Of a DNA stretch of 64,000 bases, positions 1 to 64,000 are shown piece by piece. This stretch comes from Devosia naphthalenivorans. GTDB taxonomy: Bacteria > Pseudomonadota > Alphaproteobacteria > Rhizobiales > Devosiaceae. The position numbers and the translations under genes were made by a program. The notes under the pieces are model-generated. The model did no database searches and was not told where the DNA came from. It saw nothing but the letters and a program-made list of their open reading frames with translations. The DNA is taken from contig NZ_PYVW01000008.1 in assembly GCF_003056355.1 (NCBI RefSeq), positions 62,001 through 126,000 on the forward strand, given 5' to 3'. Within the stretch, counting starts at the first letter, position 1. Each line of letters begins with the position of its first letter.

Positions 1-148
1 CCTGATCGTCGTCGCAGCGATCGGACACATAGCTGAATAGCTGCGCCATGTTGCGGAACAGGTGCTCACGCTCGGAGTGGTTGTCTTCGCCGTTCAACAC
101 GCGAAAGCTGGAAAACGCCTTTGCGCCCTGATCAAGTTCGGTATTCAT
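1..148 (-). CDS. Partial CDS, N-terminus of a possible DUF2336-type protein
   Basis: An ATG on the minus strand at 146-148 opens a frame that runs without a stop off the left edge of the window (49 codons visible). The visible part includes LFRNMAQLFSYVSDRC at about residues 31-46. This resembles the first helices of DUF2336 proteins, which are alphaproteobacterial proteins of unknown function, but the fragment is too short to be certain. The 250 bases between this start and the catalase gene contain an inverted repeat and no other gene. The function cannot be given from this fragment. Confidence 0.45.
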   Translation of the reverse strand, partial: MNTELDQGAKAFSSFRVLNGEDNHSEREHLFRNMAQLFSYVSDRCDDDQ

Positions 149-281
149 CGCCCAACACCCCGGTCCTGCCGTGGAAAGATGGGGACCAATGTGAACCCAA
201 CTCGCTCGTACGTAGTCAAACGGTGCGGTTGGATTTGATTCAAATTTTATGGGGTTGGGTGGGTGGTCCTCACCACAGATC

Positions 282-367
282 GTCACCCTCGGGCGTAGAC
301 CCGAGGGCTCTTCACTTCACATCGCTGCGGCAAGTACAGAGCCCTCGGGTCTACGCCCGAGGGTGAC
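282..367. repeat. Palindromic intergenic element, family 1 (CCCTCGGG type)
   Basis: Two perfectly complementary 30-base arms (282-311 and 338-367) flank a 26-base loop. Each arm carries CCCTCGGG/CCCGAGGG. Related elements lie at 4579-4651 and 18319-18413. This one sits downstream of the catalase stop codon, so it may end that transcript. Confidence 0.85.
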
Positions 368-399
368 GCGCGGCAGGTGATGCGAAACCGCGCCTCCTC

Positions 400-1896
400 T
401 TACTCCGCCGCTACGGCGCTTTCCCCATCAGAGATCGTGTCCTTGGCCTTGCCGGCCAGCGCTGCGCGGGCGGCGCGGATGCCTTGGGCGTAGGCGGGGT
501 CGATCAGGGTGAAGTGGGCCAGCTGGCGTTCGATGATTTCGTCCGATACGCCATCCATGGCTGCGGCCAGATTGTCATAGAGACGGGCTTTGTGGGCGTC
601 GTCGAACAGGTTCCACAGCGCGCGCGGCTGGCCGTAGTCATCATTGCCGTCGCGGTGATTGTAGCGGTCGGCATCGCCCGTGAGCCGCAGCGGTGGCTCC
701 TGGATCGACTTGTCTTCCACCGGGCCGCCGAACGAGTTTGGCTCGTAATAGGCGTTGGGGTTCGGGTTGTTGGGGAAGAAGCGCATGGCTCCGTCCTTGT
801 GGTAGTGATGCACCGGCACCTTGGGCTGGTTCACCGGCAGGGCATTGTAGTGCGTGCCCAGGCGATAGCGCTGCGCATCGGCATAGGAGAACACGCGCGC
901 CTGCAGCATCTTGTCGGGCGAATAGCCGATCCCAGGTACCTTGTTGGAGGGCGAGAACGCCGCCTGCTCGATCTCGGCAAAGTAGTTGTCGGCATTGCGG
1001 TTGAGCTCGACCACGCCGACGTCGATCGGCGGGTATTCCGCGTGCGGCCACACCTTGGTCAGGTCGAACGGGTTGTAGGTGGTCTTATCGGCATCGAGCT
1101 CCGGCATGATCTGGACCTGCATGGTCCAGCGCGGGAACTCGCCCCGATCGATCGTGCCGAACAGATGCGCCTGATAGCTTTCGCGATCCTGCCCAATGAC
1201 CTTTTCGGCCTCGGCATTGGTGTAATGCTTGTGGCCCTGCTGGGTCTTGAAGTGGAATTTCACCCAGAAGCGTTCGCCCTGTTCGTTCCAGAACGAATAG
1301 GTGTGCGAGCCATAGCCGTTCATGAACATCGGCGCGACCGGCAGGCCACGGTCCGAGAACAGCGTTGTGATCTGGTGCAGCGCTTCCGGGCTCTGGCTCC
1401 AGAAATCCCACATCGCGGTCTTGGAGCGCATATTGGTGCGCGGATTGCGCTTCTGGGTGTGGATGAAATCGGGGAATTTCAGCGGATCGCGCACGAAGAA
1501 CACCGGCGTGTTGTTGCCCACGAGGTCCCAATTGCCTTCATCGGTATAGAATTTGATGGCAAAACCGCGCACGTCGCGCTCGGCGTCCGCAGCGCCCATC
1601 TCGCCAGCAACGGTGGAGAAGCGAATCAGCAGATCCGTCTTCTTGCCGGCTTCGCCGAAGATCTTGGCGATGGTGTATTGCGACAGATCATTGGTGATGG
1701 TCAGCGTGCCATAGGCGCCCCAGCCCTTGGCATGCACCACGCGCTCGGGGATGCGCTCGCGGTTCTGGTGCGCCAGCTTTTCCATCAGCTGGTAGTCCTG
1801 CATCAGCAACGGCCCGCGCGGACCCGCCGATTCGGAATTCTGGTTGTCCGGCACCGGCGCACCGGCGCTCGTTGTCATGATTGGCCTATCGACCAT
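400..1896 (-). CDS. katA: Catalase, monofunctional haem type, clade 3-like small subunit
   Basis: Haem catalase that dismutates hydrogen peroxide to water and oxygen in the cytoplasm. The 498-residue length is that of small-subunit catalases. The catalytic histidine is in [12 protein letters not shown] (His55 from the chosen start), the distal Asn region is [12 protein letters not shown], and the proximal haem-ligand segment is [14 protein letters not shown] with its Tyr. The frame extends upstream to 2058, but the ATG at 1896 has a GGGGAG ribosome site eight bases before it; the next ATG is at 1878. The gene is divergent from oxyR, with only 105 bases between, which is the classical arrangement for OxyR-activated catalase. 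The long frame on the opposite strand (484-1950) is a shadow of this gene. Confidence 0.96.
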
Positions 1897-1963
1897 GGCT
1901 GCTACTCCCCTTGGAACGGTTCTAATTCGCGCTCCTTCTGGCCGAGATAATTCGATTAGACAA

Positions 1964-2000
1964 ATTGATTGATCCTCTCGATGTGATAGGCTGTACCTAT
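1964..2000. promoter_or_regulatory. OxyR-type operator between catalase and oxyR
   Basis: A strong half-site ATAG-N7-CTAT lies at 1986-2000, and exactly seven bases upstream a weaker half-site ATTG-N7-CTCT lies at 1964-1978. Together they match the published OxyR tetramer layout ATAG-N7-CTAT-N7-ATAG-N7-CTAT in spacing. The strong half ends one base before the oxyR ATG, so a bound regulator would sit on the oxyR start (autorepression) while activating catalase outward. The assignment is by pattern; no binding is shown. Confidence 0.65.
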
Positions 2001-2001
2001 C

Positions 2002-2913
2002 ATGGCATTTTCCCTCAAGCAGATGCGCTATATCGTGGCGGTGGCCGATAGCGGCCATTTCGGCAAGGCCGCCGAGGCCTGCAACATCAGCCAGCCGGCA
2101 CTCAGCCAGCAGATCCAGGCGGCGGAACAGGATTGTGGTGCACCCTTGTTCGACCGGCTCAAATCAGGAGCGCGGCTCACTCCCTTTGGCCAGGAATTCG
2201 TCGCGCGGGCCCGGCAGGTGCTGAACGAGGCCGACCTGCTGGAGGCGCTCAGCCAGCGCAATGCGGGCCAGCCCGCTCGCGCCATACGCTTCGGCCTCAT
2301 CCCTACGGTCGCGCCCTATCTGCTGCCGGAAATTTTTCCGGTGCTGACGCGGGAGCTTCCGCGGTTGAGCTTCACCGTCAGTGAAAACCGCACCGAGGCG
2401 CTGATCGATGGCTTGGTGGACGGGAATCTGGACGTGGCATTGATCGGCACGCAGGCGCCCGAACAAGGTCCCCGGCTGGTTAGCCGGGTGGTTTGCGAGG
2501 ACCCATTCGTGCTGGCCACCAGCAGCGCCGAAAAAACCGATGGTCCGGTGGCGCTGAAGGACCTGGCCCCCGAGCGTATCCTGCTGCTCGACGAGGGGCA
2601 CTGCTTCCGCGAGCAGACCATTGCCGCCTGCCGCCTCGACAGCAATCCGGCGGGCCGCACCTTTGCCGCGACGTCGCTCTCCACCATTGTCGAGTTCGTC
2701 GCCAATGGACAGGGCGTTACCTTGCTGCCGCAGATCGCGCTGCGCAAGGAAGCCAAAGATCCGCGCATCGCCATTCATGCGCTCGCGTCGCCTGGTGCGG
2801 GGCGCGTGCTGTCGCTGGTGTGGCGCGAGGGAACGCCGTTTGCCTCTATTTTCGAGAAGCTGGTCGAGCTGATCCGGGAGGCACGACCTCGCCCTTCGAC
2901 AGGCTCAGGATGA
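2002..2913 (+). CDS. oxyR: Hydrogen peroxide-responsive LysR regulator OxyR
   Basis: LysR-family peroxide sensor, 303 residues. The N-terminal winged helix-turn-helix (about residues 5-62, with [22 protein letters not shown]) is followed by the sensor domain. The redox pair is visible in [17 protein letters not shown], Cys201 and Cys210, equivalent to E. coli Cys199 and Cys208, whose disulfide switches the protein on. The gene is divergent from catalase. No clear ribosome site precedes the ATG because the OxyR half-site occupies that position. The last residues (about RPSTGSG) and the stop codon lie inside a family-3 palindromic repeat, so the C-terminus appears to have been rewritten by repeat insertion. 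Confidence 0.95.
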
Positions 2914-2970
2914 GGTCTACTCCTGGTTCCTCAGTAGCCCTCATGGTGAGCCTGTCGAACCATGAGGGCG
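2891..2970. repeat. Palindromic intergenic element, family 3 (CTTCGACAGGCTCA type)
   Basis: Imperfect inverted repeat between about 2891-2914 and 2940-2970, built on CTTCGACAGGCTCA and its complement TGAGCCTGTCGAA. Relatives lie at 23006-23099 and 24532-24622. The left arm overlaps the oxyR 3' end and provides its TGA stop. It lies between convergent genes, a place where such elements often serve as terminators. Confidence 0.8.
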
Positions 2971-2976
2971 TGACAG

Positions 2977-3906
2977 CTATCTCGCCCGCCGCCTGAAGCT
3001 GTCATAGCTGAACACCATCAGCGACAGCCAGATCAGCGCGAAGCTGAGGAGACGCAGTCCATTGAGGTGTTCGCCGAACAGGAAGATCGCGACCAGGAAC
3101 TGGATCGAGGGCGCGATGTACTGGAACATGCCGATCGTGGTCAGCCGCAGCCGGCGCACTGCATAGGCGAACAGCAGCAGCGGCACGGCAGTCGCGGGGC
3201 CGGTGAGCACCAGCAGGGTCATCAAATATGGGTCGGCATGAGGGCCGACGCCGTTGCTGACAATGTCGAAGATCACATAGCCGAGCGCCGCCGGAGCAAT
3301 CATCAGGGTTTCGGCAAAGAGGCCATTGGCGGGACCAAGATGCGCCGTCTTGCGGAAATAGCCGTAGAAGCCAAAGGACAGCGCCAGCCCGAGGGCCACG
3401 AACGGGATGGCGCCGAGGCCCACCGCCTGGATGCCGATGGCAACGACGGCGATCAGGATCGAAATCGTCTGCAGCCGGTTCTGCCGCTCACCCAGAAGCA
3501 CCATGCCCATGGCAACGTTGACCAGCGGGTTGATGAAATAGCCAAAGCTGGCTTCGAGTACCTGGCCGGTTTCCACGGCCCACACGTAAAGCAGCCAATT
3601 GCCGGCGAGCAGCACCGCCGACAGCAGCGTCACCAAAGCGCGCTTGCGGTCTGCCAGCAGCGCCCGGACCTCGCCGAAGCCGCCCATGAAGCCCAGGATG
3701 ATGGCGAGCAGCACCAGCGACCACAAGGTTCGTTCGGCCACGATAGCCACCGAGCCGACCGAATCGAGCTGGCGGAACAGGATAGGGAGAAAGCCCCAGG
3801 CGAAATAGGCCACCAGCGCTGCGATGACGCCGTTGCGCGTATCCGTGGTGGTCGCGGACGCTCCGGGTGGAACTATCGCGGCTGGCGCAGCTTCAGGCAG
3901 GGACAT
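2977..3906 (-). CDS. rarD: EamA-family transporter, RarD type
   Basis: Inner-membrane protein of the drug/metabolite transporter superfamily, RarD branch; the substrate of this branch is not established. About 309 residues with ten hydrophobic helices, starting at FAWGFLPILFRQL and ending in the basic tail SFRRRAR. Hallmarks are ALVAYFAWGFLPILF in helix 1 and NPLVNVAMGMVLLGE in the first EamA repeat. The frame is open up to 3972, but the ATG at 3906 is preceded by GGAGG at seven bases. It stands alone, convergent with oxyR. Confidence 0.85.
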   Translation of the reverse strand: MSLPEAAPAAIVPPGASATTTDTRNGVIAALVAYFAWGFLPILFRQLDSVGSVAIVAERTLWSLVLLAIILGFMGGFGEVRALLADRKRALVTLLSAVLLAGNWLLYVWAVETGQVLEASFGYFINPLVNVAMGMVLLGERQNRLQTISILIAVVAIGIQAVGLGAIPFVALGLALSFGFYGYFRKTAHLGPANGLFAETLMIAPAALGYVIFDIVSNGVGPHADPYLMTLLVLTGPATAVPLLLFAYAVRRLRLTTIGMFQYIAPSIQFLVAIFLFGEHLNGLRLLSFALIWLSLMVFSYDSFRRRAR

Positions 3907-4093
3907 GAGGCAACCTCCGCACCCTCGAGCGGGATGCACTGCCTGATAGCAGTGGAGGTCTTGCCCTGCCAATCAGAGTTTGTGATCGGCGCCGTCAAGA
4001 AAGCTGATGATTGCTGCCAACCTTTCCTGCGCCCCCGCGTTGACCGTGGCGCCCTATTCTGGCGCATCCGACCGATACCAGCAGGAGCTACAC

Positions 4094-4528
4094 ATGAAGA
4101 CGACCGTCACCTGGGTTTTGATCGCTGACGGCGCGCAAGGGCGCGTCCTTGAAAACACCGGTCCGGGCAAGGGGTTCAAGCAAGTTGAAGGTCTCGATTG
4201 GGCGATTGAACCGCTGCAGGCGCAGGATATCGTCACCGACCGTCCAGGTCGCGGCAGCATGGGCGGATCGATGGAGCCCCAGACCAATCCCGTAGACAAG
4301 CGCGAAACCGATTTCGTCAAATCGCTGGCTGCGATCCTCGATCGGCATCAGCAGAAAGGCTCATTCGATCGGCTCATTATCGCCGCTGCGCCCATCGCGC
4401 TGGGCGAAATCCGCAAGGCGATTTCGCCGGCGGTGAAAAAGACCGTCGTCGCGGAGTTGAACAAGGACCTGACCAATTTGCCGACGGCGCAATTGGATCA
4501 GCATTTCGACGGGATCATTGCGGCTTAA
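4094..4528 (+). CDS. Host attachment family protein (PF10116-like)
   Basis: Soluble protein of 144 residues with no signal peptide or membrane helix. It resembles the host attachment protein family, named after an Agrobacterium gene studied in plant-cell attachment and related to the archaeal release factor 1-like fold; the biochemical role is unknown. Visible family features are the start WVLIADGAQGRVLEN and the segment LIIAAAPIALGEIRKA. The ATG at 4094 follows AGGAG by six bases, whereas the frame itself opens earlier at 4007. It is monocistronic, followed by a palindromic repeat. Confidence 0.8.
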   Translation: MKTTVTWVLIADGAQGRVLENTGPGKGFKQVEGLDWAIEPLQAQDIVTDRPGRGSMGGSMEPQTNPVDKRETDFVKSLAAILDRHQQKGSFDRLIIAAAPIALGEIRKAISPAVKKTVVAELNKDLTNLPTAQLDQHFDGIIAA

Positions 4529-4578
4529 GAAATGTGGAGAGGTGAGCAATAGCTGAGGCTCCCCACTCACAGTCGCTT

Positions 4579-4651
4579 CCCTCGGGCTCGACCCGAGGGC
4601 CACCCTCAACACGGCACAAACGGGAGAAGGCCCTCGGATCAAGTCCGAGGG
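4579..4651. repeat. Palindromic intergenic element, family 1
   Basis: Arms at 4579-4601 and 4629-4651 (CCCTCGGG...CCCGAGGG) with two mismatches between them and a 27-base loop. It lies between the convergent host-attachment and hydrolase genes. Confidence 0.8.
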
Positions 4652-4683
4652 CAGCAATTGTGGATGGGGGAATTGTCACCGCA

Positions 4684-5526
4684 CTAATCCTCCAGATCCT
4701 CATCATCATCCACACCATCGATGGCATCGAGGAATTCGAGCAGCAGGGAATTGACGAGATCAGGGCGTTCGATGCTGGGGATGTGGGCGACGCCTTCGAG
4801 CACGGCGGCGAAGGCGTTGGGCATTTCTTCGGATAGGTAGTCGTGCAGTTCAATGATGGCGGTAAAATCTTCGTCGCCGACGAGCAGCATGGTGGGTGCG
4901 CCAACGCCGCCCACCCGGCTCCAGGCTTCGGGCGGGCGCTCCTCCTGGCTGAGGCCGGGCTTGCCCAGCGCCTTGCTGTTCATATCGAGAAACAGTTCGC
5001 GTACCGATCCGCCGACACGGCCGCTTTGGGCGCGCGGACCATCAAGCCATTCATGCGCCTGGACGCGGTTGAGCATGTCGAGATCCCCGCGCTCGAACGC
5101 ATCCTCTTCGGCGGCTTCGATCTGGCTTTCCGCTTCTGTTGCAGTCCATGGTGAACCGGTGACCGAGGTGCCGATCAGCACCAGCCCCAGCACCCGGCCG
5201 GGATAGCGCAGGGCAAAATCCACCGCCAGGCCCCCGCCAAGTGAGCAGCCCACGAAAACGGCGGCATGAATATCGAGCGCGCGCAGCACGGCATCGAGAT
5301 CGTCGATATGGCTGAAGGCAACGTCCTGGCTATCGGTTTCGCCATAGCCGCGCCGGTCATACGCGATGGCGTGCCAGCCATCCTCGGCCACGGCCTCCAT
5401 CTGGCTTTCCCACATGCGCTTGTCGCAAACGCCGGCATGCAGGAACACCACGGGCAGCCCTTCCCCGGTCTGCGCCGCAGCAAGGGAACCGCCGCGAACC
5501 GGAACGGAAAAAGCCTCTCCGATCAC
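4684..5526 (-). CDS. Alpha/beta hydrolase
   Basis: Alpha/beta-fold hydrolase of 280 residues, probably cytoplasmic. The nucleophile elbow is GCSLGG with Ser95, the oxyanion region is VVFLHAGVCDKRMW (HAG in place of the common HGxP), the acid is probably in LLVGDEDF and the catalytic His is in GVAHIPSIERP. Substrate cannot be told; the closest general groups are the 3-oxoadipate enol-lactonase/BioH-like esterases. The C-terminus is very acidic (DDDEDLED). Its ATG overlaps the stop of the upstream small exported-protein gene by four bases (ATGA), so the two are translationally coupled. Confidence 0.88.
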   Translation of the reverse strand: MIGEAFSVPVRGGSLAAAQTGEGLPVVFLHAGVCDKRMWESQMEAVAEDGWHAIAYDRRGYGETDSQDVAFSHIDDLDAVLRALDIHAAVFVGCSLGGGLAVDFALRYPGRVLGLVLIGTSVTGSPWTATEAESQIEAAEEDAFERGDLDMLNRVQAHEWLDGPRAQSGRVGGSVRELFLDMNSKALGKPGLSQEERPPEAWSRVGGVGAPTMLLVGDEDFTAIIELHDYLSEEMPNAFAAVLEGVAHIPSIERPDLVNSLLLEFLDAIDGVDDDEDLED

Positions 5527-5858
5527 ATGCCTTCTCCTGCAGACACCATGGCGCAGAACTCGAACTCGTCCCGCGCCCAGCAGCCCGGCTTGTCGGCCAC
5601 CGGCGCAAAGCCAGCCATTTCGTTCGGGCTCTGGCCCGGCTTGGCATCGCTGGCAATCACATAGCCAATACCCAATTCCGGCTCCACCAGCGTGAACGCC
5701 AGAATATCCCCGTCGGGTAAGGCAAAACTCAGGCCGCCGCCGTCCACCGCCACATCGCAGTCAAAGGTGCCATAGCCGGTCACCGTGCATTGTCCGGGCT
5801 GGGCAAAAGCCAGCGCCGTCATTGCGCCCCAAACTAGGACGCCCCCCAAAAACTTCAC
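5523..5858 (-). CDS. Small exported protein of unknown function
   Basis: Predicted 111-residue secreted protein. With the GTG at 5858 the product begins with a short basic N-terminus, a hydrophobic stretch (FLGGVLVWGAMTALAF) and a plausible cleavage after AFA. Four cysteines remain in the mature part (QCTVTGYGTFDC and GCWARDEFEFC), suggesting two disulfides. A GGGGG run seven bases before the GTG is a possible ribosome site. A longer frame from TTG at 5888 would begin inside the terminator hairpin of the preceding gene and is unlikely. I do not recognise the family. It overlaps the hydrolase gene by four bases. Confidence 0.7.
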   Translation of the reverse strand: MKFLGGVLVWGAMTALAFAQPGQCTVTGYGTFDCDVAVDGGGLSFALPDGDILAFTLVEPELGIGYVIASDAKPGQSPNEMAGFAPVADKPGCWARDEFEFCAMVSAGEGM

Positions 5859-5873
5859 TCGTGCCCCCACAGC

Positions 5874-5899
5874 AAAAAGGGCGGGCAATGTGCCCGCCC
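5874..5899 (-). terminator. Intrinsic terminator of ettA
   Basis: Nine-base-pair perfect stem (GGGCGGGCA, 5879-5887, with 5891-5899) and a three-base loop, followed on the minus strand by five T (5874-5878). It begins eight bases after the ettA stop codon. Confidence 0.92.
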
Positions 5900-5906
5900 A
5901 AATATC

Positions 5907-7562
<1,656 letters not shown>

Positions 7563-7698
7563 TCGGCGCGGTCCTTGGCATTGAGGGATTTGGGCCCGTA
7601 TCTAAGGGATGCGGGCATGAAGGGCAACCGGCCTCAATTCAGCCCCGTTGAGCAATGACTGCTGCCCGTCCTGCCTTTCGTCTTTTCCGGAGCCCTCC

Positions 7699-9057
7699 AT
7701 GATCTTTCGCGACCTGCTGGCGCTTGCCCTGAGTTTCGCCCTCGCCGTTCCGGCGCTGGCGCAAGACCCGCCGCCGCAAGCCGAGATCGCGAACTGGACC
7801 ATGGACAATGGGCTCGAGGTGGTCGTCATTCCCGATCATCGGGCGCCCATCGTTACCCACATGGTGTGGTACAAGGTGGGCAGCGCCGATGAAGAGCCAG
7901 GCAAATCCGGCATCGCCCATTTCCTTGAGCATTTGATGTTCAAGGGCACCGAGCGCCACCCGGCGGGGGAGCTGGATCGCGTCGTCAATGAACTGGGCGG
8001 CAGCCACAATGCGTTCACCACCACGGACGTGACGGCCTATATGCAGACCATTCCGCCCGAAGCGCTGGCCACCATGATGGATTTCGAGGCCGACCGCATG
8101 GGCGGCCTGGTGCTGACGCCGGAGATCATCGGCGCCGAACGGGACGTGGTGATCGAGGAGCGGCGCCAGCGCACCGAGAGCAATCCGCAGGGCCTGCTGG
8201 GAGAAGAGGTGACGGCGACACTGTTCCAGAACCATCCCTATCGCATCCCGACCATTGGCTGGATGCACGAAATGGAGCAGCTCAATACAGAGGACGCGAC
8301 GGCGTTTTACAAGCGCTACTACGCCCCCAATAATGCCGTGCTGGTGGTGGCTGGCGATGTGGACCCGGAAACCGTCCGCACCCTGGCAGAAGCCAGCTAT
8401 GGCAAAGTGCCGCGCGGGCCCGATCTGCCGCCGCGCGTGCGTCCGAGTGAACCCGAGCACAACACCGCCCGCACCATCACCCTCACCGATCCACGGGTGG
8501 GATTGCCCGCTTTTTCCCATGCCTGGGTGGTGCCGAGCTATCGCACCGCCGAGCCCGGCGAGGCCGAAGCGCTGGACCTGCTCAGCGAAATCCTGGGCGG
8601 GGGAACCCGCAGCCGGTTCTACCAGGAAATCGTGGTCAAGACCGGCATCGCGGCCGGTGCCGGCGCGGGCTATTCCGGAGGCGCCTATGACCCCAGCGCC
8701 TTCACCATCTATGGCGCGCCGCAGGGCGAGCATACACTGGCCGAGGTGGAGGCCGCGGTCGACGAGCAGCTGGAACGGCTGATTAAAGACGGCATCACAG
8801 CCAAGGAACTCGACAGTGCCAAGATGCGCTATGTGCGCAGCCTGATCTTTGCGCGCGACGAGCAGGCCAGCATGGCCAATATCTATGGCAGCAAGCTTGC
8901 CAATGGCGGCAGCGTAGAAGACATCACCGAATGGCCCGACCGCATTCGCGCGGTGACGCCCGAACAGGTGCAGGCCGTCGCCGCAAAATATCTCGACCCA
9001 TCTATTGCCGTTACCAGCTATCTGCTGCCAGCCGAACAGGAAGCCAGCACGCCATGA
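7699..9057 (+). CDS. Exported M16 zinc metallopeptidase (catalytic partner)
   Basis: Periplasmic M16 (pitrilysin/insulinase-like) peptidase of 452 residues with a signal peptide (about 1-21, ending ALAQ). The inverted zinc motif HFLEH is at 74-78 and the third ligand Glu is probably in [13 protein letters not shown]. The ATG at 7699 has GGAG eight bases upstream. It overlaps the next gene by ATGA at 9054-9057, and that gene encodes an M16 protein lacking the zinc motif; such pairs usually form heterodimers in which one chain is catalytic and the other binds substrate. Natural substrate unknown. Confidence 0.92.
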
Positions 9058-10394
9058 TGTTTGCCCGCGCCTTGCGCCCGATCTTCTTTGTTTTTGCCGC
9101 TCTTTTGCTGACCGCGCCGGCACACGCCGTTGTCGAGTTCCAGGAAATCACCTCCTCCAAGGGGGTCGATGCCTGGCTGGTGGAGGACTATTCGGTTCCC
9201 ATCATCACCATCCGCTTTGCCTTCGAAGGCGGCGCCACGCAGGACCCAGCGGGCAAGGAAGGGCTGGCTGACCTGATCACCGCGCTTTTCGATGAAGGCG
9301 CGGGCGATCTGGACAGCGAGACGTTCCAGATCCGGCTCGACGATGCGGGCGCCGAAATGGCGTTCGGCTCGGACCTCGACGCGGTTTACGGCTCGATGCG
9401 CATGCTGGCCGACCAGCGGGACGAGGCGTTTGGCCTGCTCAAGCTGGCCATCCAGGAGCCGCGCTTCGACCAGGACCCGATCAATCGCATGCGCGCGCAG
9501 TTGGTGACTGGCATTGTCGCCGCCGCCAAGAACCCGCGCACGGCAGCACAGAAGCTCTGGGCGCAGACCATTTATGGCGATCACCTTTATGCCCGTCCGG
9601 CGGAGGGCACGGCGGAAACGCTGGCCGCCATCACGGCCGATGATTTGCGGGCCTTCCACCGCGCGGTGTTTGCCCGGGAGAATTTGCATGTCGGCATAGT
9701 TGGGGCGATTGATGCCGAGACCGCCAAAGGGGTGCTGGATGATCTGTTTGGCGCGCTGCCGGAGAAGCCTGATCTGAAGCCGGTTCCCGATGTGCCGCTG
9801 GCGCTGGGCAAGGATCTGGCGGTGGAATACCCCCTGCCCCAGACGACAATTTACATGGCCTATCCCGGCGTGGAACGCAGCGATCCACAGTTCTTGGCGG
9901 CCTATCTCATGACGCAGATTTTGGGCGGGGACAGCATGCTGTCGCGGCTCAATGAGGAGGTGCGCGAAAAGCGCGGGCTCAGCTACGGCGCGGGCGCGAA
10001 CCTGCTCAATCTCAAGCATGCCAATGCGCTGGTGATCGGTACCTCGACCAATGCGGATCGGGCCGGCGAAACACTTGGCGTGATCAAGGATGTGGTGGCC
10101 GAAATGGCAGAGAACGGGCCGACGGAGCAAGAGCTTGCGGCGGCCAAGAAATATGTCATCGGCTCCTATGCGCTGAATGAACTGGGCTCATCGAGCGCGA
10201 TAGCGAACACCATGGTAGGGCTGCAGTTGCGGGATATGGGCGCCGACTACATCACCGAACGCGACGCGATGATCGAGGCGGTGACGGTGGCTGATGTGAA
10301 GGCGGCGGCAGAGGAATTGCTGGGCACGAAACCCACGACAATGCTGCTTGGACCAGCCGCACCCGCCGCGCCGCCGGTAGTACCGAAGGAGTAG
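9054..10394 (+). CDS. Exported M16 peptidase-like protein lacking the zinc motif
   Basis: M16-family protein of 446 residues with a signal peptide ending near APAHA. Where the active partner has HxxEH, this chain reads [13 protein letters not shown] (about 70-82), with no His or second ligand, so it cannot bind zinc in the usual way. The C-terminal half keeps REKRGLSYG, the Arg/Tyr substrate-binding segment typical of the non-catalytic partner. Coupled by a four-base overlap to the catalytic gene. The probable role is substrate clamp in a periplasmic M16 heterodimer. Confidence 0.92.
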
Positions 10395-10420
10395 GGATGC
10401 GCTATTGGCGCCACATCCTC

Positions 10421-10546
10421 GGTGTCACCCCGGCGAAGGCCGGGGTCCATCCTGAGATTGCGCCACGGCGAAGATCGTTCGAACGATCCACCTTGCGGCA
10501 AGACTGCCATCTCAGGATGGATCCCGGCCTTCGCCGGGATGACACC
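10421..10546. repeat. Long palindromic intergenic element, family 4 (CGGCGAAGGCCGG type)
   Basis: An imperfect inverted repeat of about 126 bases. The outer arms GGTGTCACCCCGGCGAAGG and its complement (ending GGGATGACACC at 10546) enclose CCATCCTGAG/CTCAGGATGG, and the centre holds the perfect palindrome GATCGTTCGAACGATC. It lies between convergent genes. Only one copy is in this window; the type is common in other Hyphomicrobiales genomes as far as I know. Confidence 0.8.
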
Positions 10547-10582
10547 GTGTTTGTGGGGGATAGCGTGGGTCCAACCACCAAC

Positions 10583-12751
10583 CTACGCCTCGATCCAAAC
10601 CGGCACTGACTTGAACGCCGGGGTCTTGCTGCGGGGGTCGACTTCGGTGCCGACCAGCACGTTGGCTTCAGGGTAATAGGCCATAGCGCTGCCCGGGGGC
10701 AGATCGAACGCTGTGGCGATGGCGGGCATGCGGCCGGCGTTCGAGGCAAGGGTAACCGCCTGCCCCTCGTCGAGACCGAAAGCCGCCATGTCGGCCTTGC
10801 TCAGGAACACCGCATGGCGGCCGGCGCCGCCGCGGTAGCTGTCTTTTTCCTCGTAGATGATGGTGTTGAACTGGCCTTCGCTGCGCATGGTGGCAAGCGT
10901 CAGGCGCGCCTTGGGCGCGGCAGGCAACGGAGTCACGACGAAATGGGCCTTGCCGTCAGGGGTGCCGAACTCAGGCGTGTGCATGACGCGGTGCTTGATA
11001 TGAAACTCGCGCTTGGCCACGTCGATATCGGCCAGTTCCTCCATGCCGGGCACGATGGCCGCGATCGCGTCACGCACTTTTCCATGTGCACTGAAGGCCT
11101 TGAAATCGATGGGCGACGTCGGCAGCACGCGCTGGCCGATCTCGCCAAGAATCCAGCTTTCAGGCCGCACATTTTCCAGCCGGCGGATGCCGCCATCGCT
11201 GAGGCGCACATAGTTGAACATGGATTCCTGCGTCGTGGGCTCCCACTCCTCGTCCCTCGCGGTGACGGGCAGGATCAGCACCTCGCCTTCGCCCAACCCA
11301 TGCACATGGCCCAGATTGAGGGTGGTGGTGAGGAAGAGCTTGAACCCGATTGCCTCCATGGCCCGGCTGGCAAAGGCTGTGTCCGGCGTCGCGGCCCACA
11401 GATTGCCGCCCATGATGACGGCGCTGTCGATCTCGCCCGCTTCGGCCGCCTTGAGGCAAGCCATGGTGTCGAAGCCCTTCTCGGGCGGAAACTGCACGCC
11501 GAACACGGCTTCCATTTTGGCCAGCACGTCCTTGGCGAGCACCGGCTTCACCCCGATGGTGCCGATCCCCTGCACATTGGAGTGCCCCCGCAACGGCAGC
11601 AGGCCAGCGAAGCGCTTGCCGACCATGCCGCGCAGGGTGGCGAGATTGGCGATGGCTTCGACATTGGCGACGCCGTGGATGTGGTGGGTCATGCCCATGC
11701 CCCAGGCGAAAACGGCGTTTTGCGACTGCCCGTAGCGGCGCGCAATTTCCTCGACCTCATCGCGCGAGACCCCACAGGCGCCGGTGATTTCGTCCCAGCC
11801 GAGTGCCTCGAGGTCAGCGCGGAAAGCGTCGAAGCCGCTGCTATGCGCGGCGATGAAGCTCATGTCCTCGTGCCCGGCTTCCAGCACAGCCTTGGCGATG
11901 CCCTTCATCAGGGCAATGTCGGAGCCGATTGCTGGCTGCACATAGAGCGAGGCGATTTCGCTGCCGCCCTTGAGCATCGAGCCTGGCGACTTGGGCACGG
12001 CGAACTTGACCAGCCCCGGCTCCTTGGCCGGGTTGATGACGATGACCTCCCCGCCCCGCTCGCGGCAGTTCTTGAGCATGTGGATGAAGCGGGGATGGTT
12101 GGACGAGGGATTGGCACCGATCACAAAGATCAAATCGGCGCCGGTCAGATCCTCCAGCTCGACGCTGGACGTACCCTTGCCGATGGTGGTCGCGAGGCCC
12201 TCGCTTGTGGCCTGGTGGCAATAATAGGAGCAGTTATTGACGTTGTTGGTGCCATAGGCGCGCGCCAGCAGCTGGAACAGGAAGCCGGCTTCGTTGGAGG
12301 ACCGGCCGGAGGAATAGAAGAAACTGCGGCGCGGGTCGGTGGCCTTGAGCTTGCTGGCGGCATGGTCGAGCGCAAATTGCCAATCCACGGGCTGGAGACG
12401 GTCCGCGCCCCTGGCCTTGAACAGCGGCGTGCCGAGGCGGCCCAGATGCTCCATCTCGCGGCCGGTCAACTCCTGCAGATCCGCCAGATTGTGCTCGAAG
12501 ATTTCGTGCGGGATGGCGGGCTGGATATCGGTGGATTGCGCCTGCACGCTCTTGTTGCAGACGGAGGGAAACTCATCGAGTTCGTTGGTCATGCCGCCGC
12601 GCTGCCCGCCCATGCCATAGGCACAGGCCTTGCAGGTGTTCTTGGCGGTCAGCGCCTTGCCGGCTTTGCCGACGCCCATGCGGGCAATCGTCGCCAGGGT
12701 ATAGAGAACCTTCTTGGGTCCCCCACCCACGATATGGCTGGTGTCGGCCAC
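10583..12751 (-). CDS. YdeP/FdhF-family molybdopterin oxidoreductase
   Basis: Molybdopterin-guanine-dinucleotide enzyme of 722 residues in the formate-dehydrogenase-like YdeP family. The N-terminus carries NTCKACAYGMGGQRGG, a reduced cysteine cluster in place of the full four-Cys iron-sulfur motif of FdhF. Cofactor-binding segments include NPSSNHPRFIHMLK, GMGMTHHIHG, GLLPLRGHSNVQG and the C-terminal domain with AVFLSKADMAAFGL. No twin-arginine signal, so cytoplasmic. The physiological substrate is unknown; E. coli YdeP is linked to acid resistance. The GTG at 12751 follows GGGAGA by six bases, and a longer frame to 12907 lacks this signal. Divergent from sodC. Confidence 0.85.
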   Translation of the reverse strand: MADTSHIVGGGPKKVLYTLATIARMGVGKAGKALTAKNTCKACAYGMGGQRGGMTNELDEFPSVCNKSVQAQSTDIQPAIPHEIFEHNLADLQELTGREMEHLGRLGTPLFKARGADRLQPVDWQFALDHAASKLKATDPRRSFFYSSGRSSNEAGFLFQLLARAYGTNNVNNCSYYCHQATSEGLATTIGKGTSSVELEDLTGADLIFVIGANPSSNHPRFIHMLKNCRERGGEVIVINPAKEPGLVKFAVPKSPGSMLKGGSEIASLYVQPAIGSDIALMKGIAKAVLEAGHEDMSFIAAHSSGFDAFRADLEALGWDEITGACGVSRDEVEEIARRYGQSQNAVFAWGMGMTHHIHGVANVEAIANLATLRGMVGKRFAGLLPLRGHSNVQGIGTIGVKPVLAKDVLAKMEAVFGVQFPPEKGFDTMACLKAAEAGEIDSAVIMGGNLWAATPDTAFASRAMEAIGFKLFLTTTLNLGHVHGLGEGEVLILPVTARDEEWEPTTQESMFNYVRLSDGGIRRLENVRPESWILGEIGQRVLPTSPIDFKAFSAHGKVRDAIAAIVPGMEELADIDVAKREFHIKHRVMHTPEFGTPDGKAHFVVTPLPAAPKARLTLATMRSEGQFNTIIYEEKDSYRGGAGRHAVFLSKADMAAFGLDEGQAVTLASNAGRMPAIATAFDLPPGSAMAYYPEANVLVGTEVDPRSKTPAFKSVPVWIEA

Positions 12752-12912
12752 GTACTGTCTCCCGCAAATCCTGGCGCCATTGTTTCCGCAGCACGCCCGC
12801 CACACAAGACATTTTGCTGCCGATGCAGGACCAAAGCGGCCTTGCAGGGAACGCGCTGCCCCTCCGGTCGTTAGAGCGGCAATCAAAACCCCATTACGAA
12901 GGACCACAGACC

Positions 12913-13446
12913 ATGCAAAAACTAGTCCTGAGCGCTGCAGTAACCCTAGCGCTGATCGTGCCCGCCATTGCCCAGGACCAGGCAGGCGCCACCGCCACCT
13001 TCATGAACGCCGAGGGTGCCGAAGTGGGCTCCGTGACCCTGACTCAGGGCGAGGGCAGCGTAAGCATCACCGGCGAGCTGACGGGCATGACCCCGGGCGA
13101 GCACGGTTTCCACTTCCACCAGACCGGCGATTGCGACGCCGCCACCAAGTTCGAATCCGCCGGTGAGCACTTCAACCCGACCGAGCACAAGCATGGCCTG
13201 GAAAACCCTGAAGGTCCCCATGCCGGCGACCTGCCCAACGTCACCGCCGCCGAGGATGGAACCGTCGCCGTCGAGCTGACGAGCGAAATGATTTCACTGA
13301 GCGAAGGTGACCCCGCCTATGTCTTTGACGAGGACGGAACCGCGCTGGTCATCCATGCCGCCGCCGATGACCAAATGACCGATCCCTCCGGCAATTCCGG
13401 AGACCGCACCGCCTGCGCCGTGATCGAAGCATCTGCCGCGCAGTAG
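12913..13446 (+). CDS. sodC: Periplasmic Cu/Zn superoxide dismutase
   Basis: Removes superoxide in the periplasm. 177 residues with a signal peptide (1-20, cut after AIA). Copper ligands are in GFHFHQTGDC (His67, His69), the bridging His is in GEHFNP (His86), zinc ligands are in KHGLENPEGPHAGDLPN (His94, His103, Asp106), the last copper His is in ALVIHAAADD, and the C-terminal Cys in RTACAVIE pairs with the Cys of TGDC. The ATG at 12913 follows AAGGA. It lies near catalase, trxB and lsrB, making this stretch rich in oxidative-defence genes. Confidence 0.95.
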   Translation: MQKLVLSAAVTLALIVPAIAQDQAGATATFMNAEGAEVGSVTLTQGEGSVSITGELTGMTPGEHGFHFHQTGDCDAATKFESAGEHFNPTEHKHGLENPEGPHAGDLPNVTAAEDGTVAVELTSEMISLSEGDPAYVFDEDGTALVIHAAADDQMTDPSGNSGDRTACAVIEASAAQ

Positions 13447-13537
13447 TAGCGCACAGGCTCTCGCACGAAGCGGGAGCCTGCCCCCGTCCTCAAAACCTCC
13501 ACTTGGCACCGCTAAAGCTTGAATCCCGGTGCAAACA

Positions 13538-13555
13538 TGCCCATCTTGATGGGCA
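13538..13555 (+). other. Short perfect hairpin between sodC and greA
   Basis: TGCCCATC-TT-GATGGGCA, eight base pairs with a two-base loop and no T run. The 253-base gap between sodC and greA otherwise holds a weaker stem CAGGCTC/GAGCCTG just after the sodC stop. It could be part of transcript termination or an operator; nothing in the sequence decides. Confidence 0.35.
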
Positions 13556-13699
13556 CACCGGCTTGACCGCTTGACCGCGACGCGGCGGGCGGGCAATTTG
13601 CGGCTATCTCCCCTCAGAACTATTCCTGAAGCGCACGCCGAACGGATTTTGGCTGAGGGTGAAGCTATTATATTGGCCGTGCCGATTGGAGGCGTATGA

Positions 13700-14173
13700 A
13701 TGGACAAGATCCCGATGACGATTGGCGGCCACAAGGCGCTGACCGCCGAATTTGAGCACCGCACAGCAAATGAGCGGCGGCGTATCATCGAGGCCATCGC
13801 CGAAGCGCGCGCGCATGGCGATCTGTCCGAAAATGCGGAATATTCCGCTGCCAAGGAGCAGCAGAGCCTCAACGAAGGCCGCATCAAGGAACTCGAAACC
13901 ATCCTGGCGCTCGCTGACATCATCGACGTCAGCAAGATAGGCGGCAAGACCGTCAAGTTCGGTGCGACCGTCACCTATATCGACGAAGATACCGAGGAAG
14001 AAAAAACCTATCAGGTGGTGGGCGATCCCGAAGCGGATGCTTCGGCCGGCCGCATCTCGATTTCCTCCCCGATTGCCCGCGCCATGATCGGCAAGGAAGA
14101 AGGCGATTCGTTCGAGGTTTCCGCTCCCGGCGGCTCCAGGAGCTACGAGATCATCAAAATCCAGTATATTTAA
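13700..14173 (+). CDS. greA: Transcription elongation factor GreA
   Basis: Cytoplasmic factor that enters the RNA polymerase secondary channel and stimulates cleavage of backtracked RNA. 157 residues, normal for GreA: an N-terminal coiled coil with the conserved tip [16 protein letters not shown] (Asp and Glu at the tip act on the catalytic magnesium), then the C-terminal FKBP-like domain ([37 protein letters not shown]). The ATG is preceded by GGAGG at seven bases. Confidence 0.96.
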
Positions 14174-14218
14174 AGTCAGTCCCAGGGGCCAATGCCTCTT
14201 GTGGTGCGACATTTCCTC

Positions 14219-14251
14219 GCGTTCCACAGCTGCTTGGCGGTTGTGGAACGC
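14219..14251 (+). other. Perfect 10-bp inverted repeat between greA and trxB
   Basis: GCGTTCCACA (14219-14228) and TGTGGAACGC (14242-14251) flank 13 bases, about 75 bases before the trxB ATG. It has no T run. Its place suggests either the end of the greA transcript or an operator for trxB. Confidence 0.5.
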
Positions 14252-14325
14252 TATGTCTTGAAACCGTTCGCCTTCGGCCTTTAACTAGCGCGGGGTGAGT
14301 ACGCCTATTGTCGGAGAGCGCTGCA

Positions 14326-15276
14326 ATGCACGCCAAAGTCGTTATCATCGGTTCCGGCCCCGCCGGCTACACGGCCGCGATCTATGCGGCGCGGGCCATG
14401 CTGGAGCCCGTGATGATCCAGGGCCTGCAGCCCGGCGGCCAGCTGACCATCACCACCGATGTGGAAAATTACCCCGGCTTTGCCGACGTCATCCAGGGCC
14501 CCTGGCTCATGGACCAGATGAAGGCACAGGCCGAGCATGTCGGCACGAAAATCGTGCACGATCTCATCGTCAGCGTCGATTTCGATCGCCGCCCGTTCGT
14601 GCTCACCGGCGATAGCGGCGAGATTTATACGGCCGACAGCATCATCATCGCGACGGGCGCCCAGGCGAAATGGCTTGGCCTGCCCAGTGAACAGAAATTC
14701 CAGGGCTTCGGCGTTTCGGCTTGCGCAACCTGCGACGGTTTTTTCTATCGCAACAAGGAAGTGCTGGTGGTCGGCGGCGGCAATACCGCGGTCGAAGAGG
14801 CGCTGTTCCTCACCAATTTTGCGTCCAAGGTCATCCTGGTGCATCGCCGCAACGAGTTCCGGGCCGAGCGTATCCTGCAGGATCGCCTGTTCAAGAATCC
14901 CAAGATCGAAGTGCGCTGGAACACCGAGATCGCGGACATTGGCGGCTCGGCCATGCCGCCATCGGTCAATTCGGTGACCCTTCGCGATATTGCCGCAAAC
15001 CGCACCTACGAACAGCCAATCGATGGCATCTTTATCGCCATTGGCCATGCGCCCTCGACGTCGATCTTTGCGGGCAAGCTGGACATGAAGCCGGGCGGCT
15101 ACCTGCAGGTGAAGCCAGGCACGACCGAAACCAATGTCCCCGGCGTCTTTGCTGCCGGTGATGTTACCGATGATGTTTACCGTCAGGCAATCACTGCCGC
15201 TGGCATGGGTTGCATGGCTGCGCTGGAAGCTGAACGATACCTGGCTGAACACGAACTTGCCGAAGCGGCGGAGTAG
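14326..15276 (+). CDS. trxB: Thioredoxin-disulfide reductase
   Basis: Cytoplasmic flavoprotein that uses NADPH to reduce thioredoxin. 316 residues. FAD-binding GxGxxG is at the N-terminus (IIGSGPAGYTAA, about 8-19), the redox pair is ACATCDG (Cys133, Cys136), the NADPH site is VVGGGNTAVEEALFL, and the C-terminal FAD motif is VPGVFAAGDVTD. The ATG at 14326 has GGAGA eight bases upstream; an earlier in-frame TTG at 14308 is less likely. Followed after 33 bases by the LsrB-type regulator on the same strand. Confidence 0.96.
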   Translation: MHAKVVIIGSGPAGYTAAIYAARAMLEPVMIQGLQPGGQLTITTDVENYPGFADVIQGPWLMDQMKAQAEHVGTKIVHDLIVSVDFDRRPFVLTGDSGEIYTADSIIIATGAQAKWLGLPSEQKFQGFGVSACATCDGFFYRNKEVLVVGGGNTAVEEALFLTNFASKVILVHRRNEFRAERILQDRLFKNPKIEVRWNTEIADIGGSAMPPSVNSVTLRDIAANRTYEQPIDGIFIAIGHAPSTSIFAGKLDMKPGGYLQVKPGTTETNVPGVFAAGDVTDDVYRQAITAAGMGCMAALEAERYLAEHELAEAAE

Positions 15277-15309
15277 TCGCCCTCACCCACCTAACGAGAA
15301 AGCGTCAAA

Positions 15310-16203
15310 ATGCTCGACTGGGACAAACTGCGAATTTTCCACACCGCCGCCGAGTCGGGCAGCTTCACCCATGCCGCTGAAAAGCTGGGCATGAGCCAGT
15401 CGGCGGTCAGCCGGCAGATTTCCGCGCTGGAAGACGATCTGGGGCTCAAGCTCTTCATCCGCCACGCCCGCGGGCTGGTGCTGACCGAAGTCGGCGAGCA
15501 ATTGTTCCGCACCGCCCACCGCATGCACTGGGAACTCCAGCAGGTGGAAACCCAGATGTCCGAAAGCCAGGACGTCCCCACCGGCCCGCTGATCGTCACC
15601 ACCACCGTGGGTATCGGCTCCACCTGGTTGTCGTCGCGGCTGGACGAATTCCTCAAGCTTTATCCGCTGATCCAGCTCGAAATCCGGCTCAACGACGCCG
15701 AACTCGATCTCGCCATGCGTGAGGCCGATGTCGCCATTCGCCTGCATCGCCCCAACCAGTCCGAAATGATCCAGCGCAAGCTGTTTACGGTGCACAACCA
15801 CTTCTATGCATCCAACAGCTATATCGAGGAACACGGCCTGCCTGCGAGCGCCGATCAACTCGACGATCATCGCGTCATCAGCTTCGGCGAACCTGTTCCC
15901 TCCTATCTGGGGGACATTAATTACCTCGAGCGCATGGGACGCACTGATTCGAGCCCGCGCCGCGCCGCGCTAAAGGTCAACGCCATCTACGGCATGATGC
16001 AGGCCTGCCGCGCCGGCATCGGCATCGCCATGCTGCCCGATTACGTGACCGAGGAAGAAGACGGCCTGGTTCAGGTGATGCCGGAAATCGAACTGCCCGC
16101 TTATGAGGCCTATTTCGTTTATCCCCCGGCCCTGAAAAATTCCAAGCGCGTCGGCGTGTTCCGCGACTTCCTCGTCGCCAAGGCGCGCGAGTGGAGCTTC
16201 TGA
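15310..16203 (+). CDS. lsrB: LysR-family regulator, LsrB/VtlR type
   Basis: LysR-type regulator of 297 residues. The start LDWDKLRIFHTAAESGSF and the helix-turn-helix MSQSAVSRQISALEDDL are near those of LsrB (Sinorhizobium) and VtlR (Brucella), which control lipopolysaccharide, redox and small-RNA genes in Rhizobiales. The sensor domain (about 90-297) contains TTTVGIGSTWLSSRL and LDLAMREADVAIRL, which also fit that group. Its place just behind trxB supports the assignment, since LsrB responds to redox state through cysteine chemistry in rhizobia. The exact orthology is an inference. Confidence 0.8.
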   Translation: MLDWDKLRIFHTAAESGSFTHAAEKLGMSQSAVSRQISALEDDLGLKLFIRHARGLVLTEVGEQLFRTAHRMHWELQQVETQMSESQDVPTGPLIVTTTVGIGSTWLSSRLDEFLKLYPLIQLEIRLNDAELDLAMREADVAIRLHRPNQSEMIQRKLFTVHNHFYASNSYIEEHGLPASADQLDDHRVISFGEPVPSYLGDINYLERMGRTDSSPRRAALKVNAIYGMMQACRAGIGIAMLPDYVTEEEDGLVQVMPEIELPAYEAYFVYPPALKNSKRVGVFRDFLVAKAREWSF

Positions 16204-16259
16204 CGCAGTGATGCCATGAATGCCCTGCGCACTGGGTGCCCAGGCGAAGGACTTCGACA

Positions 16260-17249
16260 ATGCTCCGCATCTACACAGGGTCCGGCACACACCTCAGCTG
16301 TGCCATCACGGACGGTCTTTCCGACAATGCCGATCTGAAGCAGGGCATCTGGTATGACCTGCTCAATCCGACCCGCGAGGAAGAGCTTTTCGTGGAGGCG
16401 TCCCTCGGCATACTGGTGCCGACGCGCGACGAAATGAAGGACATCGAACCGTCCGCCCGGCTCTATAACGAAGCCGATGCCGAGTTCATGACCGCTACCG
16501 TTCTCGCCAACATGCACGAGCAGGACCCGATCAAGGTGCCGGTGACGTTCGTGCTGACCGGCACCGCACTTGTCACCATCCGCTATGGCGAACCCAAGGC
16601 GTTCGAAGTGTTCGAAGCCAGCGCCGTTCGCCCCGGCGGGCGTGCCCTTCTGAACGGCGAACTTGTCATGGTCGGGCTGCTCGAAGCCTTCATCGACCGT
16701 CTGGCGCAGGCGCTGGAAACCACTGGCGACGAACTCGATGCGATCTCGCGCGACGTGTTCCGCTCCCGGGTCAAGGGCGCCACCCGCAAGGCGCGCAATC
16801 TTGAAGCCCTGATCGAAAAGATCGGCAACAAGGGCGATATTCTGACGCTGGTGCGGGAAAGCCTCGTCAGCATCCTGCGGCTGACAACCTTTCACCAGAC
16901 CCGGGACACCGGCAGCAAGGTCACGCGGGAAATCCGGCAGGAATTCAAGATCCTGCAGCGCGACGCCTCCTCGCTGGGAGACCATGCCGGCTTTTTGTCC
17001 AACAAGGTCAATTTCCTGCTCGATGCGACGCTGGGCCTGATCAACCTGGAGCAGAGCCAGATCATCAAGATCTTCTCGGTGGCCGCCGTCATCTTCCTGC
17101 CACCCACGCTGGTTGCGTCCATCTACGGGATGAACTTCGAGCATATGCCGGAGGTGTCCTGGCAATTCGGCTATCCGCTGGCGATTGGCGCGATGATCTG
17201 CTCGGCCATCCTGCCATATCTATTTTTCAAGCGGCGTGGCTGGCTGTAA
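16260..17249 (+). CDS. corA: CorA-family magnesium/cobalt transport protein
   Basis: Inner-membrane divalent cation channel, 329 residues. A large N-terminal cytoplasmic domain precedes two C-terminal transmembrane helices (about 271-290 and 303-322). The signature is YGMNF between them, which forms the pore entrance of CorA pentamers. The tail KRRGWL is basic and cytoplasmic, as in the family. The ATG at 16260 follows GAAGGA. Downstream is an imperfect hairpin (17253-17281) that may end the transcript, and then the small-RNA array. Confidence 0.92.
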   Translation: MLRIYTGSGTHLSCAITDGLSDNADLKQGIWYDLLNPTREEELFVEASLGILVPTRDEMKDIEPSARLYNEADAEFMTATVLANMHEQDPIKVPVTFVLTGTALVTIRYGEPKAFEVFEASAVRPGGRALLNGELVMVGLLEAFIDRLAQALETTGDELDAISRDVFRSRVKGATRKARNLEALIEKIGNKGDILTLVRESLVSILRLTTFHQTRDTGSKVTREIRQEFKILQRDASSLGDHAGFLSNKVNFLLDATLGLINLEQSQIIKIFSVAAVIFLPPTLVASIYGMNFEHMPEVSWQFGYPLAIGAMICSAILPYLFFKRRGWL

Positions 17250-17358
17250 GGCCTCCGGGACGCTTTTCAGGCGTTTCCCGGGCCGCATGCGTTGATTGCA
17301 TATCAAACATGCCACGAGCCCAATTGTTAGGCTGCCACCTGCCGACTATATGGGCATC

Positions 17359-17473
17359 ACACAGCGGGCGCTTCCCTCCTCCTCCCTTGCGCCCCCTGCG
17401 TTCCCTCCTGGCGGGATTTCCCTCCCGTCACTTTATGGCTCCGCTCTCCCCTCGAGCGGGGCCATATTTTTTT
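17359..17473 (+). ncRNA. Candidate anti-Shine-Dalgarno small RNA, array copy 1
   Basis: About 115 bases. A promoter-like pair TTGTTA (17324-17329) and TATATG (17347-17352), 17 bases apart, points to a start near 17359. The RNA would carry CCTCCTCCTCCC at 17378-17386, a second TTCCCTCC near 17401 and a third at 17419, and ends in a ten-pair stem (17437-17446 with 17454-17463) followed by T7. Length and motif fit the alpha-r14 small-RNA family of Rhizobiales, whose CCUCCUCCC loops pair with ribosome-binding sites. It is the most diverged copy of the array. No reading frame here looks like a real gene. Confidence 0.65.
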
Positions 17474-17552
17474 GCCCCCTTGCTGCGTTCGATGCATGGC
17501 TGACATGCCCCCTGGGGTATTGTCGACTGATCCGATAGAGTACATATTGCAG

Positions 17553-17745
17553 TTGTTGCTGAGGCGCGCTCCCTATCCTCCTCCCTCGGACCCCGCATCG
17601 CAACACCGAGCCGCGATCGTATCCTCCTCCCTCGATCAAGGCTCACCGGCAGAGCGCATATCCTCCTCCCTTGCTCTCTGCCAAGACTTCGGATTTGGCT
17701 TCGGCCTGGTCTTCAGGCCCTGTCTTCGGACAGGGCCTTTTTTTT
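17553..17745 (+). ncRNA. Candidate anti-Shine-Dalgarno small RNA, array copy 2
   Basis: A promoter-like pair TTGTCG (17520-17525) and ACATAT (17542-17547), spacer 16, precedes a segment with three copies of TATCCTCCTCCCT at 17574, 17620 and 17659. After the third copy come GGATTTGGCTTCGGCC and a strong terminator: GGCCCTGTC-TTCG-GACAGGGCC (17716-17737) with T8. Copy 3 repeats this order with nearly the same spacing (46 and 39 bases here, 48 and 40 there), so both are likely paralogous RNA genes. The motif mimics the 16S anti-SD sequence and would pair with GGAGG of messenger leaders. Confidence 0.75.
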
Positions 17746-17924
17746 GCCCTGCAGCACGCCGGTTCAACCCGCATCAGTCTGGAACCCAATCGGCAAACAG
17801 GCGTTTTATCTTCGGACGTCAGCAGTTACGACGTCTGGTTGACAGGTTGCCGCAGGCTAAAATGCATGGCAGGCATGTTGACCTTTCTATTGCTGACCAA
17901 ATGGTCAAAACCTATATTGGCTTT

Positions 17925-18120
17925 GTCGCCGGTGACGCCGCTCCGTATCCTCCTCCCTCGGACCCGCGTTTAGGCGACATCGGATCTAGGCCGTATCCTC
18001 CTCCCTCGGCTTGGGTCCACCCGGTTCGGTGCATATCCTCCTCCCTTGCGCCGGGCTATTACTCAGATTTGGCTTCGGCCCTATCATAAGGCTCCAACTT
18101 CGGTTGGAGCCTCTTTTTTT
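17925..18120 (+). ncRNA. Candidate anti-Shine-Dalgarno small RNA, array copy 3
   Basis: Promoter-like pair TTGCTG (17890-17895) and TATATT (17913-17918), spacer 17. Three copies of TATCCTCCTCCCT start at 17946, 17994 and 18034. They are followed by AGATTTGGCTTCGGCC and a ten-pair terminator AGGCTCCAAC-TTCG-GTTGGAGCCT (18089-18112) with T7. The sequence between motifs differs from copy 2 while motif and architecture are kept, which is what selection on an RNA would leave. The start site is inferred from the promoter only. Confidence 0.75.
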
Positions 18121-18206
18121 GGTCCGGGCCAGATCTGAGGGGGGGAGGTTGGCGGACGTGCTTTGTGCATTTTCCACCGGGTCATTATCGTTTTTTCCAT
18201 CGGGTT

Positions 18207-18278
18207 ATTCCCGCGAAAGCGGGAACCTCTGTTTCCCTCGCAACCATCGCCAACGGAGGTTCCCGCTTTCGCGGGAAT
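18207..18278. repeat. Palindromic intergenic element, family 2 (CCCGCGAAAGCGGG type)
   Basis: Perfect 23-base arms (18207-18229 and 18256-18278). Each arm contains its own small palindrome CCCGCGAAAGCGGG, so the element can fold as a cruciform or as two hairpins. Relatives are at 25631-25694 and 28988-29060. Confidence 0.88.
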
Positions 18279-18318
18279 GACGCGGTGGTAACGCACACAG
18301 ATTTATCCCACCCACCGT

Positions 18319-18413
18319 GTTGCCCTCGGGCTTGACCCGAGGGCCACGTTCCGCAAACACCGCTCTCCGGTAAGGGCTCCCTGAACGGCCCTCGGGTCAA
18401 GCCCGAGGGCAAC
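18319..18413. repeat. Palindromic intergenic element, family 1
   Basis: Perfect 27-base arms (18319-18345 and 18387-18413), each with CCCTCGGG...CCCGAGGG. It lies 40 bases from a family-2 element, inside the gene-free stretch between corA and aatA. Confidence 0.88.
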
Positions 18414-18562
18414 ACGGGGTTTTTGATTGCATCACGCCGCTGGCAAGGGTTGATGAACCCTTTGCTCAAGGGGAGATGAAACAGCCCCGCTACGGAATTT
18501 GCATGGCAGCACTGTCATATGGGCGGATTGTCGCATGAGGCTGCGAGGTTCAATACTCCGAA

Positions 18563-18661
18563 CGTAAATTGGCAGCATTCGTGGTGCTGCCCCTCCAAAG
18601 TCGGACGCTTCGGCAGATGACTGCTGGCCCTGCCCATCCCCTCGGGCGGGGCCTTTTTTTT
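18563..18661 (+). ncRNA. Candidate small RNA, array copy 4 (different type)
   Basis: About 99 bases. TTGTCG (18528-18533) and AATACT (18552-18557) form a possible promoter with an 18-base spacer. The RNA would begin with the hairpin GGCAGCA-N7-TGCTGCC (18571-18591), carry an unpaired CCCCTCC (18590-18596), and end with a ten-pair stem (18626-18635 with 18644-18653) followed by T8. The T run is on the plus strand, so it cannot belong to the minus-strand aatA gene that ends at 18687. No coding frame fits. Confidence 0.6.
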
Positions 18662-18686
18662 GCTTTTGGAGGCAGACGCTGGAGCG

Positions 18687-21027
<2,341 letters not shown>

Positions 21028-21054
21028 GATTGAGAGGCGAGGCTAGCAAACTTA

Positions 21055-21151
21055 TTGTACCGATTCAAATTTGCCTTGACTTGGCGGCCCGGAGGAGTAT
21101 GATTTGAATCGATTCAAGGAGTAGCTGTATCTGCGTTTTGAACCGATTCAA
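21055..21151. promoter_or_regulatory. Triple LacI-type operator and promoter
   Basis: Three 14-base operators: TTGTACCGATTCAA (21055-21068), TTGAATCGATTCAA (21104-21117, a perfect palindrome) and TTGAACCGATTCAA (21138-21151). CG in the centre is typical for LacI-family sites. A plus-strand promoter TTGACT (21076-21081), 16-base spacer, TATGAT (21098-21103) ends one base before the middle operator, so binding there would block transcription to the right. Confidence 0.8.
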
Positions 21152-21163
21152 CAATGGAGAAGA

Positions 21164-21346
21164 ATGATGATACCCGCCAGCTATTTGTTCAAGAATATCT
21201 ATTTCGATGCCTGGGAGCGCCCTGCCCCCGCACTGGAACCCGCGCCACGGAAAGAAAGCGATGGTTTGTTGCGGCCGCTGATCAGTGCTGTTCGCGCTCT
21301 AGTGCGGCACAGGCGGGCTCCATCGCCCACCTTCCACCGCATATGA
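21164..21346 (+). CDS. Small protein of 60 residues behind the LacI operators
   Basis: Start is ATGATG (21164 or 21167) with GGAGA just upstream. The product begins ASYLFKNIYFDAWERP and is basic toward the C-terminus; no signal peptide or membrane helix. I do not recognise a family. The frame is supported by its ribosome site and by a clear promoter with operators directly upstream, not by homology. Another frame from 21154 overlaps it and looks less likely. Nothing else lies between the operators and the next gene at 21517. Confidence 0.55.
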   Translation: MMIPASYLFKNIYFDAWERPAPALEPAPRKESDGLLRPLISAVRALVRHRRAPSPTFHRI

Positions 21347-21516
21347 ACCCTCGCAGGTGAGCCTCGTCCCATCCTGGCACAACGGAGCGAGGTTGCCACC
21401 GACCGCCACAGTTTTGCCTCAGAATGGCCCGGCTGAGACCAAGTTCGACACAAACTCGAACCGCATTCCGGGCGCTTAGTGACAGTCGTTGCGAAGACAA
21501 GAAACGACGTCGACCC

Positions 21517-21813
21517 ATGCACAAATCTACGTCTGCCAAGCGGAAAATCATCAAGCCCTATGCCATTGCCTCAGCCATCCTGATGGTTGCCGGCGCTGCA
21601 GCGGGCCTGATGGCCGGCGTCACACCGGCTACCGCTGCCAATCTGGCCCATCAACCCGATACCCAGATTGCCATCTTCATGGTCCCGCTCACGCTCCTTG
21701 TGCTGGCCATGATGTTCGAGGTGACCCGTGTGGTCCTGCGGGGCAACGTCCCTGCCGAGCTGCCGGCCGCCCGTAATCGCCGCCCGCTGTCGGACGGCGC
21801 CTTTGTTAACTGA
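21517..21813 (+). CDS. Small inner-membrane protein of unknown function
   Basis: 98 residues with a basic N-terminus (HKSTSAKRKIIKPY) and two hydrophobic helices (about 16-37 and 52-70), then a hydrophilic tail with PAARNRRPLSDGAFVN. Both tails would be cytoplasmic by the positive-inside rule. No recognised domain. The start at 21517 precedes the hydrophobic part naturally, although an upstream frame is open to 21424. An intrinsic terminator follows. Confidence 0.65.
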   Translation: MHKSTSAKRKIIKPYAIASAILMVAGAAAGLMAGVTPATAANLAHQPDTQIAIFMVPLTLLVLAMMFEVTRVVLRGNVPAELPAARNRRPLSDGAFVN

Positions 21814-21839
21814 CCTCCTCCCTTTGTTCTGACCTGCTT

Positions 21840-21868
21840 GGGCTGGCTTCGCGCCGGCCCATTTTTTT
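21840..21868 (+). terminator. Intrinsic terminator
   Basis: Stem GGGCTGGC (21840-21847) with GCCGGCCC (21853-21860), five-base loop, then ATTTTTTT. It ends the small membrane-protein transcript and touches the 3' end of the convergent acetyltransferase gene. Confidence 0.88.
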
Positions 21869-22263
21869 CACAGGGCAATCAGCCCGGCCGACGTCGTCCG
21901 GAACCCGCATTGTTGGTAGAACGCGGCCAGATGGGGTTCGAAATCCACATGCAGCCACTGCGCTCCGCGGGTCCGCGCCTCCAGCGTTGCGCGCTCCACC
22001 AGCTGCACGCCAATGCCTTGCCGCTGGTACGCATGGTGCACGCAGGTATCGAGCAGAAAGGCATGGATGCCGCCGTCCCATGCCACGTTGACGAAGCCGA
22101 CCAGCATGGCCCCGTCGAATGCGCCAACATGCACCAGGCTCCGCCGCAAAATCGGCTGGAAGCTCTCCGGCCCATCGTTCCCCCACGCCGAACGCCAAAG
22201 GCCGCGCATGGCGGCATCATCGGCGAAGGGATCGGTAACGATATCGATCACGATGGCCTCCAT
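21868..22263 (-). CDS. GNAT-family N-acetyltransferase
   Basis: 131 residues with the GNAT fold. The acetyl-CoA-binding motif A is LDTCVHHAYQRQGIGVQLVERA (Q/RxxGxG/A as QRQGIG), and the C-terminal beta-strand and helix are visible in HLAAFYQQCGFRTTSAGLIAL. The substrate is unknown. The ATG at 22263 follows GGAGAG by ten bases; the frame is open further to 22374 but would overlap the promoter of the divergent gene. Confidence 0.85.
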   Translation of the reverse strand: MEAIVIDIVTDPFADDAAMRGLWRSAWGNDGPESFQPILRRSLVHVGAFDGAMLVGFVNVAWDGGIHAFLLDTCVHHAYQRQGIGVQLVERATLEARTRGAQWLHVDFEPHLAAFYQQCGFRTTSAGLIAL

Positions 22264-22373
22264 TCTTACCAATCTCTCCAACTCTTCATCTGGCCGCAAG
22301 GTCAGCAACAGGCAAGCCGGTTTAGGTTCATTCCTGCGGGCACCAACCGGCTCCCATGCAAAAGGATATGACA

Positions 22374-22988
22374 ATGAAGACGATCACAACCACCGCCATT
22401 GTGGCCCTGATGACCGCGACCATCGGGCTTTCGGCCGCCGCTCCGGCCTTTGCCCATGACGCTGCGCCACAACGGAGCGAGATGCGTCATCACGGCAAGG
22501 GCCCGGGCGGTCATGGTGGCGAGCGCGGCTTTGGCCGCGGAATGGGCGGCGGCTTCCTGAACCTGACCAATCCCGATGCCGTGGAGATCAGCCTGGTCCG
22601 CCTCAGCCAGCGCGTCGATCCCACTGCCGAACAGCAGCCATTGTTCGACGCCTTCAAGACCGCCGCCATGGCTGCAGCCGAGGATTTCGCCAGCGCACTG
22701 GAAGCCATCCGCCCGGAAGCCCCTGTCGAGGGCCAGCCCCGCGTTCGTCCGGAGTTCTCCGAAATGCTGGCCAACCGGATCGCCATGACCTCGGCCCAGT
22801 TGGAGGCGCTCGAAGCCGTGCAGCCATCGGCAACGGCATTCTTCGACAGCCTGACCGATGAACAAAAGGCCCAGCTCACCCCACAGCGCGGCGGGCGCAA
22901 CTGGGGCAAAGGCGGCATGCACCGCGGCGGCCCGGATGCGCCTGAAGCGCCAGCAGCAGAGGCTCCAGAGGCTCCGGCCAACGGCTAA
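22374..22988 (+). CDS. Periplasmic Spy/CpxP-like LTXXQ-motif protein
   Basis: 204 residues with a signal peptide (about 1-27, ending PAFA). The mature part starts with a His/Gly-rich segment (MRHHGKGPGGHGGERGFGRGMGGG), then an all-helical region with VDPTAEQQPLFDAF and, near the end, LTDEQKAQLTP, the LTxxQ motif of Spy/CpxP chaperones and metal-sensor relatives. The His-rich part could bind metal. AAGGA lies too close to an earlier ATG at 22368, so the ATG at 22374 is preferred. Role inferred as periplasmic stress protein. Confidence 0.75.
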   Translation: MKTITTTAIVALMTATIGLSAAAPAFAHDAAPQRSEMRHHGKGPGGHGGERGFGRGMGGGFLNLTNPDAVEISLVRLSQRVDPTAEQQPLFDAFKTAAMAAAEDFASALEAIRPEAPVEGQPRVRPEFSEMLANRIAMTSAQLEALEAVQPSATAFFDSLTDEQKAQLTPQRGGRNWGKGGMHRGGPDAPEAPAAEAPEAPANG

Positions 22989-23005
22989 AGTACCGCACCG
23001 CCAGT

Positions 23006-23099
23006 AGACCTCATCCTGAGCCTGTCGAAGGACGGGGTCGTGGCACCCAGACCTCCACTCGCTCGACCCCGTGGCTCGACAGGCTCACCATGAGGTCTT
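23006..23099. repeat. Palindromic intergenic element, family 3
   Basis: Arms at about 23006-23040 (AGACCTCATCCTGAGCCTG onward) and 23063-23099, imperfectly complementary, including CGACCCCGTGG/GACGGGGTCG. Located just after the Spy-like gene. Confidence 0.8.
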
Positions 23100-23188
23100 C
23101 TGGAGCCTTGGCTGAGATAGCCCCACCGGCAGCGCCGGCTCCTGCGGTGGCGCTGCTCCTGCGGTGCTCTTCCCTCCGGCACTGCACG

Positions 23189-23220
23189 AACCCCGGCTCT
23201 CAACGGCCGGGGTTTGCTTT
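23189..23220 (+). terminator. Probable intrinsic terminator
   Basis: AACCCCGGC (23189-23197) pairs with GCCGGGGTT (23206-23214), followed by a T-rich TGCTTTT. It lies between the family-3 repeat and the PLP-enzyme gene on the plus strand. Confidence 0.65.
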
Positions 23221-23268
23221 TGCCGGGCCTTCCTTTATCCAATTGGCAACATCCCGACTGGACCAGCC

Positions 23269-24501
23269 ATGACCGCCCTGCCGCTCGATCCCGCCCGCCT
23301 GCGCGCCCTGTTTCCCGCCTTTGCCGAGCCCTCGCTGCAGGGACAAGCGTTTTTCGAGAATGCCGGCGGCTCCTACACCGCGCAAAGCGTGCTGGACCGG
23401 CTCGAGCATTTCTATCGCGCCACCAAGGTGCAGCCCTATGGCGTCTATGCCGCCTCGATCAAGGCGGGCGAGGCGATGAACGAGAGCTTCGAGCGCATTG
23501 GGCGGGCGCTTAATGTCAGCGCCGACTGGATCCATTTCGGGCCCTCCTCATCGGCCAACACCTATGTTTTGGGCAATGCCTTTGCCGGCTGGCTCAAGGC
23601 GGGCGATGCCATCATCGTCACCAACCAGGACCATGAAGCCAATACCGGCGCCTGGCGCAAGCTGAGCAAGATCGGCGTCGAAGTGCGCGAATGGCGCGTC
23701 GATGCGCAGACCGGCCGCCTCTCGCTTGCCGCGCTCGATGCCCTGCTCGACAGCAAGGTGCGCATGGTCGCAGCGCCTCACTGCTCCAATATTGCCGGCG
23801 AGATCAACCCGGTGGCCGAGATCGCCGCCCGCGCCCGCTCGGTCGGCGCGATCACGGTTATCGATGGCGTCAGCTACGCGCCGCATGGCCTGCCCGACCT
23901 GGCGGCGCTCGGCGCGGATATCTATTTCTTTTCGACCTACAAGGTTTATGGCCCGCACCAGGGCGTCATGGCCATCCGCCCTTCGCTGGCGGCCGAACTG
24001 CCCAACCAGGGTCATTTCTTCAATGACACCAAGCCGCGCTATCGCCTGACGCCGGCTGGCCCGGACCACGCACAGATCGCGGCCTCAGCCGGCATTGTCG
24101 ATTATCTGGAAGCCGTCGCTGATCTGGCTGGTGACAAGGTCGAAGGCGCCGATCCCTATCGCCGCGCCCATGCCGCCATGCGGGCACAGGAGATTGCCCT
24201 CGCGACGCCATTGCTCGATTTCCTGCGCAAGAAAAACAGCGTGCGCATCATCGGGCCGGATGATCCAGCCGAGCGCGCCCCGACGATTTCAGTCGCTCTC
24301 GACGAGCCCGGTGCAGTTGTCGCTGCGCGGTTGGCGAAGCACGGCATCATGGCAGGTGGCGGACATTTCTATGCCCAGCGGCTGCTTGAGGCCGTGGGCA
24401 TCGACCCCGATCATGGCGTGTTGCGCCTGAGCTTCGTGCATTACACGTCGCCCGCCGAGATCGAGCAGTTGATTGCAGCGCTGAATGCCGAGTTGAAGTA
24501 G
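23269..24501 (+). CDS. Cysteine desulfurase-like class V aminotransferase
   Basis: PLP enzyme of 410 residues in the class V aminotransferase/cysteine desulfurase group. The PLP lysine is in FFSTYKVYGPHQG (Lys225); the cofactor Asp/His region is VIDGVSYAPHGLPDL, and SSSANTY (about 93-99) holds the phosphate. The late cysteine loop needed for sulfur mobilisation in NifS/SufS is not evident; the region reads GGGHFYAQRLLEAVG. It may therefore act as a lyase or aminotransferase instead. The ATG at 23269 begins the conserved part; the longer frame to 23164 runs through the terminator. Confidence 0.85.
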   Translation: MTALPLDPARLRALFPAFAEPSLQGQAFFENAGGSYTAQSVLDRLEHFYRATKVQPYGVYAASIKAGEAMNESFERIGRALNVSADWIHFGPSSSANTYVLGNAFAGWLKAGDAIIVTNQDHEANTGAWRKLSKIGVEVREWRVDAQTGRLSLAALDALLDSKVRMVAAPHCSNIAGEINPVAEIAARARSVGAITVIDGVSYAPHGLPDLAALGADIYFFSTYKVYGPHQGVMAIRPSLAAELPNQGHFFNDTKPRYRLTPAGPDHAQIAASAGIVDYLEAVADLAGDKVEGADPYRRAHAAMRAQEIALATPLLDFLRKKNSVRIIGPDDPAERAPTISVALDEPGAVVAARLAKHGIMAGGGHFYAQRLLEAVGIDPDHGVLRLSFVHYTSPAEIEQLIAALNAELK

Positions 24502-24531
24502 ACACAGCAGAAAGCTCTCCAGCAGCCCCCC

Positions 24532-24622
24532 AGTAGCCCTCATGGTGAGCCTGTCGAACCACGAGGGCGTGCCCACATCGTGCCACGACCTCGTCCTTCG
24601 ACAAGCTCAGGATGAGGTCTAC
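24532..24622. repeat. Palindromic intergenic element, family 3
   Basis: Left arm AGTAGCCCTCATGGTGAGCC and right arm ending CAGGATGAGGTCTAC at 24622, with CTGTCGAACCACGAGG / CCTCGTCCTTCGACA inside. It lies between the PLP gene and the EamA gene. Confidence 0.8.
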
Positions 24623-24644
24623 CCTTGAACTGGTGTAATCCCCC

Positions 24645-25568
24645 ATGTCCCGCCCACTCGCCATACTCCTGCTGCTGATCTGCACATCGCTGTGGGGCTT
24701 TGCCTTTGTGGTGCAAAAATCCGCCATGGAAACCATGGGGCCGCTGACGTTCATGGGGGTGCGGTACCTGTTGGGCGGCATTGTCATCCTGCCGGTCGCA
24801 TTGGCCATGGCACGGCGCGCGCCGCAGCGCCTCACCCGCCGCCAATGGTGGTTTGTGGGCGGTATGAGCCTGGCGCTGATGCTGGGATCGTGGCTGCAGC
24901 AGGTTGGTCTGATTACCACCACCGTCACCAATGGCGGCTTCCTCACCAGTCTTTATGTGCTGTTCGTGCCGCTGATCGGGCTTGTGGCGTTTCGCGCCTG
25001 GCCGCATCCGATTGTCTGGCTGGGCGTGCCGCTGGCGCTGGTCGGCATCTATTATCTCAATGGTGGGGGGCTCGACCGGCTCAATAGCGGCGATGCGCTG
25101 GTGGTTGGGGGAGCGGTTTTCTGGGCCATCCAGGTCATCATGCTCGGCTTCATCGCCCGCACCACGGGCCAGCCGATCCTGGTGTCCTGCGTCAGCTTCC
25201 TGCTGGCCGGCGGCGCCGCGCTGATCCTGGCGTTGCTGTGGGAAGCGCCGACGATCACGGGCATCATGGGTGGCTGGGAAGAGATCGCCTATGCCGGCAT
25301 ATTCTCCACCGCCATTGCCTTCACGCTGCAGGCCGTGGGGCAGCAGCATGTGCCCTCGGCCAATGCCGCAATCATCCTGTCATCGGAATCGCTGTTCGCC
25401 GCGATCGGTGGCGCCATTTTCATGGGCGATCGTCTTCCGGCAGTGGGTTATGCCGGGGCGACACTGTTGTTTGCAGCCATCGTGATGGTGGAAGCACTGC
25501 CGCCGATGCTGGCGCGGCGGGGGAACCGGCTGAGCGAGCGGGGCCCGGTTACGGAGACCCCGGGCTAG
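24645..25568 (+). CDS. EamA-family DMT transporter
   Basis: Inner-membrane permease of 307 residues with ten predicted helices arranged as two EamA repeats (first starting LLLLICTSLWGFAFVVQKSAM, second near NSGDALVVGGAVFWAIQVIML). Substrate unknown; family members export amino acids, metabolites or drugs. The ribosome site is weak and the start lies only 22 bases after a repeat element. It ends in a charged tail with RRGNRLSERGP. Confidence 0.88.
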   Translation: MSRPLAILLLLICTSLWGFAFVVQKSAMETMGPLTFMGVRYLLGGIVILPVALAMARRAPQRLTRRQWWFVGGMSLALMLGSWLQQVGLITTTVTNGGFLTSLYVLFVPLIGLVAFRAWPHPIVWLGVPLALVGIYYLNGGGLDRLNSGDALVVGGAVFWAIQVIMLGFIARTTGQPILVSCVSFLLAGGAALILALLWEAPTITGIMGGWEEIAYAGIFSTAIAFTLQAVGQQHVPSANAAIILSSESLFAAIGGAIFMGDRLPAVGYAGATLLFAAIVMVEALPPMLARRGNRLSERGPVTETPG

Positions 25569-25630
25569 CCTCCTACCGGAGGGCAATGCTTGTTTAGGGC
25601 TTCTGGTCTCTCGTCAGTTCCACCCACCAC

Positions 25631-25694
25631 GTCATTCCCGCGAAAGCGGGAACCCCAGTTTTGAAACGGAGCTTCCCGCTTTCGCGGGAATGAC
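25631..25694. repeat. Palindromic intergenic element, family 2
   Basis: Arms GTCATTCCCGCGAAAGCGGG (from 25631) and CCCGCTTTCGCGGGAATGAC (to 25694), with a 17-base centre. It lies between convergent genes. Confidence 0.85.
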
Positions 25695-25750
25695 CCGGTG
25701 ACAGCTGCTAAGCCGGCGAGAGCGGGAAATCAGGGAAGGCCCTGCAGCCC

Positions 25751-26143
25751 CTACTCCGCGTGCCGATACAATTGATACGTCTTGCACGCCACGATCAGCA
25801 CGCACCCCTTAAGCGTCAGCTGGTCATCACTGACCTGGGTAATGGTCCCCTGAGCGGTCATGCCGAACAAGCGCATCTTGCCGCGCCACTGGTTAGGCGC
25901 GACCTGCGTCACCCGCTCCATCATGGGCTTGTTGAGCAGCGGCTTGTACCTGGCGTTGTAGTCGGTGTCCTTGAGCCAGACGAGCGCGCCGCACAGCTGC
26001 TGTCCATCGCCGCAGATATTGACCTGGATGCGCGTGTCGCGGGTTTCCAGCTCCCATACCCCATCGGGCGAAGCCGCAGCGGCGGGCAGGATCGAACTCG
26101 CAACAAGTGTCGCTGCCATCGCAGCACGAACCAGGAAACGCAT
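25751..26143 (-). CDS. Exported DUF2147 protein
   Basis: 130 residues with a signal peptide (about 1-24, ending AAAAS). The mature part fits the DUF2147 family: SPDGVWELETRDTRIQVNIC at the start, then GALVWLKD, MRLFGMTAQGTI and LTLKGCVLIVACKTYQLYR. The family is a small periplasmic lipocalin-like barrel of unknown function. The four cysteines can pair. The ATG at 26143 follows GGAG by seven bases. Confidence 0.85.
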   Translation of the reverse strand: MRFLVRAAMAATLVASSILPAAAASPDGVWELETRDTRIQVNICGDGQQLCGALVWLKDTDYNARYKPLLNKPMMERVTQVAPNQWRGKMRLFGMTAQGTITQVSDDQLTLKGCVLIVACKTYQLYRHAE

Positions 26144-26382
26144 GACATTACTCCACTAGCCTGGCCGTGATCCTGGGCCAGCCAAGCTGAACGCCGGCTG
26201 AACGTTGGGGGTCATCGTTGAGGGTCATGGCACTGTCATGTGGCGGGCCTACCATCACCCCTGCCCTGGCCCTTCCCCATTCCGCCAGGATTGCCGCGCC
26301 CCACGTCCCCAACGTCGCGCCCGGCCCTTCGTGGAAGGCGGCCGCCAACCCGCGTTCCACTGCCGATAATGTCGGCACCTCG

Positions 26383-26410
26383 GGCCGCCCTTTTGGGTGG
26401 CCTTTTTTTT
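26383..26410 (+). terminator. Intrinsic terminator upstream of tdk, with no gene before it
   Basis: GGCCGCCC-TTTT-GGGTGGCC (26383-26402, one G-T pair) followed by T8. The only gene to the left is on the minus strand, so the transcript that ends here must start within about 26150-26380. It is either a small RNA or an attenuated leader of tdk. Confidence 0.8.
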
Positions 26411-26466
26411 GTGGAGCGCAGTGGCTTTTCTCTCGCCTGCGCGTCGGCACTCCGGCACAAAGTGCC

Positions 26467-27060
26467 ATGGCCAAGCTCTATTTCTCCTATGCGGCGATGA
26501 ATGCCGGCAAGTCCACCTTGCTGCTGCAAGCCGCCTATAACTACCGCGAGCGCGGCATGCGTCCGCTGCTCTATACCTCCGCGCTCTATGCAGCCGGCGG
26601 CGTGGGGCTCATCTCCTCGCGCATCGGCATTGCCGAGCCGGCCGAACTCTATGGGGCAGACGACGATCTTTATCTGTCCATTCGCGACCACCTCGAAGAG
26701 GGCAAGGTCGACTGCGTCTTTGTGGACGAAGCGCAGTTCCTGTCCCCCGATCAGGTTTGGCAGCTGGCGCGCGTCAGCGACCGGCTAAAAATCCCGGTGA
26801 TGTGCTTCGGCCTGCGGACCGATTTTCGCGGGCAATTGTTTCCCGGCTCCTCCGAGCTTCTGGCCATCGCCGACGTCTTGCGCGAAATCCGCACCATCTG
26901 CGAATGTGGGGCGAAGGCCACCATGGTGGTTCGCCAGAGCCCGGACGGTCGAGTGCTGGTGGAAGGCGAGCAGGTTTCCATCGAGAAATCGGTCTATGTT
27001 TCGCTGTGCCGCAAGCATTGGGAAGAAGCCGTGGGCCGCTGGCCGGTGAAAGGCCCATAG
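26467..27060 (+). CDS. tdk: Thymidine kinase
   Basis: Salvage enzyme that phosphorylates thymidine with ATP. 197 residues, type II (tetrameric, zinc-containing) kinase. Walker A is AAMNAGKSTLLLQ, the Walker B-like segment is CVFVDEAQFL, the lid and substrate loop are in CFGLRTDFRGQLFPGS, and the zinc-binding cysteines are in ICECGAKATM and SLCRKH. The ATG at 26467 is the natural start; a longer frame to 26218 would run through the upstream terminator. The thioesterase gene follows after 14 bases. Confidence 0.95.
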   Translation: MAKLYFSYAAMNAGKSTLLLQAAYNYRERGMRPLLYTSALYAAGGVGLISSRIGIAEPAELYGADDDLYLSIRDHLEEGKVDCVFVDEAQFLSPDQVWQLARVSDRLKIPVMCFGLRTDFRGQLFPGSSELLAIADVLREIRTICECGAKATMVVRQSPDGRVLVEGEQVSIEKSVYVSLCRKHWEEAVGRWPVKGP

Positions 27061-27074
27061 GAAGGATCTGGACC

Positions 27075-27458
27075 ATGAACGACATCGATGCCGAACCCTC
27101 TGGCGCCCTCACCATCCGGACGCTCGCCATGCCCGCCGACACCAACCCGGCCGGAGATATCTTTGGTGGCTGGGTGATGAGCCAGATGGACATCGCGGGC
27201 TCCATCGCCGCCGTCGAGCGCGTCCGGGGCCGTGTGGTGACCGTCGCCGTCGAAGCCATGACGTTCATTGCGCCGGTCAAGGTGGGCGACGTGCTATGCG
27301 TCTACACTTCGATCGAGCGGGTGGGAAACACCTCCATCACCGTGTCCATCGAGGCCTGGTCCAGGCGGCGGCTCCAGGGCCGTCACAAGGTAACCGAAGG
27401 ACGCTTCGTCTACGTGTCGATAGGCGAAGACGGCAAGAAGCGCCCGATCGAGCACTGA
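27075..27458 (+). CDS. Acyl-CoA thioesterase, YciA type
   Basis: Hot-dog-fold thioesterase of 127 residues. NPAGDIFGGWVMSQMDIAGS holds the catalytic Asp of the YciA/BACH group, followed by VEAMTFIAPVKVGDVLCVY and VSIEAWSRR. It hydrolyses acyl-CoAs in the cytoplasm. The ATG follows AAGGATCTGGACC, with a good ribosome site. Fourteen bases after tdk, so probably co-transcribed. Confidence 0.9.
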   Translation: MNDIDAEPSGALTIRTLAMPADTNPAGDIFGGWVMSQMDIAGSIAAVERVRGRVVTVAVEAMTFIAPVKVGDVLCVYTSIERVGNTSITVSIEAWSRRRLQGRHKVTEGRFVYVSIGEDGKKRPIEH

Positions 27459-27649
27459 CAACGGAGATTTCTGGCTAAGATTTCGTTCAGCCGGCGTTCA
27501 GTTGCTGCGCCATAAACGGCCTTGCACATTTCACCGCGGGCGGAACTCTTTGTTTCTGCCCTCGTTTGTTTGCCAAACCCAACAATTGCGCAATGGTCCG
27601 CCAGCGTTGCTTCCACCGGAAGCCGGCCCGTTGCTTCAGGAGCGTCCAT

Positions 27650-28300
27650 ATGAACCGAAATACCCGCAAGATGTTGCTCAATGTCGCGACGGGCATTGCC
27701 GTCGCCGCAACGGCCGCAGCCGTTTTCGTGCCGGCCGCCTATGCCGCGCCCGGCATGGTCACCAGCAATGTCAATGTGCGCTCCGGCCCGGGCACCAATT
27801 ACGGTGTAGTCGACACCGTGCGCCGCGGCAGCCAGGTGGACGTGCAGCAGTGCCAGGGTTCGTGGTGCTTCATCTCCAAGCCCGGCCCGGACGGCTGGGT
27901 TTCCTCCAGCTATATCAGCACCAATGGCCGTCCGGGCAACGCAGGCCAGCCGGGCATTTCGATTGATCTGGGTGGCGGAAACGGACCCCAGATCAACATC
28001 GGCGTCGGCGGCCAGAACCGGCCTCAGCGTCCGCCAGTGATCGAACAGCCGGACTATGCCGGCGAAGTGTGCCTCTATGACCGCACGCGCTTCCGTGGCG
28101 AAAGCCTGTGCCTGGAGGCCGGCGAGAGCTATCGCAACCTCGGTGAGTTCGCCGATCGCGCGTCCTCTATCGACAATCCCGATGGGCTGCGGGTTCAGGT
28201 CTGCTCCGAGCGCAACTTCCGCAATTGCCGGACCTACACGACCAGCGCGTCTTCGCTGGGTGATTTCGACGACTACATCGTCTCGGTCCGCGTCCGCTGA
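27650..28300 (+). CDS. Exported SH3b plus crystallin/I36-like protein
   Basis: 216 residues. Signal peptide about 1-32 (cut after AYA); bacterial SH3 domain about 35-90 with TSNVNVRSGPGTNYGVVD and QCQGSWCFI; a Gly/Pro/Gln-rich linker; then a domain of about 75 residues with VCLYDRTRFRGESLCLEAG, like beta/gamma-crystallin or the peptidase-inhibitor I36 family, with six cysteines. A periplasmic or surface protein that may bind peptidoglycan or protect against proteases; the role is inferred. A second protein of the same plan follows. SH3b domains nearly the same in sequence occur at 43510. Confidence 0.82.
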   Translation: MNRNTRKMLLNVATGIAVAATAAAVFVPAAYAAPGMVTSNVNVRSGPGTNYGVVDTVRRGSQVDVQQCQGSWCFISKPGPDGWVSSSYISTNGRPGNAGQPGISIDLGGGNGPQINIGVGGQNRPQRPPVIEQPDYAGEVCLYDRTRFRGESLCLEAGESYRNLGEFADRASSIDNPDGLRVQVCSERNFRNCRTYTTSASSLGDFDDYIVSVRVR

Positions 28301-28309
28301 TCATCCAAA

Positions 28310-28335
28310 GGCGCCAGCTCCGGTTGGCGCCTTTT
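28310..28335 (+). terminator. Intrinsic terminator
   Basis: GGCGCCA (28310-28316) and TGGCGCC (28325-28331) with an eight-base loop, then TTTT. It ends the first SH3b-crystallin gene. Confidence 0.85.
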
Positions 28336-28399
28336 CTGTTGCTCTTGAGCCCACAGAGTGGTTCTTCTAGAGGCAACATAGCTGCACCAGGATATGCAA

Positions 28400-28969
28400 A
28401 TGCGCCGCCCCAGCTTCATTGCCACCTTTTTCCTTCTGCTGGCCTTCGCCATTCCCGCCTCCGCCTATACCGAGTCGGGCACTCACGCCTGGAGCACAAG
28501 CCCGCTGGTGCTGAGCTCCGGCCCGGGCTCCGCCTACCACGTCACCGGCCAGATCGCCGAGAACGCCGCCATCAAGGTGCTGCGCTGCCAGCGCCTGTGG
28601 TGCCTGGTGGATGGCGAGGGCGGCCGCGGCTGGACCAGCAGGGACCACATCTCCTTCGGCAAGACACCGGCTGATTGGCCCGGCGGCATCAACCCCGATT
28701 ATCCCTCCGGCGGGCCGGGTGAAGTCTGCTTTTATACCGGCACCAATTTCACCGGCATTGCCTTCTGCGCCCGCCCCGGCCGCGTGGTGCAGGACTTTGC
28801 CCTGCTCAACATGGACAATCAGTTCCTCTCCGTCGAACTGGTCGGCAATGTCTCCGTCGCCGCCTGCCGCGACCGCTTCTTCCAGAGCTATTGCGAGCGC
28901 ATCATCACCTCCCAGCCGGTGCTGGACCAGTATCTGCAGCGCAATCTGTCCTCGGCGCGGGTTTACTGA
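28400..28969 (+). CDS. Exported SH3b plus crystallin/I36-like protein, second copy
   Basis: 189 residues. Signal peptide about 1-22 (ending ASA), a diverged SH3b-like segment (VLSSGPGSAYHVTGQIAEN and RCQRLWCLVDGEGGRGW), then a crystallin/I36-like domain with VCFYTGTNFTGIAFCARPG. It shares the domain order of the preceding gene but little close identity, so the pair is an old duplication. AGGA lies too close to an ATG at 28394, so the ATG at 28400 is preferred. Function unknown. Confidence 0.75.
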   Translation: MRRPSFIATFFLLLAFAIPASAYTESGTHAWSTSPLVLSSGPGSAYHVTGQIAENAAIKVLRCQRLWCLVDGEGGRGWTSRDHISFGKTPADWPGGINPDYPSGGPGEVCFYTGTNFTGIAFCARPGRVVQDFALLNMDNQFLSVELVGNVSVAACRDRFFQSYCERIITSQPVLDQYLQRNLSSARVY

Positions 28970-28987
28970 GCACCTCGGCTAAAACAC

Positions 28988-29060
28988 GTCATTCCCGCGA
29001 ACGCGGGAATCTCACTTCCCTTCAGCGCCGGAGCGGGATTCCCGCTTTCGCGGGAATGAC
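28988..29060. repeat. Palindromic intergenic element, family 2
   Basis: GTCATTCCCGCGAACGCGGG (from 28988) against CCCGCTTTCGCGGGAATGAC (to 29060). The left arm has one change (AACG for AAAG) relative to the other copies. Confidence 0.85.
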
Positions 29061-29105
29061 GCCGTGGCAGTGCCCCCATCCTGACACCCCCTGTCAGCAC
29101 CCCCT

Positions 29106-29120
29106 GTTCCCTCTCCGTTC
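29106..29120 (+). promoter_or_regulatory. LexA box of uvrB
   Basis: GTTC-CCTCTCC-GTTC is a perfect GTTC-N7-GTTC, the LexA operator known from alphaproteobacteria. It lies 85 bases before the uvrB ATG, so uvrB should be SOS-regulated. Confidence 0.8.
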
Positions 29121-29204
29121 GTTAGGCGCTACACTCTGCGGAACATTGCATTTCGGTGCCTCGTTCCCCATCTGAGTTGCTTCCCCAGCGCACGGTGTTT
29201 CCTT

Positions 29205-31847
<2,643 letters not shown>

Positions 31848-31875
31848 CGCAAACCCCGCCCCAACCCCAATGGTG

Positions 31876-32056
31876 TCCCTCCCCCTTACAGGGGGAGGCG
31901 AGGTGGGGGTCCATCCACTACACTCTCGGCAAAACCCCCACCCAACCTCCCCCTGAAAGGGGGAGGAGCCCAACATCCCGCCTGTCCACCAAACCCGCCA
32001 CATCCCCGATGCGATCCCTCCCCCTAACAGGGGGAGGCTAGGTGGGGGTCCATCAC
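31876..32056. repeat. Palindromic intergenic elements, family 5 (CTCCCCCT type), two units
   Basis: First unit 31876-31970: CCCTCCCCCTTACAGGGGG plus AGGCGAGGTGGGGGT, and the complement ACCCCCACCCAACCTCCCCC plus GAAAGGGGGAGGAG. Second, half unit at about 32014-32056. Same family as 32512-32815; a remnant is at 47788-47825. Confidence 0.85.
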
Positions 32057-32060
32057 CAGC

Positions 32061-32420
32061 CTATGAGCCACTACCACCCGGCTCCCCCAAAATCCCAACC
32101 AACACCTCCCCCACCCCATTCGCATTCCGCAACACATCGTCATTGCTAAACCGCACCACGCGATAACCCGCCGACTCCAGCACCGCCGTCCGCCGCGCAT
32201 CCCGCGCCACGCCCTCGTCACTATAGTGACCGCCACCATCGATCTCGAAGATCAGCTTCTCGCGCTTGCAGATAAAATCGACGAAATACACCCCAACCGG
32301 CGCCTGCCGCCGAAAGTGCCAACCACTGAACCGCCACGGATACAGCAGCGCCCAGAACCGCCGCTCCGCCTCCGTCTGATCCCGCCGCAACCGCCGCCCC
32401 ACGCTCACCGGATCGTCCAT
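32061..32420 (-). CDS. DUF559 (Vsr-like PD-(D/E)XK) endonuclease-fold protein
   Basis: 119 residues, DUF559 family, related to very-short-patch-repair endonucleases. Visible are the start RRLRRDQTEAERRFWALL, the core FRRQAPVGVYFVDFICKREKLIFEIDGGGHYSDEGVARDARR (with Asp and Glu of the PD-(D/E)XK fold) and GYRVVRFSNDDVLRN. The family has no firm physiological role; members are often near mobile DNA. The gene sits between two clusters of family-5 repeats. The ATG at 32420 follows a GGGGGGCGG stretch. Confidence 0.85.
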   Translation of the reverse strand: MDDPVSVGRRLRRDQTEAERRFWALLYPWRFSGWHFRRQAPVGVYFVDFICKREKLIFEIDGGGHYSDEGVARDARRTAVLESAGYRVVRFSNDDVLRNANGVGEVLVGILGEPGGSGS

Positions 32421-32511
32421 CCGCCCCCCAAGCAGAACTCAATCAGCCCAGCATCAACCAAGGCCAGCCCATCGGCAAGCCCACCACCCCCACCCCATCC
32501 CCATTGGGATT

Positions 32512-32815
32512 CCTCCCCCTCCCAAGGGGAGGCGAGGTGGGGGTCCATCACCGCTCTCTCAGCAGAACCCCCATCCTACCTCCCCTGAAAGGGGGAGGAG
32601 CCCAACACCTGCCCACCAAACTCGCCAAGTCCCCGATGGGATTCCTCCCCCTCCCAGGGGGAGGCGAGGTGGGGGTCCATCACCGCTCCCTCAGCCGAAC
32701 CCCCACCCAACCTCCCCCTGACAGGGGGAGGAGCCGACCATCTCGCCATCACCAAGCCAACCCCATCCCAGATAGTATCCCTCCCGCTCACAGGGGAGGC
32801 GAGGTGGGGGGTCCA
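32512..32815. repeat. Palindromic intergenic elements, family 5, tandem units
   Basis: Two full units (about 32512-32603 and 32639-32735) and a half unit (32777-32815), each with TCCCCCTCCCAGGGGGAGGC and GAGGTGGGGGTCCATCACC-type segments and their complements. The spacers differ, so the units are separate insertions or duplications. The region 32421-32511 holds no gene. Confidence 0.85.
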
Positions 32816-32865
32816 CTAACAGCCACTCAGAAAATTCGCGCCAGATCCACGAGGTAACGCAGCTA

Positions 32866-32906
32866 AGCTAGTTGGAGATGATAGGTTGTCGGGGAATGAA
32901 CTAGCT
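32866..32906. other. Inverted repeat downstream of the reverse transcriptase
   Basis: AGCTAGTT (32866-32873) and AACTAGCT (32899-32906), perfect eight-base arms around 25 bases. It lies about 110 bases past the RT stop codon, in DNA with no gene and visibly lower GC than the surroundings. It could be a transcript end or mark the edge of the acquired segment. Confidence 0.4.
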
Positions 32907-33018
32907 CGAACAGCTTTATACTATCGACGCCCCCGAACCGTCGGCCATCGTCAGCTGACAAGCGGATTTCAATCAGGCTACCTGTGCCCCCCCCTGTTAC
33001 CGGTAGTTTTGAGGTCAG

Positions 33019-34626
33019 TCAGGACTGGCCGTCACTCGTTTGCGCCAGATTTGCAAGATCTGTGATAACCAAGCCAAACTTTCCCTGCTTTGACTTCGCC
33101 CAATCACAAAACGACTTATCAAGTGGTTGTAGCATTCCGCCTCTTACAGCATCCACCCAGGTATCGTATTCGTCTTTCGGTAGACACGTGGCGCCAATAA
33201 TTAGCGCATACTGCTCAAACATGCTGAATTGATCAAATCTAGTCTTATTTTTCCTAAAATATGCGATATTCGAAATCGTAGCATTAATCAGAATAATCTG
33301 TCGGCCATCTAGCTCAGACACTCTCTCGATTTCTCCGAGTGTCTTTGCTGAGATCGGTGTTATCCGGCGGATAAATAGCTCCAACAACCAAGCTCTGATT
33401 ACGGGCACGCTTCGCCCCGCGCCTACCCGAAGGTGGCCAACTACCGACGGCGTAATGTCAAACTCGGCCGGAAGCGCACCAGATTTGGACAGATTGTCGA
33501 GAAGGAGGACGACGTCCTTGATAAAGGGCAGCAGCAATTCCAAGTTCGCACCAATAAACTGCACGCACTCGGCATTTTGAGTAATTCGTAGCGCCCTTAA
33601 AATGGACCGAATCTTACCAAAATCCCAGGACTCTGCGGCTAGCAAGTCTGAGAGCAGATCTACTAAGTTAAGAGCTTGTAGAGACGCCAGCTCATCTGCA
33701 TCCGGCTCGTCCGCCTCCTCGAAGTAGAGAGAATTGGATAGTGCCTCAAGTGCCGTCCTCTGAGTCTCGTCGAACGCATCAAGCCCCTCATCGTCGAGGT
33801 ATTCTACGTATTGATTTAGGGTAACCACCCGCGTCTTTTGAGCATTGAGAGTTAACCCCTCCGACAGAAGCACTTCCGCTGCAAAGGCCAAGGATCGATA
33901 CGCGCTTTCGCCCTTACGGATGTAAATCCTTATGTCGTCTACAAAGCGGGTGAAAAAGTACTCTTCGGCTTCCAGCGCATGATCAAAATCGGACAGGACA
34001 GCCTCGGCGATAAACCGGGACGCGGTCCCTCCAACTGGTATCCCGTAGGATTGTTTCGCACGTATCTTCTTGATTATTTTTTCAAGAAGAGCAGCAACTC
34101 CTTTGTTAGCTGACGCTGACCGCAAAACATTTTCGATTCTGTGAAAGTATATTCTTTGGTAGAAATCAGCTATGTCAGTAAAGACCACGTACTCTATATC
34201 GCCGGCCTTTGCGATCTCCCGTTGAAACTCGATCCAATCTCGGTAGGTTCGATCGTTTTTCAAGACAGAGCCGTCGCCCTTGTTTTCAAACCGATAAGAG
34301 AACGGCCCGAACCTCTCGTCTGGAGCCTTGAAATTTTCAAGATCTGGCGCAATCTCAACCGTCCCTGCCATCAGCAAAAGTGCATCCAGCATAACCAACT
34401 GGTTCGCAATCCTGAATCCGTATCGAGACTTCGGTGCCAACGCCTCGACTGAGTGGGACGGATAGAAATTGGAGACGTCGTACGTCTTGAGTTGATCGAC
34501 GACCTCGTCAGCCTTCTCGGAGAGGTAGACAAGTTCAAACAAGTGAGGGAAAATATCCGTGTCCCCAAATCGGCAAAGATGGCTAATAGCCGTATGAATC
34601 GAATCTTCTGATAGATATGTGGACAC
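33019..34626 (-). CDS. Abi/UG-like (probable defence-associated) reverse transcriptase
   Basis: 535 residues. Palm motifs of a reverse transcriptase: motif A YVVFTDIADFYQRI (Asp151), motif B GIPVGGTASRFIAEAV (195-210), the catalytic FVDD (228-231) followed by IRIYI, and motif D GLTLNAQKTRVVTL. Residues from about 285 to the end are helical with Leu-rich repeats and no maturase, endonuclease or integrase domain. The plan (RT plus alpha-helical C-terminus) is that of Abi/UG phage-defence RTs; the closest group (AbiK, Abi-P2 or another UG class) cannot be settled by eye. GTG start at 34626 with GGGGA six bases before. Codon use is AT-richer than in the neighbours, as expected for transfer. Confidence 0.85.
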   Translation of the reverse strand: MSTYLSEDSIHTAISHLCRFGDTDIFPHLFELVYLSEKADEVVDQLKTYDVSNFYPSHSVEALAPKSRYGFRIANQLVMLDALLLMAGTVEIAPDLENFKAPDERFGPFSYRFENKGDGSVLKNDRTYRDWIEFQREIAKAGDIEYVVFTDIADFYQRIYFHRIENVLRSASANKGVAALLEKIIKKIRAKQSYGIPVGGTASRFIAEAVLSDFDHALEAEEYFFTRFVDDIRIYIRKGESAYRSLAFAAEVLLSEGLTLNAQKTRVVTLNQYVEYLDDEGLDAFDETQRTALEALSNSLYFEEADEPDADELASLQALNLVDLLSDLLAAESWDFGKIRSILRALRITQNAECVQFIGANLELLLPFIKDVVLLLDNLSKSGALPAEFDITPSVVGHLRVGAGRSVPVIRAWLLELFIRRITPISAKTLGEIERVSELDGRQIILINATISNIAYFRKNKTRFDQFSMFEQYALIIGATCLPKDEYDTWVDAVRGGMLQPLDKSFCDWAKSKQGKFGLVITDLANLAQTSDGQS

Positions 34627-34656
34627 AGTATCCCCGTTCCAATTTGGACAATCATG

Positions 34657-34850
34657 CCCTAATACGTATAGACATTAGGATATATATTTCGGGCAACAGA
34701 TATTTCTCGTTTCTTGTGGTTCAATGGCACTAGCCCACTAAATTCTCGAAACTGTGAGGATTGCGCCTCACAAGGCTGCTCCCGTAGCAAGGTCACACGG
34801 AGCCTCTCTAGGTTCCCCCAGTCTGACTATGCGGCATCGCGGTGGCCGAT
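34657..34850 (-). other. Structured leader or possible non-coding RNA upstream of the reverse transcriptase
   Basis: Read on the minus strand toward the RT, this gene-free stretch contains the perfect hairpin TGTGAGG-N6-CCTCACA (34753-34772), a second possible stem AGGCT...GGAGCCT across 34773-34815, and the inverted repeat CCTAAT-N10-ATTAGG near 34658-34679 close to the RT start. Several UG RT systems need an RNA encoded next to the RT. Whether this stretch is transcribed is not known. Confidence 0.4.
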
Positions 34851-34914
34851 CTCAGCGCCACCTGTGCGGCCATCACCTCGTCGGCGGACCTGACCGCGGC
34901 GATTGACGCCAGCC

Positions 34915-35397
34915 CTACGTCTCCCAATCCGGATGCTGCCGATTGCTCGCCCTGATCCGCGGCAACATCCTCTCCGGATCATCCGCATAAGTCGGCTTGT
35001 CGCCCGGCAGCGCTTCCAGCCCATGCCACCAGCGCACCCTGCTCTCGACGCCATATTGCACCACGGGCGGCACGCGGTCGGGCTGGTCGAAGCTGCCGGC
35101 CAGCACGCCGATATCGGGATAGGCGGGATAGTCGAAAATCAGCGGGGTGCCGCAATCCTTGCAAAAGCCACGCCGGGCCACGGCCGAGCTGTGAAACCAG
35201 CTGATCGCCCCGCGCGTCACCACGAAATCGCTCTTGAGCACCGGGCAGATCACCGCGAACGACCCGCCCACCGCTTTCTGGCACATGCGGCAATGGCAGA
35301 CATGCACATTGTCCGGCTGCACGCCCACGGCATAGCGCACCGCGCCGCACTGGCAGCCGCCGGTCAATGCCTCATCGAGCTTGCGATACTCAACCAT
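34915..35397 (-). CDS. GFA-family (glutathione-dependent formaldehyde-activating-like) protein
   Basis: 160 residues of the CENP-V/GFA zinc family. Zinc-binding cysteines are in GGCQCGAVRYA, HVCHCRMCQKAVGG and GFCKDCGTPLIF; CPVLKSDFVV and the C-terminal VESRVRWWHGLEALPG are typical too. The named activity (S-hydroxymethylglutathione formation) is doubtful for most members. The ATG at 35397 follows GGGAGA by eight bases; the frame extends to 35460 without such a signal. Confidence 0.88.
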   Translation of the reverse strand: MVEYRKLDEALTGGCQCGAVRYAVGVQPDNVHVCHCRMCQKAVGGSFAVICPVLKSDFVVTRGAISWFHSSAVARRGFCKDCGTPLIFDYPAYPDIGVLAGSFDQPDRVPPVVQYGVESRVRWWHGLEALPGDKPTYADDPERMLPRIRASNRQHPDWET

Positions 35398-35549
35398 GGC
35401 TGAATTCTCCCTGGCCCCGCGCACCCCATGTAGATTGCGCCTCACACGCCAGATGTCCACACCGCCTTCATCACATCAGCGCCCGGCCTCTAGACTCTCA
35501 CATCAAGTCATTTTAGAACAAACGCAGAACATAACCTGTCGAGTCCATC

Positions 35550-35744
35550 ATGCCAACCTTCACCACCGAACTCGCCAACCGTTCCACCCGCGAACTGCCG
35601 CTAACCCTTGCCGAAGCCAGCCAGATGGCCGAGGCCGGCTTCAAGTTTGCCGAATTCGAGCCCGAATATGGCCGCTACCGCCTGAGCAAACCCTATGAAC
35701 TGGTGATCATCCGCGACACCAACACCCTGACCATCCGCCAGTAG
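35550..35744 (+). CDS. Small hypothetical protein
   Basis: 64 residues (start TFTTELANRSTRELP, with EFEPEYGRYRLSKPYELVIIRD toward the end). No signal peptide, membrane helix or known motif. Third-position GC and a compact, soluble-looking composition support a real gene, but the ribosome site is poor. It lies between the GFA gene and a hexamer repeat tract. Confidence 0.5.
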   Translation: MPTFTTELANRSTRELPLTLAEASQMAEAGFKFAEFEPEYGRYRLSKPYELVIIRDTNTLTIRQ

Positions 35745-35796
35745 CCGCCGCCCTGGCGTCCGCCCTTTTCGAGGGGCCGGCAGCACAGCAGATGCC

Positions 35797-36080
35797 CTCT
35801 GCCTCTGCCTCTGCCTCTGCCTCTGCCTCTGCCTCTGCCTCTGCCTCTGCTTCTGCTTCTGCCACTGCCCTCTGCCCTCACCCTCTGCCCGCTACCCTCC
35901 CCCTTCCCTTTCTGCCCAGCCTCCCCTCCCTCCACTTCCCTCCACTTCGCTCCACTTCCCTCCACTTCCCTCCACCTCCCTCTCCCCTACCTCCACCTCC
36001 CAACCCACCCTACCTCCACCTCCCAACCCGCCGTCCCAACCAACCCACCCACCTGCCCAACCAACCAACCCACCCTCCGC
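35797..36080. repeat. CTCTGC hexamer array and polypyrimidine tract
   Basis: Nine perfect CTCTGC units (35797-35850) are followed by two TTCTGC (to 35862), then about 200 bases of almost pure pyrimidine on the plus strand with CTCCACTTCCCT and CCCAACCCACC-type short repeats. In one plus frame the hexamer encodes Ser-Ala repeats, but no gene context supports a protein. Confidence 0.85.
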
Positions 36081-36198
36081 CCGACGCTTCTCGTGTTGCA
36101 AATAGGTCCTAATTGCATCTTCTGCCCACGGCACCACTTCCCTCAATCTTATCCCCATCCCACCGCATGCGCTTACGCTTGCCGCAAAGGGGGAACCG

Positions 36199-36603
36199 AT
36201 GATCCAGCCGATTTCATTTTCCAAAGTGCTCGACCACGAAAAGCTGTCCGAGCGGTTGATGGCGCTGCGGGCCATTGTGGCGGCGGCGCGCAAGGATGCG
36301 CCGGATAACCTTGCCAGCCCGACGCTTTGCGGCGCAGCCGGGCAGCTGCTCCGCGATCTCTATCGCCTGGTCTCGCGCGAGCCGGGCGCCCGCGCCCTGC
36401 CGCGTCTTGACCCACGACACCCGCCGGATCTGCGTACCCTGTCCACCATGCTGCGCGATGCTCAAGTGGCGCTCGACGCCTTTGCCTATGCGCATCGCGA
36501 CCATGATGACGACTATGGGGATAAATGGCTGACCGTGGAGGCAATCGAGGCCTTTCACGACGACCGCAAGAAGTTATCCCCCTCCGGTTTCGCCGCGCGA
36601 TAA
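36199..36603 (+). CDS. Hypothetical protein, 134 residues
   Basis: Soluble, helix-rich product (FSKVLDHEKLSERLMALRAIVAAAR, later RTLSTMLRDAQVALDAFAYAHRDHDDDYGDKW). No recognised domain. GGGGGA lies six bases before the ATG, which supports the start. It stands alone between the polypyrimidine tract and a structured gene-free stretch. Confidence 0.65.
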   Translation: MIQPISFSKVLDHEKLSERLMALRAIVAAARKDAPDNLASPTLCGAAGQLLRDLYRLVSREPGARALPRLDPRHPPDLRTLSTMLRDAQVALDAFAYAHRDHDDDYGDKWLTVEAIEAFHDDRKKLSPSGFAAR

Positions 36604-36611
36604 TGGGGCCG

Positions 36612-36653
36612 TTCCCGCCACACACGTGATGCCGACGAAGCATCAGGCGGGAA
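36612..36653 (+). other. Nested hairpin after the 134-residue gene
   Basis: Outer stem TTCCCGCC (36612-36619) with GGCGGGAA (36646-36653); inner stem TGATGC (36627-36632) with GCATCA (36640-36645). No T run follows. It may be part of the gene's 3' end. Confidence 0.5.
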
Positions 36654-36810
36654 GGCTGGCTGCCGGGGTCGCCCGGCGCCTGCGTGGATGCTGACCACCG
36701 GTCCGCCGGCGGAATGCGACATGGGCCAGACCATCGGCCATGCCGCAGACCGATCCGGAACCCCACAGGGGCGGCCGCTCGATGCGTGCGCAGGAAAATC
36801 AGGTCGTGCG

Positions 36811-36873
36811 AAGCGGCTTTCGCCTCTTCAACACTCAATCAGGGGGCGCAAGCCCTCGGGACGAAAGCCGCTT
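36811..36873. other. Inverted repeat in gene-free DNA
   Basis: Perfect 12-base arms AAGCGGCTTTCG (36811-36822) and CGAAAGCCGCTT (36862-36873) around 39 bases. The gap 36604-36924 contains this, the nested hairpin and nothing else I can support. Confidence 0.5.
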
Positions 36874-36924
36874 CACACCGTGTCACCGCAGGCTCCAGGG
36901 CTGTGCGGCGCTTCCGCACGTTTG

Positions 36925-37251
36925 TCACCAGATCGAATCCTCGCGGCCATCGTCATCCATGCTCGGACTCCCCAGGAACCGGAACGGGGTTACCGGGATC
37001 TTGGCGGACCAGCCGATGAGGTAGGACGCGTTGACCCAGCCCGCGCCGGAGACGAGGCACCAGCGGTCGTCGCGGGTGCAGTAGTCGAGGGTGACGCGGC
37101 TGCCGTTTTCCAGGCGCCCGATGGCGCGGTAGTCGGTGCCGGGGCCGGAGCGGACCGCGATGTTGCCGGAGACGCGCGCGGTAGGTTCGGCGGCGCTGGC
37201 GATGGTCGGCAGGGCCAATGCAACAGCGGCGATAATGAGGGGAAGGCGCAT
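36925..37251 (-). CDS. Exported SH3b-domain protein
   Basis: 108 residues. Signal peptide about 1-21 (ending IASA), then one bacterial SH3 domain with VSGNIAVRSGPGTDYRAIGRL, LDYCTRDDRWCLV and GWVNASYLIG. Probably periplasmic; SH3b domains often contact peptidoglycan. The ATG at 37251 follows AAGGAG by seven bases; the frame is open to 37305. One of four SH3b genes in the window. Confidence 0.82.
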   Translation of the reverse strand: MRLPLIIAAVALALPTIASAAEPTARVSGNIAVRSGPGTDYRAIGRLENGSRVTLDYCTRDDRWCLVSGAGWVNASYLIGWSAKIPVTPFRFLGSPSMDDDGREDSIW

Positions 37252-37313
37252 GAAAGGGCTCCTTTGCTGTGCCCTTTCAATGCGCCAGTCCCGCCGGTGG
37301 TTCAAGCGTTCGC

Positions 37314-37820
37314 CTAGAGGTTGACCTTTTCGTTATCGCCCATTTCGGGGGCAGCGCCGGTCACGGCCGCAAGGGCCATCTTGGCGGTGGCGACGAGCTG
37401 GTTGGGGCTGTCCCAAAGCTCGGCATCTTCGGGCGTGACGGTCAGCAGGCGGATGGACGGATCGTTCTCGTCATCCCACCAGGCCTTGTCGAAGTCGTTC
37501 CACAGCTCCTTGATCTTTGCGCGATCATTGCTGACGCGGGCGGAGCCTGAGATCACCACATATTTGTGGCCGCCATTGTCGGCCCAGGCGCAGGACACGA
37601 AAGGGAATTTCTCGACCTGCGAATTCTTGGCGCCGTCCTCGTCCACCAGGAAATAGATGGCGTGCTCTTCGCGGAACACGCGCGCCGAGAGCGGCCGGCT
37701 GCGCTGGCGTTCGCCATCCCAGGTGGTGAACATGCAAAAGTCGATCTTCTTGGCGAGCTCCCAGATGCGATCACGCGCTTCCTCGGGAGTCTTGTCGTTG
37801 TCGTGGTGTTCCTTGGCCAT
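37314..37820 (-). CDS. Pyridoxamine 5'-phosphate oxidase-like general stress protein
   Basis: 168 residues with the FMN-binding split-barrel fold (KIDFCMFTTWDGERQRSRPLSARVF, then AIYFLVDEDGAKNSQVEKFPFVSCAWADN, and YVVISGSARVSNDRAKIKELW). This is the general-stress-protein 26 group, not PdxH. The cofactor may be FMN or a deazaflavin. The ATG at 37820 follows AGGAG by seven bases. Divergent from the class V aminotransferase gene. Confidence 0.85.
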   Translation of the reverse strand: MAKEHHDNDKTPEEARDRIWELAKKIDFCMFTTWDGERQRSRPLSARVFREEHAIYFLVDEDGAKNSQVEKFPFVSCAWADNGGHKYVVISGSARVSNDRAKIKELWNDFDKAWWDDENDPSIRLLTVTPEDAELWDSPNQLVATAKMALAAVTGAAPEMGDNEKVNL

Positions 37821-37991
37821 GAGGCGCTCCTGCTGTTTCGTCGTGGCAGAACGAACGGGCCGCAGGGGAGTTGCGGTTATAATTTCACGCTGCGTCACCC
37901 TGCCGCCAAACGTTGCGCACCGACTCGATTGCCAAGCGCAGAGGCATTCGTCAGACATGTGTTGTTGAGCGCATAGCGAAAGGCCGCTGAA

Positions 37992-39209
37992 TTGTCCGAA
38001 AATCTGGCCCGGCAGTTCCTCATCCGTGAGGATGTCGTTTTCCTTAACCACGGCTCGTTCGGCGCCTGCCCTCGGCCGGTGTTCGAGACCTACCAGCATT
38101 GGCAGCTCGAACTCGAACGCCAGCCGGTGGAGTTCCTGGGCCGCGCGCTGACCGAGAACATGCGCCTGCCCCGCACCGCGCTCGCGACAGAGCTTGGCAC
38201 CACGCCCGAGAACATCGTCGGGCTCACCAACGCCACGACGGGCCTCAACATCGTTGCCCAGTCGCTTGATCTCAAACCCGGCGATCAGATCCTCACCACC
38301 GATCACGAATACTCCGCGCTGGAAAAGACCTGGGCCTATGTCTGCCGCAGGACGGGGGCGGAGATCGTGGTGGTCAACATACCCCTGCCGCTAGAAACCG
38401 AAGCGCAGTTCACCGATGCGGTGGTCGCAGGTATGACCGACCGCACCAGGGTGCTGTTCCTCAGCCATATCACCTCGCCAACGGCGCTGCTGTTCCCCAT
38501 CGAACGCGCCATCGCCGAAGCACGCAAACGCGGCATCTGGAGCGTCATCGATGGCGCGCACACGCCCGGCCACATTCCGCTCCAACTGGACGCGCTGGGG
38601 GCCGATTTCTACGCCGGCAACTGCCACAAATGGATGATGGCGCCCAAGGGATCGGCGTTTCTGCATGCCCGGCCGGAAGTGCAGGGCTTGCTCAATCCGC
38701 TGGTCATCAGCCATGGCTGGACCGCGCAATCCAGGGACGCTGGCGCCAAGGGCGCCTTCGGCAATTCCCCGTTCATTGACGAGATCGAAGTCCAGGGCAC
38801 GCGCGATCCGGCGCCTTGGCTCACCATTCCCACGGCCCTCGACTATCGCCGCGACAATGATTGGGTTAGTGTTCAGGCCCATTGCCAGGCGCTGGCGCAG
38901 GATACGGCGCGGCGCCTCGGCGTACTGACCGGCCTTGAGCCACTGAGCGCACCACAATTCTGCGCCCCGCAAATGGTCGCCATGCCGCTTCCGGAATGCA
39001 ACACCGAGCAGCTCAAGATCGATCTGATCGAGCGCTACAACATCGAAATGCCGGTCTTCAAATGGCAGGACCGCTGCATCGCGCGGCTGTCCGTGCAGGG
39101 CTATAACGGCAAGGCGCAGATGGACCTGCTGATCTCGGCGCTGACCGACCTGCTTGGCCTTGAGGCAGATTTGGCAGTACGGGCGACGCAGGCCGAGGGT
39201 GCAGCGTAA
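37992..39209 (+). CDS. Class V aminotransferase, isopenicillin-N epimerase-like
   Basis: PLP enzyme of 405 residues. The PLP lysine is in AGNCHKWMMAPKGSAF (Lys213); the cofactor Asp/His are in SVIDGAHTPGHIPLQL; the N-terminal glycine loop is VFLNHGSFGACPRPV. The family includes isopenicillin-N epimerases and ergothioneine EgtE-like lyases, so the reaction cannot be named. TTG start at 37992 with AAAGG nine bases upstream; no ATG lies near. Confidence 0.85.
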   Translation: MSENLARQFLIREDVVFLNHGSFGACPRPVFETYQHWQLELERQPVEFLGRALTENMRLPRTALATELGTTPENIVGLTNATTGLNIVAQSLDLKPGDQILTTDHEYSALEKTWAYVCRRTGAEIVVVNIPLPLETEAQFTDAVVAGMTDRTRVLFLSHITSPTALLFPIERAIAEARKRGIWSVIDGAHTPGHIPLQLDALGADFYAGNCHKWMMAPKGSAFLHARPEVQGLLNPLVISHGWTAQSRDAGAKGAFGNSPFIDEIEVQGTRDPAPWLTIPTALDYRRDNDWVSVQAHCQALAQDTARRLGVLTGLEPLSAPQFCAPQMVAMPLPECNTEQLKIDLIERYNIEMPVFKWQDRCIARLSVQGYNGKAQMDLLISALTDLLGLEADLAVRATQAEGAA

Positions 39210-39212
39210 AAC

Positions 39213-40238
39213 CTAGATCCAGCCGCTCAACTCGCGCCGCACCATGGCTTCGATCATGTCCATGCCTGCGGGGCTGGCGTTAAGGCATGGGATATAGGCG
39301 AAGTTTTCACCGCCCGCTTCCATGAAAATGTCGCGGCCGCCCATGGCGATTTCTTCCAGGGTTTCGATGCAGTCGGCGGAAAAGGCAGGCGCCAGGATCG
39401 CGACTTTCTTGATCCCCTTGCCGGGCAGCGCTTCAAGCGTCTTGTCGGTATAGGGTTCCAGCCACTTGGTCGGGCCGAAGCGTGACTGGAAGGTCACCAT
39501 CAGCTTTTCCTTGGGCCAGCCGAGATATTCTCGGACCAGGCGCGTCGTCTTGTGGCACTGGCAATGATAGACGTCGCCGCGCTCGAGATAGCTCACCGGC
39601 ATGCCGTGATAGCTGGTCAGCACCAGGTCGGGTTCGAAGTCGAGTGCCGCTACGCCGTCGCGGATCGAATTGCCCAGCGTCTCGATATATTTGGGGTCTT
39701 CGAAATAGGCTGGCGCCGTGCGCACGGCTGGCTGCCAACGCATGGTCTTGAGGATGTCGAAAGCCTTGTCGTTGGCCGTCGCCGTGGTGGTCGCGGAATT
39801 CTGCGGGTACAGCGGCACAAGCAGGATCTTGCTGCAGCCGGCCTTGTGCAGGCGCTCCAGCACGCTCTTGGTCGATGGATTGCCGTAGCGCATGGCGAAA
39901 TCCACCATGATGTTGTCGTGGCCGGCCATCCGCTCGGCCAGCGCCGCGGTCTGCTCGCGAGTGATCACCAGCAAGGGGCTGGCATTGTGTTCCTTGTCCC
40001 AGATCTGCGCATAGGCGTGGCCGCTTTTCTGCGGCCGCACCGACAGGATCACCAGGTTGAGAAGCGGCCACCACAACCATTTCGGCGTCTCGATGACCCG
40101 CGGATCGCTCAGGAATTCCTTGAGATAGCGCCGCACACTCCAGTAATCGGTAGCGTCCGGAGTGCCCAGATTGAGCAGCACGACGCCGATCTTGGGTTTG
40201 AGGACTTGCGGGTGCGACGGCGGCAAATGGTCGGACAT
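39213..40238 (-). CDS. hemH: Ferrochelatase
   Basis: Inserts Fe(II) into protoporphyrin IX, the last step of haem synthesis. 341 residues. The catalytic His is in VLTSYHGMPVSYLERG and the Glu is in CIETLEEIAMGG; GVVLLNLGTPDATDYWSVRRYLKEFLSD is the typical N-terminus. DVYHCQCHKT keeps cysteines seen in some proteobacterial enzymes. The ATG at 40238 begins the conserved part though its ribosome site is poor. It ends three bases from the convergent aminotransferase gene. Confidence 0.95.
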   Translation of the reverse strand: MSDHLPPSHPQVLKPKIGVVLLNLGTPDATDYWSVRRYLKEFLSDPRVIETPKWLWWPLLNLVILSVRPQKSGHAYAQIWDKEHNASPLLVITREQTAALAERMAGHDNIMVDFAMRYGNPSTKSVLERLHKAGCSKILLVPLYPQNSATTTATANDKAFDILKTMRWQPAVRTAPAYFEDPKYIETLGNSIRDGVAALDFEPDLVLTSYHGMPVSYLERGDVYHCQCHKTTRLVREYLGWPKEKLMVTFQSRFGPTKWLEPYTDKTLEALPGKGIKKVAILAPAFSADCIETLEEIAMGGRDIFMEAGGENFAYIPCLNASPAGMDMIEAMVRRELSGWI

Positions 40239-40318
40239 GGATGGCCAGTTTGGAGAGGTTCTAGGCTGCGCGCACCATAACCACATCACGCCCTCGCGCA
40301 AGGCGGCGATGGGTCGCG

Positions 40319-41938
40319 CTAAAGACTGGCAACCAATAGCAATATGCCGAATGCGAACACCGCTACGGCGCCCAGCAGTTCCACCCACCATACGACTGTG
40401 CCCATCACCGGGTTGTCCACCCCGCCAACGCGCCGAGCCAAGCCCTTGGCCGACACGGCAATCGTCGCCAGCGCTGCCACGGTGATTGCCGTACCCACAC
40501 CCATCAGCAAGACGGCAGCGATGCCGGCAACAAGCAAGCCTTGGGAAAGGGCAAATACCAGCACCACCAGCGCGCCGGAACAGGGGCGCAGACCCACTGC
40601 CAATACCACGCCCAATTGCTCGCGCCAGCTGCCGGTCGTGGCCTCCGGCGTCACGATATGGGCGTGGTCATGATGGTGGTGGTGGTCGTGATGATGATCG
40701 TGATCCCCATCATGCAGATGCGCGTGTGCCTTGCCGGCGAGGTCATGGGAATGGCCATGGCCCCAGCCGAAGACCTTGCGCGCGATCAGCCAAAGGCCAA
40801 GCAGCGCCACCAGTGCGTAGGAGACGATCCCGATCCAGTTGGCGGCAACGCCCATGGCGATGCTGGTCATGCCCAGCAATCCTGCCGCGACCAGCACGAA
40901 GCCGATCGCCACCAGCGACTGCAGCAGCGCCGACAGGACGCTGAGCGTTACGCCGCGGCGCAACTGGGTCTCGTTAGCCAGCACATAGGATGAAATCACC
41001 ACCTTGCCGTGCCCAGGCCCAGCGGCGTGGAAAACGCCATAAAGAAAGCTCAGCCCGCCGAGCAGCCAGAAGGCCGTCCAGTCCTGCTTGAGCGAGCCGA
41101 GCGCGGTATTCATTGCGCCATAGAATTCGCGCTGCTGGGTTTGCAGCCAGCCAAAGAAGCCGGTGCGCGGCAGGTTGAGGCCGGGCTCGGGTGGTGGTCC
41201 GCCAAAGGGCAGTGCCGGTGCCGCCCGCGCCACCTGTTCAGTCGCTTCCAATGCTGTGCTTGCAAACTGGGCAGCGGGAGCATCGCCCTCGCAATTGACC
41301 AGGATCAACCCCTGCGTGCCGCGCATCGCCGCCGCCAGATCGGGCGGCAGTTCAAGCACTTCCGGCCCCAGCGAATAAAGCCGCGTCTGCAGCTCATCGC
41401 TCATCTCGACCGGCGGCTGGATCGTAGCCGCACAGCTTGCCGGCGCGTTCTCCAGAACCACGTCCTGGACCGCGATGGCGACGTAGTATTCCGGATCATA
41501 GACACCCACTTCAAACGCCGTATCCACCACGCGAGGTTCAACTGCACTCAGGGAATAGGAGAGCGTGGTGCGTTCGTCGGCAAACACCATCCGCTGGTCA
41601 CCGGCGGGGGTGAACTCCATCAGATCGTCTTGCGGGCCGGCAAAAGTGTAGAACCCGTAATCGGCAAGCCCGACCATGTTCTCGTCGGCCAGCGGCTGCA
41701 GTTCATCGGGGCTGGTCTGGCGATCGTCATTGGTGTCCAGACCCTGGATCATCCAGACTGAAAACGCCTTGTCGAAGCTCCAATCCTGCTTGAGCCCGGC
41801 AATGTTCCCCGCATCGTCGAAAACGACGGTGACTTTGGCGTCGATGAAGATGTGGGGATGGGCCAGCGCAGGCGCGGACAGAGCAAACAGACCCAGCGCG
41901 ACCCCGGCGACCCAGCGCCCGAAACGACCAATTTTCAC
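40319..41938 (-). CDS. DUF1007 - nickel/cobalt efflux (RcnA-like) fusion protein
   Basis: 539 residues. Signal peptide about 1-26, then a periplasmic DUF1007 domain (to about 215; ALAHPHIFIDAKVTVVFDD) and a C-terminal six-helix NicO/RcnA-type permease starting at about 280. In the permease a cytoplasmic loop is extremely His/Asp-rich (DGDHDHHHDHHHHHDHAH), a metal-binding feature, and GLRPCSGALVVLVFALSQG is the signature. It probably moves Ni, Co or related metal out of the cytoplasm, with the DUF1007 part as a periplasmic metal binder. GTG start at 41938. The LysR gene 10 bases upstream is on the same strand. Confidence 0.88.
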   Translation of the reverse strand: MKIGRFGRWVAGVALGLFALSAPALAHPHIFIDAKVTVVFDDAGNIAGLKQDWSFDKAFSVWMIQGLDTNDDRQTSPDELQPLADENMVGLADYGFYTFAGPQDDLMEFTPAGDQRMVFADERTTLSYSLSAVEPRVVDTAFEVGVYDPEYYVAIAVQDVVLENAPASCAATIQPPVEMSDELQTRLYSLGPEVLELPPDLAAAMRGTQGLILVNCEGDAPAAQFASTALEATEQVARAAPALPFGGPPPEPGLNLPRTGFFGWLQTQQREFYGAMNTALGSLKQDWTAFWLLGGLSFLYGVFHAAGPGHGKVVISSYVLANETQLRRGVTLSVLSALLQSLVAIGFVLVAAGLLGMTSIAMGVAANWIGIVSYALVALLGLWLIARKVFGWGHGHSHDLAGKAHAHLHDGDHDHHHDHHHHHDHAHIVTPEATTGSWREQLGVVLAVGLRPCSGALVVLVFALSQGLLVAGIAAVLLMGVGTAITVAALATIAVSAKGLARRVGGVDNPVMGTVVWWVELLGAVAVFAFGILLLVASL

Positions 41939-41947
41939 ACCCCGCCC

Positions 41948-42847
41948 CTAATGTATCGGATGGCTCGTGAACCAATCGACCAGATGATCGATCAACGCGC
42001 GCACCTTGCCCGCCAGATGCCGCCGATGCGGATAAACCGCCTGCAGCGTCTGGCCTGTCGGCAGGAACTCGGACAAAACCGGCACGAGTTCCCCGCTATT
42101 GATTGCCGGCTCCGCCAGATAGGAAGGCAATACGACGAAACCGAGGCCCATGATCGCGGCCTTGCGCGCGGCCAGTGGCGAATTGACCCGCACGGGACCA
42201 TTGACCGGCACCGAGATGGTCTTGCCATCCTCGATGAACCGCCAGTTCGATTGTCCCTGCAGATTGACGTCGACGATGCATGGCATGTGCCGCAATTCTT
42301 CGGGATGAGCCGGCGTGCCGATGCGGCCCAGCAGTTCCCGAGATGCGCCGACGACCACGTGCATATCCGCGATCTTGCGCGCGATCAGTGAGGAATCGGC
42401 CAGCGTCGAGATGCGCAGCGCCAGGTCGATCCCCTCGTCCACCAGATCGACGTAACGATCTTCCAGCCGCAGATCGAGCGTCACCTTGGGATGCTTGCGC
42501 AGATAATCGTAAATGGCCGGGGCCAGCGTATCCTCGCCGAAATTGCGCGGCGCCGACACGCGCAACAGCCCACGCGGCTCCGCTGTCTGGTCGGTGATGG
42601 TGGCGTCCAGGTCGTCGAGTTGCTGCAACAGAGCGCTGGCTTCGCGGTAATATGCCTCGCCGGCCTCGGTCAGGCTGAGCTTGCGCGTCGTGCGGTTCAT
42701 CAGCCGAACGCCAAGGTAATCCTCGAGATCGGTCACATATTTGCTGAGCAGCGCCTTGGAGCGGCCATGCTGGCGCGCTGCGGCGGAGAACCCGCCAGAG
42801 TCGAAAACCTGAACGAAGGCGCGGATACGGGCAAGGTCCTGCGTCAT
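41948..42847 (-). CDS. LysR-family regulator
   Basis: 299 residues of the CrgA/DsdC-like LysR subgroup: helix-turn-helix FDSGGFSAAARQHGRSKALLSKYVTDLEDYLG and the wing TTRKLSLTEAG, then a sensor domain with LRVSAPRNFGEDTLAP and VLPSYLAEPAINSGELVPVL. Inducer unknown. It lies 10 bases before the DUF1007-RcnA fusion on the same strand and may regulate it. A near-perfect inverted repeat lies just upstream. Confidence 0.9.
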   Translation of the reverse strand: MTQDLARIRAFVQVFDSGGFSAAARQHGRSKALLSKYVTDLEDYLGVRLMNRTTRKLSLTEAGEAYYREASALLQQLDDLDATITDQTAEPRGLLRVSAPRNFGEDTLAPAIYDYLRKHPKVTLDLRLEDRYVDLVDEGIDLALRISTLADSSLIARKIADMHVVVGASRELLGRIGTPAHPEELRHMPCIVDVNLQGQSNWRFIEDGKTISVPVNGPVRVNSPLAARKAAIMGLGFVVLPSYLAEPAINSGELVPVLSEFLPTGQTLQAVYPHRRHLAGKVRALIDHLVDWFTSHPIH

Positions 42848-42855
42848 GAAATTCC

Positions 42856-42905
42856 GTTCACGAGATCAGCGTAATACACGGATAACTCATCCGCATCTTG
42901 TGAAC
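42856..42905. promoter_or_regulatory. Candidate LysR operator (inverted repeat)
   Basis: GTTCACGAGA (42856-42865) and TCTTGTGAAC (42896-42905), one mismatch, 30 bases apart in the 145-base divergent gap. The wide spacing fits a LysR tetramer site. Confidence 0.45.
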
Positions 42906-42992
42906 AATAACCGGCCTTGGTCATGGCAAGATTAACGATAGGATGGAAACGCCAATCGACGCGCACAAGGAGTTCGGACTATTTTCCCGCTT

Positions 42993-43415
42993 ATGTCCAG
43001 GCCTTCTCCACGTTCCACACTTTACCGGCTGATCGAAGCTGGCCAGCTTGCCCACAAGGCATTGCTGCTGCCGCTGCTCGAACGCGGGCTGGAGCCGGGC
43101 GATGACGCCATCCTGTTCGAGCTGGGACGCTCGGGCACGACGGAAGCGGCGCTGGCCGGCCAGTTTGGCGTCGCCGAAGACGCCCTCGCCGATCGCCTCG
43201 CCCGCCTGATCGAGCGCGAACTGGTCACGCGCCAGGCTGTCGGTCCCGAACTGGCTCCCGGTGTGGCACTCACCGAACGCGGCGTGCGCATCCGCAACGG
43301 TCTTGCCGACCATTGGGCACAGCTCGAAGAGGCCCTCATGGGTGAACTCAAGCCCAAGCACCGCAAGCGGCTCGGCGATCACCTGAAGCGTTTTGTCGAG
43401 CTGCTAAGTCTCTGA
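42993..43415 (+). CDS. MarR-like winged-helix protein
   Basis: 140 residues, mainly helical, with a DNA-binding-like core (GTTEAALAGQFGVAEDALADRLARLIERELVTRQ) and the wing GVALTERGVRIRN, as in MarR proteins. The ligand is unknown. The ATG at 42993 has AAGGAG about 20 bases before it, somewhat far, so the true start could be different. Divergent from the LysR gene. Confidence 0.72.
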   Translation: MSRPSPRSTLYRLIEAGQLAHKALLLPLLERGLEPGDDAILFELGRSGTTEAALAGQFGVAEDALADRLARLIERELVTRQAVGPELAPGVALTERGVRIRNGLADHWAQLEEALMGELKPKHRKRLGDHLKRFVELLSL

Positions 43416-43509
43416 GCGGATTCTGACAATTCCATTCAGGTCCGGTTCATCGGCAATGGAGCTATTTATGGATCACGGGCATTAACTGCCCAATGGAAAG
43501 GAGATCGAA

Positions 43510-43965
43510 ATGGCTTTGAGCAAGAAACTCATGGCTGGCGGGCTCGCCGCTCTGGCGCTGATGGCGACAGCTGGCGCCGCTTTGGCAGCCCCCGCCTATG
43601 CCACCAGCAACGTCAATGTGCGCTCGGGTCCGGGCACTGGCTATGGCGTTGTCGACGCCCTTCGCCGTGGCGAACGCGTCGATGTGCAGCAGTGCCGCGG
43701 CAGCTGGTGCTATGTGGAAAAGCGGGGTCCGGACGGTTGGGTCTCGGCCAATTATCTCGAACGTGGCGGTCGTCCCGGCTGGAACGACGATTATCGTCCG
43801 CCCGTCTACCACCCTCGCCCACCGCGTCCGCCCCGTTGGGATTGGGACCGGCCTCACCGCCCGCCCCACTGGGACAATCGTCCGCATCGCCCGCGCTATC
43901 CGGACCGGCACGACAGCAATGTCTGTTTCAATAGCCCCAACAGCTCTATCTGCATCGGCAACTGA
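43510..43965 (+). CDS. Exported SH3b-domain protein with Pro/His/Arg-rich tail
   Basis: 151 residues. Signal peptide about 1-26, SH3b domain about 30-86 with TSNVNVRSGPGTGYGVVD, QQCRGSWCYV and GPDGWVSANYL, close to that of the protein at 27650, then a tail of repeated Pro/His/Arg/Asp (RPPRPPRWDWDRPHRPPHWD) and a final cysteine pair (NVCFNSPNSSICIGN). Probably in the periplasm; the tail may touch polysaccharide or nucleic acid. Strong ribosome site AAGGAG before the ATG. Confidence 0.82.
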   Translation: MALSKKLMAGGLAALALMATAGAALAAPAYATSNVNVRSGPGTGYGVVDALRRGERVDVQQCRGSWCYVEKRGPDGWVSANYLERGGRPGWNDDYRPPVYHPRPPRPPRWDWDRPHRPPHWDNRPHRPRYPDRHDSNVCFNSPNSSICIGN

Positions 43966-43982
43966 TCGCCGCATCCCTTCGA

Positions 43983-44006
43983 ACGCCGCCCTCCAGGGCG
44001 GCGTTT
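43983..44006 (+). terminator. Intrinsic terminator
   Basis: ACGCCGCCC (43983-43991) and GGGCGGCGT (43996-44004), nine pairs with a four-base loop, then a short T run. It ends the SH3b gene before the convergent EamA gene. Confidence 0.85.
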
Positions 44007-44014
44007 CTGTCTAA

Positions 44015-44938
44015 TTATTCGGTGCCCGGCAGGGTCGGGGTTGGTGCAGTCCTGACCTTGCGCATGCGCTCACGGGCCATCACCACCAGGCCCGCCGCCA
44101 CGATAATCACCGCGCCGATCAGCGAAATGCCGTCGATCCAGTGACCGAACACCAAGGCGCTGAGGAAGATCGCCCAGGGCAGCGAGAAATAATTGAACGG
44201 CTGCACCGTGCTGGCCGGCGCCATGGACAGGGCAAACACCATCAGGCCATGCCCCAGGCATGAGGTCACCATGATGGTCGCCACCAGCGCGAAATCGCTC
44301 CACGCCATGGGCTGCCAGTGAAACACGCCCACCGCGGTCGAAAGCAGCAAGCCCATCAGCCCGGTATACGCCATGCTGGTGGCCGCGCTATCGAACTGGC
44401 TGACCTTGCGGGTAATCACGATATAGAGCGAATAAAGCGTCGCTGAAATCAGCGCTGCCAGAACGCCCCAGCCCATCGGCAGGCCACCAGGCCGCACGAT
44501 CACCAAAGCCCCTGCGAATCCCACCGCCACCGCAACAAAGCGGAACACGCCTACTTTTTCGCCGAGCAGGGGAATGGCAAACAACGTCACCAGCAGCGGA
44601 TAAACCAGCGATATCGCCTGCAATTCGCCCAATGGCACCGACTGCAGCGCCATTGCGAAAAACCAGATCTCGATAATCAGCAGCGAGCCGCGCAGCACCT
44701 GCCAGGCCGGCACCCTGGACTGCAGCGCCTGCTTGAGCGGCGCCTGCCGCAGCACCAGGAAAAATGCGAACAGGGCAAAGCCCCAATAGCGCATCATCGT
44801 CACCTGGAACGGCGAATAGGTCTGCACCAGCGTTTTGGAAACGACATCCTGGATGCCGAACACCGCGACCGTGAAGATGGTGAGAATGATAGCCCGGCCG
44901 ACATTGTCGTTCCGGCCGCCGCCAGGTGAAATGGTCAT
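44015..44938 (-). CDS. EamA-family DMT transporter
   Basis: 307 residues and about ten helices in two EamA repeats (FTVAVFGIQDVVSKTLVQTYSPFQVTMMRYWGF in the first, VLAALISATLYSLYIVITRK in the second). Substrate unknown. The tail is basic (RERMRKVR). Divergent from the SDR-uvrC operon. Confidence 0.88.
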   Translation of the reverse strand: MTISPGGGRNDNVGRAIILTIFTVAVFGIQDVVSKTLVQTYSPFQVTMMRYWGFALFAFFLVLRQAPLKQALQSRVPAWQVLRGSLLIIEIWFFAMALQSVPLGELQAISLVYPLLVTLFAIPLLGEKVGVFRFVAVAVGFAGALVIVRPGGLPMGWGVLAALISATLYSLYIVITRKVSQFDSAATSMAYTGLMGLLLSTAVGVFHWQPMAWSDFALVATIMVTSCLGHGLMVFALSMAPASTVQPFNYFSLPWAIFLSALVFGHWIDGISLIGAVIIVAAGLVVMARERMRKVRTAPTPTLPGTE

Positions 44939-45103
44939 GTTCGATGCTTATCTATGCAGTGCATCTGAGCGCTACCGCAAACCCCAGCGATTGCATAGGA
45001 CAATAGCTGCTGCCCTCGGATGTCAGCAGCCTGCGTTACCTCGCGCATTGTTGAGCGGGCCCGAACCGCAGTAAACTGCCGCTCCATCAGGTTAAATAGC
45101 TTC

Positions 45104-45880
45104 ATGACGAATCAAACTTCATCGGCCCAGCCCGTCGCCCTCGTTACAGGCGCCAGCGACCGGGTCGGTGCGACCATCGCGAAGACCCTGGCGCGGCATG
45201 GCCATGCGGTCGTCATCCACTATCGCTCCAATCCCGAGGGGGCGAGCGCGGTTCGCGATTCCATCATCGAGAACGGTGGCAGGGCCGAGATCCTCCAGGC
45301 CGATCTCGCCGAGCGCGGGCAACGTGCAGGCCTGATTGGGAAAGCTGCGGCGTTTTTCGGCCCGCTGACCGTTCTGATAAACAACGCCTCGACGTTTGAT
45401 CCGGACAGCATCCACGACGTCGACGAAGCCATCTGGGACCAGCACTTCGCCATTCATGCCGAGGCGCCCATCTTCCTCGCGCGCGATTTCGCAGCGCAAT
45501 TGCCGCAAGGCGCCGACGGCAACATCGTCAACATCATCGACGAGCGTGTGTTGCACCTGGCCCCCGCCTATTTCAGCTATACGCTCTCCAAATCCGTGCT
45601 GTGGACCGCAACACGCACCCTTGCCCAGTCGCTTGCGCCAACCATCCGCGTCAACGCCATTGGCCCCGGTCCGGTCCTGCCCCATTCGCGTCAGTCGCAG
45701 GAGGCGTTCGAGCGCGCCGTAGAAGCCCTGCCCCTGCAGCGCAATGCCGGGCCGCAGGCGATCGCCGATGGCGTCATAATGTTGCTCGATACGCCCTCCA
45801 TGACCGGCCAGATGCTGGCGCTCGATGGCGGGCAGCACCTCGAATATCCGGCGCGTCGCGCCGTTACCCCACGCACATGA
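45104..45880 (+). CDS. Short-chain dehydrogenase/reductase, pteridine-reductase-like
   Basis: 258 residues. NADPH site [19 protein letters not shown] at the N-terminus with TGxxxRxG typical of pteridine/dihydromonapterin reductases; NNAS motif [13 protein letters not shown]; the catalytic Tyr-x3-Lys is SYTLSK. The usual Ser position reads IIDERV, as in the PTR1/FolM group. It may reduce dihydrofolate or dihydromonapterin; this is an inference. The start at 45104 precedes the Rossmann fold; the stop overlaps the uvrC ATG by four bases. Confidence 0.85.
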
Positions 45881-47763
45881 CCGACCAGACCACCCCACCG
45901 ACCAAATCCGGCCACGAAGTCATCCGCGACTTCGTCCGCACCCTGCCCGCCGCGCCCGGCGTCTATCGCATGCTCGATGCGAATGGCGAGGTCATGTATG
46001 TGGGCAAGGCACGGAACCTGAAGGCCCGCGTCACCAACTACACGCGGCCCGATGGGCTCGAAGTGCGACTGCAGCGCATGATCGCCTCGACGGTCAGCAT
46101 GGAATTCGTGCGCACCGAAACCGAGTCGGACGCGCTGCTGCTCGAAGCCAACATGATCAAGCGCTTGAAGCCCCGCTTCAACGTGCTGCTGCGCGACGAC
46201 AAGAGCTTCCCCTATATCCTGATCGCCACCGATCACGAGGCGCCCGAGCTCACCAAGCATCGTGGCACCCGCCGGAGGCAGGGTCACTATTTCGGCCCCT
46301 TCGCCTCGGCGACCGCTGTGGGCCGGACCATTGCCAGCCTGCAAAAGGCATTCCTGCTCCGCAATTGCTCGGATAGTTTCTACGCCGCCCGCACGAGGCC
46401 GTGCCTGCAGCACCAGATCAAGCGCTGCGCAGCGCCCTGCACGCGTGAAATCTCGCTCGAAGGCTATGCCGAACTGGTCGAGGACGCGCGCCAGTTCCTC
46501 TCCGGCAAGTCGCAAAACGTGCGCGATCATCTGCAGCGGGACATGAACCAGGCCGCCGAGCAACTTGATTTTGAACGGGCTGCGCTTATCCGCGACCGTC
46601 TCTCCGCGTTGGCCCTGATCCAGTCGCAGGGCGACGCCACGGCCAAGACCGTCGAGGAAGCCGACGTTTTCGCCATCCATCACGAGGGCGGGCAATTCTG
46701 CGTTCAGGTGTTCTTTTTCCGCGCCTTCCAGAACTGGGGCAACTATCCCTATCGCCCCCGTGCCGACGCCACCCTGACCGACGTCGAAGTGCTCGAAGCC
46801 TTTATCGGCCAGTTCTACGAGAACCGGACGCCCGCGCGCCTGGTCCTGGTCAGCCACGAGTTGGCCGAGCACGGCGTCATGGAAGAAGCCCTCTCCACCC
46901 GCGCCGGGCGCCGCGTTTACATCGAGCAGCCCAAGCGCGGCGAAAAGCGCGACCTGGTCAATCACGCCCTCAACAATGCGCGCGAGGCGCTTGGCCGCCA
47001 GCTCGCCGAAGGCGCCACCAACCGCATACTGCTCGAAGGCGTCGCCAATTGCTTTGGCCTGGATGAACCGCCCCGCCGCATCGAGGTTTACGACAACTCG
47101 CATATCTCGGGCACCAACGCCGTCGGCGCCATGATCGTGGCGGGCGAGGAAGGCTTTTCGAAAAAGCACTACCGCACCTTCAACATCAAATCCGACATCA
47201 CCGCCGGCGACGATTTCGGCATGATGCGCGAAGTGCTGACCCGCCGCTTCACTCGCCTCGCCAACGAAAACGACGATGAGGTCGAGGACGAAGTGACCGG
47301 CATGCCCGATTGGCCTGACGTTGTTTTCATCGATGGCGGCGCCGGCCAACTCAACGCCGTGCGCGAAGTCATTTCGGCCATGAACCTGCCCAAGGACGTG
47401 ACCTTTATCGGCATCGCCAAGGGCGAGGAGCGTGACGCCGGCCGCGAAAAATTCTTCATGGAGGGCAAGGAAGCCTTCATGCTGCCCCACCGCGATCCGG
47501 TGCTCTACTACGTTCAGCGCCTGCGCGACGAAGCCCACCGCTTCGCCATCGGCACCCACCGTGCCAAGCGCAAGAAGGACCAGATCAAGAACCCGCTCGA
47601 CGAAATCGAGGGCATCGGCCCCACCCGCAAACGCGCCCTGCTCAACCATTTCGGCTCGGCCAAAGCTGTCGGCCGGGCCTCGCTAACCGACCTCAACGCC
47701 GTCCCCGGCATTTCCAGCGCCATGGCGCAACTGGTCTACGATCACTTCAATCGCAGTGGATAG
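45877..47763 (+). CDS. uvrC: UvrABC excinuclease subunit C
   Basis: Dual-incision nuclease of nucleotide excision repair. 628 residues. N-terminal GIY-YIG nuclease ([21 protein letters not shown], about 28-48), cysteine-rich segment ([15 protein letters not shown]), UVR domain that meets UvrB ([13 protein letters not shown]), the RNase-H-like second nuclease ([25 protein letters not shown]) and C-terminal helix-hairpin-helix motifs ([18 protein letters not shown]). Translation is coupled to the SDR gene by ATGA at 45877. Confidence 0.96.
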
Positions 47764-47787
47764 TTGGCGCCCGCGCCCCACCGCGCT

Positions 47788-47825
47788 AATCCCTCCCCCT
47801 GGAGGCTAGGTGGGGGCTTCCCCCA
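47788..47825. repeat. Family-5 repeat remnant
   Basis: CCCTCCCCCTGGAGGCTAGG followed by TGGGGGC matches one half of the family-5 unit. It lies just after the uvrC stop. Confidence 0.6.
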
Positions 47826-48026
47826 TAAATAATCTATCCATCTTCTCCCCCTCCATCTCCCACGCGCTATCTTGCCCCTACCAACTTCACGCCCAGCGGG
47901 TCGCGCGAACCGGCTAGTGTTGTTGTCAGATGGGGCAGGGATGTCGTGATCCCTGCAGGCAAGCGGAAGTGTTACCGGGTCTATGGCGGCCCGGAGCCAG
48001 AGTCGCGCGCGCCAGAAAATCCCATC

Positions 48027-48087
48027 GCATGTGGCGAGGCTCTGTCTCACACACTAAAACCTACCGAGGCAAGGCCTCGCCACGTGC
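48027..48087. other. Inverted repeat upstream of the aroG promoter
   Basis: GCATGTGGCGAGGC (48027-48040) and GCCTCGCCACGTGC (48074-48087), 14 pairs with one T-G, around 33 bases. The gap from 47764 to 48142 has this, a family-5 remnant and no supported gene. Confidence 0.5.
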
Positions 48088-48142
48088 ACGCTGATCAAAA
48101 CCGCATCCAGGCGGCGCGTCGGCACGTCATCCGAAAGTAGGC

Positions 48143-48171
48143 TGGACACTTTGCATCCTCCGCGCTACACA
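48143..48171 (+). promoter_or_regulatory. Promoter of the aroG leader
   Basis: TGGACA (48143-48148) and TACACA (48166-48171), spacer 17. The expected start at about 48178 coincides with the leader-peptide ATG at 48179, so the message would be leaderless, as described for trpL of Sinorhizobium. Confidence 0.65.
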
Positions 48172-48178
48172 TCTGCCC

Positions 48179-48256
48179 ATGATCTCCGTCGCAACCATCT
48201 CGTTTTGGTATTTTAGCTATCCGCTCCCGGCGGAGGCTACCGCGCGCTTGATCTGA
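48179..48256 (+). CDS. Leader peptide of DAHP synthase (aromatic attenuator)
   Basis: ATG to TGA, 25 codons. Residues 9-14 are Phe-Trp-Tyr-Phe-Ser-Tyr (48203-48220), five aromatic codons in six, covering all three products of the shikimate pathway. It lies right before a terminator and the DAHP synthase gene. Such a peptide has no function of its own: ribosome stalling at the aromatic codons tells the RNA to fold into the antiterminator. No ribosome site, which fits initiation on a leaderless transcript. Confidence 0.8.
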   Translation: MISVATISFWYFSYPLPAEATARLI

Positions 48257-48310
48257 TCCTGACAAGATAAGACCAATCCCGAGCCAACCGCCCCCCGAGG
48301 CGGTTTTTTT
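48214..48310 (+). promoter_or_regulatory. Transcription attenuator of aroG
   Basis: Three alternative pairings can be drawn. 1:2 hairpin: TAGC and CCGC (48214-48217, 48221-48224) with GCGG and GCTA (48230-48233, 48236-48239). Antiterminator 2:3: GGCGG (48229-48233) with CCGCC (48288-48292). Terminator 3:4: AACCGCC (48286-48292) with GGCGGTT (48299-48305) and T7 (48304-48310). A ribosome stalled on 48203-48220 would cover strand 1 and free strand 2. Confidence 0.75.
48286..48310 (+). terminator. Attenuator terminator before aroG
   Basis: Seven-pair stem AACCGCC/GGCGGTT with a six-base loop and a run of T, ending 43 bases before the aroG GTG. Confidence 0.85.
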
Positions 48311-48352
48311 GTGGCCGCCTCGCCCTACCCAGATCCCCGAGGAGTCCACACC

Positions 48353-49426
48353 GTGCTTAAATCAACTGACGATCTGCGCATCAGCGCGATTATGGAATTG
48401 ACCACGCCCATCGAGGTCATGCGCCAGCATCCGCGCACCGACGCCGCGACCCGAACCGTGCTTAGCGCCCGTCACGACTTCCACAACATCCTGCAAGGCA
48501 CCGATGACCGCCTCGCCGTCATTGTCGGCCCCTGTTCCATCCACGATCCCGCCGCGGCGCTGGACTACGCCAAGCGCCTCGCCGCGCTGCGTGACACCCT
48601 GGGCGACCGGCTCGAGATCATCATGCGCGTCTACTTCGAAAAGCCGCGCACCACCGTCGGCTGGAAGGGCCTGATCAACGACCCTAACCTCGATGGCAGC
48701 TTCCAGATCGATGTGGGCCTGCACACTGCTCGCGCCCTGCTGCTCGACATCGCCAATATGGGCCTGCCAGCCGCGTGCGAATTCCTCGACATGACGACGC
48801 CGCAATACATCGCCGACCTCGTCAGCTGGGCCGCCATCGGCGCCCGCACCACCGAATCTCAGATCCACCGCGAACTGGCCTCCGGCCTCTCCTGCCCGGT
48901 GGGCTTCAAGAATGGCACCGATGGCAACGTCAAGATTGCGCTCGACGCCGTGCAGTCCGCCAGCCAACCACACCATTTCCTCGCCGTCACCAAGGACGGC
49001 CGCTCGGCTATCGCGGCGACGACGGGCAACGAGGACTGCCACATCATCCTGCGCGGTGGCAAAACCACCAACTACGACGCCGCCAGCATCGATGCCGCAG
49101 CAGCAGCTGCCACCAAGGCGGGCCTTGCCCCTTCGATCATGGTCGACGCCAGCCACGCCAACTCGTCCAAGAACCCGGAGAACCAGCCGCTCGTTCTCGC
49201 CGACATCGGCCGCCAGATGGCTGCCGGTGACCGCCGCATTATTGGGGTCATGATCGAATCCAACCTTGTCGCCGGCCGGCAGGATCTCATCGAAGGCAAG
49301 GAACTCGTCTACGGCCAGTCGATCACCGACGGCTGCATCGATTGGGATACGACGGTTACCACGCTGCAGGCTCTTGCGGACGCCGTAACCGAACGGCGCC
49401 TGGCCACCACCCAGCAGGTCGCCTGA
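48353..49426 (+). CDS. aroG: 3-Deoxy-7-phosphoheptulonate (DAHP) synthase, type I alpha
   Basis: First enzyme of the shikimate pathway: condenses phosphoenolpyruvate and erythrose 4-phosphate. 357 residues of the AroG/AroF/AroH type. Metal-ligand Cys in VIVGPCSIHDPAAAL; substrate loops EKPRTTVGWKGLINDP, GFKNGTDGN and VDASHANSSKNPENQ; N-terminal extension (LRISAIMELTTPIEVMRQHP) typical for allosteric type I alpha enzymes. Which aromatic acid inhibits it cannot be read; the leader has Phe, Trp and Tyr codons. GTG start at 48353 with GAGGAG eight bases upstream. Confidence 0.94.
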   Translation: MLKSTDDLRISAIMELTTPIEVMRQHPRTDAATRTVLSARHDFHNILQGTDDRLAVIVGPCSIHDPAAALDYAKRLAALRDTLGDRLEIIMRVYFEKPRTTVGWKGLINDPNLDGSFQIDVGLHTARALLLDIANMGLPAACEFLDMTTPQYIADLVSWAAIGARTTESQIHRELASGLSCPVGFKNGTDGNVKIALDAVQSASQPHHFLAVTKDGRSAIAATTGNEDCHIILRGGKTTNYDAASIDAAAAAATKAGLAPSIMVDASHANSSKNPENQPLVLADIGRQMAAGDRRIIGVMIESNLVAGRQDLIEGKELVYGQSITDGCIDWDTTVTTLQALADAVTERRLATTQQVA

Positions 49427-49548
49427 TCACCAGGTCACCCGCGGGCAACTGCTCACCTCGCCCCTCAGGGGCGAGGGACAAGAAAGAACGGGGCTCGGGT
49501 TCAACTGGCACCCTTGACCCCCACTCCCCATTCCTGTTCTGTCCTCCC

Positions 49549-50115
49549 ATGGCCAGATCACCGCTCCTGCTCGTTCCAAATCTTATTACCATAGCGCGAA
49601 TCCTGGCGATAATCCCCATCGTTGCACTGGTGATGAATGGGGATCCGACTATGCGGCTGCTGGCCCTGATCATCTATGGAGTCGCTGCCGCAAGCGACTG
49701 GCTGGACGGCTATCTTGCTCGTGCCTGGGACCAGTACTCTCCCCTGGGCCGCATGCTCGACCCCATCGCGGACAAGCTTCTCGTCGGCATCCTGATTGCG
49801 GCGCTTGCCTGGGATGGCAGCCTTACGGCCTGGGACATGGTTCCCGCCTGCGCCATCCTGTTCCGAGAGTTCTTCGTCTCCGGCCTGCGCGAGTTCCTGG
49901 GTAATACCAAGATCGTGCTGCCCGTAAGCTGGCTGGCCAAGTGGAAGACCACGATCCAGCTGGTCTCGCTGGCCATCGTCCTGCTCGAAACCATCGTCCC
50001 CGGCATTGGCCTGGTCAGCGATGTGCTGCTCTGGCTCGCCGGCATCCTCACCATCTGGACGGGCTTTCAATACCTGCGCGCCAGCTGGCCGCATCTGACG
50101 GCTGAAACCAAATGA
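49549..50115 (+). CDS. pgsA: CDP-diacylglycerol-glycerol-3-phosphate 3-phosphatidyltransferase
   Basis: Inner-membrane enzyme that makes phosphatidylglycerol phosphate. 188 residues. The CDP-alcohol phosphotransferase motif is complete: SDWLDGYLARAWDQYSPLGRMLDPIADK (D-x2-DG-x2-AR-x8-G-x3-D-x3-D). Several hydrophobic helices. The ATG at 49549 precedes the N-terminal VPNLITIARILAI. Its stop overlaps the moaD ATG by four bases. Confidence 0.95.
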   Translation: MARSPLLLVPNLITIARILAIIPIVALVMNGDPTMRLLALIIYGVAAASDWLDGYLARAWDQYSPLGRMLDPIADKLLVGILIAALAWDGSLTAWDMVPACAILFREFFVSGLREFLGNTKIVLPVSWLAKWKTTIQLVSLAIVLLETIVPGIGLVSDVLLWLAGILTIWTGFQYLRASWPHLTAETK

Positions 50116-50363
50116 AGGTGCTGTATTTCGCCTGGCTCCGCGAACGGCTCAACCGGGGCGAGGAGGAAGTTTCTCCCCCTGACGAAGTTGATACCGTTGC
50201 CAAGCTGATTGATTGGCTCGCCTCCCGTGACGACGCATTCTCGCACGCGGTCGAAAAGCGCGCCCTGATCAAGGCCGCCGTGGACGCCCGGCTCGTAGCG
50301 CACGACGCATCCATTCGCGGCGCCAGCACCGTGGCGCTGTTCCCTCCGATGACGGGAGGCTGA
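50112..50363 (+). CDS. moaD: Molybdopterin synthase small subunit MoaD
   Basis: Ubiquitin-like sulfur carrier of 83 residues ending in the required Gly-Gly (FPPMTGG), whose thiocarboxylate gives sulfur to precursor Z. The start KVLYFAWLRERL is typical. ATGA overlap with pgsA; the stop TGA overlaps the ribosome-site/start region of moaE. Confidence 0.94.
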   Translation: MKVLYFAWLRERLNRGEEEVSPPDEVDTVAKLIDWLASRDDAFSHAVEKRALIKAAVDARLVAHDASIRGASTVALFPPMTGG

Positions 50364-50364
50364 G

Positions 50365-50811
50365 ATAGAGGTCCGCGTCTCGCCCGAGCCGTTCGATCCC
50401 GGCGCCGAACTCAACGCCTTTCTCGCAACTGCGAATGGCGCCGGAGCCGCGGCGACTTTCACGGGTGTGGTTCGTTCCAGCGCGCAGGACCCGATCACCG
50501 CACTGACGCTGGAATGCTACCCGGAACTGGCGATCAACCAGCTATCCGCAATAGTCGAGCAAGCCACCGCCCGCTTCGAACTCCTCGCCGCCACGGTCAT
50601 CCACCGCTACGGCACGCTCCGACCCGGTGAACCAATCGTTCAGGTAATGACCCTGTCACCGCACCGTGAGGCTGCCTTCAAGGGCGCCGAGTTCTTGATG
50701 GATTACCTCAAGACCGATGCACCATTCTGGAAGCAGGAAACAGGCCTCGCCGGAACCAGATGGATAGAGGCCAAGGCTGAGGATGATCGGGCGAAGGCGC
50801 GCTGGGAGTAG
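50365..50811 (+). CDS. moaE: Molybdopterin synthase large subunit MoaE, apparent ATA start
   Basis: Catalytic subunit that forms the dithiolene of molybdopterin. 148 residues if initiation is at ATA 50365. Conserved parts: FTGVVR near residue 37, ECYPELAINQL, VIHRYGTLRPGEPIVQV and the active-site lysine region FKGAEFLMDYLKTDAPFWKQE. The frame opens at 50353 with CGG GAG GCT GAG ATA; there is no ATG, GTG or TTG before the GTG at 50467, which would remove the N-terminal strand. GGAGG lies five bases before the ATA. Either a rare AUA start or a point mutation of ATG. The MoaD Gly-Gly end excludes a useful fusion. Confidence 0.85.
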   Translation: MEVRVSPEPFDPGAELNAFLATANGAGAAATFTGVVRSSAQDPITALTLECYPELAINQLSAIVEQATARFELLAATVIHRYGTLRPGEPIVQVMTLSPHREAAFKGAEFLMDYLKTDAPFWKQETGLAGTRWIEAKAEDDRAKARWE

Positions 50812-50815
50812 TGCC

Positions 50816-50845
50816 AAAAAAGCCGGGCACTTGGCCCGGCTTTTT
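50816..50845. terminator. Bidirectional intrinsic terminator
   Basis: GCCGGGC (50822-50828) and GCCCGGC (50834-50840) with a five-base loop, flanked by A6 on the left and T5 on the right. It serves the convergent moaE and ilvE transcripts. Confidence 0.93.
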
Positions 50846-50861
50846 CGCATATTGATTCCGC

Positions 50862-51752
50862 TTATTCCGCGGCAGCGCGCTTGGGCTGCACTTCAGCCGA
50901 ATACGCATCGATGAGCGTACGGCAGCCTTCGGCCGGCGTAAAATTATACTCCCCGATCTGGCTGACCGGGGTAACCTCGGCGGCCGTACCGGTGAGGAAG
51001 CATTCGTCGAATTGGCTCAGTTCTTCCGGCATAATGTGGCGCTCGGTAACGGTATAGCCGTTTCGCTTGGCCAGATCGATCAGCGTCTGCCGCGTGATCC
51101 CGTTCAGGAAACAGTCGGGCGTCGGCGTCGTGATGTCCTTGCCCTTGATGAAGAACACGTTGGCGCCGGTGGCTTCGGCCACATAGCCGCGATAGTCCAG
51201 CATCAGTGCATCGGCATAGCCATTGGCCATGGCCGCGTCCTTGGACAGGGTGCAGATCATATAAAGACCGGCAGCCTTGGCCGACGACGGGATGGTTTCC
51301 GGAGACGGGCGTTTCCAGCGGCTCCATTCGAGCCGGATGCCCTTGAGCTTTTCTTCGACCGAGAAATAGCTCGGCCAGACCCAGGCGGCGATCGCCACAT
51401 GCACCTTGTTGTTGCGAGCAGGAACGCTCAGCTCTTCCGAACCGCGCCACGCCACCGGACGCACATAAGCATCGACCAGGCCGTTCTTTTCCAGCACCGC
51501 ACGCTTGGCCGCCTCGATCTCGTCGACCGAATAGGGGAAAGGCATATCCAGCGTCGCCGCCGAGCGGATCAGCCGCTCGGTATGCTCGCGCGACTTGAAG
51601 ATCTCGCCGCCATAGGCGCGCTCACCTTCGAACACCGAGCTTGCATAGTGCAGCCCATGCGTCAGCACGTGGATTTTTGCATCTTTCCAGGGCTTGAATT
51701 CACCATCAAACCAGATCCAGCCATCACGCTGGTCCATGGGCACACCGGCCAT
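50862..51752 (-). CDS. ilvE: Branched-chain amino acid aminotransferase
   Basis: Class IV PLP transaminase for leucine, isoleucine and valine. 296 residues. Landmarks are HVLTHGLHYASSVFEGERAY, the region AAGLYMICTLSKDAAMANGYADALMLDYRGYVAEATGANVF (with the phosphate-binding and EATGAN segments), and TGTAAEVTPV. The cofactor lysine is most likely the one in TLSKDAA. The ATG at 51752 follows GGGAGAGG; a start at 51788 is open but has no such site. Divergent from the MarR gene. Confidence 0.93.
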   Translation of the reverse strand: MAGVPMDQRDGWIWFDGEFKPWKDAKIHVLTHGLHYASSVFEGERAYGGEIFKSREHTERLIRSAATLDMPFPYSVDEIEAAKRAVLEKNGLVDAYVRPVAWRGSEELSVPARNNKVHVAIAAWVWPSYFSVEEKLKGIRLEWSRWKRPSPETIPSSAKAAGLYMICTLSKDAAMANGYADALMLDYRGYVAEATGANVFFIKGKDITTPTPDCFLNGITRQTLIDLAKRNGYTVTERHIMPEELSQFDECFLTGTAAEVTPVSQIGEYNFTPAEGCRTLIDAYSAEVQPKRAAAE

Positions 51753-51886
51753 GATCCTCTCCCGAATACCTTGCTGGGCGAACGTCACAGCCGCCCAATT
51801 TGGCGCCGATCATGCCCCAGGCTCAAGGCCTTGGCAAACCACAAAGCCTGAGGGATAAGACTGAACGGCGTCCTGATGGGAAGACA

Positions 51887-52408
51887 ATGGCAGCGCACCA
51901 AAAGAATGTCAACAAGGCTGACATAAATTCCGTGCCACCGGGCGACGATGCCGCCCTGCCCCTCGACATCATGGGCTTGTTCTTCTTTGCCTACCGTGAC
52001 TTCACCGGCGATGCCGATGCGCTGCTCGAACGCCAGGATTTCGGCCGGGCTCACCACCGCGTGCTATACTTTGTCAATCTGCGCCCCGGCATGCCCGTTG
52101 CCGACCTGCTCGACATTCTGAAAATCACCAAGCAAAGCCTCGCCCGGGTGCTGCGGCAGTTGATCGACAATGGCTATATCGAGCAGAAGACAGGCCATGC
52201 CGACCGCCGGCAGCGCCTGCTGCACGCAACCGACAAAGGCCGGCAATTCTTCCGCACCTTGTCCGTCACCCAGGCTAGCCGCATTGAGGCCGCCATCGCG
52301 AGCCTTCCCCCCGGTTCCCGCAAGATCGTCACCCAGTTCATGGTCGGCATGGTCGATCCCGCCGACCGCTCGACCCTGGACCGGCTGAATCTCACCAAGG
52401 GAATCTAG
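51887..52408 (+). CDS. MarR-family transcriptional regulator
   Basis: 173 residues with the MarR winged helix: LRPGMPVADLLDILKITKQSLARVLRQLIDNGYIEQKTGHADRRQRLLHATDKGRQFF. The N-terminal 30 residues are variable. The ATG at 51887 follows GGGAAG; a longer frame to 51800 is open. Divergent from ilvE, an arrangement seen in many Rhizobiales, which suggests a role in its control. A hairpin follows, but its T run lies on the other strand. Confidence 0.87.
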   Translation: MAAHQKNVNKADINSVPPGDDAALPLDIMGLFFFAYRDFTGDADALLERQDFGRAHHRVLYFVNLRPGMPVADLLDILKITKQSLARVLRQLIDNGYIEQKTGHADRRQRLLHATDKGRQFFRTLSVTQASRIEAAIASLPPGSRKIVTQFMVGMVDPADRSTLDRLNLTKGI

Positions 52409-52414
52409 GCAAGT

Positions 52415-52446
52415 AAAAAGGGACGCGAAACAAAGTTTCGCGCCCC
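52415..52446 (-). terminator. Intrinsic terminator on the minus strand without an obvious gene
   Basis: CGCGAAAC (52424-52431) pairs with GTTTCGCG (52435-52442), extended by GGG/CCC, and A5 at 52415-52419 gives a T run on the minus strand only. There is no minus-strand coding gene in 52446-54100, so a transcript from 52446-52705 may end here. Confidence 0.75.
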
Positions 52447-52700
52447 CACGGGAGACACCACAAAGGAGCGTCAGCCTCTGCGGCAGTCCACCGACTGTTT
52501 GGCAAACCATTGGCTGCCAAGCACTTCGCCACCCGCTGTTGCGGCACGGCTCGCAGCTTTAACGAGACCGACCAGCAAGGGTTCCGCCCCAGACAAAGTG
52601 TGATCGGCGCCCTGGTGCGCACCATGCGAAATTGCCGCAAGTGGTGGCGTTTCGACCTGCAAAGTGCTTTAACGGCGCGCATCTGCCGTGACTGGAACAT
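52447..52700 (-). ncRNA. Possible minus-strand small RNA
   Basis: The 254 bases between the terminator and the gene at 52706 have no supported coding frame. Read on the minus strand they include a TTGGCA/TGCCAA stem (about 52499-52520) and end in the strong hairpin. No clear promoter can be pointed to. Confidence 0.35.
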
Positions 52701-52705
52701 TGCCC

Positions 52706-53104
52706 ATGACCACCAAGGAACAAGATTTCAAGCAGCGCTTCGCAACCTTGCTGCGCGACTTGCAGCAGGATGGCACCAAGGACCCCGAAATCATCTGGGT
52801 TCTGGGCACGCTGGCGGCAGAACTGGCTAATGATCTGAAGGCCACGAGCTGGTCCGCGGCCAAATCCGTTATGACGGTTCCGATTTACGATCAACTGCTC
52901 AAGAAGTTCCAGGAGCGGGGCGACGCGCATTACCGCGAAGGCCGGCAGAACGAGGCCTATGCCATTCAGGTCCTGGCCTATTCGCTGATCGCGCGCACCC
53001 AGACGCGCGATCCACAGATGGCGGAGGGCGAAGTCCTGATCGACGAGGTGATCGACCGCGCATGCGCCGTTTACCGGAAGGTAAAGCAAGACAGCACCCA
53101 TTGA
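52706..53104 (+). CDS. Hypothetical protein, 132 residues
   Basis: Soluble, mostly helical product with no signal peptide: KEQDFKQRFATLLRDLQQDGTKDPEIIWVLGTLAAELA, then FQERGDAHYREGRQNEAYAIQVLAYSLIARTQ, a segment that looks like one tetratricopeptide-type helix pair. No family recognised. An earlier ATG-type start at 52688 is possible; 52706 is preferred from spacing to TGGA. Confidence 0.65.
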   Translation: MTTKEQDFKQRFATLLRDLQQDGTKDPEIIWVLGTLAAELANDLKATSWSAAKSVMTVPIYDQLLKKFQERGDAHYREGRQNEAYAIQVLAYSLIARTQTRDPQMAEGEVLIDEVIDRACAVYRKVKQDSTH

Positions 53105-53179
53105 GGCGGCCGCCAGGCCATCCAAATTCTGCCGCTTGGTGATGCTGCAATGGTGCAAAACGGTCACCGGAGTTCACTC

Positions 53180-53563
53180 ATGACGACAAAATCGATTGCC
53201 GCCATCACTGTCATTGCCCTGCTATCGACTTTGCCCGCAGCTGCGGTGGAAACCTCACTCCAGCTACAACTCAGCGCTGACCAGGACTTTGAACGACGGA
53301 CCGTCACCTATGATTGCGGCACGGAAGCGCCGCTCGTCGTCACTTACCTGGACGCCGTGCCAAATTTCCTGGCGATCATTCCCGTCGAAGGGGAAACCCA
53401 ACCGCTGGTATTTGCCTCGGTGCTTTCGGACGGCCTGGCGCGCTATGCGTCGGGTCGCTGGATTTGGGAGAGCCAAGGGCCAGATGCGAGCCTCTTTGAC
53501 GTGACAGAGGGTGAGGATGCTGCGGCTGTGTTGACCTGTGCGGAACTGGTCAATACTCCATAG
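53180..53563 (+). CDS. MliC-family lysozyme inhibitor-like exported protein
   Basis: 127 residues. Signal peptide about 1-22 (ending AAA). The mature part follows the MliC (PF09864) pattern: VTYDCGTEAPLVVTYLDAVPNFLAIIPVEG, LVFASVLSDGLARYASGRWIWESQGPDASLF and a C-terminal Cys (LTCAEL). MliC proteins inhibit C-type lysozyme in the periplasm; it lacks a lipobox, so it is soluble. The ATG at 53180 follows CGGAG. Confidence 0.8.
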   Translation: MTTKSIAAITVIALLSTLPAAAVETSLQLQLSADQDFERRTVTYDCGTEAPLVVTYLDAVPNFLAIIPVEGETQPLVFASVLSDGLARYASGRWIWESQGPDASLFDVTEGEDAAAVLTCAELVNTP

Positions 53564-53638
53564 ATCGCAATCTCCCCGAAGAACGATAGGTGCGCTGCGC
53601 CACGGGGAGGCCCATTTTTTGACGAGACTGTTTCGCCC

Positions 53639-54070
53639 ATGAGCATGTTAGTTTCCGCCCTGATGTTTATCGCCCTGCTGAGCGCATCGATGGCGCATTT
53701 GGCATGGTCGTTTGGGCGCACCTGGCCTATCCGCGAAGAAAAGCTCCTGGCGCAGACCGTTGTCGGCACAGCGGGCATTGAACGCATGCCGCCGCGCTGG
53801 GCTTCGTTTTCTGTGGCCGTATTGACGCTGGCTGCCGGCATCCTGGCACTTTCGCTGGCCGATCACACCAGCGGGGGATTGGGCCTCACGCTCTCCGCAC
53901 TTCCCGTCGGCGCCGTGTTCCTCGCTCGGGGAGCAATTGGCTATACGGCCTGGTGGGCTGCCCGCACGCCGGAGCCCAGTTTCCGCTTCAATGATCGCCG
54001 GGTCTACTCGCCCTTGTGCCTGGCGCTGGGGCTTGGCTTTGTCGCGCTCTTCGCGATGCGACTGATGTGA
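53639..54070 (+). CDS. DUF3995 membrane protein
   Basis: 143 residues with four hydrophobic helices (about 4-22, 57-75, 80-98 and 124-142). FGRTWPIREEKLLAQTVVG after the first helix is typical for DUF3995. Function unknown. The gene stands between the MliC-like gene and the convergent phosphoesterase gene. Confidence 0.78.
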   Translation: MSMLVSALMFIALLSASMAHLAWSFGRTWPIREEKLLAQTVVGTAGIERMPPRWASFSVAVLTLAAGILALSLADHTSGGLGLTLSALPVGAVFLARGAIGYTAWWAARTPEPSFRFNDRRVYSPLCLALGLGFVALFAMRLM

Positions 54071-54100
54071 AAACCCGGAACGTCCCTGCGCATCGGCAGC

Positions 54101-54832
54101 TTACGCCACCATGACCGCGTGGCTGACAAGCCGGCTTTCCTGAATGTGATGCAGCATCAGTCCTGGCGGATCAGCGATGGGTGCTTCCTTGCCATCGAGC
54201 CGCAACTGGTTCGCCCGGGCGACTGAAGGCGCCATGGTGGCGGGAAGGCCGGCGAAGCGGGTGAACATCGGGCGATGCACGTGCCCGCAACTCAGTCCGA
54301 GCACGGTGTCGCGAGCCGTTCCGATTACCCGTGCGAGGGCTTCCTGATTGCGGCAGTTGTTCCGATCTTTCCCGTCGATCCCACAGAAAAACGGATGCTG
54401 GTGCTGGAAGACCAAGGCCGGTGGACCACCGGCGTTCAACTGAGCCTCGAGCCATGCAAGCACCGGTTCAGCGTCGCCGTGGTGAGCGCCCGCGACGGTG
54501 GCATCCAAGCCGATGACCCGCACCTCATCCGAGATCACTGCAGTGCAGTTCAGCTTACCCTCTGCGCGCCAGTCGAAACGGTCGCCAAAGACACGCCGCA
54601 TCGTAGCGGGTTCATCGACATTGCCCGGAACCACATAAAACGGGGTGTTCATCGCCTCCAGCCGGTCGCGAACATCACCGTAGCTTTGCTCGTGCGAAAC
54701 CTCTGCCAGATCACCGCTGATAATGATTGCGTCCGGTTGGAGAGGCTTGAGCCAGCCCAGCACGCTATCGAGTCGTGCCAGGGCTTTGCTGCTTCCATCC
54801 GCATGGATGTCACTGAGCTGCGCGATGATCAT
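54101..54832 (-). CDS. Metallophosphoesterase, CpdA-like
   Basis: 243 residues of the calcineurin-like fold with the metal ligands in order: AQLSDIHADG (Asp-x-His), IIISGDLAEV, YVVPGNVDEP (Asn, with GNVDE for GNHD), FQHQHPFFCG and LSCGHVHRPMF. It resembles cyclic-3',5'-AMP phosphodiesterase CpdA, but the GNVDE variation makes the substrate uncertain. The ATG at 54832 overlaps the glgX stop by four bases, so it is the last gene of the glycogen operon. Confidence 0.87.
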   Translation of the reverse strand: MIIAQLSDIHADGSSKALARLDSVLGWLKPLQPDAIIISGDLAEVSHEQSYGDVRDRLEAMNTPFYVVPGNVDEPATMRRVFGDRFDWRAEGKLNCTAVISDEVRVIGLDATVAGAHHGDAEPVLAWLEAQLNAGGPPALVFQHQHPFFCGIDGKDRNNCRNQEALARVIGTARDTVLGLSCGHVHRPMFTRFAGLPATMAPSVARANQLRLDGKEAPIADPPGLMLHHIQESRLVSHAVMVA

Positions 54833-56835
54833 GGCTGCACCGGCCGGATCAGCGCGGTGACGGATCGTGGCGTTAGGGTTGCGGTGGATTCCATCAGTGT
54901 CACCTGTGCCGTGTGATCGGAAACGATGCCGACCTGCCAATTGCTGTCAGGCAGATGCGCCACAACAGGTTCGATACGGCGATTGAACCAGACCAGCACT
55001 TCGTCATCCTTGTTGCGCAGGTGCATGCCGAGCACCGAGGCACCGGAATAGCGCCAGTCATCCTCGTTCATTTCCCGGCCATCGGGATGCAGCCAGACCA
55101 CGTCGCGCACGCCGTTGCGCTCCTGTCCGGTCAGCCAATGGTCATGCGTCAGCGCCGAATGGGCCTTGCGGAACTGGTTGATGGCGGCGACGAAGTCCAC
55201 CAGATCGCCATCGGCGTTTTCCCAATCGAGCCAGGTGATCTCGTTGTCCTGCGCATAGGCATTGTTGTTGCCCTGCTGCGTGCGGAACATCTCGTCGCCT
55301 TGCTGCAACAGCGGAATGCCGCGCGACATGAACAATGTGGCGAGCAGCGCCCGCACATCCCGCTTGCGCGCGAAGATGACGGCGGGATCGTCGGTTTCAC
55401 CTTCAATGCCGCAATTCCAGGAGGAATTGTGGCTGTGTCCGTCCCGGTTATGCTCGCCGTTGGCCTCGTTGTGCTTGTCCACATAGCTGACGAGATCGCG
55501 CAGGGTGAACCCGTCATGGACAGCCAGCATGTTGACCCCATGGCTAGGCTTGCGGCCAGCAAAGTCGAATATCTCGGCCGAGCCTGCGACCTTGCCGGCG
55601 AGTTCACCGATCTTGCCGTCTTCGCCGCGCCAGAAGCCGCGAATCTCGTCCCGGTATGTGTCGTTGTGCTCCCGGAATTCCTTGCCAAACTGCCCAAGCG
55701 CGTAGCCGCCAGGCCCCACGTCCCAGGGCTCCGCCACAAGGATGCACTTGCTGAGCACCGGATCGGACTTGATCTTTTCCAGCATCACGGCATTGGGGTT
55801 GAACCCGGGCTCGCGGCCCAGCACGGTCGCCAGATCGAACCGGAAGCCGGAGACGCCCATTTCCTCGACCCAGTAGCGCAGGCTATCGATCACCAACCGC
55901 TGCACCGCCGGATGGTCGCACCGCAGCGTATTGCCTGTGCCGGCGTCGTTGACCAGAACCTGCTTGCCGTCAACTTCAACGAACCGATAATAGGTCCGCG
56001 CATCTAGTCCCATCAGGCTCAGCATGGGCCCAAAGGCGTCACCCTCGCCCGTGTGATTGTAGACCACGTCGAGAATGACCGAGATACCATTCTTGCGGTA
56101 AAGATCGGTCATGTTGCGCAGTTCATGCGGGCCGCGGGGGGCAAGCCGCGGATCGATCGCCGAATAGGCTATCGGGTTGTAGCCCCAGGCATTGGTCAGC
56201 CCTAGCGCCGGAAGATGACCCTCATCGATCCAAGCGGCCGTGGGCATCAGCTGCAGCGTATCGACGCCGATATATTTGAGATGGTCGATCACGCGCTGGG
56301 TGGTGAGGCCGGCGATGGAGCCACGCAGCGGCCCCTGCACGCCGGGATGCCGCATGGTGTAGCCGCGCACGTTCATTTCATAGAACAGCGTTGGCGCTTT
56401 CTTGCGTGGTACGGCAGCCTCCCAGGCCTCGCTGACCACGATAGCCTTGGGAACGAGTGGCGCGGTATCCACGGCTTCGGCGCGGTCCAGCCGCAAGCGT
56501 GGCGAGCGCACAAAGACCCTGTCCAGCCTCTTGGCATAGGGATCGACCAGAAGCTTCATGGGATCAAAGAAATAGCCCTGGTCGGGGTTATATTCTCCGT
56601 CCGCACGCAGCCCGTAAGGGGTGCCTGCCCCTAAGCCTGAGATCAAGCCGGCCCAGATGTGGTCCTGGCGCACATCCAGCGCAAAGCGATCCGTTTCCTG
56701 ATCCAACTCGTCGAAGATCGACACCCAGATCGCGGTCGCACTTTCCGAATATACGGCAAAATTGACGCCCTCGGGCGTGACCGTGGCGCCGAGCCTGTCG
56801 ATGCGGCCCCCATTGGGGACCAATACCGGTTTCAT
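54829..56835 (-). CDS. glgX: Glycogen debranching enzyme GlgX
   Basis: Hydrolyses alpha-1,6 branches of phosphorylase-trimmed glycogen in the cytoplasm. 668 residues: N-terminal CBM48 (GATVTPEGVNFAVYSESA), then the GH13 barrel with VILDVVYNHTGEG, the nucleophile Asp in GFRFDLATVLG, the acid Glu in ILVAEPWDVG and the transition-state Asp in MLAVHDGFTLRD. The ATG at 56835 has no clear ribosome site; a GTG at 56862 with AGGAA before it would add nine residues. It overlaps or closely follows pgm, so translation is coupled. Confidence 0.93.
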   Translation of the reverse strand: MKPVLVPNGGRIDRLGATVTPEGVNFAVYSESATAIWVSIFDELDQETDRFALDVRQDHIWAGLISGLGAGTPYGLRADGEYNPDQGYFFDPMKLLVDPYAKRLDRVFVRSPRLRLDRAEAVDTAPLVPKAIVVSEAWEAAVPRKKAPTLFYEMNVRGYTMRHPGVQGPLRGSIAGLTTQRVIDHLKYIGVDTLQLMPTAAWIDEGHLPALGLTNAWGYNPIAYSAIDPRLAPRGPHELRNMTDLYRKNGISVILDVVYNHTGEGDAFGPMLSLMGLDARTYYRFVEVDGKQVLVNDAGTGNTLRCDHPAVQRLVIDSLRYWVEEMGVSGFRFDLATVLGREPGFNPNAVMLEKIKSDPVLSKCILVAEPWDVGPGGYALGQFGKEFREHNDTYRDEIRGFWRGEDGKIGELAGKVAGSAEIFDFAGRKPSHGVNMLAVHDGFTLRDLVSYVDKHNEANGEHNRDGHSHNSSWNCGIEGETDDPAVIFARKRDVRALLATLFMSRGIPLLQQGDEMFRTQQGNNNAYAQDNEITWLDWENADGDLVDFVAAINQFRKAHSALTHDHWLTGQERNGVRDVVWLHPDGREMNEDDWRYSGASVLGMHLRNKDDEVLVWFNRRIEPVVAHLPDSNWQVGIVSDHTAQVTLMESTATLTPRSVTALIRPVQP

Positions 56836-56848
56836 CGTGCTGCCGACT

Positions 56849-59923
<3,075 letters not shown>

Positions 59924-59927
<4 letters not shown>

Positions 59928-61195
59928 CGCCCAGCCATGTATTTGTTGACCATGGTCTGGGTGATCAGCGTCACCCCTTCATCGCTGCGCCGGAACCACT
60001 TTGCGTCGAATTCGGGGTCCTCACCAACGACAAGCCCCTCGGGAATGTTGACGCCGCGGTCGATCACCACCTTGCGCAGCCGTGCATTGCGGCCGATGTC
60101 GCAATAGGGCAGCACCACCGCCTCGTCGAGTTCCGAATATGAATGCACGCGCGAACCCGTCGATAGCAGCGTACGCTGCAGATGGCCGCCCGAGATGATG
60201 CAATCGCCTGAAACCAGCGAGTTGACCGCCGAACCGCGCCGGCCGTCGAAATCGTGCACGAACTTGGCGGGCGGGGTGATCTCGGCATAGGTCCAGATCG
60301 GCCAGTCGCGATCATACAGATCAAGTTGCGGCTTGATGTCGGTCAAATCGATCGAAGCCTTCCAGTATGCATCGATCGTGCCGACGTCACGCCAGTAGCT
60401 GACCTCCTCATTGCTCGAGCGCACGCATGAGCGTGGAAAGCGATGGGCCCAGGCCGTGCCGTTCTTGACGATATAGGGGATGATGTCCTTGCCGAAATCG
60501 CGGTTGGAGCCCTCGGTCGCTGCGTCGCGCCGCAATTGCTCCATCAGGAACCGAGTTTCGAAAACATAGATACCCATCGAAGCCAGCGCCGTGTCGGGCT
60601 TGTCCGGGATACCCGGCGGATCTTTGGGTTTCTCGACGAAATCGACCACGCGGTCGCGGCCGTCTACGTGCATCACACCAAAGCCCACCGCCTCCATGCG
60701 CGGCACTTCCAGGCATCCGATGGTCACGTCAGCGCCGGTGTCCACATGCTGGCGAAGCATGATTTCGTAGTCCATCTTGTAGATGTGGTCGCCCGCCAGG
60801 ATGACGATGTAGCGGGCGCCGGAATCCTCGATGATATCCATGTTCTGGTACACGGCGTCGGCTGTGCCAGCATACCACATGTCCTCGCGCACGCGCTGGC
60901 TCGCGGGCAGCACGTCAAAGCTCTCGTTACGTTCGGGGCGCAGGAAGTTCCAGCCGCGCGACAGATGCCTGATCAGGCTGTGTGCTTGGTACTGCGTGGC
61001 CACCGAAATACGGCGAATGCCGGAATTGATCGCATTGGACAGCGCAAAGTCGATGATACGCGACTTGCCTCCAAAATACACGGCGGGCTTGGCGCGGCGG
61101 TCGGTCAGTTCCATCAACCTGGTACCGCGCCCACCTGCAAGCACATAGGCCATAGCCTCGCGGGCCAGGGGTGACGGTACTCTGTAGTCGGCCAT
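59924..61195 (-). CDS. glgC: Glucose-1-phosphate adenylyltransferase
   Basis: Makes ADP-glucose, the regulated step of glycogen synthesis. 423 residues. Nucleotide-binding [39 protein letters not shown]; substrate site [10 protein letters not shown]-terminal left-handed beta-helix ([37 protein letters not shown]). Fructose-6-phosphate-type activation is usual for rhizobial enzymes. Overlaps glgA by four bases. Confidence 0.96.
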
Positions 61196-61250
61196 TTTCT
61201 AACCCTCCGCTAATGCCCGTTGACCGGGACCTATCTGCAAACGAGCCGGC

Positions 61251-63446
61251 TCATTCCGGCTCAAACTTAAGAAACAGCGTCGACAGCGGCGGCAGGTAGA
61301 TTTCCGCCTCCGCTGGCCAATGCTGCCCATCGACAGCATGGGCGGTAACAGCACCCTGATTGCCGGTGTTGCTACCGGAATACCAACCCGCATCGGTATT
61401 GATCCGCTCCACCCATTTTCCCGCGAGCGGCATTGGTATCTTGTAGCCGCTGCGTGGAACCGGCGTGAAATTGGAGACCACGAGAATGGGCGAGCTGCCC
61501 GGCGCCTTGCGCAGCCAAGCAAAAACCGAATTGGTGTGATCGTTCCCGATCACCCATTCAAAACCATCCGGCTCGCAGTCGCGCGCGTGCAGCGCCGGCA
61601 GTTCCCGATAAGCCAGGTTAAGGTCTGCCACGAGCCGGCGCATGCCTTCATGCATGCTGGCGTCGAGCAGATACCAGTCGAGAGACTTGGCCTCAGACCA
61701 TTCCTCCCGCTGCGCGAATTCCTGCCCCATGAACAGCAGCTTCTTGCCCGGGTGACCCCACATGAACGCCAGATAGGCGCGCAGATTGGCGAATTGCTGC
61801 CAATCGTCACCCGGCATTTTCTCCAGCAACGATCCCTTGCCATGCACCACTTCGTCATGGCTCAGCGGCAGCACGAAGTTCTCGGAAAAGGCATAGACCA
61901 TGCCAAAGGTCATGTCGTTGTGGTGGTACTTGCGATGCACCGCCTCCCGGCCCATGAACCGCAGCGTATCGTTCATGAAACCCATGTTCCACTTGAAGCC
62001 AAAGCCAAGACCACCCGTGTAAGCGGGGTGGCTGACGCCAGGCCATGAAGTGGACTCCTCGGCGATCATGAACGTGCCCGGATGCAGCCGGTAGGCCTCT
62101 GAATTCACGCGCCGGATGAAATCGACGGCCTCGAGGTTTTCGTTGCCGCCAAACTTGTTGGGCACCCACTCGCCATGCTGGCGCGAATAGTCGAGGTAGA
62201 GCATCGAGGCTACGGCATCGACCCGCAAGCCATCGAGGTGGAACTTCTCCAGCCAGAACAAGGCGTTGTTGACGAGGAAACTGACAACTTCCTTGCGCCC
62301 GAAATTGTAGATCGCGGTGTTCCAGTCCGGATGGTAGCCCTGGCGCGGATCTTCATGTTCGTAAAGCGCGGTGCCATCGAACCGGGCAAGACCATGCGCA
62401 TCGGTTGGGAAGTGTGCCGGCACCCAATCGAGGATGATGCCAAGCCCCGCTTCATGCGCCGCGTTGACGAACCGCGCGAACCCGGCCGGATCGCCAAACC
62501 GGGCCGTAGGCGCAAAGAGCCCCGTGGGCTGATAACCCCAGCTCGGATCATAGGGGTGTTCGGTGATCGGCATCAGCTCGATATGGGTGTAACCCATGTC
62601 GGCCACATAGGGCACGAGCTGCTCGGCCAACTGGTCGTAGCTCAGAAAGCCGCCATCGGGCCGGCGCCGCCAACTGCCCAGATGCACCTCGTAGATCGAC
62701 ATCGGCGTACGGCGCCAATCGCGAGTTGCGCGCTCCTCAAGATATTGCTGGTCAGTCCAGCTAAATTCGGTCGGATCGGGCACAACCGAGGCCGTGCGGG
62801 GGCGCATTTCCGATTGGCGCGCGTAGGGATCAGCCTTGAGCGGCTGGACCGTGCCATCGCGGCCGACGATCTCATATTTGTATAGTGTTCCAGTACCCAG
62901 AATTGGGATGAAGACTTCCCAAATTCCGGTTTCAAGCCGCTTGCGCATGGGATGGCGCCGGCCGTCCCAGTCATTGAACATGCCAACGACGCTCACGCGC
63001 TGAGCATTTGGAGCCCAGACAGCAAAATGGGTGCCGTGGATGCCCTCGAATTCCATTTCATGGGCGCCCAGCTTGTCGAACAAGCGCAAATGGCTGCCTT
63101 CACCGATGTAATAGTCGTCCATCGGACCCAGCACCGGTCCGAACGAATAGGGATCATAAACATCCCATTCGCCCCCGGCGTTCTTTGCACGATAGCGGAT
63201 TGGCTGCGGCTTGGTAGCGTCCACCTTGCCTTCGAAAAATCCCGCAGGGTGGCGCGGTATCAAATGACCGAGTTCAGTGCCATCGAGAGAGTAGGCGGCA
63301 AGGGTCTCTGCATGCGGCACAAATGCCCGCAACACCCAGCTACCCTTGACCTCATGCAGGCCGAGAAATGCGAAAGCATTGCTGTGGCGGCCCTCGACGA
63401 TGGCCTCTACTTCCCGTGAATCGGCTTGCCAGTCTTCCTTGCTCAC
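61251..63446 (-). CDS. glgB: 1,4-Alpha-glucan branching enzyme
   Basis: Introduces alpha-1,6 branches. 731 residues: N-terminal CBM48-like domains (about 1-220), GH13 barrel with LGIILDWVPAHFP, nucleophile Asp in GLRVDAVASMLYLDYSR, acid Glu in MIAEESTSWPGV, and LPLSHDEVVHGKGSLLEKMPGD; C-terminal beta domain to FLKFEPE. GTG at 63446 with GGGGAG seven bases before; the frame is open to 63515 without such a site. Between glgP and glgC. Confidence 0.95.
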   Translation of the reverse strand: MSKEDWQADSREVEAIVEGRHSNAFAFLGLHEVKGSWVLRAFVPHAETLAAYSLDGTELGHLIPRHPAGFFEGKVDATKPQPIRYRAKNAGGEWDVYDPYSFGPVLGPMDDYYIGEGSHLRLFDKLGAHEMEFEGIHGTHFAVWAPNAQRVSVVGMFNDWDGRRHPMRKRLETGIWEVFIPILGTGTLYKYEIVGRDGTVQPLKADPYARQSEMRPRTASVVPDPTEFSWTDQQYLEERATRDWRRTPMSIYEVHLGSWRRRPDGGFLSYDQLAEQLVPYVADMGYTHIELMPITEHPYDPSWGYQPTGLFAPTARFGDPAGFARFVNAAHEAGLGIILDWVPAHFPTDAHGLARFDGTALYEHEDPRQGYHPDWNTAIYNFGRKEVVSFLVNNALFWLEKFHLDGLRVDAVASMLYLDYSRQHGEWVPNKFGGNENLEAVDFIRRVNSEAYRLHPGTFMIAEESTSWPGVSHPAYTGGLGFGFKWNMGFMNDTLRFMGREAVHRKYHHNDMTFGMVYAFSENFVLPLSHDEVVHGKGSLLEKMPGDDWQQFANLRAYLAFMWGHPGKKLLFMGQEFAQREEWSEAKSLDWYLLDASMHEGMRRLVADLNLAYRELPALHARDCEPDGFEWVIGNDHTNSVFAWLRKAPGSSPILVVSNFTPVPRSGYKIPMPLAGKWVERINTDAGWYSGSNTGNQGAVTAHAVDGQHWPAEAEIYLPPLSTLFLKFEPE

Positions 63447-63549
63447 GCGCTCGCTCCCCGAAGCAGCACAGGTCTGGGACCGTGTGCGCTCAAATAAACC
63501 CTGCCAAGGCGGCAAGTCTTGTTTGCCGTCCTCGCATCGACGATTTTCG

Positions 63550-64000
63550 CTACGCTTTCACATTCCAGATATCCTGAGCATACTGCCGGATGGTGCGGTC
63601 GGATGAAAAGAAGCCCACATCTGCTGTGTTGCGGATAGCCATCGCGTTCCAGCGCCGCTTGTCTCTCCAGATCTCGTCCACCTCGGCTTGCGCCGCGACA
63701 TAGGCCTCGAAGTCGCGAGCCACCATAAACCAGTCATGCTCGTACAGCCCGCCAATCAAGTCTCGATAACGATTGGTGTCGTCTGGAGAGAAAACGCCTG
63801 AGGCGATAGTATCAAGCGCTTCCTGGAGTTTGGGCGATCCTTCGATCACTGACCGTGGCGTTTCACCGCGGACCCGTTTCTCATTCACCTGGGCGGTGGA
63901 AAGACCGAAGATGACGATGTTCTTGGCTCCCACTTCCTTGTGCATCTCCACGTTGGCACCATCCATGGTCCCGATGGTGATCGCACCATTGGCCATGAAC
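63550..64000 (-). CDS. glgP: Glycogen phosphorylase, C-terminal part
   Basis: Partial: the gene runs off the right end of the window, leaving about 150 C-terminal residues. FMANGAITIGTMDGANVEM is the PLP/glucose region of phosphorylases; the end is TIRQYAQDIWNVKA. Releases glucose 1-phosphate from glycogen. It is first in the visible minus-strand operon glgP-glgB-glgC-glgA-pgm-glgX-phosphoesterase, 103 bases before glgB. Confidence 0.95.
   Translation of the reverse strand, partial: FMANGAITIGTMDGANVEMHKEVGAKNIVIFGLSTAQVNEKRVRGETPRSVIEGSPKLQEALDTIASGVFSPDDTNRYRDLIGGLYEHDWFMVARDFEAYVAAQAEVDEIWRDKRRWNAMAIRNTADVGFFSSDRTIRQYAQDIWNVKA

Follow-up and report, generated by a model that had tools for sequence, protein, structure and literature searches.

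An attenuator in front of a DAHP synthase gene, the aroR-aroF system of Corynebacterium glutamicum, was reportedly described by Neshat in 2014. The accessible portions of two papers present it as acting through a leader with a Phe-Tyr-Phe run (PMC4046766, PMC11802643). In Acholeplasma, the short frame uORFC-13-1 before aroF has been proposed as an attenuator with Phe codons (PMC8632094, available excerpt), and in the gammaproteobacterium Shewanella regulatory RNAs have been predicted before aroF and aroH, the aroF entry being given, in the excerpted text, as an attenuator that senses tyr-tRNA, with reference to an E. coli study of 1980 (PMC2659441). Since attenuation at DAHP synthase genes has, according to these excerpts, been published or proposed in Corynebacterium, Acholeplasma and Shewanella, this kind of control is already known. 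In E. coli, the first step of aromatic synthesis is controlled by the repressors TyrR and TrpR (PMC5343134, in part). In the alphaproteobacteria, the Sinorhizobium meliloti trpL leader (peTrpL, rnTrpL) is, as far as the accessible text of two reports goes, a leaderless ORF whose transcript starts at the ATG (PMC7298713, PMC10117765).

The locus described here lies in a 64,000-nucleotide stretch of Devosia naphthalenivorans DNA, which was analysed whole and is called the window below. Its aroG gene is very probably controlled in cis by ribosome-mediated transcription attenuation in response to a shortage of Phe, Tyr or Trp. Like C. glutamicum aroR, the window's leader places a row of aromatic codons ahead of a DAHP synthase gene; the actinobacterial run is Phe-Tyr-Phe, with Trp unmentioned in the excerpts available, and the likeness is one of layout. 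S. meliloti trpL also has an alphaproteobacterial host, and its leaderless leader ORF and terminated attenuator RNA have predicted counterparts in the window; our covariance model R1 weakly detects Trp-run leaders before trpE-like genes; the S. meliloti leader, as excerpted, has a Trp run before trpE(G), whereas that of the window has F, W and Y before aroG. The Acholeplasma frame is likewise a proposed uORF attenuator upstream of a DAHP synthase gene, but the partial source places it in another phylum, with a ribosome binding site and Phe codons. The Shewanella entries concern gammaproteobacterial DAHP synthase genes and are compared by the excerpt's description, without leader sequence. E. 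coli trpL and pheL also have stall codons over strand 1 and a folding profile that falls after the sensing codons, but each senses one amino acid and precedes other genes.

An aroG leader of the window's type is absent from the accessible portions of PMC2965389, PMC4117421, PMC10117765, PMC1262725 and PMC5343134. No prior description of such a leader was found in a search that covered subscription journals thinly, so that an earlier one is possible. The mechanism is an ordinary one; its widespread setting is apparently undescribed, and a run sensing three amino acids would be unusual. The ilv and thr attenuators already provide cases of a leader whose codons stand for several members of an amino acid family.

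Anatomy of the leader and its target gene

The leader ORF (48179-48256, plus strand) encodes the 25-residue peptide MISVATISFWYFSYPLPAEATARLI. Its putative sensing codons, TTT TGG TAT TTT AGC TAT at 48203-48220 on the plus strand, specify Phe-Trp-Tyr-Phe-Ser-Tyr (F48203, W48206, Y48209, F48212, S48215, Y48218). When ATG-started ORFs of 12-60 aa on both strands of the window were scanned, the leader alone among 428 had at least five F/W/Y in six codons; any such ORF arose in four of 100 dinucleotide-shuffled versions of the window. Phe is encoded by TTT 96 times and by TTC 15 times in Devosia-type leaders, and by TTT never and TTC six times in the window's aroG; going by the codon use of this one gene, sensing might be sharpened by slower decoding of TTT. 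Leader peptides compared with curated models matched no family (seven against NCBIfam, five against Pfam). Across the window there were no Rfam matches at gathering score, and three sub-threshold matches lie within 48100-48400. A sub-threshold match to RNAI (18.6 bits against 47) was dismissed as chance.

The 1:2 hairpin, or anti-antiterminator, spans 48214-48239 on the plus strand and pairs 48214-48218 with 48235-48239 and 48220-48225 with 48229-48234. Antiterminator strand 2 (GGCGG-A-GGCT, 48229-48238, plus strand) can pair instead with strand 3 (48282-48292, plus strand), which consists of AGCC at 48282-48285, paired in the antiterminator only, and CCGCC at 48288-48292, paired in either the antiterminator or the terminator. 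The intrinsic terminator (3:4; 48286-48310, plus strand) has a stem of 48286-48292 with 48299-48305, followed by T residues at 48306-48310, and was also picked up by a terminator scanner, which reported two sites on both strands of 47900-48500 against a mean of 0.4 in shuffles. Beyond it lies aroG (48353-49426, plus strand), a type I DAHP synthase gene of 357 aa with a GTG start, whose product matches PF00793 (E 2.6e-92) and TIGR00034 (520.9 bits, cut-off 173.2).

The initial annotation had placed a 25-codon frame with this codon run ahead of an intrinsic terminator and a DAHP synthase gene. That observation is confirmed: coordinates and codons agree, as do the sequence and the scanner for the terminator, and the GTG start at 48353 and the two family matches for the gene. 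The annotation had also drawn three mutually exclusive pairings, and these stems can form, but its five-pair antiterminator is one of nine pairs, with GGCT (48235-48238) and AGCC (48282-48285) added to GGCGG/CCGCC.

Upstream, an ORF on the same strand as the leader ends at 47763 and is presumably uvrC. A second terminator-like hairpin occurs at 48065-48079 on the minus strand, in the opposite orientation. A type II DAHP synthase gene is also present in the window's genome (L119, G000:C23:328737-330050). No aromatic run was found before that gene, trpE or pheA in the upstream stretches examined, which comprised at most 350 bases before each open frame and part of the sequence up to the true start.

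Conservation and distribution

The 118 aroG loci compared come from a whole-genome search of 61 relatives, 38 of which matched, and from a contig scan of which the best 80 of 591 were kept, so that the set is biased to near relatives. All but one of them, 117 loci, have an aromatic leader ORF upstream; the scan found 113, and inspection by eye added four of Rhizobium type in which the run is looser. The exception, L063, sits on a cut contig with 157 bases upstream, where a terminator-like end is still visible. Duplicates (the upstream sequences of L034, L036 and L040 equal those of L012, L018 and L023, while L062 and L117 are one and the same contig) reduce the set to 114 distinct loci. Leader and terminator were parsed in 112 of these, the ATG-only parser having dropped L063 (short contig) and L097 (ORF running too near aroG). 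A hairpin followed by a T run is present in all 112, a count made without shuffle control.

Phe, Trp and Tyr all occur within an eight-codon run in 47 of 47 parsed Devosia-type loci (36 distinct peptides) and in 38 of 65 others; among the remaining 27, Trp occurs only outside the run in three and not at all in 24. The codon after Trp in the 47 Devosia-type loci is TAT in 30, TAC in 11 and TTT in six. Aromatic runs recur in the alpha, beta and gamma classes, and they persist where stem sequences are altered (L041-L044 and L026, L029, L114, L115). The initial annotation had proposed conservation of the codon run and covariation of the stems as checks, and loss of either codons or alternative stems in close relatives as evidence against its reading. 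Relatives near and far retain the aromatic codons, and alternative stems can be drawn in them as well.

Covariation has fared less well. In an alignment of 68 alphaproteobacterial sequences (A1), scored against structures that were derived from the window itself, a choice in their favour, 75.3% of cells are paired in the 1:2 stem, 86.3% in 2:3 and 97.5% in 3:4, each more than in all 500 shuffles, and in 8 of the 68 rows both bases of one terminator G-C pair are exchanged to give A-U. The covariation score of 1:2 in A1 (0.065) does not exceed that of shuffles (0.071); that of 2:3 (0.019) was reached by 16 of 500 shuffles and is surpassed (0.031) when the structure is displaced by -3 columns. 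Covariation is thin because the stem cores hardly vary. Pairing energies were compared at 54 non-redundant loci: a locus's own strands 2 and 3 pair at a mean of -16.7 kcal/mol, against -12.4 with strand 2 shuffled (Wilcoxon p 1.1e-10) and -15.4 with the strand 3 of other loci (p 0.006).

Wider samples delimit the element. Among 144 genomes of the class, counting that of the window, TIGR00034 matched in 13, weakly in eight and above its cut-off in five, and a leader was found at all five of these above-cut-off loci; in one of the five (L121) the run has F and Y only. Across the phylum, 141 of 249 genomes have a match over the cut-off, and reading 90 upstream stretches hand-picked among the matches listed (60 fetched, 30 from the listing) revealed a leader in 33, including 15 of 15 fetched stretches from the window's order. 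In four genomes of family f163 for which two aroG copies were read, one of the two has a leader, and the leader is absent from the AroG types of most genomes examined in families f169, f160, f161, f173, f193 and f158. Aromatic ORFs of L133, L136, L138, L180, L186, L212, L218 and L221 reached the scan threshold but on visual inspection were not accepted as leaders.

On a quickly built AroG tree with 111 rows, L063 being labelled leader-bearing although its contig is cut, the leader label requires one change, against an average of 21.1 in shuffles, and support for the leader branch itself is weak (30%). The window's neighbours on this tree, like the named loci, point to Devosia as its genus. The samples and the tree tie the leader to one AroG lineage, not to DAHP synthase at large. 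The anatomy of the sequence, its conservation and its link to aroG are the observed part of the attenuator reading. On the same tree, the aroG and leader of L046, a record titled Mycobacterium sp. KBS0706, group with Inquilinus; the title may be wrong.

Stalling model and competing explanations

Transcription would begin at or next to the leader ATG, and we infer that the leader is translated, without a Shine-Dalgarno site. When charged Phe, Trp and Tyr tRNAs are plentiful, the ribosome would reach the stop codon, the 1:2 hairpin would hold strand 2, and the terminator would form before aroG. With any one of the three in short supply, the ribosome would stall within F-W-Y-F-S-Y and cover strand 1; strand 2 would then pair with strand 3 ahead of the synthesis of strand 4, and the polymerase would continue into aroG.

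Equilibrium folding of the full leader under a ribosome block failed to separate these states, with the terminator winning, and in the window's full transcript the terminator wins at equilibrium at every ribosome position; the switch therefore has to be kinetic, a matter of timing. The model adopted once this result was known folds the nascent RNA at a point where strand 4 has yet to be transcribed. Its ribosome masks the 16 bases that precede the first base of the A-site codon and the 11 that follow it. In the window, the model's antiterminator pairing (strand 3 with upstream sequence) is 0.77-0.87 with the A site on any codon of the run (0.86 at Trp), 0.17-0.33 on later codons, 0.15-0.65 on codons before the run and 0.40 without a ribosome. 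The positive controls behave similarly, E. coli trpL giving 0.83 at WW and 0.05 at the stop codon, and pheL falling from 0.71-0.86 at its Phe codons to 0.04 at the stop. That pairing depends on where the ribosome stalls is thus a computed result, and the overlap of stall codons with strand 1 that the initial annotation described is reproduced, likewise by computation, in both pairing and stalling models.

Across loci, pairing is higher on the aromatic codons than on those after them in 111 of 112 cases (53 of 54 non-redundant) and higher than at the stop codon in 95 of 112 (44 of 54), leaving 10 of 54 non-redundant loci with no drop from aromatic codons to stop. Compared with the codons that precede it, the run has higher pairing in 38 of 47 Devosia-type loci, but in only 30 of 53 non-redundant loci. 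The model marks where stalling stops helping; in many relatives an earlier stall would, by the same computation, also help. This poor separation of the run from earlier codons very slightly lowered our confidence in attenuation, which remains high. Codon conservation, the alternative stems in relatives and the stalling model together support the attenuator proposed at the outset.

Which amino acids are sensed is a separate matter. The near-equal computed effect of a stall on Phe, Trp or Tyr in the window is the basis for three-way sensing, and we infer from the codons and the model that the leader would respond to each. It is possible, if rather unlikely, that the attenuator is real and senses mainly one or two amino acids, such as Phe and Tyr, the Trp codon being incidental: Trp is missing from the run of 27 of 65 leaders outside Devosia, 24 of which have none, and the Phe-Tyr-Phe leader of C. 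glutamicum aroR acts under Phe limitation, according to the available excerpts (PMC11802643, PMC4046766). Retention of the Trp codon in the run of every Devosia-type locus (47 of 47) argues against this, as do the value of 0.86 for a stall on that codon and the lack of another Trp attenuator in the stretches examined before trpE and pheA of the window's genome.

Control by a riboswitch or a leader-binding protein, with the ORF a by-product and no role for ribosome stalling, would suit both the highly conserved sequence of the antiterminator core and the preference of equilibrium folding for the terminator throughout. It is nevertheless very improbable, since no Rfam family reaches gathering score and the sub-threshold matches look like chance, the Tyr codon after Trp varies between TAT (30) and TAC (11), with TTT in 6 of 47, and the aromatic codons stay in place where the stems differ (the eight loci named above). 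A terminator belonging to the 3' end of the upstream gene, with the leader ORF a chance reading, is disfavoured to the point of being scarcely credible; the same-strand ORF ending at 47763 speaks for it, but conserved promoter-like elements lie in between, and the aromatic run recurs in three classes of proteobacteria, whereas a chance run appears in 4 of 100 shuffled windows.

If aroG is attenuated by ribosome stalling, an RNA switch would act on the first step of aromatic synthesis in alphaproteobacteria and, through related leaders, in beta- and gammaproteobacteria with the same AroG lineage. One leader with codons for all three aromatic amino acids makes multi-amino-acid sensing directly testable, and with the RNA model and leader sequences annotators could mark the element in many genomes. 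By analogy with rnTrpL/peTrpL, the leaderless RNA of some 130 bases that termination would leave might have a second role, both as a free small RNA and as a small messenger, a doubtful proposition at present. Action in trans is established for S. meliloti trpL in the accessible text (PMC7298713, PMC10117765), and the Devosia leader is linked to it by analogy alone. Were it true, one RNA would combine information on the supply of Phe, Tyr and Trp where the pathway begins and relay it to other genes.

Promoter-like elements and further matches of the model

A -35 element (TGGACA, 48143-48148, plus strand; TCGACA or GTGACA in many relatives) and, 17 nucleotides on, a -10 element (TACACA, 48166-48171, plus strand) predict a transcript start at or next to 48179. 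Relatives were searched for a GAC...TA pair with TA 20-24 nt beyond GAC and 11-17 nt before the leader ATG, the latter range having been fixed after the alignment had been inspected. The pair is present in 45 of 46 Devosia-type and all 31 other alphaproteobacterial loci (76 of 77 in all), and in these 76 the TA stands 12-16 nt ahead of the ATG; the pair occurs in 2% of base-shuffled upstream stretches. An E. coli-type promoter scan of 47900-48500 returned no site, and support for the promoter is therefore one of conservation, not of consensus strength. The TGGACA-N17-TACACA promoter of the initial annotation is accordingly present in the sequence, with near-constant spacing in relatives, but it is not a site that such a scan recovers.

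A Shine-Dalgarno-like sequence precedes the leader in 2 of 77 alphaproteobacterial loci and the aroG start in 101 of 112 loci. Together with the promoter-like pairs, this suggests that in alphaproteobacteria transcription begins on or beside the leader ATG and that the leader is leaderless, a layout which, if confirmed, would reach beyond trpL. The claim is restricted to that class because, among 34 beta- and gammaproteobacterial loci, seven have the pair at alphaproteobacterial spacing, 26 have a TA at a distance of 11-17 nt upstream of the ATG, and nine have a Shine-Dalgarno-like sequence. In a group from the Oxalobacteraceae or near them (L082, L095, L099, L102, L103), TTATAGT-like -10 elements were noted by eye, some 20-40 bases before the ATG, as if the start there were leadered, not leaderless.

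The model R1 was searched in 397 genomes of the order, with eight candidates scored per genome under strict filters. Many of these genomes or their close kin had fed R1, so that their own matches were expected. Of 60 matches below 1e-8, 59 are followed by aroG: it comes next on the same strand in 30 loci and in 19 further fetched stretches, and 10 matches lie just before listed TIGR00034 matches. The sixtieth, L258 (G719:C48:62504-62632; E 5.9e-19), is a decayed leader, MITVATRRFWHFTHRNSLAAGGSC, with no aroG within the 1.6 kb read downstream; its genome has another leader copy before aroG elsewhere.

Twenty matches that were odd or weak were fetched for inspection and comprise this one decayed copy, eight Trp-run leaders before trpE-like genes (trpE identity checked with NCBIfam in one of the eight), three Tyr-rich leaders before tyrS-like genes and eight with no recognisable leader. 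At 30 tyrS loci of relatives, the window's own included, an aromatic ORF upstream is absent in 27; those at the other loci, L298, L302 and L305, were not judged to be leaders. The three Tyr-rich cases (L263, L264, L265), from other genera of the order, have leader ORFs such as MIKTAATFVYFYYVTSIPAAA and MITSVYYYASHIPAACVRSCS, a terminator-like hairpin and a tyrS-like gene. The tyrS pieces score 115 and 94.6 bits, where 113.8 is the cut-off set for whole proteins. The three cases represent a possible tyrosine attenuator of tyrosyl-tRNA synthetase.
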